Assembly (NCBI GenBank): GCA_950295325.1
Contig: OX485805.1
Span: forward strand, 2,974,501-3,038,500
DNA from: Polytrichum commune
Lineage: Eukaryota; Streptophyta; Polytrichopsida; Polytrichales; Polytrichaceae
Reading direction: 5' to 3'
Length of the DNA stretch: 64,000 nt
In this document: positions 1 to 64,000 of the stretch, piece after piece
Position numbering within the stretch: the first letter of the stretch is position 1
Layout: each line of letters starts with the position of its first letter
Made by a program: the position numbers and the translations under genes
The notes under the pieces: model-generated
The model's database searches: none
The model's input: the letters and a program-made list of their open reading frames with translations, nothing else
Told to the model about the DNA's origin: nothing

Positions 1-1027
1 TTTCGAGAGTAGACACTATCCCACTCCCAGATGACCATTAGAGAGAGACAATGCAGACCATTTGTGTTGGGTTGAATGAGGGGCATTCAACCTCATTATA
101 GCCATGAGCTCATGAACATGTAACGGGTTTACAAAAGAGGGTTATGGGAAAAGAAGAGAGGGAATTATCGCATACAAATATACCTCTCATCTTTCAAAAA
201 TAAAACTTGCCTCCCTATAGGTTTGTGGCCACATCACCCCAAAAGACTTGGACCAGATTGATTCAAGGTAATGAAAGTCGATTTCGCTTTCAAATAAACA
301 TTAATTATTCGAATATGGGTTACATCTAATATTAGGTTTTGTTGTTATGATGTTGGATGAATGAGAAGTACGCTTGTATGCAATAATTCCCTTTTTCATG
401 GAAGCAATGTTATTGCCCCATGTTGGAGGTGGTCCCTTGCAATATGTAGGTGAGGAGGGCCATGGCTAAACACCCACCTCTTTGAGTTGGGCCTGGTCAC
501 TATACCCTAACCTTCATAATGTCACCACCCCTCTCTTATATCCCGAAACCCTAGGAATAGATGTGCTCAATTGAAATCTTCCTCCTTGTTGGCACAGTTC
601 CCTCCCATGTATCACAAAGTTTGACATTCAAATAATCCACCAAAGAATTCAAACCACACGTTCGCACACATCACGTTGTCATCATTGTCATTATTGTAGT
701 GTTAACTTTGCATCATTCCATACTGTCACATGCTACACTAATCCTCTATTATCATGCATCCATGTTAATACTACATACCTCCTTAATATCACATGCACTT
801 TGGATGCCACATGCATGATATTAGGGAGGTTAGTGTATATTATCAAGGTAAAGGGTATCTAGTAAAAACTTGACCCTAGTAGGTTTTTATACGATTAACC
901 TCAAGTAGGTCCCCTTAGACTAATTCATGATGTGTGTTTTTACATGAGGTAGTAATGACGGGGGCTCAACTCAATAAGGTGGACTCCTACCCTTGGTACA
1001 TAAAGCTAGGGATGGACACCCACCTCT
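1..1027. other. Gene-free flank
   Basis: I see no coding exon, RNA gene or complete transposon here. The sequence is AT-rich, with stop codons in all frames, and runs up to the TTA target site of the first Harbinger-type MITE. It may be decayed transposon DNA, but no terminal repeats were found. Confidence 0.5.
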
Positions 1028-1030
1028 TTA

Positions 1031-1520
1031 GGGCCACTTCACACACGAGCCAAGAGCCGTGACCATGAAATTGTGAGAGCCCAAGAAAGTGTCCAAAGGC
1101 CATCCCAAAACACCTTCAAAATCATGTAGCTAGTGTGGTCATGGATCCTCAAGTTTAGTGTGAAGTCATATGTGACCGGGCCCTCAACCAATTGGTATTT
1201 CAAGGATTTTTTATTCATCCGGATCCTCGCACATGAAAAAATAAAATATATCAACAGTTGTGAGCATTCGGAGCACCATGGTCTCCTAGGTTTTGTGTGA
1301 GGCCTACCTCCAAAAGTTGATTTTTGAAAATAATCCAAGTGACCACGAAACATGATCCATTTGATGCCATGTAGACTTTACATGCATCTTGCATTCACAT
1401 ACTCCGTTGGTCCCTCAAGCATAGTGTGAAGTGAATTTGGACCGGCTCCGCCTTTTCCACCAATGAGAGTGCTTGAAGTGAAATGGTCACGGGCTCTCAG
1501 TCTCGTGTGTGAAGTGGCCC
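1031..1520. mobile_element. PIF/Harbinger-like MITE, family H, copy 1
   Basis: A 490-bp element. The left end reads GGGCCACTTCACACACGAG and the right end is its reverse complement, CTCGTGTGTGAAGTGGCCC. The flanks are TTA at 1028-1030 and TTA at 1521-1523, a 3-bp target duplication typical of PIF/Harbinger (Tourist-type) elements. There is no transposase inside, so it is non-autonomous. It is the cleanest member of a family with at least seven other copies or fragments in the window, and its ends match those of the transposase-bearing relic at 4658-6668. Confidence 0.9.
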
Positions 1521-1936
1521 TTAATCTGGGCCCCTACCACAACCACCGAGATAAGGAATCTTACATAAACTCCAACACCCATAGGATTCTAATTCATTCA
1601 TCTCATGTACACTGATTCAAAGCAGGGCCTCCGATGCTGCCAATTCTGAGGTTAAACCATCTTCAACAAGACACATACATGTTAAAATATGAATGAAAGC
1701 ATTTTCGCCTAGTAACCCTAAACCCGGCAGGCATGTAGTAATAAGGAGGGCCAGGGCCCATTATACAAATGTGTATTACATCTGGAAATCGCCAAAGGGC
1801 CCAGAAGTCCAACTTGAACTTATTAATGAAGGAGCTGTTGCATATGATTTGAAGACAATGCGTGTGAATTAAGTTAGATGCCACCTGGGCCCTCAAGGCA
1901 ACCTGCACGGCAAGTAGCTCAGTAATTAGTAAGGAA

Positions 1937-2395
1937 GGGCCGGTTTACACCATGGACCATGAAGTTGGACCATGGAAGATGGCCTTTTTCCATGGGCCGA
2001 TTTCATGATCCAACTTTCATGGTCTGAGTTCTTGAAAAATCAATTTATAATGTCTTTGGGCCCTTCACTAGGAGTGAACCCAATGTGGACCAAGAGAAAT
2101 GACCATGCACCCAAAAGTGAACATGCTGATTTTTTTGATATATGCCCGAAAAAAAATTCAAGTTTGACCATGCTTGTGTCTTCTCTTATTTTCATGTTCT
2201 CTTCCCCAAAACAATCATTAAAAAAGTATTTCTCTGCCATGGGCTCTTGTCTCTTTCTACAAGAACACCTCTTTTATCTCTCCCACCGCAAAACTCGGTA
2301 AACCATGTCAGTGAATCATGCATGCTTTAAAATTATGTCTTTTGGGGACCTCAACCTGCATGGTCACTCTGACATTTTTTCCCCTTAGTACTGCC
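1937..2395. mobile_element. MITE family P, right end missing
   Basis: The left terminus GGGCCGGTTTACACCATGG and the following 450 bp are homologous to the complete family-P element at 46045-46618. They share the repeated ACCATGGACCATGAAG motif and the stretch around GACCAAGAGAAATGACCATG. The terminal inverted copy on the right was not found, so the element looks truncated near 2395. Confidence 0.65.
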
Positions 2396-2399
2396 AAGA

Positions 2400-2920
2400 G
2401 CTCCCCAATCAAACCAACAAGTCATGACCACCAACAGTCTGCCAAATCGGTACGGGTCCCTCAATAATACCCCAGTGAACAAGTGCCACGTGGATTAAAC
2501 CAGTTCTTAACTTAGTTTGCCACTTGGTTTCACATGTTAAGCTGCCAGAGCGTCACATGCCATTGCTGGTAGGCAAATCAATAGAATAACTTCACTACGT
2601 CATGCTGATTTGGGATGGCCAGGAATATTAGACTAAATAGTTCATTGTGTGTTCTATGGTATTTTGATGTTACGGTGGTATTTTGATGAATAGGTTTACA
2701 TGTATTCTCATCCGAACATACTTTTAGTTCATCCAAATGCCAATTAGTTTTGCATCCTATCAAATTTGTAATGAAATATTGTTATGTTTGATGAAATTTT
2801 GGATGGGAAAAACACCTCATAATTTGCGACAGGAATTGAAGTATGCTCAACCTATAATACCTCAAGTATTTTTACATGGAATTATGACAAATAACGGTAG
2901 TTGGTGAGACTACACGGGCG
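2400..2920. other. Gene-free interval
   Basis: No supported coding exon, RNA gene or terminal-repeat pair was found between the truncated family-P MITE and the inverted CACTAAATA repeats. Confidence 0.4.
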
Positions 2921-2924
2921 GTTA

Positions 2925-3115
2925 ACAATAAGCTTAGAATTGAGCAAGACAAATAGAATTGGTGACACTAAATACAGTATTTGGTGTAGACGCCCAACAC
3001 TCTTTGAGATGGACCCCCACCAATATTTACCAAGGGTAAGGGGGTCTACACCAAATATTGTATTTAGTGTTACCAATTCGATTTGTCTTGTTCAACACTA
3101 ATCGTAAACCTTCCC
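2925..3115. repeat. Head-to-head inverted repeat of CACTAAATA ends
   Basis: An inverted repeat of about 75 bp per arm. The left arm holds GAGCAAGACAAATAGAATTG followed by ACACTAAATACAGTATTTGG. The right arm is the reverse complement with few changes. The loop (around 2990-3040) carries the words ACCCCCACCAATATTTACC and AAGGGTAAGGGGGT. The arms are the terminal sequence of the TA-target family K seen at 42973 and 54258, so this looks like two element ends fused head to head. Confidence 0.75.
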
Positions 3116-3630
3116 TACAGTGTGACCGACCAAAAATGTATACCTAACATTATTTGTCATTCCTTGGACAATTTTTTGGGCATTATAGATTTACAATGAT
3201 GTGATTATTGTCACTTACTAATTGATTCTTCATCCAAATTTTAGTCATCCATGACAACAATTCATTGCATAAATGTTAGGATGCAAAACATACCAAAAGT
3301 GGATGAGCTAAATGTGAATTGGAATGACAATATTTGTAACCTTATTCATAAGAAGTGTCATTAGAGAAGTTACCACAATGATATAAAATACCATATGACA
3401 CTAAATACAAGTGTAATAAACACTTGACCTCCATAAGTTTGTGGCAAATTCATCTCATGTGGGTCCCTCTCGACTAATAAAGGGTCTCTAATTGCCAATT
3501 TTGGGATCAAAACATCCAAAATAAACATTCTTATATCGTAATATAGGTCCTTGCGTTTTGTAAACGTATTTGAAAAAATATTTATTTCATATAAGTGGAA
3601 AAATACCTAATGTGTGTTTTTCATGAAGTG
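3115..3630. repeat. Family-K interior remnant and unassigned DNA
   Basis: The part up to about 3400 resembles the interior of the family-K elements near 35550 and 54330: the same order of short motifs is found, including ATGACAA followed by ATTCATAAGAAGTGTCA. The rest is unassigned AT-rich sequence with no gene. Confidence 0.5.
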
Positions 3631-3640
3631 CCTCGTTATT

Positions 3641-4570
3641 ACCGTACGTTAAGGGCAGCTTCGGCACAAAGTAATTCTAAAAATAGACGCCGAAAATTTT
3701 GGAATATTATTGACATTTTTTGCCGAAAATAAAATCAATTATTTTTCAAAATTGCCAAAAAGTAAGAACTTTTTACTTCTCACTAGAGTTTTACTTACAG
3801 TGGAAGCATATGTGAATTTTGAAAGAGAGAAGGTGCTCCTTTTGTAATCAAGCTCACTTACATTAGTCCACAAAGAATATGGGTTAAGAAGTAGCAAGAC
3901 TCTAGGTGAGGCTTTTCAAATGTGTTGTACACAAATTTTTGGAGTCCAATTGAGCATAGAAGATGAAGTTTTATAGAATTTGTCCAACTAACAAAAGTTG
4001 AGAAATCAATCCTTCTTCCACCTCCAATAAGTTTTGTGTCAAAATAAGTCTTTATGCAAAAGATATGGACAAAACATTGCAGCCGTGTAAAGATCAAAAA
4101 ATTAAAATGCGTTCATAACAGTTTTTCGGAGCTCATTTGTGCATAGAAGATCAACTTTTTTGGAATTTTGTCCAACTAACAAAAGTTGAGAAATCAATCC
4201 TTCTTCCACCTCCAACAAATTTTATGTCATTTGAAGACTCTATGCAAATGTTATGCGAGTTATAAAAATGAAGTCTAACTCGGTGCTTCACCTCAAAGGT
4301 TACATATCCCATATGCATTGTTGAACACAACTCCACTCTACTTGCATAAAGCACAGAGCATTCTCTACTCTTCACAGCTTACTCGCCATTCAATGCAAGA
4401 GAGATGTACAAGATATAAGCTTAAATAGAAAATTTAAAATGGATTTAAGCTGAATTTTAAAAATTAAAAGAGAAAATTGCCGAAAATATGAATATACTAT
4501 TTTAAGGTGCCGAACACTGTTTTTTTACTTTTAATAATTATTCGGCAAGAGAGCGCCGAAGCTGCCCTTA
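3641..4570. mobile_element. Inverted-repeat DNA element with ACCGTACGTTAAGGGCAGCT ends
   Basis: The left end (3641-3665) reads ACCGTACGTTAAGGGCAGCT and continues into TCGGC. The right end (4552-4570) is the reverse complement, making terminal inverted repeats of about 25 bp. The outermost bases differ by one indel (GTTATTACCG against GTTATACCG), so the boundary and the target duplication are unclear. Internally, about 90 bp is duplicated at 3930-4030 and 4130-4220 (shared core TCCAACTAACAAAAGTTGAG). No transposase is visible. The superfamily is not assigned. Confidence 0.75.
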
Positions 4571-5739
4571 ACGTACGGTATAACAAAGAAGTCCAATTTG
4601 TCATAATATTAAATATGTGATACATTGATTCATCTCAAACGACATCAAGTATATTGAGGGGCATTTCACACACAAGACTGAATGCTTATGACTATTGCAA
4701 TGTAAGCGTTCTCATTGGTCAAAAGGTGAAGACCTAAAGGTCCAAAGAAAGGTCGTGGACAAAAAATCTACATGGAGTCCTACATGGCAAGATGTGGATA
4801 AAGGAGTTGGAAGATTCGGAAGGTAAAGAAGAGGCCCCTATTAAATGACGAGATTATGAGAACGAAACCCTCATAGCTATTCCTGGTGAAATGGAAGAAA
4901 AATGCATAAAATCAACAAAAAAAAACAATGTATGAAGTAGTAAATTTGAATTATTGATGTTGAGTTCAATAAATTTGATTGAATGATTGAAAGTGCAAAA
5001 TAATAGATTCATATTGGACCAATTGGGCATTTTTAAGGGCATGGTCTTTGTCTCTTACTATGGGGCCCCCTGTCTCCCGCCTCCCTTTCCATCCATTGAG
5101 GACTTTGTCATTTGGTCATGGTTAATAATCAAATTTCCGACCTCTTGGTTATGGCCGAACGCCTTAGGAGGTGTTTTAGACCAAAATGTTCATTTTGTCA
5201 TGTTGATAAACTTTTTGGTATATAATACTTAATTTAATGATACTATATTCTAAATTCCACAGGTTGTATGTAGAGATGAATAAATACTAGGATCAAACTA
5301 CATGCTCGTATACTATCCAGTTTGCGCAATTTTGGAAAAATTTAACATATCTGCAAAAAAAATAAAAATACAAAGTTCTATTGAAGGAGTACAAAAATAA
5401 TAAATGTTTGAATGAAATTTAAGTTCAGGATAGATATGAGTGTCAATATTATGAACAGATGCATAATATGTAGAATGAACAACGTATAAGTGTTGTCAAT
5501 CAAATTCTAGCAAATGCTCAAGAAGATGATGAACACCACACTATGCAAGCCATACAATAGAATTTATTTGCAAATCCTTCAAATGGTAAAATCAAATTTA
5601 AAGACTATAATCTATTATCGATTTGTCTATTCAATTATCTATTTTTTTCCATCAATTTCATATTAAATTTGTACACATATCCGAATTGCACACATGTTAT
5701 GTAGCATAATACATGTAACAACTATATCAGCCATATGTT

Positions 5740-6211
5740 GTAATGATATATGAACCCTTCTCATAATATTCTTTATGTTCCTTTTAGGTTTCCGAAAGTA
5801 CGTTTTATATACATGCGAATAGAATTTTGAATAAAACTCTAGTTATTTTATAACCTTCAAAATCCTCTGCACTATCTTTGAATGAACTATAAGTGCATAG
5901 CCGTATTGGATATACACAATGTCCAATCAACTTATAAGGTAAGAATTTTCTTTTAATACAAAATTTTCTAACTTTTGATAGTTGGAACAATGTCCAATTG
6001 TGCATATTTCATGTCCATCAAAATTCATAATCGCAAAATACACATTTTGTATCAAAATACACAATTTGTAATAAAGCCGAATGAAATGTCTTTCTACAAT
6101 AATAATTTTCTCCTGCAATTGTAGGTGCAAGAATTTGAATGTAAGATCCATCAATTGCTCCTATAATATGATGAAATCCATGAAGGGCCTCAAATTTATG
6201 TGCTAGAATCC
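5740..6211 (-). pseudogene. PIF/Harbinger (DDE_4) transposase relic
   Basis: Reading the minus strand in pieces gives HKFEALHGFHHIIGAIDGS, then ENYYCRKTFHSALLQ, then QLSKVRKFCIKRKFLPYKLI, a segment IGHCVYPIR, and finally RTFGNLKGT. These are the ordered landmarks of HARBI1-like transposases: GAIDG with the first Asp, NYYxRKxFHS, the IGDxxYP block and the ERxFGxLKxRW block. The first acidic residue is kept; the second reads His where Asp is usual and the third reads Lys where Glu is usual. Frameshifts and stops separate the pieces. Upstream parts (nuclease N-terminus and any Myb-like partner) were not found intact. Confidence 0.82.
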
Positions 6212-6274
6212 TAAATCAAGCTGGACTTAGAAATTGCACAAAACCCTTGCAAATGAACTCTTACCAATTTACAT

Positions 6275-6468
6275 GCGCCGCCGCCGCCTTCCTTGTTGCC
6301 ACCTCTTTCCTACTTAACACCAAATTCATGCATGTAACTTTCACATATTACCATAGATGATATTTAGTGTTTGAGTTTACATTTAATGTTACTTACTTTC
6401 ATAGGGTTAGTGATATTTAGTGTAGTGTTCGTATTTAGTGTATCTAACACTAAATATCATATTTAGTG
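6275..6468. mobile_element. Family-K MITE, 5' truncated, nested in the Harbinger element
   Basis: This is homologous to the right two thirds of the complete family-K element at 42973-43283 (shared ATTCATGCATGTAACTT and TACTTTCATAGGGTTAGTG). It ends with CACTAAATATCATATTTAGTG followed by TA. The left terminus is missing. Its position inside 4658-6668 shows that it arrived after the Harbinger insertion or replaced part of it. Confidence 0.75.
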
Positions 6469-7597
6469 TAGTGAGATAGAGCTGCCCCTCTTTTCTCATT
6501 AATAAAATATGCAACGGTCTCTCAACATGGTCCATTCTCACTTCACACTATTAGAAGACCCAACACTGCACAAAATGGATACCGACTCTCATGGTACGGC
6601 CTTTGGATGATAAACAAGGGCCCTAACCATTTTTGGTCACGGCCCTTGGCTCGTGTGTGAAGTGGCCCTGAGTCGGGTCTATAAAGCTAAATATTGCTGT
6701 GTCGAATCAATTAAGGAAAACAGAAAGGAGCCTCCTCCGGGTCGACGCGTACTATTTCAAGGCGTCGATGTTGCAAGAAGACGCTCGGTTACGAATATTC
6801 CCTCTCGCTCTCTCTCGCTCTCTCTCGCTGTCTCGCTCTCGTCTCTCTAGCGTGGTAGGGGCTCAGCTCAAAGAGGTGGGCGTCTAGCTGCCCCGGCAAT
6901 TCTTCGAGTGTGAAGCAATTAGTGCGTGTGGCAAGATGTGGAAGTCAGTGTAACTTAAGTGCAACATGCGACTCATTTGGGAGGGCTTCAACACCATCAT
7001 GTTGTATGATCTAATCTAAGCTACTCCTTATTGAGCTTTGAAGGACGTGGAGGGAGGAGTCTCAAGCACCTTGTGCTTGCTGGGAGCTCCGTTTGGATCG
7101 GTCTAAGGGAAAATCCATCAGCAGCTGGGTCGATCTTCAACACCAGCATCACCATGTGCGTAGTATGGGTCAGCCCATCGACTTCAACACCATCCTGCAA
7201 GTTTTTTTGGTGGGCTGAGAGCTCTTCAAGTAGTATGTATGTGTATATACATGCAGAGCTAATGAATAGACTAATTGATTAAGTGGTGGTGCTTCGGATT
7301 GGAACCAGCCCTGGTACTTAGTCATCATCTCGACAAGTCCAGCTAAATCTTTTAGAGGATTTACAAGAAACAAACTAACCTTTTGCAAATTAAGAGTTGG
7401 AAGCCTGAGGTGCTGATTGTTTGCTGATATTGCTTGTTCCACGAAATGGGTGGTATGAAGCTTAGTTAAGTTTTCCATAGGGGGTTTACCTTTCTCATAG
7501 GGAGTATGATTAGTTTATTTATATGCACAGATAGACAGCCTAGTTGCGTGATGCTTCATTTTGAAACAGTCTGGCTTCTTTTAACTCGCACTGATGC

Positions 7598-7745
7598 GTT
7601 TCGATTTTGATTTCGATAGAGCTAATGTCACCTTAATGCGCACTGCAATGTCACAGAGTGGGCATTCTCTCAGCGCAAGCTTAGGATGTCCACTTTGTGA
7701 CATTATAGTGCGGCTTAAGGTAACATAAACTCAATCAAAACTTTT
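7598..7745. repeat. Imperfect foldback, about 60-bp arms
   Basis: The left arm contains AATGTCACCTTAATGCGCAC and GCAATGTCACAGAGTGGGCA. The right arm is its reverse complement with about 11 differences over 55 positions. The loop is about 20 nt. Arm length and mismatch density are compatible with a plant miRNA-type precursor or an old short MITE. No terminal target duplication was identified. Confidence 0.6.
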
Positions 7746-8194
7746 GGATTAAGATTTGGAAGAGGTGCTTGTTTATTGATATTGGCTCACAGATTGGACT
7801 GAGCTGAATCTTAGCATCATGTGATGGGTAGTATGCGATGCATCTATTGACGTGTTGGTCCACTAGTCTCGCGTCGAATTGCATAAAATTATCGGTTGGA
7901 ACTGGTTCAGTGGCTAGTCCTGATTGGGTTTCAGAGGAGTGGGATTGGTTGATTAGTTGAGGGGAATTAATGGATCACAGAATTATATGTACTTTTTCGG
8001 AATGGCATACATGTAAAGATTAGCTTGAATACGCATGCACCAAGTAGTGTCCTGAAATTAATTAAGCTGAATGTTCTTCTACAGAAGAATCTGATCCGCC
8101 AGTCTGAAGAGTGCTTACTGATTGTACAAGTGTGTAAGAGAAGCATTGAGCCGGTGTGCAAACATGCAAACCTGCTAGTTCTAGGACCTTATAC

Positions 8195-8412
8195 GAACGG
8201 GGAGATCAGACCGCTAGTTACAGATGGTCCGGTTGTGTTTGAGAAATAGCGGGTTCAAATTCTTCAAGTCTTTAGGGAAGGTTGCGATCACTTTAGAGGA
8301 ATGTGTAGAATTTACTTCAATCTAAAAAGAAGGAAACGGAAAGAAATTAACATGTAAACAGTTGGACTTGGAAACACTTGATCTCGACAGATTTTGCCGA
8401 CAATCATCCTGG
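8195..8412 (-). mobile_element. hAT-like MITE, family F (old copy)
   Basis: About 215 bp is homologous to the family-F insertion at 24421-24596: it starts near GAACGGGGAGATCAGACCG and shares CTAGTTACAGATGGTCCGGT and CAGTTGGACTTGGAAACACT. It is more diverged than the other four copies. It lies within 2.2 kb upstream of the receptor kinase coding start. Confidence 0.65.
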
Positions 8413-9348
8413 ATACGGTCTAGCTAGGACACGGCTTGTATATATATAAAGAGTAGAAACTGACTAGGTGGTACCACTTAATTACCCATATGTCTCCGCC
8501 CATAGCTGGTTCTTGAGTAGGTCGTCGGCGGTCTTGATTTTAAGGTTCTGCCAGGGTGCTGTTGAACTGCATCTGATGCATTATAAGGTTATTGCATCTG
8601 AACGTTGTTAGTCATGGCTCACACGTGAGTATAAGAGGTTGAAATCATCAGCAATGAGCTTTGAGATTTAGATCTTCTAATTCTCATCTTCTCATGTTGT
8701 TCTACTTGAGTCACTGATGTCTATAGAAGCAGAACTAGCCTTGGACTCTGGAGACTGCCTCAAACCTTCTGAACATGAAAACACGACAAAGTTAAGTTGT
8801 TATGAATCCTGGACGAGGATTGTGGACTTTTCACCTGACATTATAGAATTATTCGTGAGATTATTATTGTTCGTGAGATTTCATTTTGTATCACAGCTGA
8901 CCTGCTCGTATATATATATATACATGAGGGGGTGGTGTCCCATAGCTTGAACTTCCAATTTTCGGGAGTTTGATACTTGGAGTTGACAAGTAGCTTTCAT
9001 CCAAAGCATGTCAAACAATCTTTAAGCTCTCAATTGTGTGGGCAAGTCTAAAGTGAGGTATCGCGAGGGAGTGATACCAAACGATTGAGCATTCATGACA
9101 AGCCAAATAATGCTGCAAAGCCCATTGGCTTGGGACCCGCAAAACAGTAGCTTGAGTATGGAGGTAGCTTAGGATTATGACAGAGAGTTTCCTTGTAAAA
9201 AATGACTGAGCTTGGCGTCGTCATACACGGGATCCATCAAGGCGCCATCTAAGCATACTCAGCATGCTCAAAGTTCAAGCTCTCAGGTTGAGAGCTCATC
9301 GAGGAGGAGGCTTAAAGTGCCGTCAAGAAAGGCCGCGCTTTCAGGCGG

Positions 9349-9382
9349 CCACGTCACTTGTCTTGAAGGCTCCAAACCCTAG
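9349..9382 (+). promoter_or_regulatory. CCACGTCA element and telo-box
   Basis: CCACGTCA (9349-9356) is a bZIP-type ACGT core, and AAACCCTAG (9374-9382) is a telo-box. Both are common in plant promoters near the transcription start. They lie 34 nt upstream of a short ORF in a strong start context. Whether they serve the kinase gene 1.2 kb downstream is inference. Confidence 0.35.
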
Positions 9383-9415
9383 TCTGTAGCTCACTTGAGT
9401 TTCTCGACGGCAACG

Positions 9416-9505
9416 ATGGCGACTGAGGACCTCCCAGTTTTGTCAAGCTTTGCGAAACCTTGCAACTCCCATTCTTATGCATTTTGCTTCATGAAGCCTA
9501 TTTGA
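9416..9505 (+). CDS. Short ORF, possible uORF or first exon
   Basis: ATG in a good plant context (CAACGATGGC) opens a 29-codon frame that starts MATEDLPVLS and ends at TGA (9503-9505). It follows a telo-box. It may be an upstream ORF in the 5' leader of the receptor kinase transcript or part of an unrelated short transcript. The peptide matches no family I know, and coding status is unproven. Confidence 0.25.
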   Translation: MATEDLPVLSSFAKPCNSHSYAFCFMKPI

Positions 9506-10612
9506 GTGCACGCGTTAGAGGCTCCCCGCCGCCAATGGCAAGGATCCTTCGTTAGATCTCTCACCTCGCGCTCTAGAGTAAAGGGGCCTTAGTCTAGCTG
9601 TGTCGATATTACCGCATGCTTCCCCAGGTGATCAGTTACCCAAAGGTCCCTGCGATTTGAATATGACCACAGATTGTTGCAGAGCCTATACTGTAGCTCA
9701 TTTGGAATCCACATAATAGCTTCCATAGGTTACAGTTTCATTTGTGTAACCATACATCCTTTGACCTGTGTAGCTACTTGGAGCGACACTTCAGTTTCTT
9801 CTTAGATGCTGATATGTCTGGTGAGGATTTTGTGGCAACGTCGTAATTAGTTGATAGCAACTAGGCTCCTCTGTCAGTCTCAGATTTCCATTCTCGTGTC
9901 GAACTGCAGTAATTCAGTTCATTGAATATGAGGACTTGAAGTTGCATTCAGTCACAGTACTTCATCCGTGTCTCTGTATCTGGTGGGGCTTACAACACAA
10001 GGGAATTGAACTCCAACACCTCTGCTCAATATCTAGGATCCATGTAGATAGTACTCCTGGTGAAAGGGGTGCATCTCCCCCCATCCTAGATATGCTGACA
10101 GAGGTGATGAGCTTTACAGCCGCTGTGTGCAAATGTTTCTGGATAACAACTTGAGGGCACATAAGTTAGATTGAAGCGCGTGTATTGCGGAATTATGCAT
10201 TGGTCTTCTACATCTTCAATTTGATTGAAAAATTGTCATACAACTTAGCTAGCTACAGCCTACAGTCCAATAGGGTGTGGCTTATGCACATTGTCTTACT
10301 TGGAAAACTGTAACTGTCTACAATATGTATTCATCGAACTTCATATGCATTAAGTTCACAGCTTACTGTGTACATAAATTGTACTGAGGCACTGCCTGCA
10401 TGCAATCTCAAAGAGTACTAGGCTGCCCAATTTGAAAGAGTCGTAGCTTCCAACAAAATCAATCTGAATCAGTACATTGACTGATGAAAGTTGCATGATG
10501 AGGTGGGTCTGCCGCAGTTTATTGCAGCTCCGATCGGACTGGAACTAGTTCAGCATTTGAAATGCAACATTGGCATGCGTTACAGCGAAGTAATTTTTAC
10601 CTGAATGCAAAT

Positions 10613-13600
10613 ATGGCTAGACGCACACAAGATGCTCGGACTTTGTACTTGGTGTTTGGAATGATGAGCAGTTTGTGGAGTCTCAACACTATGCCAATCA
10701 ACGGGGCTACAAATCCAGCAGGTACTACTCAGTGGTTGCACTAAGTTCCTAAGTTTGTATATTTATGTAGCGAGGTTGTTGGAAAAGTTTACGTCAATCA
10801 GGACTATAGTCATTGGCTTCCACCCAATGTAATCTCACCTCGCGCTGCGCAGTGCTGTCCTTTAATTGTCATCTTTGATTGAATCAGAATTTTGATATTG
10901 CAGTTTTTCCCTTCCTAGTCATATTTGACTGACAAACAAGTATATTTTTTCTTATGAGTGGCAGGGTTCGTCTACATCGATTGTGGTGCATCAGCTGCAT
11001 ATATTGACCCAGTGACCGGCCTACAGTGGGTCCCAGATGATGGCTTTATTACAACTGGTGTGAACGTTGGCAATGTAACTGTCGACTCGTCTCATTCGGA
11101 ATTTCCTGAGCTTACAACCCTTCGATACTTTAATGAATCTTATCCCAAAGATTGTTACATCCTACCGGTGACACCCAAGGCCAAGTATTTGGTGAGAGCA
11201 ATTTTTTATTATGGACACTATGACGGTGCTTCAACGCCTCCTACTTTCCAGATGGCAATTGATGCAACAATTGTGGTCAATATAACCACTTCAACAAGTA
11301 CCTTTGTGTATGAAGAGTTTGCAATAACATCTCAAAGTAACGTGACCTATCTTTGCCTTCTAAGAGATTGGTCTAATACGGTGCCTTTCATCTCTGCTAT
11401 AGCTTTACGACCTTTTATTTCATATGATTATAGTATGGATCATATCCTTGCTTCACCTCGATATCTATTTCTTATTGCGAGGTTGAATCTTGGCGGAGTT
11501 GGTCCCATGATAAGGTATGATTCCTCAACTTTGTTGATTTGGCCATCAAAAGCTACATGTTTTATGTAGTTCGGTGCATTAGAGAGGTGACCGTGACTTT
11601 GATAAAAAGGTGTCAATGACAAGAACACACATGTCAAACTTGAAACTTAATCAATACATTTTATAATTAGTAACTTAATCATCATGTTTATTGATCTCTT
11701 TTGATCTATTCATAATTTGGAGGTTAATAATTTCTCCAAACAGGCGAATCTATGTGAAAAAGACTTGATAAATTTTGGCTTGATATTTTCTTTGAAATCT
11801 TTAGAATTGAGTTATTTAGAAACCAATCAATGGGAAATTTTAATGTGAGTATAATTGTGTAGTTTTAAAAGTTTTTAATGGTTTTCACATCGTTTGCAAA
11901 AAAAAGTTAAATTTGGTTACAAGTTTTTGTAGTGCTCTTAATAGGATGTTGTTGATGCAGATACCCTGATGACAAGTTTGATAGATATTGGTACCCTGAG
12001 AATGTGGATAATCCATATGTTTCTACGACAACAACATTAACCAATTTATCCACATCTATTGTGGTGAATATGTCGGGAACGAATGAATCTATCCCATCCG
12101 TTGTTATGCAAACTTGTTTGACCGTGACCAGCCTTGGAAACATGACAATCTTAAGCAATCTCATTCACCAAAATGTTGGAGCATATGTGAGATTCTTTTG
12201 GGCTGAATTGAATCCAAAAGTAAATGCATCCTCAAGACAATTTTGGATACAAGTACCTAGTGTCGTGGATACATTTGAAAATCCCTTTGTATATGGGGGT
12301 CTATATAGCTATGATAGTTGGAGGTTTCCGGATGTACCTTTAACTACATCAACAACATCAACTCCTGAATTTGTATTATATCCAACCCCACAATCTATAT
12401 TTGGGCCATCATTGAATGCGTTGGAAATATATGGAGAAACAAATATTATATCTTTGACATCCACTGAACTTGATGGTAAATATTCTACTCCACCCAAACT
12501 AATTTGATGTAGGTGTTAGAATATTGGTGTTGGTGTTAAAATTACGTATTAAGTGGTTGGAATCGTCTCAAATAACCATTGCTAATATTGCAGCTTTGGC
12601 TATTGAGGCTGTCAAATCAAGTATGAACCTAGGAAATTGGAGTGGTGATCCATGTCTTCCATCTCCTCATCCATGGCTCACTTGTGACAACATGATTTCA
12701 CCTCCGTACATTCTTGCAATGTAAGTATTTCTTCTATCTTCCAATAAATCCTAGATATAATCAAAATGCTTAGTTTATATTCCAACATTGATTTGATCAA
12801 TATAATTTGATTTGATGAATAAATGGCTTACCTTACAAGAAACTTTTATGTTTTTGGTGTATGATTTGTTTATTCATGTGTATACGTATGTGTGCATGTG
12901 ACTAAATGATCATTAGTTTATTCATGTGTATACTTGGACTTGATTCTAGTTGTAAACCAATGATATCAAGTGCCCCTCAACTGTTTTATGTTTCCATAAT
13001 ACTAATAGTTGTAAAATATCATGTAGGAACATTGTGCTACATGATATTGGGAAGAGAACCTTAATCTTGAAATTTCAGCATAGAAAGGTGGTCAATATAT
13101 ATGTTGTGATTGTCATTGCAGAAATCTATCCGGATATCAATTAAATTCAACCATTTCCCTAAGCTTTGCCCAACTTGAGAACCTCACAAGCCTGTAAGTA
13201 ATTTGACCATGTATTTATATTATGTTGTTATTTTTGTTCGTGTAATTGAAGTGATGAACTATGAGGTTTTTTTTTGTTATAACTTGTCATGAAAATTGGG
13301 ATTGAATTGGTTTTTTTTGTTTTGATGAATAAAAAAGACATAATCTAATTATAGGTTGCTAAGGATACATTTGGGATACATTTTTTTTTATGAAATTTAA
13401 AGATTATGTACAAGTTACTCATAATAAATGGATGAAATATTAAACTAGCATTTAGGTCATTCTTAACATTTTGGATGAAAACCAACAAAATGAGTGGGTG
13501 ATGTCATCCTCCAAATCCCCTCAATTTTGTGATTTCTTCCCACAACTTTGTAGTTGTATGTCATATGTGGATTCTATTGGTTTTTATTTTTTACCATGCA

Positions 13601-16600
13601 TTTGTGACCATATAAATTTGTGTTTGCATTACATTTTTTTTTTGGTTATCACATAATGCATGCATCATTTTTGAAAATGTGGAATTACCTAAATACCATT
13701 TTATTAGCGCAGATTAGCATTTCAAACATCAAATTAGATTATAGAAAACATGTTCAAAAGGTTGTTATATCTTTTTTCCATAATATCTCTAACACAATTT
13801 AGTTCCAATGTGAATGAAATTTTTGATGATTTTCAAGTATATTGATGATCATATTACATCCATAAATTGTGTGCAGGGATCTATCTCATTGTGGATTGTT
13901 TGGATCATTGCCGAATCTCAGTGCATTGAAAAAGTTACAAAAATTGTAAGTGCAAAAGAATATTCAAAGATGAAAATGTGGATCAATTCCAGATGTCAAA
14001 ACACTTGGCATTTGGCATAATGATTGGCATTTTTGAATGATTGATTGGCATATCAATTGATATGAAAACATGCTACAAAGTAATTGAACTTTATATGTAC
14101 TTGAAGTAGTATGTTGTATGAGTTTTGGTCATGATTATCTCAAGACTTGTAATAATAACCAAATCTATTAGCTCAAAACTTAAATTATAGGTTTTGTATG
14201 ACTACATTCTACTTTCAAATTTTAGACTTTTGGAGAATCCTCAAGTTGATGTAACGACTTCAAATCGCTTGACAATTATGATGTTTGATTATTCTAAGAT
14301 ATGATTTGGTATCAACTCATCAATTCTATTTGTCTTTATATGACAGGCATTTACAAAATAATATGTTTACAGGATTCCTCCCTGAGTGGTTGGCATCATT
14401 GTCAATGCTTACGGAATTGTAAGTTTAAATGATTTTCATTTTCTTAAGTGTAAATAATCATTTTCTTAAGACATGATTTGCAAAGCCTGATTTCTAGATT
14501 TGTATACTTCTAGCTCACCTATCACATTTTTAAAATCCAAATTGTGAGTGTATTATTCATAATGTGTTCGTTTCAACTTTTTGGCAACCCAGGTTTGTGG
14601 AAAACAACAACTTTTCCGGAAAAAATCTTGACGAACTATCAAACAGTGGTAGTTTGGACTTCAGGTGCTTCTTAACCTTTATTACGACTTGTAAATGTAT
14701 TGTTACCACCAATTTAAAGTTGACAGCAAATTTGACTTACAAGGTATACAAATAATAAATGTGCATTTATGTTATCATCCAAAATTTTATTTACATGCAA
14801 ATTTTGAATACTTGAATACATGTGTTGCAATACCCATTGTAATAGTCATTTGTTCAAAGTAATAATTCATTTTTTTTAATGATTATCAAAGGTACAAGCC
14901 TGGAAATCCTCTAATCAGCAATGCATGGAATTCCTCTACTTCAACATCATCTCGAAAGCTTGGAGTGATCATTGGTGTTGTTGTTGGGGGTATCACAGCA
15001 TTAACAATCATATTATTTTTTGTTACATGTTTTTTATCCTTTCATTATCGAGCCAATGGAAACATGCATCTTCCACATATGAGTGATGTTCCAATGCCAC
15101 ATTGTTCAAAGCAAAAAGTTCTTGACACTGGAGGTAAAAAAGACAAACCTTTGCTATAGGAAAATCAAGTAGAATGAAAAAATGTTTGAACAATTATTGT
15201 GGTAATTATCTTATATTTTATGGGAAGATCATCATTTGTGATTTGTTGAAAACAAATTTTTATAGAATTGAAGTGTGACATTATCTTTATGACGTAGAGT
15301 TATGAGACTAGAGTATTTAAGATGTTTATAATCTATATAACAAATCAGACCATTTGATTGCACAATCTTAATGAACTTGCAAGATGGTGTTCTCATGATT
15401 CATTAAATTCGATTTTGTAGGAGCAAAACCTTATTCATTATCAGAGATTGTTGTTGCAACTCAAAACTTTGAGAAGGAGATTGGAAGAGGTGGATTTGGC
15501 CGTGTATATTACGGAAAACTTCATGATGGACAAGAAGTGGCCATCAAAGTACTTGATGTTGCCTCTCGGCAAGGGTCAACTGAGTTTTTTAACGAGGTTC
15601 ATTTTCAATTTAACTTACTTTTAAACATATATGCATGTACGTTATTGGGTCTAGTACCTTCGTATTTTTGGTAATTCAATATTTAACATAGTGTGTTAAG
15701 TATTGCTTTTAGGTATGATGACATTATGTGTGAATTTTTATGTAGAGATTCAGTTGCTAAACACTTTGTATATGGGATTGGTATGTTTGTTTTGTAGGTT
15801 GATGTATTATCAAGGGTCCATCATAAGCATCTTGTATCATTGGTGGGATATTGCGTAGACGAAGACAAACAAATATTGATCTATGAATATATAAGCGAAG
15901 GTTCTTTGTTTGACCATTTGCATGGTGCGTATCACTCATGTTCAAAGTTGTGGCATAAAATATTGATGATGATAGATATAGAAATTGTATTATAAGTTTG
16001 TAAAGTTTGTGTAATAGGGTCAGAGATGACCTTAAACTACCACATGATAGTGAAGAGGTTACCAAAACCAAATGAAGTGGTTGGCAGTTTGATTCGTAAC
16101 TGTGAAATCTTCTCTCTACTTGATGAAAAAACTAGCCAGTGGACCATGCACCTCATGTGTTCCAAAACAACCAAATAAGAAGTGCATGTAATATGTGTTA
16201 CGGTTTCATAGTCTTACTGTAATGTTGATAGTATGCAATGTTGGCATCTTCAACTTAACTTGTAATCACTAATATGTACATGTTTGTTCAATTGTCCAAA
16301 GGAGCCTTAGCATCAACATCTACCCGCCTTGATTGGAAATCACGACTCAATGTTGCCATGAATGCGGCACAAGGTAAACCACGTGCACTTTTTGCATGTA
16401 TCCATATATTGAAAAGAAAAAAAATCTTGAGTTACGTAGTGAAGAATTTGATGATTTATATTGATCTATTCATTATCGTAGTAATCTAATATGTAAGTAT
16501 AATGAGCCAAAATCAAATACTATGACAAATATGAAACTGACTTTTCAAGAGCATGAATGAATAGGACTGGACTATCTTCATACAGGATGTAATCCAAGTA

Positions 16601-17647
16601 TGATACACCGTGATGTGAAATCAAGCAACATTTTAATTACCAACAAAATGGAATGTGCCAAAGTGTCTGATTTTGGACTTTCCAAATTGGTGGAAGATCA
16701 AGCAGCAACACATGTTTTGACTTGTGTGAAAGGCACAATGGGTTACCTTGATCCAGAGTATGTCCTAACCTTATGCCCTAGTTTATCTCATTACAATATG
16801 CAATACACACGAGGTATACATGATTATTTTTTCTTTTCTTTTTCTTGTTGTTTTGTGTGGTTTGTGAATGTTGTAATTGTGCGCTTGAGCATCTATGTTG
16901 AATTGAAATCTATTTTGGTAATTGTGTATTGAGCTCCAATCTATCTAGAGCTAGGAGAAGAAAAACTCTTAACTATGTCTCAACCATCAATTCTAGTTCC
17001 AAAATATCACAATGCTCAACCTTCATCATTTGCATGCAGGTATTTTTCCACTCATCAACTATCTCCCAAGAGTGATGTTTATAGTTTTGGTGTGGTTTTA
17101 TTGGAATTGATAACTGGACGTACTCCAATTAATGCAATGGCCGAAAATTGTCAAGAGACAAATATTTGTGAATGGGTAAGGGTTTTCTTTCAACTTTCAC
17201 CTCTAATAACAATATATTTTAATGTGGCTACATAATATATCAATATGAAATATGCATTTAAAATCCCACAACATACACAAGTTGCATATTAAGTGTATTT
17301 TCATTATATTGTTGAGCCCATTTTGAATGATTTGACAATATGCATTAATGTTGTCTTTATTCTATTTGCAGGTTCGGAATTCTCTAGAATCATGCAACAT
17401 TGAGAAGATTTTGGACCCTAAATTGTGCCAAGCTTTGAATGCAACACTTGATTCCGTATGGAGGGTCATAGACATTGCAATGCAAAGTGTGGAGCTTAAA
17501 AGTATTAATCGACCAACAATGCGGGAGGTGGTTGATGAATTACAGCAAGCATTGGCCATGACAAATTTTTTACCTCTTACCATCCACAAAGCCGCAAATA
17601 ACTACACACCGTCAAGCATCACAACTGATTCAATTCCACCAAGATAA
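10613..17647 (+). CDS. Malectin-like LRR receptor-like protein kinase, 15 exons, 935 aa
   Basis: Exons: 10613-10721, 10965-11514, 11961-12475, 12594-12720, 13122-13193, 13877-13945, 14347-14418, 14593-14664, 14892-15133, 15421-15596, 15798-15924, 16302-16373, 16565-16757, 17040-17175 and 17372-17647. All 14 introns are GT-AG and every junction keeps frame. Order: signal peptide (1 to about 32), malectin-like region (38-385, starting FVYIDCG), WSGDPC motif (407-412), three to four LRRs (434-528), transmembrane helix (552-579), kinase (about 614-890). The kinase has the GRGGFGRV loop, Lys652, HRD 749-751, DFG 770-772 and [10 protein letters not shown], so it should be an active RD kinase at the plasma membrane. 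The LRR-I (malectin-LRR) subfamily is the best fit. The ligand is unknown. ATG 10613 is preferred because MARR precedes the hydrophobic core; an in-frame ATG lies at 10562. Confidence 0.92.
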
Positions 17648-18640
17648 ACATTTTCAATCATGTTCTTATGCCTTGAATTAACCTTAATATTTAGGCATAC
17701 CTATATAGAATAGACAATACGGTGGTGATAGTGGTTGTTGCTGTGCTACTCTTCACCGTTGCCCACACTTGTGGTTAGGTGGGGGATCCACGTCAAATTG
17801 TTGTGTCATACGCATGGGTGCAAAGAATCGGGACAACACATGCCCATACTGGTTTCTTTACATAGAACTTGACTCTTTATGCATGTGAAAGAGTGGAATA
17901 TATATACACCTTATTTTCCTAGAAATGTCACTTGGACCCCTTTGATGATTATTTTGAAATTCGAAAAGGTTGTGTTTGAAAGGATCACCTCTGTCTACCT
18001 TTTAAATTCACCTTTGAGTTAATGATCACTTTTAGGCTTTAGGATTTCTATATCATTACTATGACCATAGAGTTTGTATATTGTGTTTTTTAGTTTGTCA
18101 TAGATATTCAATGTCCAAACTAGACATACAACATGCATGAACGATTTAGAATCATTTTTTACATATGTTAATAATATTGTTATGCTCCTTTCATTAGAAT
18201 CGCAAGTCTCCAGGTCATGTTCACTTTGCATACCGTACCCTACTTTATGATTCAACTTGACATAATTATATCTATAATACTTTTGAAATTAGAGTTAACC
18301 TTTGTTTCAAATGAACTTTTGGTTAGGAGTTGATTGTTTTGCATACATTACTTTCCATGTTCGGTAAGTTTTTAGTTCATGGTTGGTGTTGTCGAGGATT
18401 GAATGAAGAATTGTGCCAATTATGGAGAGAATAAGTTTACAGTGTATCTTGTTGGAGACAGCCCAAGGGATGAAACCACAGAGGGCTCTCAACTCAAAAA
18501 AAAAGGTTTAATTCCCCTCCATATGTGCCATGTGTCATTCCTCGATGGGTCAAGACAACTTGAATCCCATGTGGATAGTACATCCTATATGAAATAGAGC
18601 TTTCTCTACGGGTAAATGTTTTCTAAGGGAACACGGTTGG
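17648..18640. other. Intergenic region downstream of the kinase
   Basis: This holds the presumed 3' UTR of the kinase gene followed by AT-rich sequence. No exon, RNA gene or terminal-repeat pair was recognised. Confidence 0.45.
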
Positions 18641-20350
18641 GAACTCAGAGGGCACAGGAAATGGGAACAAGTGGATAGGGGCGGACCCTCCATTTGCTTC
18701 TGGCTACGGATGTCCCCATGGCTATGGGGATGACGGTTTGTGGCGTAATCCCTTTCGTCTCCAGCATCCTTGCAATCTCCGTGAAAGAACACTTTCTGAT
18801 TGCAACACAGAGGCGTACTTCCATTTGATAGGCGCTTCCACTCGAAGTTGTGGGACGAAATTTGATGCTGTGTACAGGTTTCTGCTGACCTCCGAGTGCA
18901 GGAATGGCTATGGCGACAGCAGCAGCGTCGCAATGCGCTATAACAATACCGGTGCGAAAATATAATCCTTCCACTCTCCTTTCTTCTGGAGAAACTCTAT
19001 CACATATTCTGAACAGGATTGGAGCTGAGCTCATCAGTCGGTTCCAGGATTCCAGAGTATTTTGCAGGGTTTAAGCATTGTCAGGTTGGAGAGCTTCAGA
19101 AGAGTTTGATGACTTTGACTGTAGAATCTCTCTCTCGAAGTGGTGGTGGTGGTGGTGGTGGTGGTAGTCGAGTTTTGAAGACTTGAAATTCGTTGGCGCA
19201 ATTTGAGTGTTTGGAAACTAAATTCTGCAGGGTTGAGAGTTAGGTTTATGGTTTTGAATTTGCAATTCGATGTGAGGTGATGTTTAAGATTCTCGATTCG
19301 AAAATTTTGTTGAGAATGAGAACACCTTACTCCTCTGAGTACAATGTACAAGTATGCCCTTGCCCCTGGCAGGCATTGATGGCTAGCCAGCGTTACAATT
19401 TTATTCAGCACGAATTTGGTCATGTATCGTGCTTGAACTTTTGATACCGTCTTTTGGCTATCTTCTCTTAATTGCCTGCTGCCAAGTCACTGGTGATTGC
19501 AATTTCTTTAAAAGATATTGCAATGTACAATACCCCCTGGGTAGGGGCCCTTTCCAAGGACACGGGTCTCAGGAGATGTGGGAGAAATTAACATCTCAGA
19601 GCAGTGAAAGGAGAAGAATCTCTTGGTAGCAACTATGTTGTCCTGATTTGGAGACATTTGGATATGATCAGATGCTGTGCCAGCATCCCCAAATGTAGAG
19701 ACCTGGAACCATGAAGCAGCATGGGTTATGGTTGCCCAGTGTTGTTGGCTAGCTATGTCTTCTCACCTCATAACTTCATGGCTCTGGTTATACTGATCAT
19801 CTTCCTTTCTGGGGACAGTGCTTATGCACAGCCCAGCCCACCGAGGATGAGGTTAGTACATGCTTACAGGGAATCCATCCGGAGGTGAATTCGAGCAATT
19901 GTCAGTTATTTAGCATCTGGAGGCATTTCCCTTCCATGTTACATATCAGGAACAAGTAGACTGGAATCACTTGCAGCAGCAGCGGGGTGGGGATGCTGAA
20001 CCTAAGTAGAACTATGGGCTCACAGGAACCATTTCACCCAACCTTTCAGTCATTGTGCACGAAATTACTTACTTTTGACCTGTCACAAAAGTCATTGTCA
20101 GCTCAAACCTCATCAGAATTGGGAATGATACCTTACCTGACGGTTAACAGTGCCCACTATCTATGCTAATTTCGACCAGGAGGACATCATGGACATCATT
20201 AGAACTTTGTAGAGAATCAGTTATATCGTGTGACATTTTCTGAGAGAGATAGATGTTCTTGAATGTATGGTTCACCCCAAGAAAATTCAGGTGAAGGGCA
20301 TAATGTCTTCGTGATGGTTATCAATGTGGGCCATAACTTTCTCAGTCCCA
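18641..20350. other. Unassigned region upstream of the SET gene
   Basis: There are three moderate overlapping frames on the minus strand (18550-18933, 18645-19034, 19034-19423) and one on + (18738-18965). None has recognisable motifs, and they occupy the same bases, so I do not call a gene. A GGT trinucleotide run lies at 19139-19166. The base composition is richer in GC than the neighbouring repeats. It may be promoter and leader of the downstream gene or a decayed gene. Confidence 0.35.
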
Positions 20351-20355
20351 AGAAT

Positions 20356-20697
20356 TTTCAAACAGGTTGCGAACTGCACTGAGCTCAACCCTCACACAAC
20401 TAGCTCACATGACAAATTCCAGTGGCTCTGATGATAAGCCTGTCACACCTTTTCTATATAAATTACCTCTTCTTTTCTTCTGATTAGTAAATCCAGATGC
20501 TTTGCTATGTCAATGTGAAAGTGCTGAGTCGTGACCCCCGCACAGGCCTTTGAATTCCTACATAGCCTGTGAACTCCACCGAGCTTGACCTCAACATCAC
20601 AAGATTACAGGAACCATTCCAGTGGCAAAACATTCCATCTAAATCACCTTTTATTTTCTTCTGATTTAGCAAGTGAAGATGCCCGTGATATGTCAAA
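20356..20697 (+). repeat. Imperfect tandem duplication before the SET gene
   Basis: Two units of about 160-180 bp (20356-20520 and 20540-20700) share the order GAACTGCACTGAGCTCAACC or GAACTCCACCGAGCTTGACC, then CATTCCAGTGGC or close, then TTTTCTTCTGATT(T)AG, then GATATGTCAA or close. The second unit runs into the start of the coding region (ATG 20716). The duplication may have copied a splice acceptor-like pyrimidine tract with AG. Confidence 0.6.
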
Positions 20698-20715
20698 TTG
20701 TGGACTATTCCCTTC

Positions 20716-22197
20716 ATGTGTATCCGCCATGTGTTTTTGCAGAATCTGGCAAGAGGGAGTGTGAAATTGAGGAGGACGCATCTCCAGATTGTATTACCAC
20801 CATCGAATTGCAGCCGAGTCTACTGCAGCTTACAAACCGAGACACAGGCACAGCAGGAGCTATGGAGCTGGGCAAAGGTGCAAGGTGTGCAAAGTGAAGC
20901 AGTCAGACCAGCAGAGGGATCCGAGGGTCTAGGGTTAGTAGCACAACGCCAAGTGAATGCAGGAGAAGAAGTTGTCACCGTTCCAGAGGCACTCTGGATC
21001 AATGTGGCAACTGCTCAAGCATCACCAAGGATCGGTCGGTTTTGCGAGAACCTCAAGCCATGGGTAGGCATCTCCTTGTTTCTCATTCACGAATTTTACG
21101 ATCCAAATTCAAAGTGGCGTCCTTACCTCGACAGTCTACCTAAGACACTGGATTCACCACTGCTGTGGTCCGAGGAGGAGTTGGAGGAGCTTCAAGGTAC
21201 CCAACTCCTCGGATCTGTGGCAGGTTATCTGGAATTTCTTGATAGTGAGTTCACTGGGTTAACTGAACAGTTGTTTGAACCGAATTCAGAAATTTTTGAT
21301 CCTGAGGTTTACACTTATGAGGCTTTCAGATGGGCTTTTGGTATCCTCCGGTCACGAACATTTGCACCTCTTACTGGAGATGACCTTGCATTGGTTCCGG
21401 TAGCTGATCTGGTGAACCATGGAGTAGGACTCAGTGATGACATCCCAAGCTGGATCAAGAAAAAACCAGGCCAAATTTGGAACTTAGGCAAAGAGAATTC
21501 ACATGTCCTTGCTCTTCGAGCTTCCGCAACATTTCAATCCGGGGAGCAGGTGTTGATGCAATATGGCAGAACCAAAAGCAATGCAGAGCTGGCACTGGAC
21601 TATGGATTTGTTGAGCGAGAAACTGAGTCACAACATGTTGGAGGCAGTGACCGAGACTCATTAGCTCTAACCCTCGAGGTTTCCCCTGAAGATCGGTTTG
21701 TGGATGACAAAGTTGACATTCTGGAGTTGAATGGATTACAATGCAGCATGCAATTTGATTTACCCCGGGGTCAAGGCCCACCGGATGTTATGATCACATT
21801 CCTTCGTCTTTCCACTCTCTCAGGCTCAGATGCGTTCCTTTTGGAAGCATTGTTTCGGAACGAAGCTTGGAGCCATCTCTCATTGCCTGTGAGCAGAGAA
21901 AATGAAGAAGCTGTGTGTACATCCATGCTTGATGGATTAAGGGCTGCATTGGCCGAGTATCATACCACAATTGAAGAGGATTTGGATATTTTAGGCAGAG
22001 AAGATTTGAGCAAACGGAAGGAGATGGCTGTCGTGGTGAGGTTAGGGGAGAAGAGAGTGTTGGAAGAACTGCAGACATGGTTTGAAGCTCGCTTGGCTGG
22101 GTTGGATTCCATTGAATATTATGGCGACCGAAGGTTACGAGATCTTGGCCTCCTCGATGACAAAGGATTTATGACTCCCTGGGTTTTCAATGAGTAA
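20716..22197 (+). CDS. Rubisco LSMT-like SET-domain protein lysine methyltransferase
   Basis: A 493-aa single-exon frame. The SET region spans about 70-300 with EGLGLVAQRQV (70-80), RWAFGILRSRTF (205-216), VPVADLVNH (227-235) and the SET-end block QYGRTKSNAELALDYGF (282-298). The C-terminal half (about 310-475) matches the Rubisco LSMT substrate-binding domain, with the YHTTIEEDLD segment. Plant LSMT-type enzymes use S-adenosylmethionine to methylate lysines of chloroplast proteins such as the Rubisco large subunit or fructose-bisphosphate aldolase. Residues 1-38 are rich in Arg, Ser and hydrophobics with few acids, compatible with a chloroplast transit peptide. The first ATG in frame is 20716; the frame stays open to a TTG at 20698. 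An upstream exon supplying the true N-terminus cannot be excluded. Pea LSMT is of similar length. Confidence 0.88.
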   Translation: MCIRHVFLQNLARGSVKLRRTHLQIVLPPSNCSRVYCSLQTETQAQQELWSWAKVQGVQSEAVRPAEGSEGLGLVAQRQVNAGEEVVTVPEALWINVATAQASPRIGRFCENLKPWVGISLFLIHEFYDPNSKWRPYLDSLPKTLDSPLLWSEEELEELQGTQLLGSVAGYLEFLDSEFTGLTEQLFEPNSEIFDPEVYTYEAFRWAFGILRSRTFAPLTGDDLALVPVADLVNHGVGLSDDIPSWIKKKPGQIWNLGKENSHVLALRASATFQSGEQVLMQYGRTKSNAELALDYGFVERETESQHVGGSDRDSLALTLEVSPEDRFVDDKVDILELNGLQCSMQFDLPRGQGPPDVMITFLRLSTLSGSDAFLLEALFRNEAWSHLSLPVSRENEEAVCTSMLDGLRAALAEYHTTIEEDLDILGREDLSKRKEMAVVVRLGEKRVLEELQTWFEARLAGLDSIEYYGDRRLRDLGLLDDKGFMTPWVFNE

Positions 22198-22560
22198 AAT
22201 TTTAATTCAATACGGTGAGTGCACCGCCTCAGCGATTCCGCATGTCAAGAACTAGATTGTATTTGTAGCCATAAATTGACATCTAGCCTCTTAGAGAATT
22301 ATGGACAGATCTGCATACATGTGACGAAACAGTTCACTTGGTTCACTCTTATACTTAATGAGTGATCAGTCTTTATATTCAATGAAGCGAAGTAGACTAA
22401 AGAGGCTGCATTTTTATATAATACATGTCAAATACCACTCAATACTCAATACTTATTGAGTGATCAGTCTTTACATTGAATGAGGCAAACTAGATTTGTG
22501 ATTACAGAATCTGTATTTACAGAGCATGGATACAAAACTCCACTCTCTTGTATAGTAGAA
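22198..22560 (+). repeat. 3' flank of the SET gene with a tandem duplication
   Basis: A unit of about 50 bp containing GAGTGATCAGTCTTTA occurs twice (about 22352-22400 and 22445-22492), each time followed by an AATGAAGC or AATGAGGC block. This lies in the presumed 3' UTR or intergenic DNA between two convergent genes. Confidence 0.55.
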
Positions 22561-23089
22561 TCCTCGATTCAAGGTGGCAGACACTAAATCCTGAAGATTT
22601 TATTGGTGTTGATCAGATCGCCCATTGTCTTCACATGGGTAATTTGAGGTGGAATGACTTTGACGAAGGCTACCACATCTTCAGTTAATTCCCGCAACCT
22701 TGCATTGTCGATATGATCATGGACAAGAATGAACACAAAGTTAGAGAGCTCCAATTTTCTTTCTGCCTTTCTCTTTAGTACGTTGTGAATTTAAAAGGTT
22801 GATTTCATATGGAATTGAAGCTTACCATTTCCTGTAGAATTCGTTAAAGTGAGGTGCTGTATTGGCTTCAGTAACATTTTTTATTTCATCAAATTGTTCC
22901 CGTATGCGTATTTTGAAGATGATCGCATCACCTTGCAACTGGTCCAAACAATGCTGCATACAAAAGATACCAGCTGAGTTGTTTGTGTGTGGTTGTCACA
23001 TTGTTTATATGACAAAATTAGCATCATTTTACTCTCATTTCTTAGTATTATTATAGGGAATACGCAATTACTGAAAATCGATTGACATT

Positions 23090-23461
23090 TGAGTTATCCT
23101 TAAAGCCTCTTGAAAACTCATGTTTGGTATGGAGTTTTGTCCCACTTTTAACATTTTATAATGTTTAAGGAGTGTTAAGTGGTGTCAGAACCCCAAATAT
23201 GGTGAAATGAATGGGAGGCGTTTGACTTCCACCAAAAGACCGCCATATAAAACCAACTTTCATGGCAAACTTTTGAAGGCACCTAAAATGGTGCTCTCCA
23301 AAGCTTGACAAGGAGTTCAAATTTATATGTCTCATACCCTTCATTTCACCAAAATTGGGAGTTCTGACACCACTTGAACACTAAAACATTATAAAATGCC
23401 AATAGTAGGGCGAAAGTTCCTACCAAAACATGAGTTTTTGAGAGACTTGTTGGATACCTCT
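23090..23461. mobile_element. MITE family Q in an intron of the unnamed gene
   Basis: A 372-bp element. The left arm reads GAGTTATCCTTAAAGCCTCT then AAACTCATGTTTGGTA. The right arm is the inverted version, TACCAAAACATGAGTTTTTG then GGATACCTC. Sub-terminal inverted blocks CATTTTATAATG and CATTATAAAATG lie near each end. No transposase. The target duplication is not clear. It supplies a GT at the edge of exon block 7 of the surrounding gene. Confidence 0.75.
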
Positions 23462-24172
23462 ATTGTAAGCAAAACGTAGTGGACGCACATAGAGTAGTGA
23501 TAGTTGGTGAGCAACGTATTTATGATTGTGAGGTTGCACCACATCTTCATGGAGTTGAGCATTTATTGTAAGTAACTGACTGAGCTTTGACATGTATCGA
23601 GAATGTTGTTTTCCTGTGCAGACACCATGAGTACATCAAATTGTGCAAGATCTATAAATTACTTCTTCAATATCCTAATTGTATTAAGCAATCACTAGGT
23701 GTAATTATAACGCATTGAACAACCCATCACTTGACTTATATTTACTCAAAGTATGAATTGACGTACTGACATCATTTTTGGTGCATTTATCATTGTAAGC
23801 ATCGTCATACAGATAAGTTCCTTGAAGCAGGTGCTTCAAACTTGGACAGTGGTTGAGAAACCCTATTTTTTGCAGCACTTCCTGTAGAGAGACAATAAAT
23901 CAGGGGCTTTAATTACCATATTTTTGTCTAAGATAATATTATCTATTGTTTCAAACCCATGCAAAGTGTTCCAATTTTCAAAACATACAATTACATATAT
24001 GCATTCACCTCAACGGTTTTGCCAGGAGCAACAAGGTGGCACACACGTGCTATGTCTCTAAAAACTGCATCTTCGTAGATTTGTGTTGGTTGTGTTTTGT
24101 GAATCTGTAATTTGCATAGTTAATTCAACATGCAGTAATTTCAAGCTTCAACAACATATCAAATGGCACATT

Positions 24173-24720
24173 AGAGTTATCCTTAAAGTTTCTCAAACAC
24201 TTATGTTTTGGTTTGGAATTTCGCACCACCTTTGACATTTTATAATGGTTGAGGAGCATTCAAGTGGTGTTGAGACCACCAAATTTGTTAACATGAAGGA
24301 GAGGCATTTAACTTTGGTTCAGAGATGGCTATTGAAAGGTGAACTCCTTGTCAAACTCTCGAGAGCACCATTTTAGATGCCTTCAAAACAGTCAAACACC
24401 TCCCCTTCATTTCACCTAGTGTCCGGGGAGATTTTTGGGCATAATCTCGACATCCTTCGGGTTTTCTTTACTAAACCAATGTTTTGTGGATTCCTCTAAA
24501 TCAATTGGTAATTTTCCTGAAGTCTTGAGTCTGAACTGGTTATTTCTCAAACTCAACCGGTTCATCTGTAACTAGCTGTCGGTTCTCCCCATTCATTGAT
24601 TTCACCACATACGGGGCTCCAACACCACTTGAACGCTCCTTAACCACTATCAAATATCAAAAGTGGAGTGAAACTCCCTACCAAAACATGAGTTTCTGAA
24701 AGAGTTTAAGGAGAACTCTA
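24173..24720. mobile_element. MITE family Q with a nested hAT-like MITE
   Basis: A second family-Q copy, with inverted ends AGAGTTATCCTTAAAGTTTC and its near reverse complement ending GGAGAACTCT. It is split near its right third by a family-F insertion (24421-24596). The interior otherwise follows the copy at 23090-23461. It lies in the intron between blocks 4 and 5 of the unnamed minus-strand gene. Confidence 0.75.
24419..24596. mobile_element. hAT-like MITE, family F, with 8-bp target duplication
   Basis: A 178-bp insertion starting TAGTGTCCGGGGAGA and ending TCTCCCCATTCATTG; the inverted ends agree as YARTG then GGGGAGA. The flanks are ATTTCACC on both sides, an 8-bp duplication as made by hAT transposases. 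The uninterrupted family-Q copy at 23090-23461 shows the empty site (CATTTCACCAAAATTGG). There is no coding sequence. Other copies are at 8195, 56077, 58757 and 62590. Confidence 0.85.
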
Positions 24721-25704
24721 TTGGGCAAATACTATTTATTAAAGGAACAGCCTTTCCAGAATTGCATCCAAGATACATAATTTTCCTGCATCTCTAATTA
24801 ATCTACACTAGGCGAATGATAATGACAGGTATAGCTTTGTGTCTTTATGTCATATGGATACCGTAACCTGGCTCTTTTCTTTCAAGGAAAACTGGATTTG
24901 GTATAGCCGTTGAATGTGACCTTGATTATAATGTCAGTGTAGATACACCAAGCAAATAACTGTCTTGGATTTGGCACCTCTCGAATCGGATCATCCAATC
25001 GAACTTTCACTACACGTTGGAAGACAAATTACATCAGTCCATTTGTAAATCAACATGTCATCAACTACAACATATTGTCAGGAAATATTGTTGTGGAGAA
25101 TGTAAGGAAATCATTGATGCTCAACAAAGACTCTGCCTCCCTGTGTGGATATAGGAAGGATCATGTTTCTCCCAGCTCCTGAAATGGTATCAGTCATACT
25201 GTAAATGCTCCCAAGAACACAATTAAAAACGTAGAAGATTAATGAGTTTACACGTGCATTTCTTTGAGCTCGTGTTATTCATGTTCAACAAAACAGTGAG
25301 CAAACGAAGATACACATGATGGGTATACATACCTTGAGGATGTTCATCAAAGAACGAGTAATCAGGGATACTCAATGGCCCACAATTTGCAAAAACAAGT
25401 GGAGGATCATTTCGCACTGTCGTGGATGGTAATGCAAGTTCCCTCATGTTTGGCAACCCCATCATGAGGTTGACAATCTTCACATTGGCATTTGTGAGTA
25501 AATCTTTGCTTATCACGACCGCTATTACAGTTTACTTCTTCATGGTTGCAAGGCTTCTTCTTCAGGTAGAGTTTTGTGGCACATACCATGAGGGAGGATG
25601 AAAGTGCAGAGAAACATCTCACAGACCGGAAATTTGTATTTCCGAGCAAATTGATCCTCAATTCGGCGTCCAAGACTCCAATTTAGTGTAAGGGGACCTA
25701 ATTG

Positions 25705-26060
25705 GAATGAAATGAAACGAAATGAAACGAAATGAAATGAATCTTAAAGTCTAGGAAGTCAAAAGGCTTATGGGACTAAAAAGCACATCAAGGTGGTGAC
25801 AAAGAGGCAGTGGCTTGCGTAAGATAGAGGCTACTTTCAATCTGATGATCCAAATTGGTAGAAAGATTTGAGATCGCCCTCAATTTTACAGTTGAAAATA
25901 AGGAAAGATATCTATCTCTGATAGGAGTGTAGAGGGGACATTGCATCACAAAATGTGCCTCATTTTTAACTACATTATAAGAACAAAAATGGCATAACAT
26001 TTTATCCCTAATGATTGGGACAATCAACCACCTGCCAATTTCAATGGCAAGCCTATGAAC
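25705..26060 (-). mobile_element. 5'-truncated LINE relic, 3' end
   Basis: On the minus strand, 26027-25788 reads through CHFCSYNVVKNEAHFVMQCP, a zinc-finger block (CxxC then H and C) typical of the region after the reverse transcriptase in plant non-LTR elements. It is followed by a 3' UTR and a tail made of ATTTC/GTTTC repeats (25708-25742 on +). The tail touches the first exon block of the unnamed gene. No reverse transcriptase remains. Confidence 0.65.
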
Positions 26061-26560
26061 TGAAGTGCAGTAAGCACCGATTGTTTAAACCCTAAGCTTG
26101 GGAGGGGCCAGTTTCTACGCATCCCCCATGGCAGTTGTCACAAACTGAAGTCTCTCATGATCAGAGATAGACAATCTATTTGCAGGAGCAAAATCAATGT
26201 CCTCTTTCTCACACATGAAATTGTTGGATGTGGCATATAATTACAAGATTCAAAATAAATAATTAAAATAAAACTCAACATTGCTCTTTCCTCTCTTTCC
26301 AGTTCTCTGCAGTCAACTTGCACACTAAACTTATTAGGGCCATCGACCCATCAAAATAGGTTACATGTGAAGTGTGCCAAACAAACTTCCAAGGGCTCAG
26401 CCTTTCTCAACAAAGCTAGGGCAACGTGTGCTAATAAAGTTCCCACAACCCCAAGCAAGTTCCCAAGCAAGTTCCCGACTTGTTTGCACTCGTGACATAG
26501 GCATTAGTGTAACTTACTGCCAATGTTCCAGGATTTTGTAGTATTTCAGACCTTAGACAA
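26061..26560. other. Gene-free interval
   Basis: No exon or element end is recognised; it could be more decayed LINE sequence. A short direct repeat of CAAGCAAGTTCCC occurs near 26450-26475. Confidence 0.35.
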
Positions 26561-26569
26561 CTGCCAAAA

Positions 26570-27260
26570 TAACTATAGTTAACTAGATTTTCTTCAATAC
26601 ATCTTAGGGAAAATTTATAATTAATTAGAAATTTTTCAAATTGATTTGAAGAACAACTATAGTTAACTAGAAAAATCTAAGACCAGATTCAAAAACAACT
26701 ATAGTTAACTAGAAACCCTTTAGACAACCATAACTTGAGAGTCCCAAAATTTGTAAGGAGCCAACCAGCGAGTTCTTTCATTTATCTCACAAAATGAAAT
26801 GAAATATATTATGATGACTTTTTAAAGAGACCTTATGTTAGAATCATTGCTTGTCACCCATGCTAGCCCATCCCAAGGAGGAATAGAACCCACCGTTCCT
26901 TATAGCAGTTGAAACCATTATATTTTAAGTTACTTAAAGATTATGAGGTCGTGCTCATTGGGTGTTGATTGAGTCTGAGTCACAAATGTAATTAGGTCCC
27001 AAATTTAAGATTATGAATAAAAGAAAAAGGAAAAGATATAGATGCCTTGATTTCTCCTGATACGACACTACAGGCTACGCTCAACTTTAGTTAACTAGAT
27101 ATAACTATAGTTAACTAAATTTTTTGGTAGATCAAAATTAAAACAAGTATAGTTAACTACATTTTTTGGCAGGTCAATTCACAAACAACTCTAGTTACGA
27201 AAGGCAACTAGTTAACTAATAGTTGAATTAGTCGGTTAGTTGTCCAAGGTTTGTAGTATT
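26570..27260. repeat. Cluster of AACTATAGTTAACTAG palindromic motifs
   Basis: The word CTATAGTTAACTA or a one-base variant recurs about six times. AACTATAGTT and TAGTTAACTA are each perfect palindromes. The cluster is bracketed by two related phrases, TTTTGTAGTATTTCAGACC and GGTTTGTAGTATTTTGATC. It may be a degenerate foldback element with internal palindromes, inserted in the LINE debris. There is no coding content. Confidence 0.55.
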
Positions 27261-27269
27261 TTGATCGAG

Positions 27270-27460
27270 TGGTTGCTAGGCCACAATGAAATGAAATTGA
27301 TTTTGAAATCCAGGAAGCCAAAAGGCTAATGGGACTCAAAAGTACATCAAGATGGTTGTCAACCAGGTTAATTCCTTAGAGTAGCGGAGTGTAATAAATC
27401 TCTATTGTTAACATAGTTTCCAATTTGACGGCATGGAAGATAATTGGGAAAAAAAACAAA

Positions 27461-27491
<31 letters not shown>

Positions 27492-28560
27492 CAAAACAAA
27501 ACAACGAACGAACAAGGGGGGAAGAGAGAAAGAAAAAGGTTCGAAGTAGCCCAACAAATGACGTGATCTATAATTAAATCTAAAGGTGTACAAGCAAGCT
27601 TTGTTTTCTACATATGATTTTCTCTTGGCCTCCCATAGTTCAGGAAAGCAACATGTACCACTTGATTTGATATGCTTACTAGCATACCTAATAAAGTGAT
27701 TTTGTATCCAATGAAAATCTTAGCTAATGCCTCAAAGTTGGTAACTCCAATAAATTCAAAAATCTTAGAATAACCAAACAAATAAAATTCCGGAGGAGAA
27801 TGCACCTAAAGTAAAAATGGGCCAGGTTGGATATCTAGGTGTGATAGTCTTACTAATCCTCTTATTGTAATTTTTTTATTCTCGCTTAAAGTGTGGTCTC
27901 CCCCAAGACGTTGCCGAGCAACAACCTGGCTACTCCAAACAAGCTCTTCTACCCGCGAGGGATCTTTGGCCTTCATTCACTATGTGAACAAAGTGGTTTT
28001 GAAAATAATGGCTAAGATCAACTCAATGATCCAATTGAGAAAAACTTGAGGCTCCCTTGTGCTACATTCTCAAATAGTGAAAGGAACTTATCTCTAATGG
28101 AGTTGTAGAGGGGATGCTTCCCCACAAATTTTGCTTCATTTTTATCTAAATTGTAAGTTTATAAGAGCAAGAGTGACATTATCGATTATCTCTAGGGACC
28201 GGAAAGTTTCGATGGCAAGTCTGTAATTCAAGGTGAGGTAAGCAGCAATGATAGTGCATGAAAGTGTGGTGATAGTAAAGCATGTTATTTCAAAATCAAT
28301 GATGTTTCAAAGAGTTAAGTTGACTCTTTACTTTGTAAAAAATGGTATCTCACACATAACATTCATGTCTCTCAAATGGGCCAGACTACTTGCAAACAGG
28401 TTGCTTAAAAAGCCACAATAATATATGAGTTGGTGTATAGTGTAACACCTAACTCTATATGACATCCATTTTCGAAAACTTAGGCTAATCAAGGTAGCAA
28501 CACAAGTCTCTGTCACCAGAGAGCACAATTGCCAAAATATACAAGTCTAATCAGAATACT
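27270..28560 (-). mobile_element. LINE relic with insertion, minus strand
   Basis: 27285-27360 matches the 3' UTR of the LINE relic at 25740-25800 (GCCAAAAGGCTAATGGGACT). 27970-28220 matches its zinc-finger region. 28330-28528 reads SLVTETCVATLISLSFRKW and similar on the minus strand, probably a more upstream part of the same element. In between lies an A-rich microsatellite of AAAAC units (27448-27512) and unassigned sequence. No intact domain survives. Confidence 0.5.
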
Positions 28561-29016
28561 TGGCATTTCAATAGCACAATGTTACATTAAAAGGCCTCAA
28601 ACAAATTTAATTTGAAAAAATCCGGGTTCCATTTGCCAGCTTGGTTGGTTGGCCAGCAACCATTTGTAAACCCAGATAGCATCAACGATCAAAAAGTCAC
28701 CTATCCGCACATTGTGTGCTCTAACAATTGAAAGAATTTCTTACAATGATCTAGAAGTCGCACATTTGCACAGCAAGAAAATTTTCGTTGAGCCCTGTCT
28801 GCAGCTGCAACTTGAGTTTCTTCCTTCCAGGAAGTTTCAGAATGCTGAATTCCACAGCAGGAATTGATGATTGCTTGGACATTTAAGAGATGGTACAATG
28901 GCCTACTAGCACATTACAGATGGACTTTTGACCAAAAGCTCCAATGCTTTTTTAACTGTGGTTTGGACTTCCAAGTTGGGATATATGTTTCAGAATGTAA
29001 GGAGCAAGCAAAATTT
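28561..29016. other. Downstream region of the PLAC8 gene
   Basis: Presumed 3' UTR and terminator region of the minus-strand PLAC8 gene. No other coding exon is recognised. Confidence 0.4.
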
Positions 29017-32000
29017 CTAGTGTTTTATCAACGGCAAGATTTGCACTTGTGTTGATTGTGAGGTCCATGCATGCTCCACATTGCTTTCTTGTACAGGTTC
29101 TTCTAATTTTGGTACCGGTTTCCTCCAAGAAGGGAGCCTCCGGTGACCAGTGAGGGGCAAATTCGCACTATTTGGAGCAAAGACCACTTGGCTACCAATG
29201 ACCATGATATCACCACGGCCATGCCACACCCCGTTATGCACATTGTTGGATTTCAATGTCCTTGCCTCCTGCAAAAAATACCAACCCCAAACCTAACTTG
29301 AGGATTACAATTCTCCATGGGCCACACATTCTCCACACCCTACATAGTAAATAGAGTAACAAACACTTATCATGAAAACCCAGGAACTCTTAATTCAAGT
29401 AGTCTTACAGCTCCGCGTGCAATTTGGACAGAAGGTTATAACAGTTCTACCACAAAGGTTATAAATCTCTAGCACTACACTATTCATGGTATTTAGCATT
29501 GCCGGCCTAGTAGGATCACTTGCCCTATTATGAGCCCTATTGCCTAGGTTTCACTACTGGTGAACAAGTTGTCCATTAATATAACCACTTGACACTTGGT
29601 ATTACTATGCTCAATAGTACAGTGAGGCCTATGGCTAGCTTACACAATGGTCAACAAGTTGATCATTAGTGTAAAAACATGGCACAGGCATTAGTATGCT
29701 CAGTAATATCTTCCTCTTACATACTCAAAATTAAAACTATCTCAAGTACTCCAATGTGCTGCCCTAAATGTCAGATCACAGAAAATTTATTCACTTCAAA
29801 AAGTTAATTATATTGACAAATAGTATCATGTTGACATTTACAGGTATGACATTTCTAGGCTTCTAGAAAATTAGTGCAACTCTTTGTAAGTATACCATGT
29901 TTTCTCTCTAGTCTCACTAAATACCACGTTTTATCATGTGTGAAGTTTGTAAAACATCAAAAGTGACCCCCCACCTGGCATAGGGAACAGCACCCGCACA
30001 TAAGGTGGTACATGTGGTCATCAATCGTGCTGACAGTGTCATCACCCTCACTTCCCTGCAAGTAGGGGGAAAAAATAACTAAGGTAAGCATGCCTTAAAC
30101 AGTTACTTTAAACTCTACCCACTTCTCCTAGGATATGAAGACACAATTAGTGCGAGATGATTAGCAAATCCAAATCACAGCCATAGGCATTATCCTCATG
30201 ATTTTGAAGGCTCATATGAATATCTCTTCAATATCAAAGTCGAGATTCACTTTCTTATTAAATGATCATATAGCCCAGCCCCCCCCCCCCCCCCAAATAG
30301 TGCTGCCTATTGAACCTAGAATGGTTAACAAATTTTGAGGACATAGTCCAACCTCTTTTAACCACATGTATTTTTGGTGTCCATTCTGATAACCACACAC
30401 CACTCAAATACAGGAGTCCATTACAATAAGTAACTAAATTAGACCCGCTTACCTTAATGACTTGATCCTCAAGCTTCTAGACTGAGCAACAGGATTCTCA
30501 AATTTGGAACTGGAAAGAGTGGAAGATAAAAGTATGTGGTATGAGCTTCCAGAACCATTGTGAACCCACACCAATTCATGTTGGACTTTCAGGTGCACAA
30601 ATTTCATCAGAGGCAATTTCAGATGGTTGCAGCAGACTTACAACAATGTTGAACCTCCTCCTGATGCGGGCTCGGTAGTGACCCGCATAGATTGCGACCA
30701 TGAATATTAGACTCAATGTGCCATAGATGTACCAAGGTGACCCAGTGCATGCAAATATAATGTAGAAAGACAAAGCTCCTATAACCAGGAGTAAGAATAT
30801 CCCTCCCTGCCAAAATTTCATCACACCTCAGTAAGGTAAGTGATCAAAAACCTGCCATTACAGCATGAAAGTCAAAAGTTGACCTCAACATACAGGAGTC
30901 TCTGTTAATCAAAAACTCTCCAGAGCCATGTGTGCAACACAGACCTCCAAGAACAACTCCTCAAATAGTGCTACCATAGAGGGCTCTCTATTCTGATGAA
31001 AATAATTGATTTCCCATTTCTAAATATTGCCACGTATCATTCCTACATTGGTTGAGAAACAAATGAGTCTAATGTGGAAACTACATTCTGGCACACTAAT
31101 AGAACCCCTCTGTTGTATTTCACATCCTCAGCAGACTTTCGGTCGGCATTTCATAGTTGGTGTAAGGTGGGAATGCAAGCAGGCCCAATAGCATTTAATG
31201 TTACAAAAAAAGGTGAAGATGCTTACTTGACCCCAGCTGGTGCCAAAGCCAGACCTCTCCATGTTCGCCCCAAATGTTCGCCATGGACAGCTGCACATGG
31301 AGTTAACTAGCAGAAGTTCAATTTTCTGAACAATTTGAACAATTCCTAAACTAACCATTGCTTATTGTTACGAACATCATTTGCAAGAGCATTCAAGAAA
31401 CTTACTTATTATGGAAGTGTATCCCTGTAAGGATGAAGATTCAGACAACACTTGCAGATAGAGGTAACCAGTAGAAAAACAAACCGACCCCAAACTGGAA
31501 ATTTTGGAGAAGTCGTACAGAAATTGAGCAATCAAGCAATCGTAGTGCGAAAGATTGATTGATTAGAGACATAGCTCAAGATGAGTCAAAATTTTATACT
31601 AGGCACAATATTCAGCATCTCATACTAGGGTTCGTCGAGCAAACCCTTGCTTGTTGGCAACATCATGCACAAAGCATTCGAATAACCTACTAATTCTGAA
31701 AGTACAGCAGAATTTTCAAAAAACGATAGACTGTGCCACCTCAATCTGTGTCCCCACTGACTTGAACTGAATTGTCATCCTTGCGGAGGGCATGTCCTAA
31801 CCCATGGCTTCGAAAACACAAAGCCTGCCTCTACCAAATCAAACTGAAAACACAAAGATCTATACACGCAATCTCACATCGTTTTCTGTCGACCATGTTC
31901 ATTAGGTTTCGTGAAGGAACAGAATCCACATTCCGGCGTTGCTTTTAGGGTTAAAAGTTGAGCAAGGTAATCCAGATTCCACACGTAACTAAATTATTGC

Positions 32001-32315
32001 AGCAAATTGGTCAGAAATTGTTTACCAGGCAGTCTGAAGAGTGACATCCGCATGCTCTCCCATCTCGAATAACCCTCCCTCCCACAGTCTCTGCAGACTG
32101 CCCTCGCCACCAGACAGTGGAACTCCGAGGGGAAGTTCCACGTAATCGAAGGACCGAGGAGGAGCGCATGAGGTTTCTTCCCCGCTCTTCAGTTCATCCA
32201 ATTTCTCGGTCGAACAATTGCTGCCCTCAGCATCAGCAGGGTCGATGATGACTTCCACCAGCACTAAATCATCAGAATCTTCTCGAGGTCCACTTGTTGA
32301 TTCGGGAAGCTCCAT
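29017..32315 (-). CDS. PLAC8-family membrane protein, 5 exons, 283 aa
   Basis: Exons (minus strand): 32026-32315, 31227-31290, 30642-30806, 29975-30055 and 29017-29268. All four introns are GT-AG and in phase. The order is an acidic N-terminal tail (1-95), a Cys pair (97-98, CCPWRTFGANMERSGFG), two hydrophobic helices (about 121-138 and 146-162), a basic stretch RARIRRRF, and the hallmark CGCCSLCQEARTL (193-205) followed by WHGRGD. This is the plant PLAC8 (Cys-rich) fold, found in plasma-membrane or tonoplast proteins linked to organ size or metal/calcium handling; the exact role here is unknown. The ATG at 32315 opens the only long frame. The last 20 codons are less conserved-looking, so a different last exon is possible. 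Confidence 0.87.
30279..30294 (+). repeat. Poly-C run of 16 in a PLAC8 intron
   Basis: Sixteen consecutive C on + (16 G on the transcribed strand) inside the intron between exons 3 and 4 of the PLAC8 gene. It is one of twelve runs of 10 or more G or C in this window. Confidence 0.95.
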
Positions 32316-34200
32316 TGTTCTGTTAAATGAGGTGTAAGTTTGCCTCCCAAAGTAAATGTTTAAGCTCGTTTGAATGTCTGCCTACTTCGCAAAGCTCACA
32401 GTTTTGATGTGTTTTGGTTTTTTTGTTGCGCATGGAGCGTCAAGCGATACAAAGCGTGAATCGAGGCTGCCTTACAGATGAAGCGGGCGGTCGTTGTGGC
32501 CAGGAAGACGATGTCAATGACAATGTAGGGCGCATTGTGATTCTGTGTAAAGATGAATCTCCCATCATCAGCATAGGTTGATTCAAAAATGGGACCGAAG
32601 ATGATATTCGAACAACACTGAGAAGAAACTCGTTGAAATAGAGGATGAAGAGAGAGAGGCCTACTACTCTTAAGGAGCAGTAGTAAGATGAAGCTCCCCT
32701 GAGAATTTAGACACTCACATGAGACTCTATACGTGATTGCTGACGTATTGAGAGCTTAAACCGATGTGTACAAGAAAGCGAGTTCATCAGGAACCCCATC
32801 AATCCATCTCCAAGAAATGCTTGCTAGGGTTGTTCGTGTGACACAATGAGGAAAAGAATAAGGAAAAGATCACGAACTCGTTGAAGTAAGGCTAGGAGAT
32901 CGAAGTTGACCAATTCCTCACTCACATCTATCTATCTCTCTTAGCAGCTCAGCTCAACCCATCTCATCTCACTCAAATGACCGACTCAACCGAAACATAC
33001 ATAGTCCAGTACTCACAGAACTAGTAACACGGTGGCCGCACTCTCCTCGTATCACGCCGCTTTCCGAGCTGGATTCAGGCTGCCCCCCACTCTCACCCCC
33101 GAAAATCAATCCGATCAATCCTAAAAAGAATAGAAAGAAAGAGAGAAAAAGAAAAAGAAAAAACAGATTCCTTCTCCCCCCCCTTTGTCAAAACGATGAC
33201 TCACCCGGGTGAGCTTCCCCGCCAAATCTAAAACACCAAAACCGTAAATCTTTTCAATCCAACCTGACTCCACAGTCTTGATGGAAAAAGTGGCGGCCTA
33301 CAGCGACGCTGCCAATAATGAGATGGAGGAGGAGAAGAAGAAGAAGAAGAAAAGTATTAAGTAAGTTTTACAATGATAGAGCCTAGGGATCCGAGCTTCA
33401 AGAACATGATTGAAGCTATGGGAGATTGAGAAACAAAAGATCGGTACTCTAGAATGGAAGCCTCCAATGATGCTCGCAAAATGAGAAGATGATGACGATG
33501 CTCAACCTGTTACTCAAATCACTTCATCCCCCCCCCCCCAAAAAAATGACGATTATACCCATGAACTCAAGAGTGACAGGCAATAGGTATGGAGAAGCAT
33601 ACGCGGCCTATGCCAAGTTACTGCTGGAAATGCGAGAAGAAGGTGATGCTGCAAAGCTTTAGGGTTTGATGTGAGTTAAGTATGGGGAGAGAAGAGGCAG
33701 GTGAAAGTGATGTGAGAGAGAATACTAGGGATTTGAGCTTCCTTCCTTCCTTCACTCACTCACTCACTCAATCACTCACTCATCCCAGAAGGACGAACAT
33801 TGAGAGCAGAGAGGTGTGAGAGCGTGGTGAAGAACCCACAAAAAAAAGGAAAAGGCATGAACGAATGAAGTTAAGTTCATGTACTGTGATGCAGCTGGCA
33901 ATGTGATGAGGAGGAGGAGGAGAAGTGGGTAACTCAAGGTTCGTGAGGCTTCAATGCCGCCTAAGAGATGAGTGCAGAAATACGAGGAGACACGAACATT
34001 GGTGATGTGATGGGAGGTTCGACAGGATCAGAATGCAAAAGCCACAGCAAAAGCAACAGCAAAGCAGAAGCTCCACAGTGGAGATAAACACAAGTCTACC
34101 TGCTGGCGGGCTCGCTGGCCTGCCTAGTTATCTACTACCCCACAAGGATACTTTCTTCATACATGACAGCGTGGCTGATCCACGGCACTGCAAATCTTAA
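32316..34200 (-). promoter_or_regulatory. Upstream region of the PLAC8 gene
   Basis: No coding exon is recognised. There are simple-sequence tracts: AG-rich runs (33125-33165), a 12-C run (33528-33539), a GAA/AAG run (33330-33352), TTCC then ACTC tetranucleotide runs (33740-33783) and a GAG run (33908-33923). Such purine/pyrimidine tracts are common near plant transcription starts, and the interval probably holds the leader and promoter of the minus-strand gene. No TATA box could be assigned. Confidence 0.4.
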
Positions 34201-34203
34201 GTA

Positions 34204-34714
34204 GGGCCACTTCACACACGAGGCTGAGAGCCCGTGACCACAACACTTCAAGCACTCTCATTGGTGGAGAAGGCGGAACCGGTCCAAGTTCGCTTCACAC
34301 TACGCTTGAGGGACCAACGGAGTATGTGAATGCAAGATGGATGTAAAAGTCTACGTGGATTCCTATGTGGCATCGAATGGAACGTGTTTCATGGTCACCT
34401 GGATTATTTTCATAAGCCACTTCTTGGAGGTAGGCCTAACACAAAACCATTGGGAGACCGTGGCACTCCGGACGCTCACAACCGTTGGTTTATACTATTT
34501 TATCATGTGTGAGGACCCGCATGAATAGAAATTCATTGAGATAGCATTTGGTTGAGGACCCAGTCACATATGACTTCACACTACACTTGAGGGTCCGTGA
34601 CCACACTACATGATTTTGGAGGTGTGTTGGGACGGCCTTTGGACACTTTCTCGTGGGCTCTCACAATTTCATGGTCACGGCTCTTGTGTGTGAAGTGTGT
34701 GTGTGAAGTGGCCC
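34204..34714. mobile_element. Family-H Harbinger-like MITE, copy 2
   Basis: 511 bp. The left end GGGCCACTTCACACACGAG and the right end GTGTGTGAAGTGGCCC belong to family H. Flanks are GTA and TTA, so the target duplication is imperfect. A short GTGTGTGAAGT duplication has extended the right terminus. It is homologous throughout to the copy at 59198-59704. Confidence 0.85.
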
Positions 34715-34719
34715 TTAGT

Positions 34720-35423
34720 GAGGGAGGGCTCATAGTTCACACATGAGCCAAGAGCCATGACCTTGTAGTGGTGAGGACCCTTGACTCTCATCCAAAGGCC
34801 ATACCATGGGTCTTGGGAAAGCCATTTTAGGAAGTCACGGGCCCTCGAGCATAGTGTGAAGTGAGAATGGACCATGTTGCGGGACCATTGCATATTTTGT
34901 TGGCGGAAAAAGAGAAGAGGATTTGGTTTAATATAATATGTCTCAAAGTCTATCAATTTAAGAGAATTACTTGGTGGTGTTTGTTTGTCTTGGAATCTAT
35001 TATGGAGTTTGCCGTGCAATCTGTCTTGGAATATGTCATGTTGAAAAAAAAAATTAAATAAAGTCACGGCCTTTCGGAATTTGCATCAAGCCCACCTCTT
35101 GGAGGGATTCGGGCGAACCAACCCATACACTCGTTCCTTGTTGGATGCCTATACCCTTGCCTTCAGGGAACCAGTGTAGGAGTTGGTTCGCCCCAACCCT
35201 CTTGGAGGTGGGCTTGACGAAAATTTTGGGAGACCATGAAACCTTATCCATAGTCCGCCATGTAGGACTCCATGTAGACTTTTCATCCATGAAGTCTTCT
35301 TTAGGCCTTTAGGCCTTCACCTTCGTGTGTGAAGTGAACTTGGATAGTCTCCACCCTTTTGACCAATGAGAGCTCTTAGATTGCAATGGTCATGGGCCTT
35401 CAGTCTTGTGTGTGAAGTGGCCC
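34720..35423. mobile_element. Family-H-related element, copy 3, with internal hairpin
   Basis: It starts with an eroded left end (TTCACACATGAGCCAAGAGCC) and ends with CTTGTGTGTGAAGTGGCCC followed by TTA. It sits directly beside copy 2. Internally, 35087-35219 is an inverted repeat with arms around GCCCACCTCTTGGAGGG and its complement. No transposase. Confidence 0.7.
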
Positions 35424-35436
35424 TTAGTGCATGTGA

Positions 35437-36150
35437 TACTAAATTTCTCTACACTATGAAATTGCACTAAATATGATATTTAGTGCCACCACTTCTAATT
35501 GTCATGCTTGATACGAATTGTAAACCGCGGTGTAGTGCCACCACCACTAAATGGTAACCCAACATTATTTGTCGTTTCCTTGTAAATAGTTTGGGGGGAT
35601 TAGAGATTTACAGTGTTGCAATTACTGTGACTTACCAAGTGGTTATTCATCCGAATTTCCATCATCCATGACAATATATCATCAGAAGTTGTTGATAAGA
35701 GAAGGTAGGGTTTTGGGCAACATATGAACTTGTCCATCATCCATGACAACATTTGTTCACTTATTCATAAGAAGTGTCCTCCGAAAAGTTACCATGGTGT
35801 CATAAAATACCATATGATACTAAATAGCATATTTAGTGCCATGTCGCCAAAAAACCTAGGAAGCATTTTTTTTATCCCGGTATTATTCACTAAAAATATT
35901 GTTCAAAACAACACTATTCATTGAAAGTATCGGCACTTGACACTATTCACTGACAAGCACGTGTTCCCATTCTTATTTTTTCATTCCACAAACACCTTAG
36001 ATGAGCATGTATTCGTGAATTTCATGGCACTTAGTAAAACAAGATTAGCCCTCAGTAACTTTGAGATTCAGCTAAATAATGTGTGCTTTGGGATTTAGTA
36101 CCACCCTCACCAATTGGGATAGTCAATGTAGCTATCGTACATTGATTATC
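35437..36150. mobile_element. CACTAAATA family-L copy interrupted by a family-K element
   Basis: The outer sequence matches the family-L interiors at 52090-52431 and 54030-54697 (shared CCTAGGAAGCAT, GACACTATTCACTGACAAGC and AGTAACTTTGAGATT). Inside, 35465-35838 is a 374-bp family-K element bounded by CACTAAATATGATATTTAGTG and its degenerate inverse. The target duplication is not preserved. Confidence 0.65.
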
Positions 36151-37160
36151 CCAATCAATGCGTGTTACTATTTGGAGTTACACATTGCTATAATCATTTA
36201 ATGAGAATGTACTATCTTACCAAGCAATGTCATTTATGTTCTATAATGTCCGAACAACCCATTGAACTTTTGTTGGTAGAATTGAATTCATGAATAAGAC
36301 GAAATACTTGGGATAATTAGTGTAGGTGCCTATTTGTTTGGTCATTGGCTCCACGTTAACATTACTCGTGCTACTAAGCATGCTTCCTTTTCCAAAAGGG
36401 ACAAGCTAGTGCCAAGCTCGTGCCGCCCTTGAATCCATAGTCCTTTATTCTCACTGCTTCATTGATAGCGCATTAATTGTAAAGTTTAAATGACAATTCA
36501 AATTGCGCCTTGCCTACAGGGCATGCAACCAACCGACCAATAGGCATGCTCAGAATAACCAAATACCCAACGTGAAATTCATTGATGTAATATTGGTTAT
36601 GAACTATGGGAGAGAGCCTCATCTAGTTGTTCATTCGTGAAGAGCGAGTAGTAGTCAAGACGAGCACTATTCATTTTCTCAAGGGTGGCCCAACATAAAT
36701 GGGGCATAATTCTTGCAAAATTCTCACTAAGGGTGTAGCAACCTAGTGCCAAGCAATGTTATGTCATTTACATAGTTTTTTTCTTTATTTTGGGTGCCTC
36801 ATGAGATCAAATTGCACAAGAACTCATAAGGTGATTTTCTTCCTTAAGAACCAAAACTTGAAGAAGGAAAAAGATGGCAAAAACCCAGCAGGGTAATGCA
36901 GTTTGGTGGTTCACTGCCAACTCCAAGTCAAATGCCACGTATATAGCCTATGCCGCCACCAACGTATATGTTCTGTTAGTGCCTCCCTTGTGACCTAACC
37001 CCAATTCTTAGGGGGGGTTGGGGAAGGGGGGGGGGAGAGTGTAGCCTATCACCAAAAATGAAATTTGGATAGAATAAACATAACAAAAATTAAATGACAT
37101 ACTTCAATGTGCATTGTGTAGCCAACATGTGAATTTTCACATATATACACACACATTGGC
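36151..37160. other. Repeat-derived gene-free DNA
   Basis: The part near 36230-36270 (TGTCCGAACAACCCATTGAA) has an inverted relative near 51285-51310, so this belongs to a larger dispersed repeat. A run of 10 G lies at 37026-37035. No gene is seen. Confidence 0.4.
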
Positions 37161-37163
37161 CAC

Positions 37164-37340
37164 ATGTTGTTATCATGTTGTGACCCTTCACTTAGATTTC
37201 CGTGTGGAAATTGGGGTTTAGGCACTTGCAATGTTGAAACATTCCGGAATTCTCTACGGTACCTTTTTTTATTATGTTTGATCACCAAAGAAGGGAGCAA
37301 AGAAAAAGCTCAAAGGTGGACGACACATAACAATACCCAC
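37164..37340. repeat. Dispersed repeat A, copy 1
   Basis: This shares GGAAATTGGGGTTTAGGCAC, the following TTGCAATGTTGAA and the GAAGGGAGC block with 42771-42910, and more weakly with 43690-43830 and 44030-44110. The two main copies lie on either side of the LINE relic. The element type is unknown. Confidence 0.6.
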
Positions 37341-37590
37341 ATGCCACCTCATGAGAATTCTTGCCCACCTGTCTTCTGACCTACATGATAGCATGGCTTG
37401 CCAACTAGGTATTGTAGTTGCCTACTTATTTGATAGTTTAGGTGTCGGCGTGGTGCTCACCACCTTAGTCCACCCAACTATGGTGGGGGGTCCTTGGACC
37501 TTGTTGTATGGGTACCTCAAAGCCCTTTGGGGGGATTCCATGTCCGGTATCTTCAAGGCACTAGTGGCTAGCTAGGAACTTGTATAGTGT

Positions 37591-37760
37591 GTTACTATAG
37601 TGTCCATCCTCGAAAGGGGAGAGTAGTATTTGTCCCAGTGTCCCCTTGTCCAGTGGGCATCGGGTCATTGGCATTACGAACGGACACTTTATTCACGCCA
37701 ACCCCTTGCTTGAAAGGGGTTGGAGTTTCTATCTATCTATCTTTCTATCTATCTATGGCA
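37591..37760 (+). repeat. Repeat B, copy 1: probable LINE 3' end with TCTA tail
   Basis: 170 bp, starting GTTACTATAGTGTCCATCCT and ending in a TCTA tetranucleotide tail followed by ATGGCA. A second copy (42573-42719) lies downstream of the LINE coding region. If B is the 3' terminus of this LINE family, copy 1 is the end of another, almost completely truncated element, and the relic downstream was inserted at its microsatellite tail. Confidence 0.6.
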
Positions 37761-37788
37761 AAAAGGTAACCCATTATAACTAACAAAC

Positions 37789-39789
37789 CATAGACCTATT
37801 GCACTAGCTAACACCATATATAAATTCTACACGAGTACATTAACTTCTATCCTATCAGCGTATGGAGAAAAATACCAAATATTACACGATAGTCAAGAAG
37901 GATTTAGAGCAGAGAGAAGCACTTCTAGACAAATCCAATTATTAATCGCAGCGCTTGAAGACGCAAGACTCACGAACCAAGATATATATATCATTTACAT
38001 TGACTTCAAAAATGCCTTCGGCTCCATTGATCACGCCAGACTTTTAGCCATAATGAAAGATCTGGGATATCCTACTGACTCCATAAATCTCATAAGAAAC
38101 ATATATTCATAATCCTCAATAATATTCACTGGTGAACACTTCGGTAAAACCTTACCAATCCCCATTCAAAGAGGTACAATACAAGGTGATACCCTTAGCC
38201 CATATCTATTTATCATATTCCTAGAACCCCTCCTCAGATGGCTACAACAAGGGAATAATGGATACACTTTTAGTACATCCAAAATAAAAATCTCATCAGC
38301 AGCATATGCAGATGACCTAGCAGCAATCGCCAATAAACTAGAGACACTACAAACACAACTCAACAAACTATACAAATTTTGCGAATGGGCAGGAATGGAT
38401 CTTGGAATACCCAAGTGCGCAATAACTGGATGTCCAAACAAATCCAAACTTCACCCCACAACCTTCAAAGTCTTAATCCAATCTACCAATATCAACTACA
38501 GAAACCAACCTATACCAGTCTTAAACCAACATGAACCATACACGTATCTAGGAATAAATCTTGCACCATCACTCAAATGGAAAACACAAATAAATACCAC
38601 TACAGCTAAAGTAATAAAACAGTGTCAAGCCCTTGTAACATGTCCAGCTACTATGAAACAAAAAATAAACATGGCAGATACAGTCATACGTGCTGGAATA
38701 GCATACAGCTTCTACGCAGTGCCATACTCCATACCAGCTATCAAAAAACTCGATAAAAAAATCATAGCACTTCACAAAACGATATGCGGAATACCCAAAT
38801 GTACATCTAACATCGCTACACAACTCCCACACAATCTATTCGGAATCGAAGCATTCTCACTACAAAATGCCTATTTAAGATGCATTGGAAAACAACTACA
38901 AAAAGCCCTCAATGATAAAGGTAGAATTGGGAAAATATATGTTGGTCTACTTCAATTCATACTCGCCAAATATGGGGGCTCTAAGGAAATCACCCGCATT
39001 AAATACCACCACTGTGTTAGATCACCCATCACTAGAACATTATTCTTGCTCAAACATAAAGCCGGAGTCCACCTAAAAAGTACAATAAACAATTTCCTAC
39101 TAACCTCATCCCCACTTGAAACTGCATGGATGCAGGAAGCACAAATGTTTCATGGCCTAAATTCCAACACCTCATTTAAATTACTACACAAACTACTTGT
39201 ACATAATATAATCATACTAGACCAAATTACCATGCCTAATGGTATCACTCTAATGAACCCGGACGAATTCAAAATCTACCACTCCACTCCTTCTAAACTT
39301 ATCAAAAACGCACTTAACATAGCTAATCAATTATTTTGTCACCCCCCTTGTAATCAATGCCCCCTACCATGCCAACAACACCATCCACCAAAATCCCTAA
39401 AAAATAAATATATAATAAGACACCACAATATCCTACCACACCCACCAACCGCCCCCGTACACCCCCCTAACCTCCCCATCCCCCCTCTACCCCCTCCTCC
39501 CAACAACATGCTTAAAGACCCCCGACAATTCCCCATACATAAAATAATCGATCATAAACAAAAACAATCCAATGACCATAACGGAATAAAAAGAACAGTC
39601 ACGTCGTACTTATGTCAATGGACTACAACAAATAACAACACATATAACAAATGGCGAACTCAAAGGGACCTATACCCCTACTGTGAAACCAACACATGTA
39701 ATCACAACACAGACCTACTTATCCATTACTACAAAGAAAGACAACACAAACATTTTTCAAACATAATTAATGCCTACTTCTCCACATAA
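37789..39789 (+). pseudogene. Reverse transcriptase and thumb/linker of the LINE relic
   Basis: One frame carries the RT palm, from SQEGFRAERST through IYIDFKNAFGSIDHARLL, IQRGTIQGDTLSP and AAYADDLAAI, interrupted by TAA at 38110. The open stretch from 38395 continues through a YLGINLAPSLKWKTQI thumb motif to a Pro-rich segment near 39430-39510. It stops at TAA 39787 but the same frame continues beyond. Order and spacing match LINE polymerases. Confidence 0.85.
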
Positions 39790-42271
39790 CAACATAGAGA
39801 CACAAGATACATCACACCAAACACAATAATTCCACTAGCACATATCTCTATTAATGAATGCAACCCAGAAAACGACATCGAATCAAACTCTGATACCATC
39901 CAAACACAATTCGATGTCGCTCACATATATGAAGACAATGGCCGACACCTCACTACCATCCCGAAAGCTAGACTAACATGATTATGGAAACAATACCAAT
40001 TGGCAAAAAACAACACACACGGTCTAGAACCATCTACCCAATCGTTCGAAACTGAAATTGTTTGGTTATACCAAAGGTACAAATACCGTATCCCAAAAAA
40101 TGACCCACTCAAACGAGCCCAATATACAATACCTACCCAAATATTAGATCTCCTGATTACAACATTCAATATTAACCACTCATATTTTTCATCCCCAGTT
40201 ACATGTCCCACACAATTCACCCAATTCTACTCACCATTCTCGCGAGACATAATATTTGGATCCCTAGATAAAGCGTTTGACCATAAATGACAAGGAATCG
40301 GTTACGCACACCCTCATAATACAACAGACCTACAACAAGCTATTCACTGGGCGCGCATAGCGGCCCAAAATGATCCATATACAATCACTATACTTATATC
40401 TCCGGATACTAATTGGTACCAAAACTCCAACCCACACACAGGCTCATTCCCAGACACACACGTCATTGCCCATTTCGCCGCTGATACGATCACGTATGAG
40501 GAACCCACAATACCCCCCGAGCTCAATATCACAATAAAAGAACCATCTACCATGCAAATATTCTGTATCCATCACCAAAACAATAACATAGGCACCTACG
40601 AACAAATGAAATTAATAAACGACATAGCAAATAACCTCCAAATACTACAAAGTCACACACAAACTGCACCACCCACCCCTCCAAACATCACCGTTAACCC
40701 TAGTAAAAAATGGGCCACATCAAACTACCCAAATACAATCCCACACAATAATACCCCTACCCCACAACTCCCAAACTACCAAACTAACTTACCGCTAAAA
40801 TTCCACCCCCAATTTAGCTACTACACAGACGGATCCTTTATAAAACCCAAAGAAATTGCCCCTGGGGTATGGAGAAGAGAAAGAGCTGGATACGGTATCT
40901 ATAGCCCCAAAGGCTTAAATATCGCCAAAAGACTCCATGGGCATCAAAACATACTACGTGCAGAAATGATGGCTATACACAAAACACTAAGAATCATTAA
41001 TACAAAATTCCCTAATGAACCCGCATTCATATTCACAGAACGTATTATACCTATTCAACACACAAATTAAACACCCCACTCTCCATAATAGTCACCCCGA
41101 CCAAACCACACTCAACTCCATGGTAAAAATCCTCCAAGACCGTACACAGCCAATCACACTATACAAAGTCAGAGCACACGTCAACATTGACGGTAATGAA
41201 AAAGCGGATAAACTAGCAAAAGACGGGTTAGAATTAGAACACATAATTGCCATCCACCCATACGAACATGCCCACGCCATCCCGTACTATTACCAAAAGG
41301 ACGTTTGGGCCTCGATGGCAGACGTCCCAGACAAAGGCCCAATAAGATTCTTAGAAAAACAAATTAAAAAATATGATAGGGAAACCAATATAGCAATCAT
41401 GGCCACACAAACCCCCAACACGTGTAAATGGACAGAAAATATAGACATTGACAAAGAACTGTCCAACGAATTCTGGACAAATCCCTTAATCACAGACAAA
41501 CAAAAATCCTGCCTTATTAAATTCCGCACAGGAACATACATGGGTAATGCTAGAAAACAAATGTTCTTCGGTCACCAGAGGTACCCCTCTATCACATGCC
41601 CTATATGCAATTCAAACGATCCAGACACTTGGCTACATGTTCTACTGAAATGCAACCAACAACATATACACTCACTATGAATTAAAAGACATAACAAAGC
41701 AGTCGGAGAAATTAGGAAGCTTCTAATCTCGTCCGAAAAATCCTGATGTTTTACTCTCATGAATGCCGGTACCTTCAATAATAACCCCCAAGAAAATACA
41801 GTCCCCAAATGGCTACTCCCCTGCACATGTAACACACAAAGATGTCATTGCAACGCAAGATTTCGACCTGATATACTCTGCGTTAAAGGATTACCATATC
41901 AAAATGACCCTCCCAGTGACATTGACCCTAACCTCACCATACAATTTATTGAATTCACATATTGTAACGACAGATTTTCCCCAGAAACAATAGAAGCAAA
42001 AAACAACAAATACAAACCTTTGATTGAGAGTATCGCTTCCAGAGGATGGAAAATCGAACCACTTATTGTCATCACAGCTGGGGCCCGAGCTACGGCCCAC
42101 ATCCCATCTATGAAAATACTAGAAGAAAATCTCAAAATACCCCTGGTTACCATCAAAAATACCTTTAAAAACATTAATACCATTGCAATACAATATGCCA
42201 TGTCCATCCTCCTCCATAAGAGGAGAATTGAGAACCACCAACCGCCCCCCCAAAACTTAGACCCTCCATAA
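39790..42271 (+). pseudogene. RNase H, zinc finger and REL endonuclease of the LINE relic
   Basis: RNase H lies in the first frame (Asp at 40828-40830, Glu near 40963). The frame then shifts near 41040 so that KVRAHVNIDGNEKADKLAKD, the C-terminal RNase H block, is read in the next frame. The finger CPICNSNDPDTWLHVLLKC comes after it, and RHNKAV after a TGA. From 41759, an open frame of 170 codons holds the REL-type nuclease: CxC-x4-CxC, RPD, FIEFT and KYKPL, then VITAGARA. The fourth conserved RNase H Asp position is lost at the frameshift. Confidence 0.8.
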
Positions 42272-42319
42272 AACCCAAAAAACTTATATAATATTTAGTA
42301 TATATTTACAGCTCAGAAT

Positions 42320-42481
42320 GAGGGATTGGTGCCGGTTGGTTGGTACAAATTTCCTGCCTTTTACTCACTTGCAGCACCAAGTCACGCGTTACATTTTAGA
42401 CGATCATACGGACTCGACTGAAATCGAACCCGGAACGTCTTAACTCAAACATCCTCCCACAACCAACCGAGGAATCATGAC
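42320..42481 (-). repeat. Possible tRNA-derived (SINE-like) segment
   Basis: On the minus strand, 42481-42415 starts CCTCGGTTGGTTGTGGGAGG and contains GGGTTCGATTTC, a good match to a pol III B box (GGTTCGANTCC), about 40 nt after a weaker A-box-like block. It lies in the 3' region of the LINE, opposite in sense. Whether it is a real SINE or part of the LINE 3' UTR is open. Confidence 0.4.
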
Positions 42482-42536
42482 TTGGCGTTCACTCTCATAA
42501 CAAAAACACTAATTATACCTAAAAGGCATGCACCGC

Positions 42537-42558
42537 CGTGGGCCATGATCGGCCCACG
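42537..42558 (+). other. Perfect 8-bp stem hairpin before repeat B
   Basis: CGTGGGCC and GGCCCACG form a perfect inverted pair with a short loop just upstream of repeat B copy 2, within the LINE 3' region. It could be a 3' UTR structure used for recognition by the polymerase, as known for other LINEs; this is inference. Confidence 0.45.
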
Positions 42559-42572
42559 TTATTTGTTTCTCG

Positions 42573-42719
42573 GTTACTATAGTGTCCATCCTCGAAAGAG
42601 GAGAGTAGTTTTGTCCCAGCTTCCCCATGTCCTGTGGGCATCGGGTTGTTGGCATTACGAACGGACACTCTATTCACGCCGGCCCCTAAAGGGACCGGAG
42701 TTTCTATCTATCTATGGCA
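42573..42719 (+). repeat. Repeat B, copy 2, at the LINE 3' end
   Basis: 147 bp, homologous to 37591-37760, with a shorter TCTA tail (TTTCTATCTATCTATGGCA). It lies 280 bp after the last LINE codon, and the TCTA tail probably marks the element's 3' terminus. Confidence 0.6.
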
Positions 42720-42770
42720 TCCCGGTAATCAATCCTTGTGAAGAATGTTGCCTCGTGTCGTTATCAAATT

Positions 42771-42945
42771 GTAACATGCTACTTAGGATCCTAAGTGGAA
42801 ATTGGAGTTTAGGCACTTGCAAATGTTGAAGCAAAGGACTATCTACGGTCATTCCCGTTTGATCAATGAAGAAGGGAGCCAAGCACAAAAAAAAACTCAA
42901 ACGTTGAAGGTCTAGGCAAATAGATGGGGGGGGGGGGGGGGTAGA
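42771..42945. repeat. Dispersed repeat A, copy 2, ending in poly-G
   Basis: This matches 37164-37340 (GGAAATTGGAGTTTAGGCAC and GAAGAAGGGAGC). It is followed by a run of 16 G (42926-42941) and then by the family-K element. Confidence 0.6.
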
Positions 42946-42972
42946 AAAGGTCACTTCAACTGGAGGCAACTA

Positions 42973-43283
42973 CACTAAATATGATATTTAGTGTTGTTAT
43001 CACCCTATCATGCTCAACACTAATTTTCAATTCTTTAATAATTAGTGTTAGACATAAACGCGCCACCACCTTCCCTACCGCCACCTCCCTTCTCCTTTTA
43101 TCATTGTTAATTTTTTTCATATCCTTACTAACACTAAATTCATGCATGTAACTTCCACATATTACCATAGTTGATATTTAATGTTTGAGTTTACATTGAA
43201 TGTTACTTACTTTCATAGGGTTAGTGATATTTTGTGTATGCATTCGTATTTAGTGTATCAAACACTAAATATCATATTTAGTG
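42973..43283. mobile_element. TA-target MITE, family K, complete copy
   Basis: A 311-bp element that begins CACTAAATATGATATTTAGTG and ends with the inverse, CACTAAATATCATATTTAGTG, flanked by TA on both sides (42971-42972, 43284-43285). Each terminal repeat is itself a palindrome around one central base, so either end can fold alone. The TA duplication fits the Tc1/mariner/pogo superfamily. No coding capacity. Confidence 0.88.
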
Positions 43284-43559
43284 TAGCTAGGCGGTATTAG
43301 TGTGCAACCAAATCCATGCTATAACCCAGGTATGTCACCGCGCATGCTACAAACTACAGTAAAAAAAAAGTAGCATGTGGTTTACTTCTATGCAGTTTAC
43401 ACATTGTATGTGTTCTACCCTATATATATATAATTTTCTATTGTTGCGTTTGTATTTTTACATTGTTGCGCCTCATGTCCTCCAAAAGGTTGCCCGGGCT
43501 ATAGAAACCTAGGCCATATGCCCAGCCCAAGAGACACTCAATGACACCAACCCAACGAC

Positions 43560-44420
43560 CTACATCCTTGTAAGGATACTTACTTACGTATCTACATATG
43601 TACATGGCAACATGGTTTTTTACTAATGTAGTTGCCTATTTGGTTTGGCATAAAATCATCATTTTCGGGAAGAAATGATCCACATGTTGTTATTGCATTT
43701 GTTGGGACCCATTAGATGCATGTGTGGAATTGTGTTGTGGCACCCACAATGTTGGCCCTCTACATTTTGTTTTTATTCAATTACCAAAAAGGGGAGCACA
43801 ATTATAGCTTAAGGGAGGAGAAACATAATAATACCTACATACCTACATACATGGTTGTATGTCTAATCTATTAATATTTTTTGTTTACCATGGTCAACGA
43901 AGGAACAAGTAAAAACAAAAGCCAAAGCAAAAGCGCAAGATCGGATACCATGCACACAACTATTCCTACTTATTTGTTCACTTACTTACCCACTCAAACC
44001 ACATGCCACTTCATAAGGATACTTACAAGCCTACGTATGTGGTTGCATGCTTCCTCTACTAATTCCGGTTCTACATGATCAATGAGGAAGAAAACAAAGA
44101 AAAGCAATGCAAGAGCTTAAGGCTAGACACACCTACCTACACCTACCTACATGCCACTTCGTAAGGATTCATGCCTATCTCTTCCCTACATGGTTGCTCG
44201 GCAAAATTATGAATAAATAAATAATATCTATATATCTATTGATATTATTCTTTATGGTTCGCATCGGTTTTCTCAAACAAACAGGCTAAAGCAAAGCAAA
44301 GCTTGTGGTTGGAGACCAACAAAAATATCTACCTATTGCTCACTAATCTACCCAATCACAAGTCACCTCCTAAGGTTACCTACATGCCTACCCTACATGG
44401 TTTCTTGACAAATCTATGGT
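43560..44420. repeat. Degenerate tandem repeat, about 180-200 bp unit
   Basis: Four or five diverged units share the order TACCTACATACATGGTTG, a short AT-rich part, TCTACTAATTCCGG-like sequence, ATCAATGAGGAAGAAAAC-like sequence and GCAAAGC/GCTTAAG. Parts also resemble repeat A. It looks like an old satellite or a tandemly expanded transposon piece. No gene. Confidence 0.6.
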
Positions 44421-45150
44421 ATGTTTATTTGTTGTGTGATAACATATAGGTGTGAGATGCCCTCTTGAATAAACTAAACATCGTCCTAGTTTACCTTGAT
44501 ATCTTCTAAAGGTCTGAAAGTGTCCCTTTTATGGGTTGGGCTACTTTGCAGATGTTTGATTGCGTGATTTTAACTTGACTTAAGTGTGAACACTTATGCT
44601 ACCAAAGTGAAACCCCCCTCCCTTTTGTCAACGTGGAGATTGACATGGCATCCTTATACTATGTTACTTTGCACAACTAACTATGTAAGTTAGATCTCTC
44701 TCTCTCTCTCCCCACATGTCTTTGTGTGTCTTCCCTTTGACTTCAATCATCCAATCTCATCATATCGCACACTTGTGGTTTACTTGACGGAGCAACTAGC
44801 TAGGTGCCCACATGCCTCCTATATATGTTCCAACATCAAAAACAAAAACCAACATAAATCAATAAATAAAAGCAAGCAAGCGTTGGTGCCCGTTCCTTCA
44901 TTGCAAGCATCGCCATACACCACTCCAATATGATAGCTAGCCCTCGTGTGTGTTCCATAGTAGGCGACTTTCGAGGACAACCAACCCCTTTAGGTCTCGG
45001 CATAGGGAACGCAATTGAGTCGACCAAAGCTCTTGAGCTTTGACCATCACCGCTCTCCAAAGCAAGATGTATGTGAGCCAACACTCACTTCTATACGGTG
45101 AGGTGCGGAAACTTTAGTACATAAGTAAGTCCTACCCTTTGCAACTAGAT
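44421..45150. other. Gene-free interval
   Basis: No exon or element end is recognised. A TC dinucleotide run lies at 44694-44710. Confidence 0.4.
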
Positions 45151-45159
45151 ATGAGGAAG

Positions 45160-45893
45160 AATTATTACACTAATTATTATATTTAACATCATATGGTTTG
45201 TTATGTCATTGTAGTAACTTTTATAATGACACTTCTTATGAATAAGTTTACAAGTATTGTCATCTCAACTTTCCATAACATTAGACAAGTTTCAAAGTTC
45301 GGTCAGTTGCCAAATCGAGCTACCAAATTCAAGCAGGTAGATTCTCAGTGATATGGTGGTGATCCACAACTGGGTAGATAATTGATTAAACAACGGAAGG
45401 TTCATATGTTTTGAGAATAACATATCACATTCTATATGCGATTGTGGTTTTGAAACGCAATGTTGCCAATACAATGTTTGTATGGTTATGGCCAATTGTT
45501 GGTGATTACCTATTTGCAATGAATAATACCCATGTTGAGTGTACCCCAAATGTGGGGGAAAACCACAGTAGAAGGGGCATAATGCTTAGGGGATTCATGC
45601 CCCCCCAAACATTGATACACAATTGAGTAATATTATGACTTTAAGTGCCAATTATTGATACAAGGTTTGGTATACTCTACATCCTAATATTTATGTCATG
45701 AAATATTATTATGGATGATTGAAAATTGAATGAAGAGTCACTTAGTAAGTGGAAGTAATTGCAACATTGTAAATATACAATGCCCAAATTTTTTCTTTAG
45801 AAGGAATGACAAATAATGTCAAGTTTACAATTAGGAATTGAGCAAGACAAATAGAATTGGTGACACCAAATACAATATTTAGTGTAGTGGCTG
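45160..45893. mobile_element. Family-K-related element, inverted, with insertion
   Basis: The right part (45690-45890) is the reverse complement of the family-K-like sequence at 2960-3260, ending ACAATATTTAGTG then TA. The left part (45160-45280) matches the other side. 45290-45690 is foreign sequence between them. The left terminus is eroded. Confidence 0.5.
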
Positions 45894-46044
45894 CCAAATA
45901 CCATGTAGAGCAAGACATCTCCGAGTCAAGTTGAAGAGAACTTCTCGACATCTTAAAAGAAATCACACTATTGTGAATTAACTTATTTTCAAAAAGTGTA
46001 GCTCCACAATACTTGCACTAACAATATGTACATGGCTCTCTCAG

Positions 46045-46618
46045 GGTCAGTTTACACCATGGACCATGAAGTCAAACCATGGACGATGGTGTTTTTTTCA
46101 TGGTCCGACTTCATGGTCCAACTTCCAAGGTCCCATTTCTCAAAAAATCAATTTACAAAGCCTTTAGGCCCCTCACTAGGTGTAAACCAAATGTGGAGCA
46201 AGAGGAATGATCATGCATCAAAAAGTGGATGTGTTAAGTTTTTTAATATATATGTCCAAAAAGGGCAGTTTTGAAAAAAATAAAATGACAAAACTTGACC
46301 ATTCTTGTGTCTTCTCTTATCATCGTTTTCTCTTCCCTCCCCCCCCCCAAAAGGAATCATTATAATAGTATTTCTTTTTCATGGGTCCCTCCTTTTTTCT
46401 ATCAAAGCACCTCTTTTGCCTCTCCCACCGCAAAACCCGTTGGACCATGTCAGTGGATAATGTAGGCCTTAAAATATGTCTTATGAGGACCTCAAACTTC
46501 ATGGTCACTCTGGCATTTTTTCCTTGGTGTAAACCAAAGTGGTCTCGGGATGAGTTCAACAACCAATCACATATTTACATGGCCTTATGACTTCATGGTC
46601 CATGGTGTAAACAACCCC
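46045..46618. mobile_element. Harbinger-like MITE, family P, complete copy
   Basis: 574 bp. The left end reads GGGTCAGTTTACACCATGG; the right end is CCATGGTGTAAACAACCCC. The flanks are TCA on both sides (46042-46044, 46619-46621). Long terminal and sub-terminal repeats of ACCATGGACCATGAAGT make strong foldback potential. The interior has a 10-C run (46339-46348). The 3-bp duplication and GGG ends suggest PIF/Harbinger. Confidence 0.82.
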
Positions 46619-46621
46619 TCA

Positions 46622-47355
46622 TAATAGGTTTAGTCAAACCATGAGGCATTTTTCTCTCTTTTGAGTCCCATTCAACGACTAAGAAATAATGTGTCCAACT
46701 ATAATAATAATAGAATCTAGTGTGGGTGGAATATTAGAGTGGATATGTACACTGAGCACATGCTTGTGATCTATGAATTGCTTGGTCAACATTTGAGGAG
46801 TTGCAAAGCCTTGAAATCCCCATCCTCAAAATAGTGTTATCTACACTAAATCCCATAATTAAGTGTAGTATGGAGGAGTTGGAATTACAAGTCGCTTCCA
46901 AGTCACCCTTGTTTGTGTGGTAAGTTAGAGGATGTTTGGGTGCATCTTGATAAGTAGAATCATACGCCAACCAAGTCATTGCAAACCAACCTATTTATCA
47001 TGTGCGGTGTGGATTCCCGGTGTTCCATTTAGATCTAAAATTAGTGTTGATAAGCTTTCTTGCAAGATGAATAAGGGTTAGAGCTTCATGATGCCTTTTC
47101 AAACTCATCCATTGAGAAGGTAAAATTGTAGTAAACGATAATTAAGAGCTTGAAAATGCATGTTCCTAAAAATGTTTTAACTTTGAAATGATAACACATA
47201 TTTTGAGCTAGTCTAGTGGAATTTAGTTAGAGTAAATTGATCCTTGACGTATAAGAGATTCTATTTTTCCTATAAGACCTTCGTCTCCCCTTTTATTTAT
47301 GACAATTGAGTTCACATTACATCACAAAGATCGGACTGTGAACAAGAAGAAATAC
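46622..47355. other. Gene-free interval
   Basis: No exon, RNA gene or repeat pair was recognised between two MITEs. Confidence 0.4.
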
Positions 47356-47684
47356 TCCATTTTAGGCCACTTCACACACAAGTTAAGGGCCGTGACCATG
47401 TAATTGTGAGGGCCCTCGATTCTCATCCAAAGGTTGTACCACTGACATGATTTGTTGGAATTTATGTCTAGCATATCTCTTGGAGTTGGGCTTAACACAA
47501 ATTCCGGCACATCATGAAATATTATTTATAGTCCATTATGTAGACTTTTATTCCATAATGATTTCTCTGAGCCTTTAGACCTTCACCTTCTAGTATGAAG
47601 TGGACTTGGATGGTCTCAGCCTTTTCAACCAATGAGAAATCTTAGAATGCACTGGTCATGGGTTGTCGGTCTAGTGTGTAAAGT
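47356..47684. mobile_element. Family-H MITE, copy 4, right end eroded
   Basis: The left end GGCCACTTCACACACAAG follows TTA (47353-47355). The right end reads TAGTGTGTAAAGT and is followed by TTA (47685-47687); the terminal GGCCC is lost. The interior matches the shorter arrangement seen at 56333-56636. Confidence 0.7.
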
Positions 47685-47729
47685 TTATATCCAACATCAA
47701 TGTTGTTAAGGATATGAAGAACTAAGGAC

Positions 47730-48140
47730 CGGTTCACATGGGGTCCCAAGTCCCAAGTCCCAAGTCCCAAGTCCCAAATCCCACTCATGTTAGCAAGTCC
47801 CAACATGGAGGAAAAGTTTCAATATTTGAACCTCAAGAAACCATTAAAATATGGTAGATTATCATTAAAGTAAGATCTTGGTTATTTCATGCAAAAAAAA
47901 TTGTGGGACTTGTGTTGAGAGTTGGATTTAGCTCTCTGCTCGATCCAAGTCTCACCACAAGTCCCAAGCCTCACCTCCAAGAAGTGTTGCCATGTAGGCA
48001 TCCATGTCATACTTGGGACTCAAGACTTGCGACCCCCTGTGTGAAGTGGTAAGTCCCAACTTCCATGCTCTCAACGGCTGAGATTGCACGGATTGACCTC
48101 TTGTGACTTGGGACTCGGGACGCATGTGAATTTGAGCTCC
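47730..48140. mobile_element. Foldback MITE with CCCAAGT-rich termini, family R
   Basis: The left end GGTTCACATGGGGTCCCAAG is followed by five tandem TCCCAAG units (to about 47783). The right end carries CTTGGGACTCGGGACGCATGTGAA, shown here as two short parts CTTGGGACTCGG and CATGTGAA, in inverted order. The interior repeats CAAGTCCCAA in both orientations. No transposase, target duplication unclear. Confidence 0.65.
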
Positions 48141-49300
48141 TCGTGCGTCATATTCCTCATTTACAGCTTCAATAATTAGCAGCTGCTTCCAACAGGAAAG
48201 GGAAGAATTTTTTTTGAAAAAATCAACAGCTACTGCCACGTCACCATACACACAGGCTTTATACACATATGGAGACACAGCCAAAAGACAAAACATAGAG
48301 AGAGAGAGAGATGCCCCAAACAAAATAAGTAGTCGAAACATGAGACATAACTGGACACAAAAGAAGCTTAACCCTTAAAGGACATATGCTTTCCCGATAC
48401 CACACCCAAAATGTCTTTTAAAATTCATTTTAAGCATGATTAACCAATTAATTTACATAGGCTCTATTCTAAAGAAGTATAGATCTTGCTAAGGTGCTCG
48501 ATTTGGCATTCTAAAAACCCCATTTGGTGCAATGGAGTAGAAGTTTTGAACAAGATTCTCCCAAAATAATACCAAGCCCGTGGGGCAACATTGTCCTTTA
48601 AGGGTTAAGGCACTGAGGCATTGAACCAACACTTTTCAAAACTTTCGCTATTTGAGGATGGTTAAGTAGCTTGGAGATTTTTCAATTTTTTTTCATAGAT
48701 TAGCGAATCTATATAGAGTCTACATTGAAATAGAAATTCATATGCAACCTTCATAAATTCGCAAAGTCGTCTTAAAGAAAGAGTCTTCTATTCTCTAGAT
48801 GGGTTTATTGATGTTGGATTGCTTAGTGAGGATCATCACAAAATCAACCTTATTCCAAGTAAGGTTTTTATTTTATTTTATTTAACTAATGTGTTGTCCC
48901 CCTTTTGTGAATCACTTTTTACACCACCTCGTTGAGCATATAGATTCCCAATCAACGATTATGATTGACCAAAGTTGGTCCTCTTCTAAAAGTGTTCTTA
49001 CATCCTTTGTACATTGCTATTATGAATGGTTGAAGTGGTGTTATTTTATACTTATTGTTGTATATATTTAATCTTTTTTAATGATGACTTAACTTGATGG
49101 CACCTTGCACTCACTTGTTGACGGCTTAAGGATTAAAAATAGGTGTCACCAAAAGGAAGATGTTACTTTAAGGCATAAGTACCTTTAGTACTCCGAAAAT
49201 CGAGCAACGAGGGCTTGCTTCTAGCTTCCAATGCAATGTCCCTTCTCTTGTGACTAGCTGCCCATTCTCCTAGCCATGCTGATATTGCCTCCCAAAGGCA
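48141..49300. other. Gene-free interval
   Basis: No supported exon or element boundary. An AG run lies at 48297-48312. Confidence 0.4.
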
Positions 49301-49309
49301 TATCGTATA

Positions 49310-49410
49310 CTCCTTCTGTCCCAAAATGTTTGTCCTACAAACAATTTGAAACATAAAACTCCCAGGGGGGGGGGGGGTAGAACAATCATTTAGGGATGGA
49401 GGAAGTAGGA
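49310..49410. mobile_element. Stowaway-like MITE
   Basis: About 100 bp. The left end reads TACTCCTTCTGTCCCAAAAT and the right end, inverted, TACTTCCTCCATCCCTAAAT. The termini match the CTCCCTCCGTCCC consensus of plant Stowaway elements, and TA lies outside both. The interior includes a 13-G run (49365-49377). Confidence 0.75.
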
Positions 49411-51300
49411 TGCAACCACTTATCACCATCCCATATTCCGCACTAGAGAATGTCTAGCTAGCATTTTCGACTAATCATTAGGGCAACACACTACATATTG
49501 ATCGTATCGTAGCAATAGAATGTGAAATTTGTGAAATAGTAGGTGTATGAGTGATTGAACAACTACTACAAATTCAAGCAAATGTGTAAAAGAGAAGGTA
49601 ATAGGGGAGAGGGCGGGGGGGGGGGGACTAGCCTCACATAAGAACTTAGAAGCCTATTGTGGAACCCAATAAAGTTGTTTGGTACCCTAGCCCAACAACG
49701 ATGTCTAGGTGGGGTGAACTAAAAGCCATTATAAATCCTCACAAGAATGTAGTATAGCCGACTCATAATTCAATAGCCGTACACATCAACCGGTCTGCCC
49801 TATAGGCCGAGAGTTGCTATCATATAAGTGTCGGCTTGAGGGCCCCAATTCCATTCCACAATTCTAGGTCATAATGTACAAAGTTCCTTATGAGAGCCAT
49901 CACCAAGATGTCGTCACTACGCTAGAATGATTGTTCGTTTGGCAACTTGGTTTGCATACTTGGGTGATACTTGGTGGTGTCACGGGGTTTGCCAATAACC
50001 CACCTTATACAAAAGTCGAGGGCAGTCCGTATAATGTAATGGATGTGAATTGAGGTAGTAGCACATGGACAAAGAAATTCTATAATACATCTTGGTGTTG
50101 GTAAGTGTATGTGTTTGTCTTTTTTATGAAAGAGGTGGGTTTCTCAATGTAATCAATTTTAAAATTGAATGTGACTAAAGAATTTTAACATCTAGAACCA
50201 ACATATATGGATTTTTTTTTGGTTTAAATATGTGATGGAAAATTTCATTGATATGTAACATGGTGGTATGTGTGGTGCACTCCATTTTAAGTTCAGACTT
50301 AAGATGTGGTGCATTGATAGTTAATGCCACAATATATATTGAATGTTTTGAAATACATCAAGGGTGGTTGTGTCATGTTGTCCATGAAAAACTGTCACTC
50401 GAACATGACATCAATAATAGAGTGTAAATGACCTTGAACGTGTTTTTGCCAGCTATCAAAGATGTCAAGTGAGATGATATACATTTATCTAGACTTTTAC
50501 CCACTTATTCTAGATGATTTTTCATTTCATTTGATAAACTATAGTGACATTTTAGAATTATCCAATTTAAAGTTTCCATGTACTCATAAACTGAAGTCAT
50601 TGATTATATGATGCGTGGCTACAACTAAGTATTGATGTCAAGCAGTAGAGAAGCACTGGCTCCCATTCACGTTGGAGTACAAATCAAACTTCGATATTAC
50701 TTTAACTTATTATTGATGTCAACATGTTCCCTAGAGTAGAGAACATTGGATTTCATAGTAATATTTTGATTCAATATAGTGTGACTACTATAGGTAAAAT
50801 TTTACACACTATTATAGTAATCATGAGATTGTTTAAAAAACGTCATCACATTATTTTCTAGTTGTAGATATATTAGACACTATACGTTGCATAGCACCTA
50901 TCAACCGGGGATACAAGAGCATGCCTACCAAGCTAAACATGTTTGTCTTTGTTGAGCATCGTCTATATGAGCCTTATTAGACAAGTATTTTCCATTACAC
51001 ACCGATTATGGTAACATTTGCATGACAAAAACCTCCGAAAAGAAGCCCCCTTATAACATAGTCAATGGAGAATGACCAATATTGGTTACATTTGATGGAC
51101 AGACACAATGTTGCCAAACCCTAAGGTAACAATTATAAAAGCCAATGATAACAACAATTATGCACTTTCAAAGATCTTCAACTACACTGATTGTCCTAAT
51201 TAGTGTGTGCTACTATTTGAAGTTACGTAATACGTAGTGCAATAACATCTTGCTCAAGAGTTCAATTTTTACTAACGGAAATTCAATAGGTTGTTCGGAC
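49411..51300. other. Gene-free interval
   Basis: AT-rich DNA without coding exons. It has a 12-G run (49615-49626). The far end (51180-51310) is related in inverted orientation to 36150-36290. Confidence 0.4.
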
Positions 51301-51321
51301 ATCATAGGACACAAATGACTT

Positions 51322-52545
51322 TTGGGCCCCTTCCCACTTGACTTCACTTTAGTATAAAAGTTCATTCTAAAAACATGGCATCCACATCATCGATGTTATC
51401 TAGTACCAAGCCTCGTTGGCAAAGGACATAGCACGGTTTAACAACGGAGCTTTTCAAGCACAAGTGCCAACCTCCCATCGGGACCTAGAGACGAGGCAAG
51501 AATGTACGACCTTTAAAGTGTCACCTCTGGTTGGTTGCTTTTGGTTTTAGCTATGAGGACGCGAGGAGCTCCGTTAACAAAAACCAATGGTAAAGTAGAT
51601 GAGTGGTAAGGCATTTGGCCTTGCTTCAAAAACTATTCAACATGCCATTGCTTAGCAAATAAAACAATGTGTGAACATGTGTGAAAGCTACACTAAATAT
51701 ACCCTCGGGGGGGGGGCAGTGTGTTAAAAAGTTAAGGATATAGGTGCGAACAACCACTATTTTATAGGGGGGGTATTACTTTCAATTCTCTTCTTTTTTT
51801 CATATGCTATCGTTATGTGATTTTCTACTTTGGGTTAATAGAAAAATGGCTTGCATTACTTATAATTCCAAATTACCTATTATTCCATACCCTATAATAC
51901 TTTAAAGATGCCCAGTGCCATTTTTGATACCCTATATTACTCTTAAGTCCAATTATAATTTTTTGCCCACATGTTTTTAAAATACCCTATCATTTGTTCG
52001 CACGTATATTGCTACTCCAACCAATGACTACCCCCCCCCCCGAGAATATACCAATTAGTGAGTGTGGGAAATTAGCGAGGGTCGGAAATTAGCGAAGGTG
52101 ATACTAAAATCCTTTACACTGTGAATTAGTGCCACCAAAAGATCTAGGAAGCATTGTTCATCTCGGCACCTGGCACTATTCACTTAAGGTACTGGCACTT
52201 GGCATGAAAGTACCAACACTTGAGACTATTCACTAACAAGCATGTGGCATGCACTAATCACAAGCACACACTAATTTTCTTCAAAACTATGGTAAATGAG
52301 CATAGAATTTACCATGGTCGTGAATTTAGTGTCACTCAATAGCAACTTCAGCCCTTGGTAACTTTGAGATTTGGTTAGATTGTGCATGTGACTTGAATTA
52401 ATACCATTCTTGCTAATTGGTATATTTAGTGTACTTAACTAAAAATACTAAAAATCCTCCATATCATGTTCTTGTAGGTGCATTGAGATAGCCATGTCCG
52501 GCATAACTAAAAGAGCTTTACTTGGATTTTAGGAAAGACTTTGGT
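51322..52545. mobile_element. Family-S element split by a family-L insertion
   Basis: The left end TTGGGCCCCTTCCCACTTGAC and the right part up to TTTTAGGAAAGACTTTGG are homologous to the uninterrupted family-S element at 55176-55706. Between them, 51691-52431 is a TA-flanked insertion. The right terminus of this copy is missing (sequence diverges after about 52545). Confidence 0.75.
51691..52431. mobile_element. TA-target element, family L, with G-run inverted repeats
   Basis: 741 bp starting CACTAAATATA and ending TATATTTAGTG, with TA on each side. The matching site in the family-S copy at 55555 (GAAAGCTACTTAACTAAAA) is empty, so the TA duplication and both ends are confirmed inside the window. 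Sub-terminal inverted sequence brings a run of 10 G (51707-51716) opposite a run of 11 C (52031-52041). Related copies are at 35437-36150 and up to 54697. No transposase. Confidence 0.85.
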
Positions 52546-52839
52546 TATTGTTTTCCCCCTTTAATATACCATGTTTGGTCACGCAAGAAAGTGTCATATT
52601 ATCCAAATGTCATAATACCCTGCATAATATGATGTTATGGCCTCAAATATCGTACTATCGAGTTTTTCCAAGAAAATGACCTATTTCATTTTGAAATGTC
52701 ACTTTGTATACACAATGAATATACATAACCATGAAAGTGCATTTTTTAGTAGAGAAATAATGCTTAGATTTTACAATAATCAGGCATTCTCATGGGCTCA
52801 AGGAAGCTTAACTATTGGTATGGGTTGGTTGAAACTCAA

Positions 52840-53720
52840 ATGGATTTCTCTACCTCATGCCAAATCCACCAACTCAATCATGTTGTACTCTACATAAAAA
52901 ATTTCCTCTCGTGTCAATTGCACATATTCTTCAATAGGCATTTCTTCACCTCCAAGATTCAAAGTGGAAATGAGACTTGCCAATTTATTTGTTGTTTCTT
53001 TCATTCTCGATTTCTCACATTCATAATCCATGGCAAAGTCAACACTCCAATTTGCTAGTAAAATTTTGGGGATTCATCTCTCTCCATACTTGAGAGCACC
53101 ACATAATAGCATGCCTTACATTAGGCACTATATTCCTCAAGTCCTGGTGAGTAGTAGAAGAATCAAATTGAGGTCTAACCCATTCCAAAAACTTCTTCTT
53201 AAATTGAACTATGAATAAAGCAATTATTCCTTCATCCAAAGTTTGTACCACGCTTGTAACATTAGGTGGTAAAAAAAACAATAATGATATTGCTCAACTA
53301 CAAGTTTGAAAACCAAATGATCCACCCTACCAACATGCTCAAGGGAATGAGTAAAAAAATTATACATAATTAATAGTACTTCCACTTTTGAGATTTGAAA
53401 TGTACATTTTGGCTCATCATCCAACTCTCAAATACATATGATGAGACCAATGTCATTTGGTTTGTAGACCACCACCCATAATTTGTTGGCAACCACCTTC
53501 CAAAGCATCTTGAGCGTAGAGTTTTGTAAACAATCATAGGTTTCAACTTGCCAGTGCCTACCATGTTTACAACAAGAGCAAGAGTGAGATGGTCCTTTTA
53601 AATTTTGCGCCCACGAACTTTTCCTTGTGCTAGTGTATTGTTTGGTTGGGCACGATAGAAGAAACCAATCTCATCCATATTGTAACCATCTTCTGGTGCC
53701 ACAACCAATGTGGAGGAGGC
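52840..53720 (-). pseudogene. pogo/Tigger-type (DDE_1) transposase relic
   Basis: Minus-strand pieces in order: YNMDEIGFFYRAQPN (first catalytic Asp region, about 53690-53640), GTGKLKPMIVYK and RCFGRWLPTNYG (53560-53480), LLIMYNFFTHSLEHV (53360-53310), FLPPNVTSVVQTLDEGII (53275-53220), RNIVPNVRHAIMWCSQVW (about 53150-53090) and EEMPIEEYVQLTREEI (about 52930). These are the landmarks of pogo/Tigger transposases. The second catalytic Asp, usually in LxxDN, reads Tyr. Frameshifts separate the pieces. The N-terminal CENP-B-like DNA-binding part is not clear (53720-53900). Confidence 0.8.
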
Positions 53721-54002
53721 TAGTGCTTACCAAATTGTGTGCAAGTTGTTTTGTGTGGAGACGTGGCCATCAACACCAAAATTGTTGAAAATATAACCGA
53801 AATGAAAAGCATCCGCCACTCAAGACTATTGTCACCTCAGGAGCTGAGAAATTGAAGAGTGGCATGGGCAAATCTAGGAGTATAAGTTAGCGAGGATTGA
53901 AATTTCCAATCTAAAGAGTTGTAAGATTAAGGTGTGAGGAAAATTTTGAATCAAGAAGAGAAATCGACAACTTCATAATTATAGTTTGCAAATCCAATAA
54001 TC

Positions 54003-54697
54003 CAACAATCCAATTAGTGAGTGTGGGAAATTAATGAATGTGATACTAAATTCCTTTATGCTATGAATTACTGCCACCAAAATATCTTAGATCTAAGACT
54101 AGGAAGCATTATTCATCTTGGCACTTGGCACTATTCACTTAACGTACCGGCACTTGGCATAAAAGTACATGCACTTGGCATAATATACTAAATGTATCGG
54201 CACTTGGCACTATTCAGTGACAAGCATGTGACGTGCATCAATCACAAGCACACACTACACTAAATATGATATTTAGTGTCACCGATTTTAATTGTCTTGC
54301 TCAATACTAATTGTAAACCGCGGTGTAGTGTCACCAATACTAAATGCTAACCCAACATTATTTATCATTCCTTGTTAATGTTTTGGGGGATTATAGATTT
54401 ACAATGTTGCACTTTCTGTCACTTATCAAGTGATCTCTCATCCAAATTTCAATCATCCATGACAATATTTGTTCATTTAGTCATAAGATGTGTCATCCAA
54501 AAAGTTACCATAGTAACACTAAATATCATATTTAGTGTAGGTTTCTTGAAATCTATGGTAAATGAGCATAGAATTCACAGTAATCATGAATTAAGTGTCA
54601 CTTAGTAGTAACTTTCGTCCTCAATAACTTTGGGTTTTGGCTAGATTATGCGTGTGCCTTGAATTAGTACCACCCATACTGATTGGTAAATTTAGTG
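54003..54697. mobile_element. Right part of a family-L element carrying a family-K insertion
   Basis: This matches 52055-52431 of the family-L element and ends TAAATTTAGTG then TA. It is interrupted at 54258-54537 by a family-K MITE. The left half is replaced by the pogo transposase region, so 52550-54697 could be one larger element with family-L ends; the left terminus was not found. Confidence 0.65.
54258..54537. mobile_element. Family-K MITE with empty site in the window
   Basis: 280 bp, CACTAAATATGATATTTAGTG to CACTAAATATCATATTTAGTG, flanked by TA. The same host sequence at 52268-52290 (CACACACTAATTTTCTTC) lacks the insertion and has a single TA. This is the second independent confirmation of the 2-bp target duplication. 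Confidence 0.88.
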
Positions 54698-54903
54698 TAG
54701 AAAGTTTGGTTGATGGACCATGCATCATATTATCGGGGTTAGAGTGTACTTGGTAAAGTCACGTGGGGATGGGCCTTTTGCTCGCTACTAAAATATTACA
54801 TTCTCATTAACTAGTTATAGCACTGCATAACTCCAAATAGAAGCATGCGCTAATTGGAATTAACAATGTTGTAGGATTCCATGAGGTACTTAGGATAAGT
54901 TTT

Positions 54904-55004
54904 CATGTAAGCCCACTTGCCCACCAAATTCTAGTGGAAATGTAGATTTCATCAGGTGAAATCTACATTTCCACTAGAATTTGGTGGGCAAGTGGGCTTA
55001 CATG
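54904..55004. repeat. Perfect 48-bp inverted repeat with 5-nt loop
   Basis: Arms 54904-54951 and 54957-55004 are exact reverse complements (start CATGTAAGCCCACTTGCC), with loop TCAGG. Imperfect pairing continues a few bases outward (AGTTTT against GGAAACT). A perfect stem of this length gives a long double-stranded RNA if transcribed and suggests recent formation. There is no coding sequence or known element around it. Confidence 0.95.
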
Positions 55005-55175
55005 GAAACTCGCCTTTACATAACATTGGAACCTTATCTACAAAGACATCATACCAATATTAAAATACCATCTCAAAGCTATAATCAAAGGATCTGCTCC
55101 ATATATCTTGGCTACAATGCAAGTTTAGTTGTACTTACCTGCAAAAAGTGACCTGAAATTTAACTACCACACTAA

Positions 55176-55706
55176 TGGGGCATTCCCACTTGACATTAGT
55201 TAGAAGTAGTTTTAGTCTAAAAGCGGTTTTAGTTATTTAGGGTTCACACATACGGCTCTTTTTAGTGCCGAGCCTAGGTGGCAAACGATGTGGCATGGCT
55301 TAAAAGTGGAGGTTTTAAGCCTCAACCACCGACCCTCTTTTCGGTACCTAAACATGAGGCAAGAATATAGGAACTTTAAAAGTGTCGCCTCCCACCCTTG
55401 TGATTGGTTGCTTTTTAGTCTTAGCTATGAGGGCACGAGGAGCTCCATCAACAAAAACCGAGGGTAAGATAGGTGAGTAGTAAGGCATTTGGGGATGGGA
55501 CAAAAACTACCCAACATGCATTGCTTGGTAGATTAAACCATGAACATGTGTGAAAGCTACTTAACTAAAACCTACTTGAAAATCTCCGGAGCAAGTTCTT
55601 GTAGGTGCATTGAGATAGTCGGATGCCTCCGCTATAACCGAGGGAGCTTTACCCGGTTTTTAGGAAATACTTTGGGTCTTAACTAAAGTCAGGTGGGAAG
55701 GGGGCA
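55176..55706. mobile_element. Harbinger/Tourist-like MITE, family S, complete copy
   Basis: 531 bp with ends TGGGGCATTCCCACTTGAC and GTCAGGTGGGAAGGGGGCA. The flanks are TAA on both sides (55173-55175, 55707-55709). No coding sequence. It serves as the uninterrupted reference for the copy at 51322-52545. Confidence 0.82.
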
Positions 55707-55709
55707 TAA

Positions 55710-56076
55710 TTTCTCTACGTACATGCAACGTGTATGTTTGACAAATTTCATTGACGCTCAACTTCAAATCCAAAGTGTCACGTGACACTTTCGAAAACAA
55801 GAATGAATGTCGATTGACATCTGCATTTTCTTTTAAAATGTCACCTCAATGTCACATGCCTAGTAGTACGTGTCATTTCTATTTCTAACGAGGCAATCGA
55901 CATGTGGTTTTTTTCCCACAAGTCACACTACATGTCAAATTCTAAATTGTGCGTGTCAATTGACGTGCATTTGGGTGCGAGTTTTTGTGTGTCAAACGTC
56001 AAAAGCTTGTAAAAACTTTGTCAAAAGTACACAATGCTTACACGAGGAAATGTTTGACCTACTCCTCCTTAGTAAG
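55710..56076. other. Gene-free interval
   Basis: It has recurring short words around GTGTCA and TGTCAATTGAC but no clear repeat unit. No gene. Confidence 0.4.
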
Positions 56077-56305
56077 CAATGAATGGGGAGAACTGACCAC
56101 TAGTTACAAATGAACCAATTGACATTGAGGAAATAAAACATTTTGAAGTTCGAGGCTTTAGAAAAATTACCGACCATTTTAGAGGAATTCTATAGAATAT
56201 ACCTCAAATCAATAAAGAAAAAATGAGATTTCACAACATGTAACTGGTTGGACTTGGAAACGCTAGGGTTTGGATCAATTATGCCCAAAAATCTCCCCGG
56301 GCACC
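56077..56305. mobile_element. hAT-like MITE, family F
   Basis: It starts CAATGAATGGGGAGAACTG and ends ATCTCCCCGGGCACCA, the inverted-end pair of family F. The interior is collinear with 58757-58993 (GAACCAATTGACATTGAGG, TTTTAGAGGAATTC). It is about 25 bp from a family-H MITE. Confidence 0.75.
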
Positions 56306-56332
56306 ATTGAGGTACACTAAACAATCCTATTA

Positions 56333-56636
56333 GGGCCACTTTATATACAAACCAAGAAGTTGTGACCATGGAAATCGAAGGGCCCTTGAAAATCATGCAA
56401 AGGCCGTATTGTGAGAAATTTTAATTTTAATTTTGCAAATGTTGGGTCCTCAAACCTTATCCACTTGTTGCCATGTAGGATGTCATGTAGATTTTTCATC
56501 CTTTGGTATTTCTTTGGTCCCTCAAATTCTCACGTTATAGTGTAAAGTGAACTTGGACCATCTTCGGCTTCTTGGCCAATCACATAATTTGTACATCATG
56601 GGTCAAGGGCCCTTGAGCTCTAGTGCACAGCGGCCT
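56333..56636. mobile_element. Family-H MITE, short form, copy 5
   Basis: 304 bp. The left end GGGCCACTTTATATACAA follows TTA (56330-56332). The right end GCACAGCGGCCT is followed by TTA (56637-56639). The ends are diverged but the target duplication is exact. Confidence 0.75.
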
Positions 56637-56639
56637 TTA

Positions 56640-58305
56640 GTGTGGGTGGAGAATTATTGTGAAAATAATTTATGTGGGCCACACTAATTGTCAATTCATG
56701 AAAGAAGCGATGTGGGCCAAGGACCCTTGGTCTTCTCAACCTTCCTTGAGACTTTCAACCAACACCTGGAGTATTATTTTTTAAGGACAAAACTAGCCCA
56801 AAATAAAGTAGTCACATACATCAAATTCCGAGATTTTTTTTAAAAAAAATCTTTGATTGTGGTCAACCCTAAACTAGAGATTCAACGTTGGCTGAAAATT
56901 TAAAGTGGGTTCTATATTATTAATGGGGTCCACACCAATAGGATTATTTGGTATAGTAATTACAAAAATTGTGACAAATTTCTTTTGGCAAAACGCACAC
57001 TTGCCGCCCATTGTGGGTAGTCTTCATGAAGCCAAGTGATGCAAATGTCTTGAGCCTAAGTAGAAGCCAATGTCATGTTGGTATATAGGTTCAACTTGGG
57101 TATGTATATGGGTATGCTACATCTCTCTCACACCGTATTTAAGAAAACACGCACCAAAGTGAACTCACTAATTTCTCTACCAACTACTTGTAACATCTAC
57201 ACAACCGTGTGTTATGAACAAGTTTGAACATTATCATAAATTTATACTAGAACATTTTATAACATCAACTAGTAATGTTAATTCAATTAAAAGGAATAAT
57301 AAGTAAATTGTGGAAATGAAGATTTATACTATATAAGGGCTTTATGTGTGAGTTGAGGTGCACCCTTTAGCTCAATTTTTTTGAAAACCTATCATCGACA
57401 AAATCATATTATAATGACACATAGGAGTTCACCATAAAAAACTTTAACCTCAAATATGACGCGTGTGCGGCAAGTAAACAATTTCATAAATATTCTAGAC
57501 TCCCCCCCCCCCCTTTTCATATTTGCTAGGTTACATCCTCCTAGAAACATCTTGCCTCCTCTTGAATAAACCATGAAGCAAGTGCTTTCAAGTAGGCCAT
57601 TTGGAGCTTCCATCCACCCACAACCCCACCTCTAATAAGCAATTCATGATGTTAATAAGTACTTTACCTCACATAGTGTTTTGCGGGGTGTTGCAAAGTG
57701 AGGAAACCGGTGCTCGATAGCATTTGGCTCTAAATGTTTGAAAAATACTGCAAAGTTTTTAAGAGGAGACGAGAGTTTGAAGGTCAGGTATGGAAAAGGA
57801 ACTCTTAGTACCCCATGCATGTCCATTATTAGTTTAGATGTCCTATAGTACACCCCTTGTAGCCTTACCCCCCCCCCCACTCACCGGCCATGGAGAATTG
57901 ACCCCCTCACTCGTACCTGACAGTGATGAAAGGCGGTGAATGACATTTGAGGAGGAATCCGTGATAACCCCTCTAAGTCATTTTCTTCAAACCGTGATGG
58001 CACGGGTCCAACAGTCATTTTATAATGACCATAGGAGTCATTCTTGATAAGGAACCAACTCACCAAGTGGGGTAAAATTTCATGACACCTACTGAGCGGG
58101 AGGGTGGAAATATTGGTTGAGTATTGTTATAGAACCGATAATATTATCTCCATTAAAATCAAAACAATGGGTTAAGAGACTCCCCAAATTAGTCTAATGA
58201 ACGCAATTTGGATAAATCAACAACGGACCTATAAAAGGCTTGTTTTTATTATTTCCTCTTGGTAGGTGCCATGACACAAAACCCCACCAAATACCCATTG
58301 GTTTT
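56640..58305. other. Gene-free interval
   Basis: No exon is recognised. Runs of 12 C (57502-57513) and 11 C (57868-57878) occur. An AT-rich stretch near 57230-57340 has no repeat structure that I could define. Confidence 0.4.
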
Positions 58306-58309
58306 TGTT

Positions 58310-58752
58310 TTCCCAACGCCTACCTTACCATCTGGGGTGCAGTAAAAATCTACCCCAATTGAGTTCATTGTTGACCAACCCTAAATCAACTTCAATAGAC
58401 TAATTTGGGATATCTAACTTCATGTTTGGTGTTCTTATGGATTTAAATAATAATCCCCATGCTTCTACATGATGATCAACAATTTTCAGCCTCCCCCCAT
58501 CGGTACGTGTTGTGATTTGCGAACATGTATCCATGCTCGGGTAAATGTTCACAACACCTACTGCTGGGGGGGGGGGTAAACACGTTGTTTCTTAAGTAGA
58601 AGCATGGGGATTATTATTTAAAACCAAATAAACATCTAACATGGAGTTAGATATCCAAAATTAGTCTATTGAAGTTGATTTAGAAAATGACAACACCGAA
58701 CTCAGTAGGGGCAAATTTTACTGCACCCCGGATAGTAAGATATGTGTTGGAG
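58310..58752. mobile_element. Foldback element with long arms
   Basis: The left arm (about 58310-58490) and right arm (about 58595-58752) are imperfect reverse complements for 150 bp or more. They share GGGGTGCAGTAAAA near the ends and AATAATCCCCATGCTTCTAC further in. The loop contains an 11-G run (58566-58576) and the CCCCCCATCGG segment. It abuts a family-F MITE. No transposase. Confidence 0.8.
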
Positions 58753-58756
58753 GAAA

Positions 58757-58993
58757 TAACTCATGGGGAGAATTGATTGCTAGTTACATATGAACCGGTT
58801 GAGTTTGAGAAATAACTGGTTGAAGTTGAAGCCTTAGGGAATATTACTGATCATTTTAGAGGAATTTAGAGAATACACCTCAAAATAATAAGTCAAGGAA
58901 AAAATCGAAACAAGTCAAGAAATAGCTAGTTGGAGTTGGAAATACTAGGATCTCGATTGACTATGTCCAAAAATCTTCCCGAACATTGTGTGT
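58757..58993. mobile_element. hAT-like MITE, family F
   Basis: Collinear with the copy at 56077-56305: CTCATGGGGAGAATTGATTG at the left and AAAAATCTTCCCGAACATTG at the right. The ends are more eroded and no 8-bp duplication is visible. Confidence 0.7.
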
Positions 58994-59052
58994 GGAAACG
59001 GATGAAATCCAGCAAGTGCCAATATCTGAGAATTGCAGGGGAAAAATGAGTT

Positions 59053-59148
59053 GCATAACATTATTCAGATCCATAACAATGTGGGGAATATTTTGTCGAG
59101 TAATGTCAGTCCCACATAACATTGTTATGGATTTGAATAATGTTATGT
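59053..59148. repeat. Near-perfect hairpin with CATAACATTATTCA arms
   Basis: The left arm CATAACATTATTCAGATCCA then TAACAATGTGGG pairs with the right arm CCCACATAACATTGTTATGG then ATTTGAATAATGTTATG, with one substitution and one 5-nt insertion. The loop is about 27 nt. It lies 50 bp before a family-H MITE. Confidence 0.8.
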
Positions 59149-59197
59149 GGGCATGGCACCTAATATTGTGTTTGCAAGGAAACTGACAATATATTCA

Positions 59198-59704
59198 GGG
59201 TCACTTCACACACGAGATTGAGAGCCCGTGACCATTGCACTTCAAGCACTCTCATTGGTGGAAAAGGCAGAGCGGGTCCAAGTTCGCCTCACACTACGGT
59301 TGAGGGACCAACGGGGTAAGTGAATGCAAGATGGATGTAAAGTCTACATGGATTCCTACATGGCATCAAATGGATCATGTTTCATGGTCACTTGGACTAT
59401 TTTCAAATTCCCACCTCTTGGAGGTAGGCCTAACGCGCGCAACACCAGGAGACCATGGCACTCCGAACACTCACGACCGTTGGTTTATTCTATTTTATCA
59501 TGCGTGAGGACCCACATGAATAAAAATTCATTGAAATAGCATTTTGGTTGAGGTCCCGGTCACATATGACTTCACACTCCACTTGAGAGTCCGTGACCGC
59601 AATACATGATGTTGGAGGGTGTGTTGGGACGGCGTTTGGACACTTTTCTTTTGGGCTCTCACAATTTCATGGTCACGGCTCTTGGCTCGTGTGTGAAGTG
59701 GCCC
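59198..59704. mobile_element. Family-H MITE, copy 6
   Basis: 507 bp with left end GGGTCACTTCACACACGAG and right end CTCGTGTGTGAAGTGGCCC; flanks TCA and TTA. It is homologous throughout to 34204-34714. A right-half fragment of a short-form family-H element (59708-59799, ending AAAGTGGCCC) follows directly. Confidence 0.85.
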
Positions 59705-59839
59705 TTAGGGAACTTGGACCCATCTCCGGCTTCTCGGCCAATCGCATAATTTGCTTACCAAGGGTCAAGGGCACTCAAGCTCTAGCGTAAAGTGGCCCTA
59801 CTTATAAGTCAGTACAGAAAGTGATGTTTGGAGTGATAC

Positions 59840-60400
59840 TCAAACCTCCTCGACGCCAACTTGTCCCAAACAAATTGGGATGATGAGCTCCTGTACACCA
59901 TCCCAGCCTCCAAGCAGCCAGGTAGGAGAGACGAGCACCGAGAAGAGCAGATAACGAGGGCCGCGAGGGAAGAGCACTGAGAAGAGCAGAGGACGAGGGC
60001 CGCGAGGGAAGAGCACCGAGGAGCAGGCGGCCATCAGAGCAGCAAGGCATCAGCAGCGAAGGAGGAGCCGGGTATCGGAGGAGAAGGAGAATGGCAGCGA
60101 AGGGAGCGGGTATCATGGACAGCTCGAGCGAGGAAAGGGGGACAGATGGTAGCCCAGGGTCGAAGACCGGTGAATGGCCGAGGACCGGCTTACCCGGTTA
60201 TATAGGGAGCATGGGAGCGCACCAAGGCGGCCCGGGAACGCGGGGAGCACACGGGAACGCACCGAGACGGCTCGGGAACGAAGGGAGCGCACCGGGAACG
60301 CACCGAGAGCCGGGAGGAGTGAACGACACCGGGAACGTCGTCATCAAGCCGGGAACGGACAAGCAACTAAGTAGGGTAGGATAGTTAGTTGCTAGTGAAC
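59840..60400. repeat. GC-rich region with 39-bp tandem repeat
   Basis: A unit of 39 bp beginning AGCACCGAGAAGAGCAG occurs twice (59934, 59973) and starts a third time at 60012. Further on, CGGGAACGCACCGAG-like words recur irregularly to 60350. This is by far the most GC-rich stretch of the window. Open frames exist on both strands (for instance 60091-60384 on +), but they are of low complexity and I do not call a gene. Confidence 0.6.
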
Positions 60401-60742
60401 ACCTAAGCAAGGGTAGATGAAGGACATACCTAAAAGGGATGAAAGTCCTTTTTAGATGAACATAAACTATTCCCTTTAAATGAATAGTTGCATTCCGGAT
60501 GAAGGAGATCCATGGATGGTAACCGTACCGAGAGGCACATCTAGGTTAAGCCAAGAAATCCAACGAATGAACTTCACAAGTACATTTTACATTCGGACAT
60601 TATAACTGCTGTAAATAGATCCGGGCAGCCTAAAATTAGACTGTAACCGGATACAGGGATAAAATTAGCCTGAAATAAACATGTGGCATTAGGGGAAGTT
60701 AGGACTAACCGCCACATCTAATTAAAGATAGATTTTGAACAC

Positions 60743-60750
60743 TATATAAG
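60743..60750 (+). promoter_or_regulatory. TATA box upstream of the hairpin repeat array
   Basis: TATATAAG in the context ACACTATATAAGAGGCC, a strong plant TATA box. Transcription would start about 30 nt downstream and enter the tandem CCGAG/CTCGG array. It may be the promoter of an LTR, but no second LTR or primer binding site was found. Confidence 0.5.
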
Positions 60751-60843
60751 AGGCCAAACTTAAGGCACCTAATACACTTCATTTGAACACGCAAACTCTA
60801 CATGAGTGTCGGAGCCTCTAGCACTCTCTCAAGCTAGTACATT

Positions 60844-61160
60844 TAGCCGAGGTTTTCGTGCCCTAACTCGGAGGGCAATCGAGCTAGCATCGCAATTAGC
60901 CGAGGCATTCGAGCCCTAACTCGGAGGGCATTGGAATACTAATGCGATTAGCCGAGGCATTCGAGCCCTAACTCGGAGGGCATTGGAATATTAATGCGAG
61001 TAGCCGAGGCATACTTAAGCCCTAACTCGGAGGGCATTGGAGACAATCATGCACGAAGATAGCTAGCCGAGGCAAATACATACCCTAACTCGGAGGGCAT
61101 TCTAAAGTGTTAAAATATTTAGCCGAGGTTCTCAAATCCTAACTCGGAGGATATTAGCAC
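60844..61160 (+). repeat. Tandem array of hairpin units (TAGCCGAGG ... CTAACTCGGAGG)
   Basis: Six units start at 60844, 60897, 60949, 61001, 61064 and 61120 (52-63 bp each). Each has TAGCCGAGG and, about 10-14 nt later, CCCTAACTCGGAGGGCAT or a close form. CCGAG and CTCGG can pair in every unit. Spacers differ, so the paired blocks are the conserved part. No open frame explains the repeats. Confidence 0.85.
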
Positions 61161-62580
61161 ATGTTACTACACTAAGGCAAATTGGTCAAAGCTTCGGATT
61201 AAGTTTGCTCCGGTAACTAAGACCTTTGACGAAGGAGAATTTCGAGCCGAAGGGCCCGAAGGGAAATAATTACAGAGAGGAGGAAATCTCATTCGGCGGT
61301 ACACTCGAGTTAATCCCCGACCTCAAGCCGGCCAAGTAAGATAAATTATTACAGTAAAAGCACAAGTCACTCATATTTGAGGAAGGTAAGTTGTGGGCTT
61401 ACCGGCTTACCATCACGTCATACCGGGTATGACTAGATACTAAATTATTACGCGGTGCCAAATCCAATTCAAAGGGAATTAGCCTAAGGGGATTTCAAAG
61501 CATCTAAGGGGAACACTTGGGGAAATTTAGGCCATGAGTTTAATACCTCATAAATGAGGGTGATAGTAATCAAACATCGTTAAGTGGAAATCGGTTTACC
61601 ATGTACATTAGAATCAACAAGGATTCTAATCCCTCAAATATTCTCAAGTGAATTTGGAATGTTGAAGGACCAAGGATACCATCAGAACAATATAATCAAG
61701 GTTAAAGAGGCAAGATGATTCTCAAGATTTTCATAATGTTAAAGAATATGTTTTGAACTAGAAACTCTTTATGAAGACATTCTCGGAATATTCTTAGAAA
61801 GTAATGAAGATTAGATGCATTCGAACCATGAAAGATATTGTTTGCAACATTTAGAGTTTCCCTTGAAATACTTAACCTCGACATTAGGATTTCGGGGAAC
61901 ATAATCTCGAAAACCTAAGGCACTTTCTCCTTGGAGATTTATAAAAAGGGATCTTCAAATACAACATTCCGGAATTAAAGAAATAAGATTATCTTGCAAG
62001 ATCTTTCAAACCATGAAAGATGCAAGAGCGAATAGATGATTAAGAACTAAGGAAAGTAGTTTCTTAGAGAGCACTTTAATATTAGATTTCGGGGAACATA
62101 AACTTGTAACCTCAGGTCAACGATTCCAAGAGGATTTCAAAAGCAATAAATTAAAGATCACAAGAATTAGTCAACAAAGAGTTAACGGACACCTTCACAA
62201 GTTTTGGAAACTAAGAGAATCTAATTTTGGTGGGAGTAACTTCCATGTAAACCGGTCAGCAGCGGGTTACACCGTCTAAGTTTGCTGAGGGTTTGAAGGT
62301 GACCTCGACAGCTCCTTGTCCTTGTTGCCCGGGGACAAACTTGGTGGTGTCAGCCAGTCATTCTCTTTTGCAGGTGATCCTAAAAATAATAAACATGAAT
62401 ATTCCATCCTTTTCCGTGTATGGAATCTCCGGAAACATCCACCGAAAATATACAAATTTGGATGAAATGTACTTGTATTTGGATGAAATTATGTACCCTC
62501 ATCCACATATGGCTAAATCACTCCATTTATTGTCGTCCGTGCGGCTATCTTGAACATTTGAAGAAAGAAATCATTGGTAA
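61161..62580. other. Possible LTR-element leader or degenerate DNA
   Basis: No exon found. The phrase TTTCGGGGAACATAA occurs twice (about 61890 and 62085). The region follows the TATA box and hairpin array and may be the body of a non-coding retroelement, but there is no polymerase, primer binding site or repeat of the 5' end inside the window. Confidence 0.35.
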
Positions 62581-62589
62581 CGGCTACAA

Positions 62590-62810
62590 CAGTGTCCGGG
62601 GAGATTTTTGGGCATAACCGGTCAAAATAATAGTGTTTCCAAGTCCAACTGGTTGTATGTTGTGATCTTCCGGTTTTCTTCGTTAACTTGAGGTATACTC
62701 TCTAGATTCCTATGAAATCGATAATCTTCCTAGAGTCTTGAACTTCAACCGGTTATTTCTCAAACTCAGCCGGTTCATCCGTAAATAGCGGTCGGTTCTT
62801 CCGTTCATTG
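62590..62810. mobile_element. hAT-like MITE, family F
   Basis: About 221 bp with left end CAGTGTCCGGGGAGA and right end TCTTCCGTTCATTG. It is collinear with the 24419-24596 copy but longer, including ACCGGTTATTTCTCAAACTC. The flanking 8-mers GGCTACAA and AACTATAA agree at five positions. Confidence 0.78.
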
Positions 62811-63033
62811 AACTATAAGCTTCCATCATGAGTCCACATCATTAGCACTAGAGGATATGCACTTACTTAGAGCACGCCCATACTTACCGGTACAGGTCAC
62901 CAAAAGAACGGTTCCTATCAACATTGGTTACGTCCAATGACCATCACCGGTCAAATTGGAGCTAATAGTGGCCTATGTTGGCAGGAGCCATTCATTGGTT
63001 GTCCACACCAACAAACATGTGGGAGTGCTATTA

Positions 63034-63606
63034 GGGGCACTTCACACTATGGCTGAAGGTCGAGAGGCCGTCGATTTCCACCAATCAAATTGCAAGAAAC
63101 CAAGAGTTCGGTCTCTCGTCCCTTCACACTAAGGCCAAAGTCCAAAGGTTGTCGCAATTTAAAATGCTTACTTTTTGACGAAGGCGACGGACTCTCCAAG
63201 GGAGTTTGGGTCGGACACGGGAACGGAAACCTAAACTATGGTTGAGAGGCCGTCGGTTTCTTTTCATTAAAAAATCAATCATTGGCAAGATCTTGGCCAT
63301 TAATTAAATTGGAGGGGTTGTTTTGGGCAAGGATAAAGTGGGATGCTCCTTTGGGTTTGGACTTTGGGCTTAGCCTTTGGAAGCTTCACAATATGACCGT
63401 CCAATTTGAGAGACCATGGGAGTTTATGGCCAAAGGTTTGGACCTTTGGGCTTGGCCTTTGGAGGCTTCATCACTATGCCCAGCCAAAGGCTCCAATTCC
63501 TATATTTTTTGACTATTTTCAGCCCAATGTTTTTGGACTCTCCACAAAGTTTGGCCACTCAATCCCATGGCCTCTCGACTTGGGCAGCCATAGTGTGAAG
63601 CGGCCC
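63034..63606. mobile_element. Family-H-related MITE, long form, copy 7
   Basis: 573 bp. The left end GGGGCACTTCACACTATGGC and the right end GCCATAGTGTGAAGCGGCCC are inverted repeats. TTA lies on both sides. The interior (for example GACTTTGGGCTTAGCCTTTGG) differs from the other family-H copies, so it is a sister subfamily sharing the terminal CACTTCACAC motif. Confidence 0.82.
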
Positions 63607-63839
63607 TTACATTACATGCACTCTACTAGGAGCCAGAGGTGGCTTGGGACTCGAATATGTTATGTTACTTTTGAGGAGGTGAGTGACGAGTCGCTGGCTG
63701 ACATGCAGGGTGTCACGGCTGTCATTAAATAAGCAGTGGACATATTTAGGAGCGAGTCTTCTAAGTAAAGTTAAGTTCGCTTCTTCCCCACACGGGACTT
63801 CCTCCTTCACAGTAGGACAGGATAAGACCTTCGCCCTCC

Positions 63840-64000
63840 CTCCCTCACACATGAGCCAAGAGCCGTGACCATGAAATTGTGAGAGCCCAAAAGAAAGTGT
63901 CCAAAGGCCGTCCCGACACACCTCCAACGTCATGTAGTGTGGTCACCGGCCCTCAAGTGTAGTGTAAAGTCACATGTGACCAGGACATCAACCAAATGCT
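63840..64000. mobile_element. Family-H MITE, copy 8, cut by the window end
   Basis: From TCACACATGAGCCAAGAGCC onward this matches the left half of the copy at 1031-1520 (GTGACCATGAAATTGTGAGAGC). The terminal GGGCCACT is eroded, and the right half lies beyond the window. Confidence 0.7.

Follow-up and report, generated by a model that had tools for sequence, protein, structure and literature searches.

The window analyzed in this study, a 64,000-nt stretch of the genome of the moss Polytrichum commune (contig OX485805.1, positions 2,974,501 to 3,038,500), contained a broken LINE copy on the forward strand, flanked by a 16-bp direct repeat and preceded by a SINE copy (Table 1). Plastid PsaB placed the host near Physcomitrium, as a probable moss. 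All landmarks named in the original prediction, namely the YADD reverse transcriptase (RT), RNase H, CPIC..H..C finger, RHNKAV, RPD, and FIEFT, were found on this strand. The predicted order of domains from RT through RNase H to nuclease also held, but the reading frame was not unbroken, being interrupted by six stops (ending at 38112, 39789, 39981, 40290, 41680, and 41746) and one frameshift inside 40991-41070. The element, which had been placed at 37761-42300, instead extends from about 37760 to 42715.

Table 1. Positions of the LINE copy, its domains, and neighboring features within the window
Feature	Position	Strand	Remarks
SINE copy, 5' head missing relative to fetched copies	37443..37755	+	similar to the LINE 3' end over the final ~160 nt
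Left target-site duplication (TSD) copy CTATCTATCTATGGCA	37745..37760	+	partly ambiguous with repeat tails
LINE copy, broken, 5'-truncated	37760..42715	+	alignment to L001
Reverse transcriptase	37786..38562	+	RVT_1 in two pieces; stop at 38110-38112
PCIF1/CAPAM-like methyltransferase-fold domain	39619..40641	+	PF12237; stops inside; 94% to L001
PF12237 match proper	40009..40284	+	E 2.6e-10
RNase H	40813..41230	+	PF00075, two pieces below cut-off; frameshift-broken
CPIC-H-C finger, RHNKAV linker, restriction-like endonuclease (RLE)	41531..42268	+	two stops inside
RLE landmarks	RPD near 41864, FIEFT near 41951	+	
Structured 3' UTR	42580..42703	+	closed stem, inner hairpins, terminal hairpin, then (TATC)n tail; structure from the family alignment, the window copy's own tail lying outside that alignment
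Right TSD copy CTATCTATCTATGGCA	42704..42719	+	overlaps repeat tail

The window copy aligned to an intact member of the same family, L001, in two segments, one of 4526 columns at 97.5% identity and one of 440 columns at 98.6%. Its 5' start corresponds to about residue 1120 of ORF2, inside the RT, and this truncation explains why no AP endonuclease lies upstream in the window copy. The two RT pieces matched RVT_1 at E 4.4e-12 and 8.5e-14. The two RNase H pieces matched PF00075 at E 0.0023 and 0.00016, the split of the domain leaving both short of the curated cut-off. A chance resemblance or a lone odd copy was ruled out by a genome search with the C-terminal 174 aa, in which 150 of the 150 scored places (the window copy included, drawn from 4917 first-look candidates) matched at E 1.6e-103 or better.

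Intact copies and their two endonucleases

Three full-frame copies (L001-L003) share 99.3-99.6% identity and code for an ORF1 of 747 aa and an ORF2 of 2625 aa. The family has apparently been active recently. In the intact members, ORF2 is composed of a 2A-like NPGP motif, an AP endonuclease (APE), the RT, a PCIF1/CAPAM-like fold, RNase H, a zinc finger, and an R2-like RLE, in this order. All six regions tested were under purifying selection, with dN/dS of 0.05-0.22 from four to six pairs each, as given by simple Nei-Gojobori pair estimates in which dS was often above 1. Two pieces of ORF1 yielded only one weak RING-finger match in the Pfam scan (E 0.062). The functional core of 2A/StopGo sequences has been defined as (D/G/C/N)(V/I)ExNPGP (PMC12846837). 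NPGP was present in 17 of 17 ORF2 pieces and the full core in seven of them, including L001-L003, while nine carried H, K, or Q in place of Glu and in one the core was cut off at the edge of the piece.

The AP endonuclease that the original prediction proposed to look for upstream was present in the fetched intact copies. Exo_endo_phos and Exo_endo_phos_2 each matched nine of nine family members at E<=1 (best 4.2e-10); the L001 domain by itself fell under both Pfam cut-offs. Sequence matches of this region in the PDB belonged to exonuclease III or to AP endonucleases, with E 0.00035 for the best. The positions N, E, Y, D/N, D, and SDH were invariant in 9/9 members.

For the nuclease expected after the finger, a PDB sequence search with the single window sequence gave no match, and the best match of the RLE profile, Bombyx R2, was weak (E 0.58). 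The identity of this domain was settled by fold comparison. The predicted structure of the family RLE matched R2 RLEs with VIA-align Z scores of 12.9-14.7, against 7.8 for the next fold, and all seven Foldseek matches at E<=0.001 were R2. Judged from this model, the domain after the finger is a restriction-like endonuclease of R2-like fold. Since intact copies carry the AP endonuclease upstream besides the RLE, the family has both endonucleases. In addition, RNase H formed a single domain in L001 (PF00075, E 4.6e-13), and its catalytic residues D-E-D-H-D were kept in 18 members, with the first D in 17 of 18.

Relationship to Dualen/RandI, R2, and plant LINEs

Among PDB sequences, the RT of the family scored best against R2 (7.7e-37), ahead of 8c8j, which we take to be human L1 (3.4e-22). 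A midpoint-rooted RT tree was built with R2, L1, and the other LINEs of the genome as anchors, without RTE or Dualen and with long branches; L009 and L029-L032 (stops in the RT) and L002 and L003 (near-identical) were left out. In this tree, the 12 family rows formed one clade, with R2 on its side of the split from L1. The branch that separates L1 and the 10 other LINEs of the genome from the family and R2 had support of 100/98, placing the RT outside L1, the placement that the original prediction had proposed to check. The ten other LINE RTs form a separate clade with L1, and we know of no RLE or PCIF1-like domain in plant L1 and RTE LINEs. Plant LINEs encode an endonuclease and RT, often with RNase H too (PMC9033089).

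The Dualen/RandI-type architecture that had been suggested for the locus was borne out in the intact copies, which combine RNase H and RLE with the AP endonuclease, the enzyme set described for Dualen of green algae (PMC4640811). The likeness extends to 3' tails that are repeats rather than poly(A) and to SINE partners with a common 3' end, similar in kind to the algal RandI-SINE pairs, for which (ATT)n and (CTATTT)n 3' repeats were tabulated (PMC3747384). The moss family differs in its land-plant host and in its PCIF1-like domain and 2A motif, which are absent from the available portions of the Dualen descriptions (PMC4640811, PMC3747384), and it is likened to Dualen by the domain set, tails, and SINE partners given in these descriptions. 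We consider the chances about even that the family is a true member of the Dualen/RandI clade, whether inherited vertically in green plants or transferred, in which case the PCIF1-like domain and 2A motif would be undescribed parts of all Dualen elements. Against this placement, the Chlamydomonas Dualen reportedly contains a cysteine protease domain, whereas Pfam gave no protease family in ORF2 (E up to 10) or the two ORF1 pieces (E up to 1), a search that divergent domains could escape.

Alternatively, a LINE of the R2 group, with its RLE, could have acquired its APE and RNase H separately from Dualen, giving a convergent dual-endonuclease element. The RLE fold with its preceding finger and RHNK linker resembles that of R2 from Bombyx, zebra finch, and turtle, and both the RT score and the side of the L1 split would fit such an origin. 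To our knowledge, R2 has neither APE nor RNase H. However, the rooting, the few anchors, and the long branches of the tree count against this origin, and R2 as the nearest PDB sequence would be expected for a Dualen too, as the PDB contains no Dualen known to us. We regard an independent R2-group origin as improbable.

Relatives were found neither in viral contigs (RT and PCIF1 profiles) nor in genome contigs (RT profile), and no such element was among the literature matches listed for Dualen, RandI, or moss LINEs, which did not cover supplements. The available portion of a 2022 review names only L1 and RTE as land-plant LINEs (PMC9033089), that of the RandI study tabulates RandI under green algae only (PMC3747384), and that of a paper on transposable elements of Physcomitrium mentions two expressed LINE families without giving their type (PMC7466625). 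APE-bearing elements are thought to have replaced RLE-bearing ones, with Dualen as a dual stage (PMC4640811). A numerous and young dual-endonuclease family in a moss would extend the known range beyond green algae and provide a system for asking what role each endonuclease plays.

A PCIF1/CAPAM-like domain in ORF2

The region between RT and RNase H showed a PCIF1/CAPAM-like cap-methyltransferase fold in all 13 members tested. PF12237 matched 13/13 members at E<=1 (best 1.2e-13), and L001, at 44.0 bits, exceeded the cut-off of 31.1. When this region was searched against PDB sequences, the only two matches at E<=10 were both PCIF1. The structural model was poor (mean pLDDT 52.6, pTM 0.42) and was therefore used only jointly with the sequence profile. 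With this low-confidence model, the six top-ranked fold matches were PCIF1/CAPAM entries, and the match paired residues 90-338 of the model with residues 417-668 of the chain, a stretch that spans the methyltransferase core of PCIF1.

In contrast to PCIF1/CAPAM, the LINE domain sits in a retrotransposon polyprotein, the Pfam scan gave no WW domain match in ORF2, and the NPPF motif is replaced. The corresponding position reads [HYF]-P-[HPTK]-[NDT] in 13/13 aligned members, with NPPF in none of them and in 0 of the 19 readable among 20 further copies (L088 was left out; L084 and L085 were taken from the printed frame). Mutation of NPPF abolishes PCIF1 activity (PMC10544176), and an F-to-H change accompanies missing m6Am in Drosophila PCIF1 (PMC9479742). 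Having lost the catalytic motif, the domain most likely serves as a module for binding RNA or the cap, rather than as a methyltransferase. An active methyltransferase of altered chemistry or motif, acting on the LINE RNA, would be in keeping with the extent of the low-confidence fold match and with purifying selection on the region (dN/dS 0.10-0.19), but the consistent replacement of a motif needed in PCIF1, together with the Drosophila case, makes such activity very unlikely.

As to the role of the putative binding module, we suggest, tentatively and with more doubt than confidence, that the LINE lineage acquired a cap-methyltransferase fold, abolished its catalytic activity, and has since retained it through selection to read the capped 5' end of RNA. 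The element could then recognize both ends of its transcript, the structured 3' UTR being recognized by the RT, which would favor full-length copies of the 12-kb element. No PCIF1-like domain in a retrotransposon was among the literature matches listed, supplements not being covered, and its occurrence there would link cap biology with retrotransposition.

Shared 3' ends and insertion sites

The LINE and SINE have a 3' end in common, including a covarying 3' RNA structure. The window SINE recurred at 39 other places among the matches listed (96-98% identity over ~300 nt), and its end (37591-37750) was 86.25% identical to the tail of L001 over 160 columns. Most fetched SINE copies had a longer head with ggttctattcc, presumably resembling a pol III B box. 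ARAGORN found no gene in four SINE copies, and three had no Rfam match at gathering score, so a tRNA origin of the head is unsupported. The LINE tails consist of (TATC)n, (TTC)n, or C/T-rich repeats according to lineage. Compensatory changes occurred in 10/37 and 12/35 pairs of the 3' RNA, levels matched by 0 of 500 shuffles each, and further pair types did no better than shuffles (346/500 and 204/500 reached the observed level); shared ancestry is not removed in these shuffles.

R2 inserts site-specifically in 28S rDNA. In contrast, the moss family inserts at scattered sites, and the sequence-specific insertion expected for the locus, as in RLE elements of the R2, CRE, NeSL, or Utopia type, was not supported: 20 LINE 3' junctions (among the best-scoring others of the 150 listed) and 20 of the 40 SINE copies listed sit in unrelated sequence. 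Beyond position 1 past the tail, no base exceeded 13/20. Position 1 was T in 20/20 LINE and 19/20 SINE flanks, indistinguishable from the tail. Given the (TATC)n at the ends of copies, targeting of microsatellites seemed plausible; it was rejected along with site specificity, as sequence past the tail is unrelated in these 20 LINE and 20 SINE copies and the repeat belongs to the element itself as its tail.

We propose that ribosome skipping at the 2A-like motif would free a leader peptide and that the RT would bind the 3' stem-loops of its own RNA. One of the two endonucleases may nick the target, possibly beside a T, and the 3' OH at the nick would prime copying of the repeat tail. The second strand would be cut ~12 bp away by the other endonuclease, or by the same one, and RNase H would remove the template. 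On this reading, which we consider very probable overall, the window carries a dead member of a young dual-endonuclease moss LINE family with a PCIF1/CAPAM-like fold, and the family would insert by the mechanism proposed here.

TSDs were counted in SINE copies, 20 of which were fetched from the 40 listed (one being the window's own); L034, L036, L040, L045, and L046 were dropped beforehand, as their heads were not intact. Among the 15 remaining, 12 had TSDs of 11-14 bp and three (L035, L047, and L049) had none. Duplications of at least 8 bp were thus found in 12/15 intact-head copies, against 1/210 mismatched pairs. For the LINE, visual inspection revealed TSDs only in L003 and in the window copy. 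Additionally, among the SINE copies set aside, duplications of ~8 bp in L040 and ~70 bp in L046 were seen by eye.

A moss LINE family and its copy in the window

The window contains a 5'-truncated, broken copy of a LINE family, which begins at about ORF2 residue 1120; aligned to the full-length locus L001, it is 97.5% identical in one stretch of 4526 columns and 98.6% identical in another of 440. The original prediction described one reading frame passing from reverse transcriptase (RT) to a nuclease; its landmarks (RT, RNase H, CPIC-H-C finger, RHNKAV, and RPD/FIEFT) were all recovered in frames at 37780-42271, so the domains stand, while the continuity does not (six stops and one frameshift). 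On both sides of the copy stands CTATCTATCTATGGCA, a direct repeat of 16 bp that is partly ambiguous with the repeat tails, and the insertion point lies inside or beside the tail of a SINE copy. Additionally, the element is strongly strand-asymmetric (L001 ORF2 sense strand: A 39.6%, C 28.3%, T 20.9%, and G 11.2%), and GC skew is about -0.4 at window 38001-42000 versus -0.12 to +0.13 elsewhere in the window.

Features of the window, with window coordinates
Feature	Position	Strand	Remarks
LINE remnant	37760-42715	+	alignment to full-length locus L001
SINE copy	37443-37755	+	at least 39 relatives in the genome at 96-98% identity (40 scored of 1740 candidates)
Malectin-like domain protein	10958-12507		
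Rubisco LSMT-like gene	20689-22197		apparently intronless
Open frame	59926-60384		Arg/Glu-rich, internal near-repeats

PsaB of the plastid contig C8 had its top score, 1700.6 bits, against 7ksq, 6l35, and 8htu, which are Physcomitrium photosystem I entries (1663.2 and then 1627.4 bits for the following matches), so a moss host is probable. In the 408-Mb genome, all 150 scored places (the best 150 of 4917 rough candidates) matched the C-terminal 174 aa at E <= 1.6e-103, and three of these matches lay in uninterrupted 2625-aa frames (L001-L003). These three copies were 99.3-99.6% identical over long aligned stretches, and each had a 747-aa ORF1, measured from stop to stop, whose overlap with ORF2 is 22 nt. 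L003 was bordered on either side by TCCATTCTTAA, as seen by eye. L002 and L003 could be aligned from the tandem-repeat 5' region through the tail (11,869 columns), and L001 was common with both only from joined position 2796 onward. Because the L001 5' region upstream of this position differs from that of L002 and L003 (L004 versus L005 and L006), 5' UTR modules may have been exchanged between otherwise ~99% identical elements.

Sixteen more loci matched ORF2, 14 at ~36-65% identity by piece and two (L026 and L027) at 89%. The RT tree, which took 11 of these 16 loci plus L001, contained lineage A (L001, L025-L028; 97/96) and lineage B (L007, L008, L010-L014; 83/85); by identity, L029-L032 were assigned to lineage A and L009 to lineage B. 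Nei-Gojobori dN/dS values, computed from 4-6 pairs per region, were 0.05-0.22 in AP endonuclease (APE), RT, middle region, PCIF1-like domain, RNase H, and restriction-like endonuclease (RLE) alike, indicating that the PCIF1-like domain has been preserved along with the two endonucleases. In addition, NPGP of a 2A-like motif was present in 17/17 pieces. The 2A core, given as (D/G/C/N)(V/I)ExNPGP in PMC12846837, was fitted by seven of them; H, K, or Q replaced E in nine, and one ended at the piece edge.

Two endonucleases, RNase H, and reverse transcriptase

It is well supported that this family is a real dual-endonuclease LINE. An APE, which was to be sought upstream of the RT, is present in ORF2 490-765: WN, QETK, the Y of MYMP/IYMP/LYMP, GDFNRDI, IDG, and NSDH, which we take to be residues with roles in APE, were invariant in nine aligned members. 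PF14529 and PF03372 both matched 9/9 members at E<=1 (best 4.2e-10, L001 itself being under both curated cut-offs), and at E<=1 the PDB gave seven sequences, each annotated as either exonuclease III or an AP endonuclease (lowest E 0.00035).

A nuclease fold after the finger had been set beforehand as a test of the original prediction, and the predicted RLE (pLDDT 78.9, pTM 0.79) does match the R2 RLE. All seven Foldseek matches at E<=0.001 were R2, and VIA-align gave R2 Z 12.9-14.7 (rmsd 3.0-3.3, 186-191 residues), the next row being 7.8. The RLE region had C-C-H-C and C-C-C-C clusters, invariant across 13 members, which look metal-binding, together with R/K-PD, in which P and D were each nearly invariant, and the invariant E of EFTY. 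Among the RNase H residues, D2143 was kept in 17/18 and E2188, D2213, H2262, and D2272 in 18/18. The His is retained in this family, whereas the archaea-like RNase H of plant L1 is described with Arg at this position (PMC4640811).

RVT_1 was identified at ORF2 residues 1122-1387 (E 2.6e-29), and PDB scores of the RT profile were 7.7e-37 for R2, 6.8e-23 for Bombyx R2, and 3.4e-22 for 8c8j, the human L1 ORF2p. In a midpoint-rooted tree of 26 rows with long branches, the 12 rows of the family formed a single clade (100/100), with R2 on its side, apart from L1 and ten other LINE RTs of the genome, which clustered together (100/98). This excludes the RT from L1, as the original prediction had expected; the tree, without RTE or Dualen rows, places the family no further.

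Since APE, RLE, and RNase H as well as SINE partners are also reported for Dualen/RandI, the moss family works like a Dualen element and is a candidate member of that group. Dualen carries a cysteine protease, and none was found by Pfam in ORF2 and two ORF1 pieces. Unlike Dualen as described, the moss family has a PCIF1-like domain, a 2A-like motif, and a land-plant host. Published work credits Dualen with an APE as well as an RLE, and Dualen/RandI with an RNase H (PMC4640811); the table in PMC3747384 gives RandI, together with its SINE partners, for green algae alone; and a 2022 review gives land-plant LINEs as L1 and RTE only (PMC9033089).

A PCIF1-like domain

The cap-methyltransferase-like domain is the most interesting part of the LINE family. 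PF12237 matched L001 residues 1871-1966 (E 3e-10) and was also found in 13/13 aligned members; in PDB searches at E<=10, the domain profile matched PCIF1 alone (E 0.0076 and 0.25). The AlphaFold model was weak (pLDDT 52.6, pTM 0.42), and its six best fold matches were PCIF1/CAPAM entries (Z 8.8-9.5), followed by 5.7. In the whole genome, the best 150 of 697 PF12237 candidates were scored; all 150 were over the cut-off, with a top score of 55.6 bits, some in 2600-2900-aa frames. No cellular PCIF1 gene stands out among these 150, and introns or unscored candidates could conceal one.

The NPPF catalytic position reads [HYF]-P-[HPTK]-[NDT] in 13/13 aligned members, and NPPF occurred in 0/19 readable sequences among 20 further copies. 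According to PMC10544176, PCIF1 is inactivated by NPPF mutation. PMC9479742 describes F to H in Drosophila PCIF1, where m6Am is absent, and m6Am is also absent in bees, with an F-to-Y change judged an unlikely cause. Among the literature matches listed, which took in neither subscription papers nor Repbase, no report described a retrotransposon with a PCIF1-like domain, and priority is uncertain.

The 3' end, SINE partners, and insertion sites

The SINE family (the window copy and L033-L052) has a B-box-like head and the 3' end of the LINE; across 160 columns, the window SINE and the LINE tail shared 86% identity. In lineages A and B, the final ~105-130 nt ahead of the repeat tail were predicted to form a closed stem with inner hairpins and a terminal hairpin; one of nine A rows (L029) folds differently when taken singly. 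Aligning lineage A with the SINE (9 sequences in all) showed compensatory changes at 10/37 pairs, and the 8 sequences of lineage B showed them at 12/35; each count was reached by 0/500 shuffles, and sliding the partner lowered pairing from 92-96% to 29-47%. Further pair types were not above shuffles (204 and 346 of 500 in the two alignments). The conserved stem-loops, the compensatory changes, and the common 3' end of SINE and LINE argue that the structured RNA end would be recognised by the RT and that the SINE would be mobilised via the same end. Repeat tails vary by lineage, including (TATC)n, (TTC)n, and C/T-rich tails such as TTTTC, with RNA architecture alike (L028, L029, L007-L014).

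The dual-endonuclease and RNase H architecture of the Dualen-type reading stands, and the sequence-specific insertion expected with it was not borne out: surrounding sequences of 20 LINE 3' flanks and 20 SINE copies were unrelated, and after the first base no flank position had a dominant base (most frequent base <= 13/20). Target-site duplications, every one 11-14 bp, were found in 12/15 SINE copies with an intact head; in control mismatched flank pairs, a repeat of >= 8 bp occurred in 1/210. One SINE copy (L046) had a ~70-bp duplication where others show ~12.
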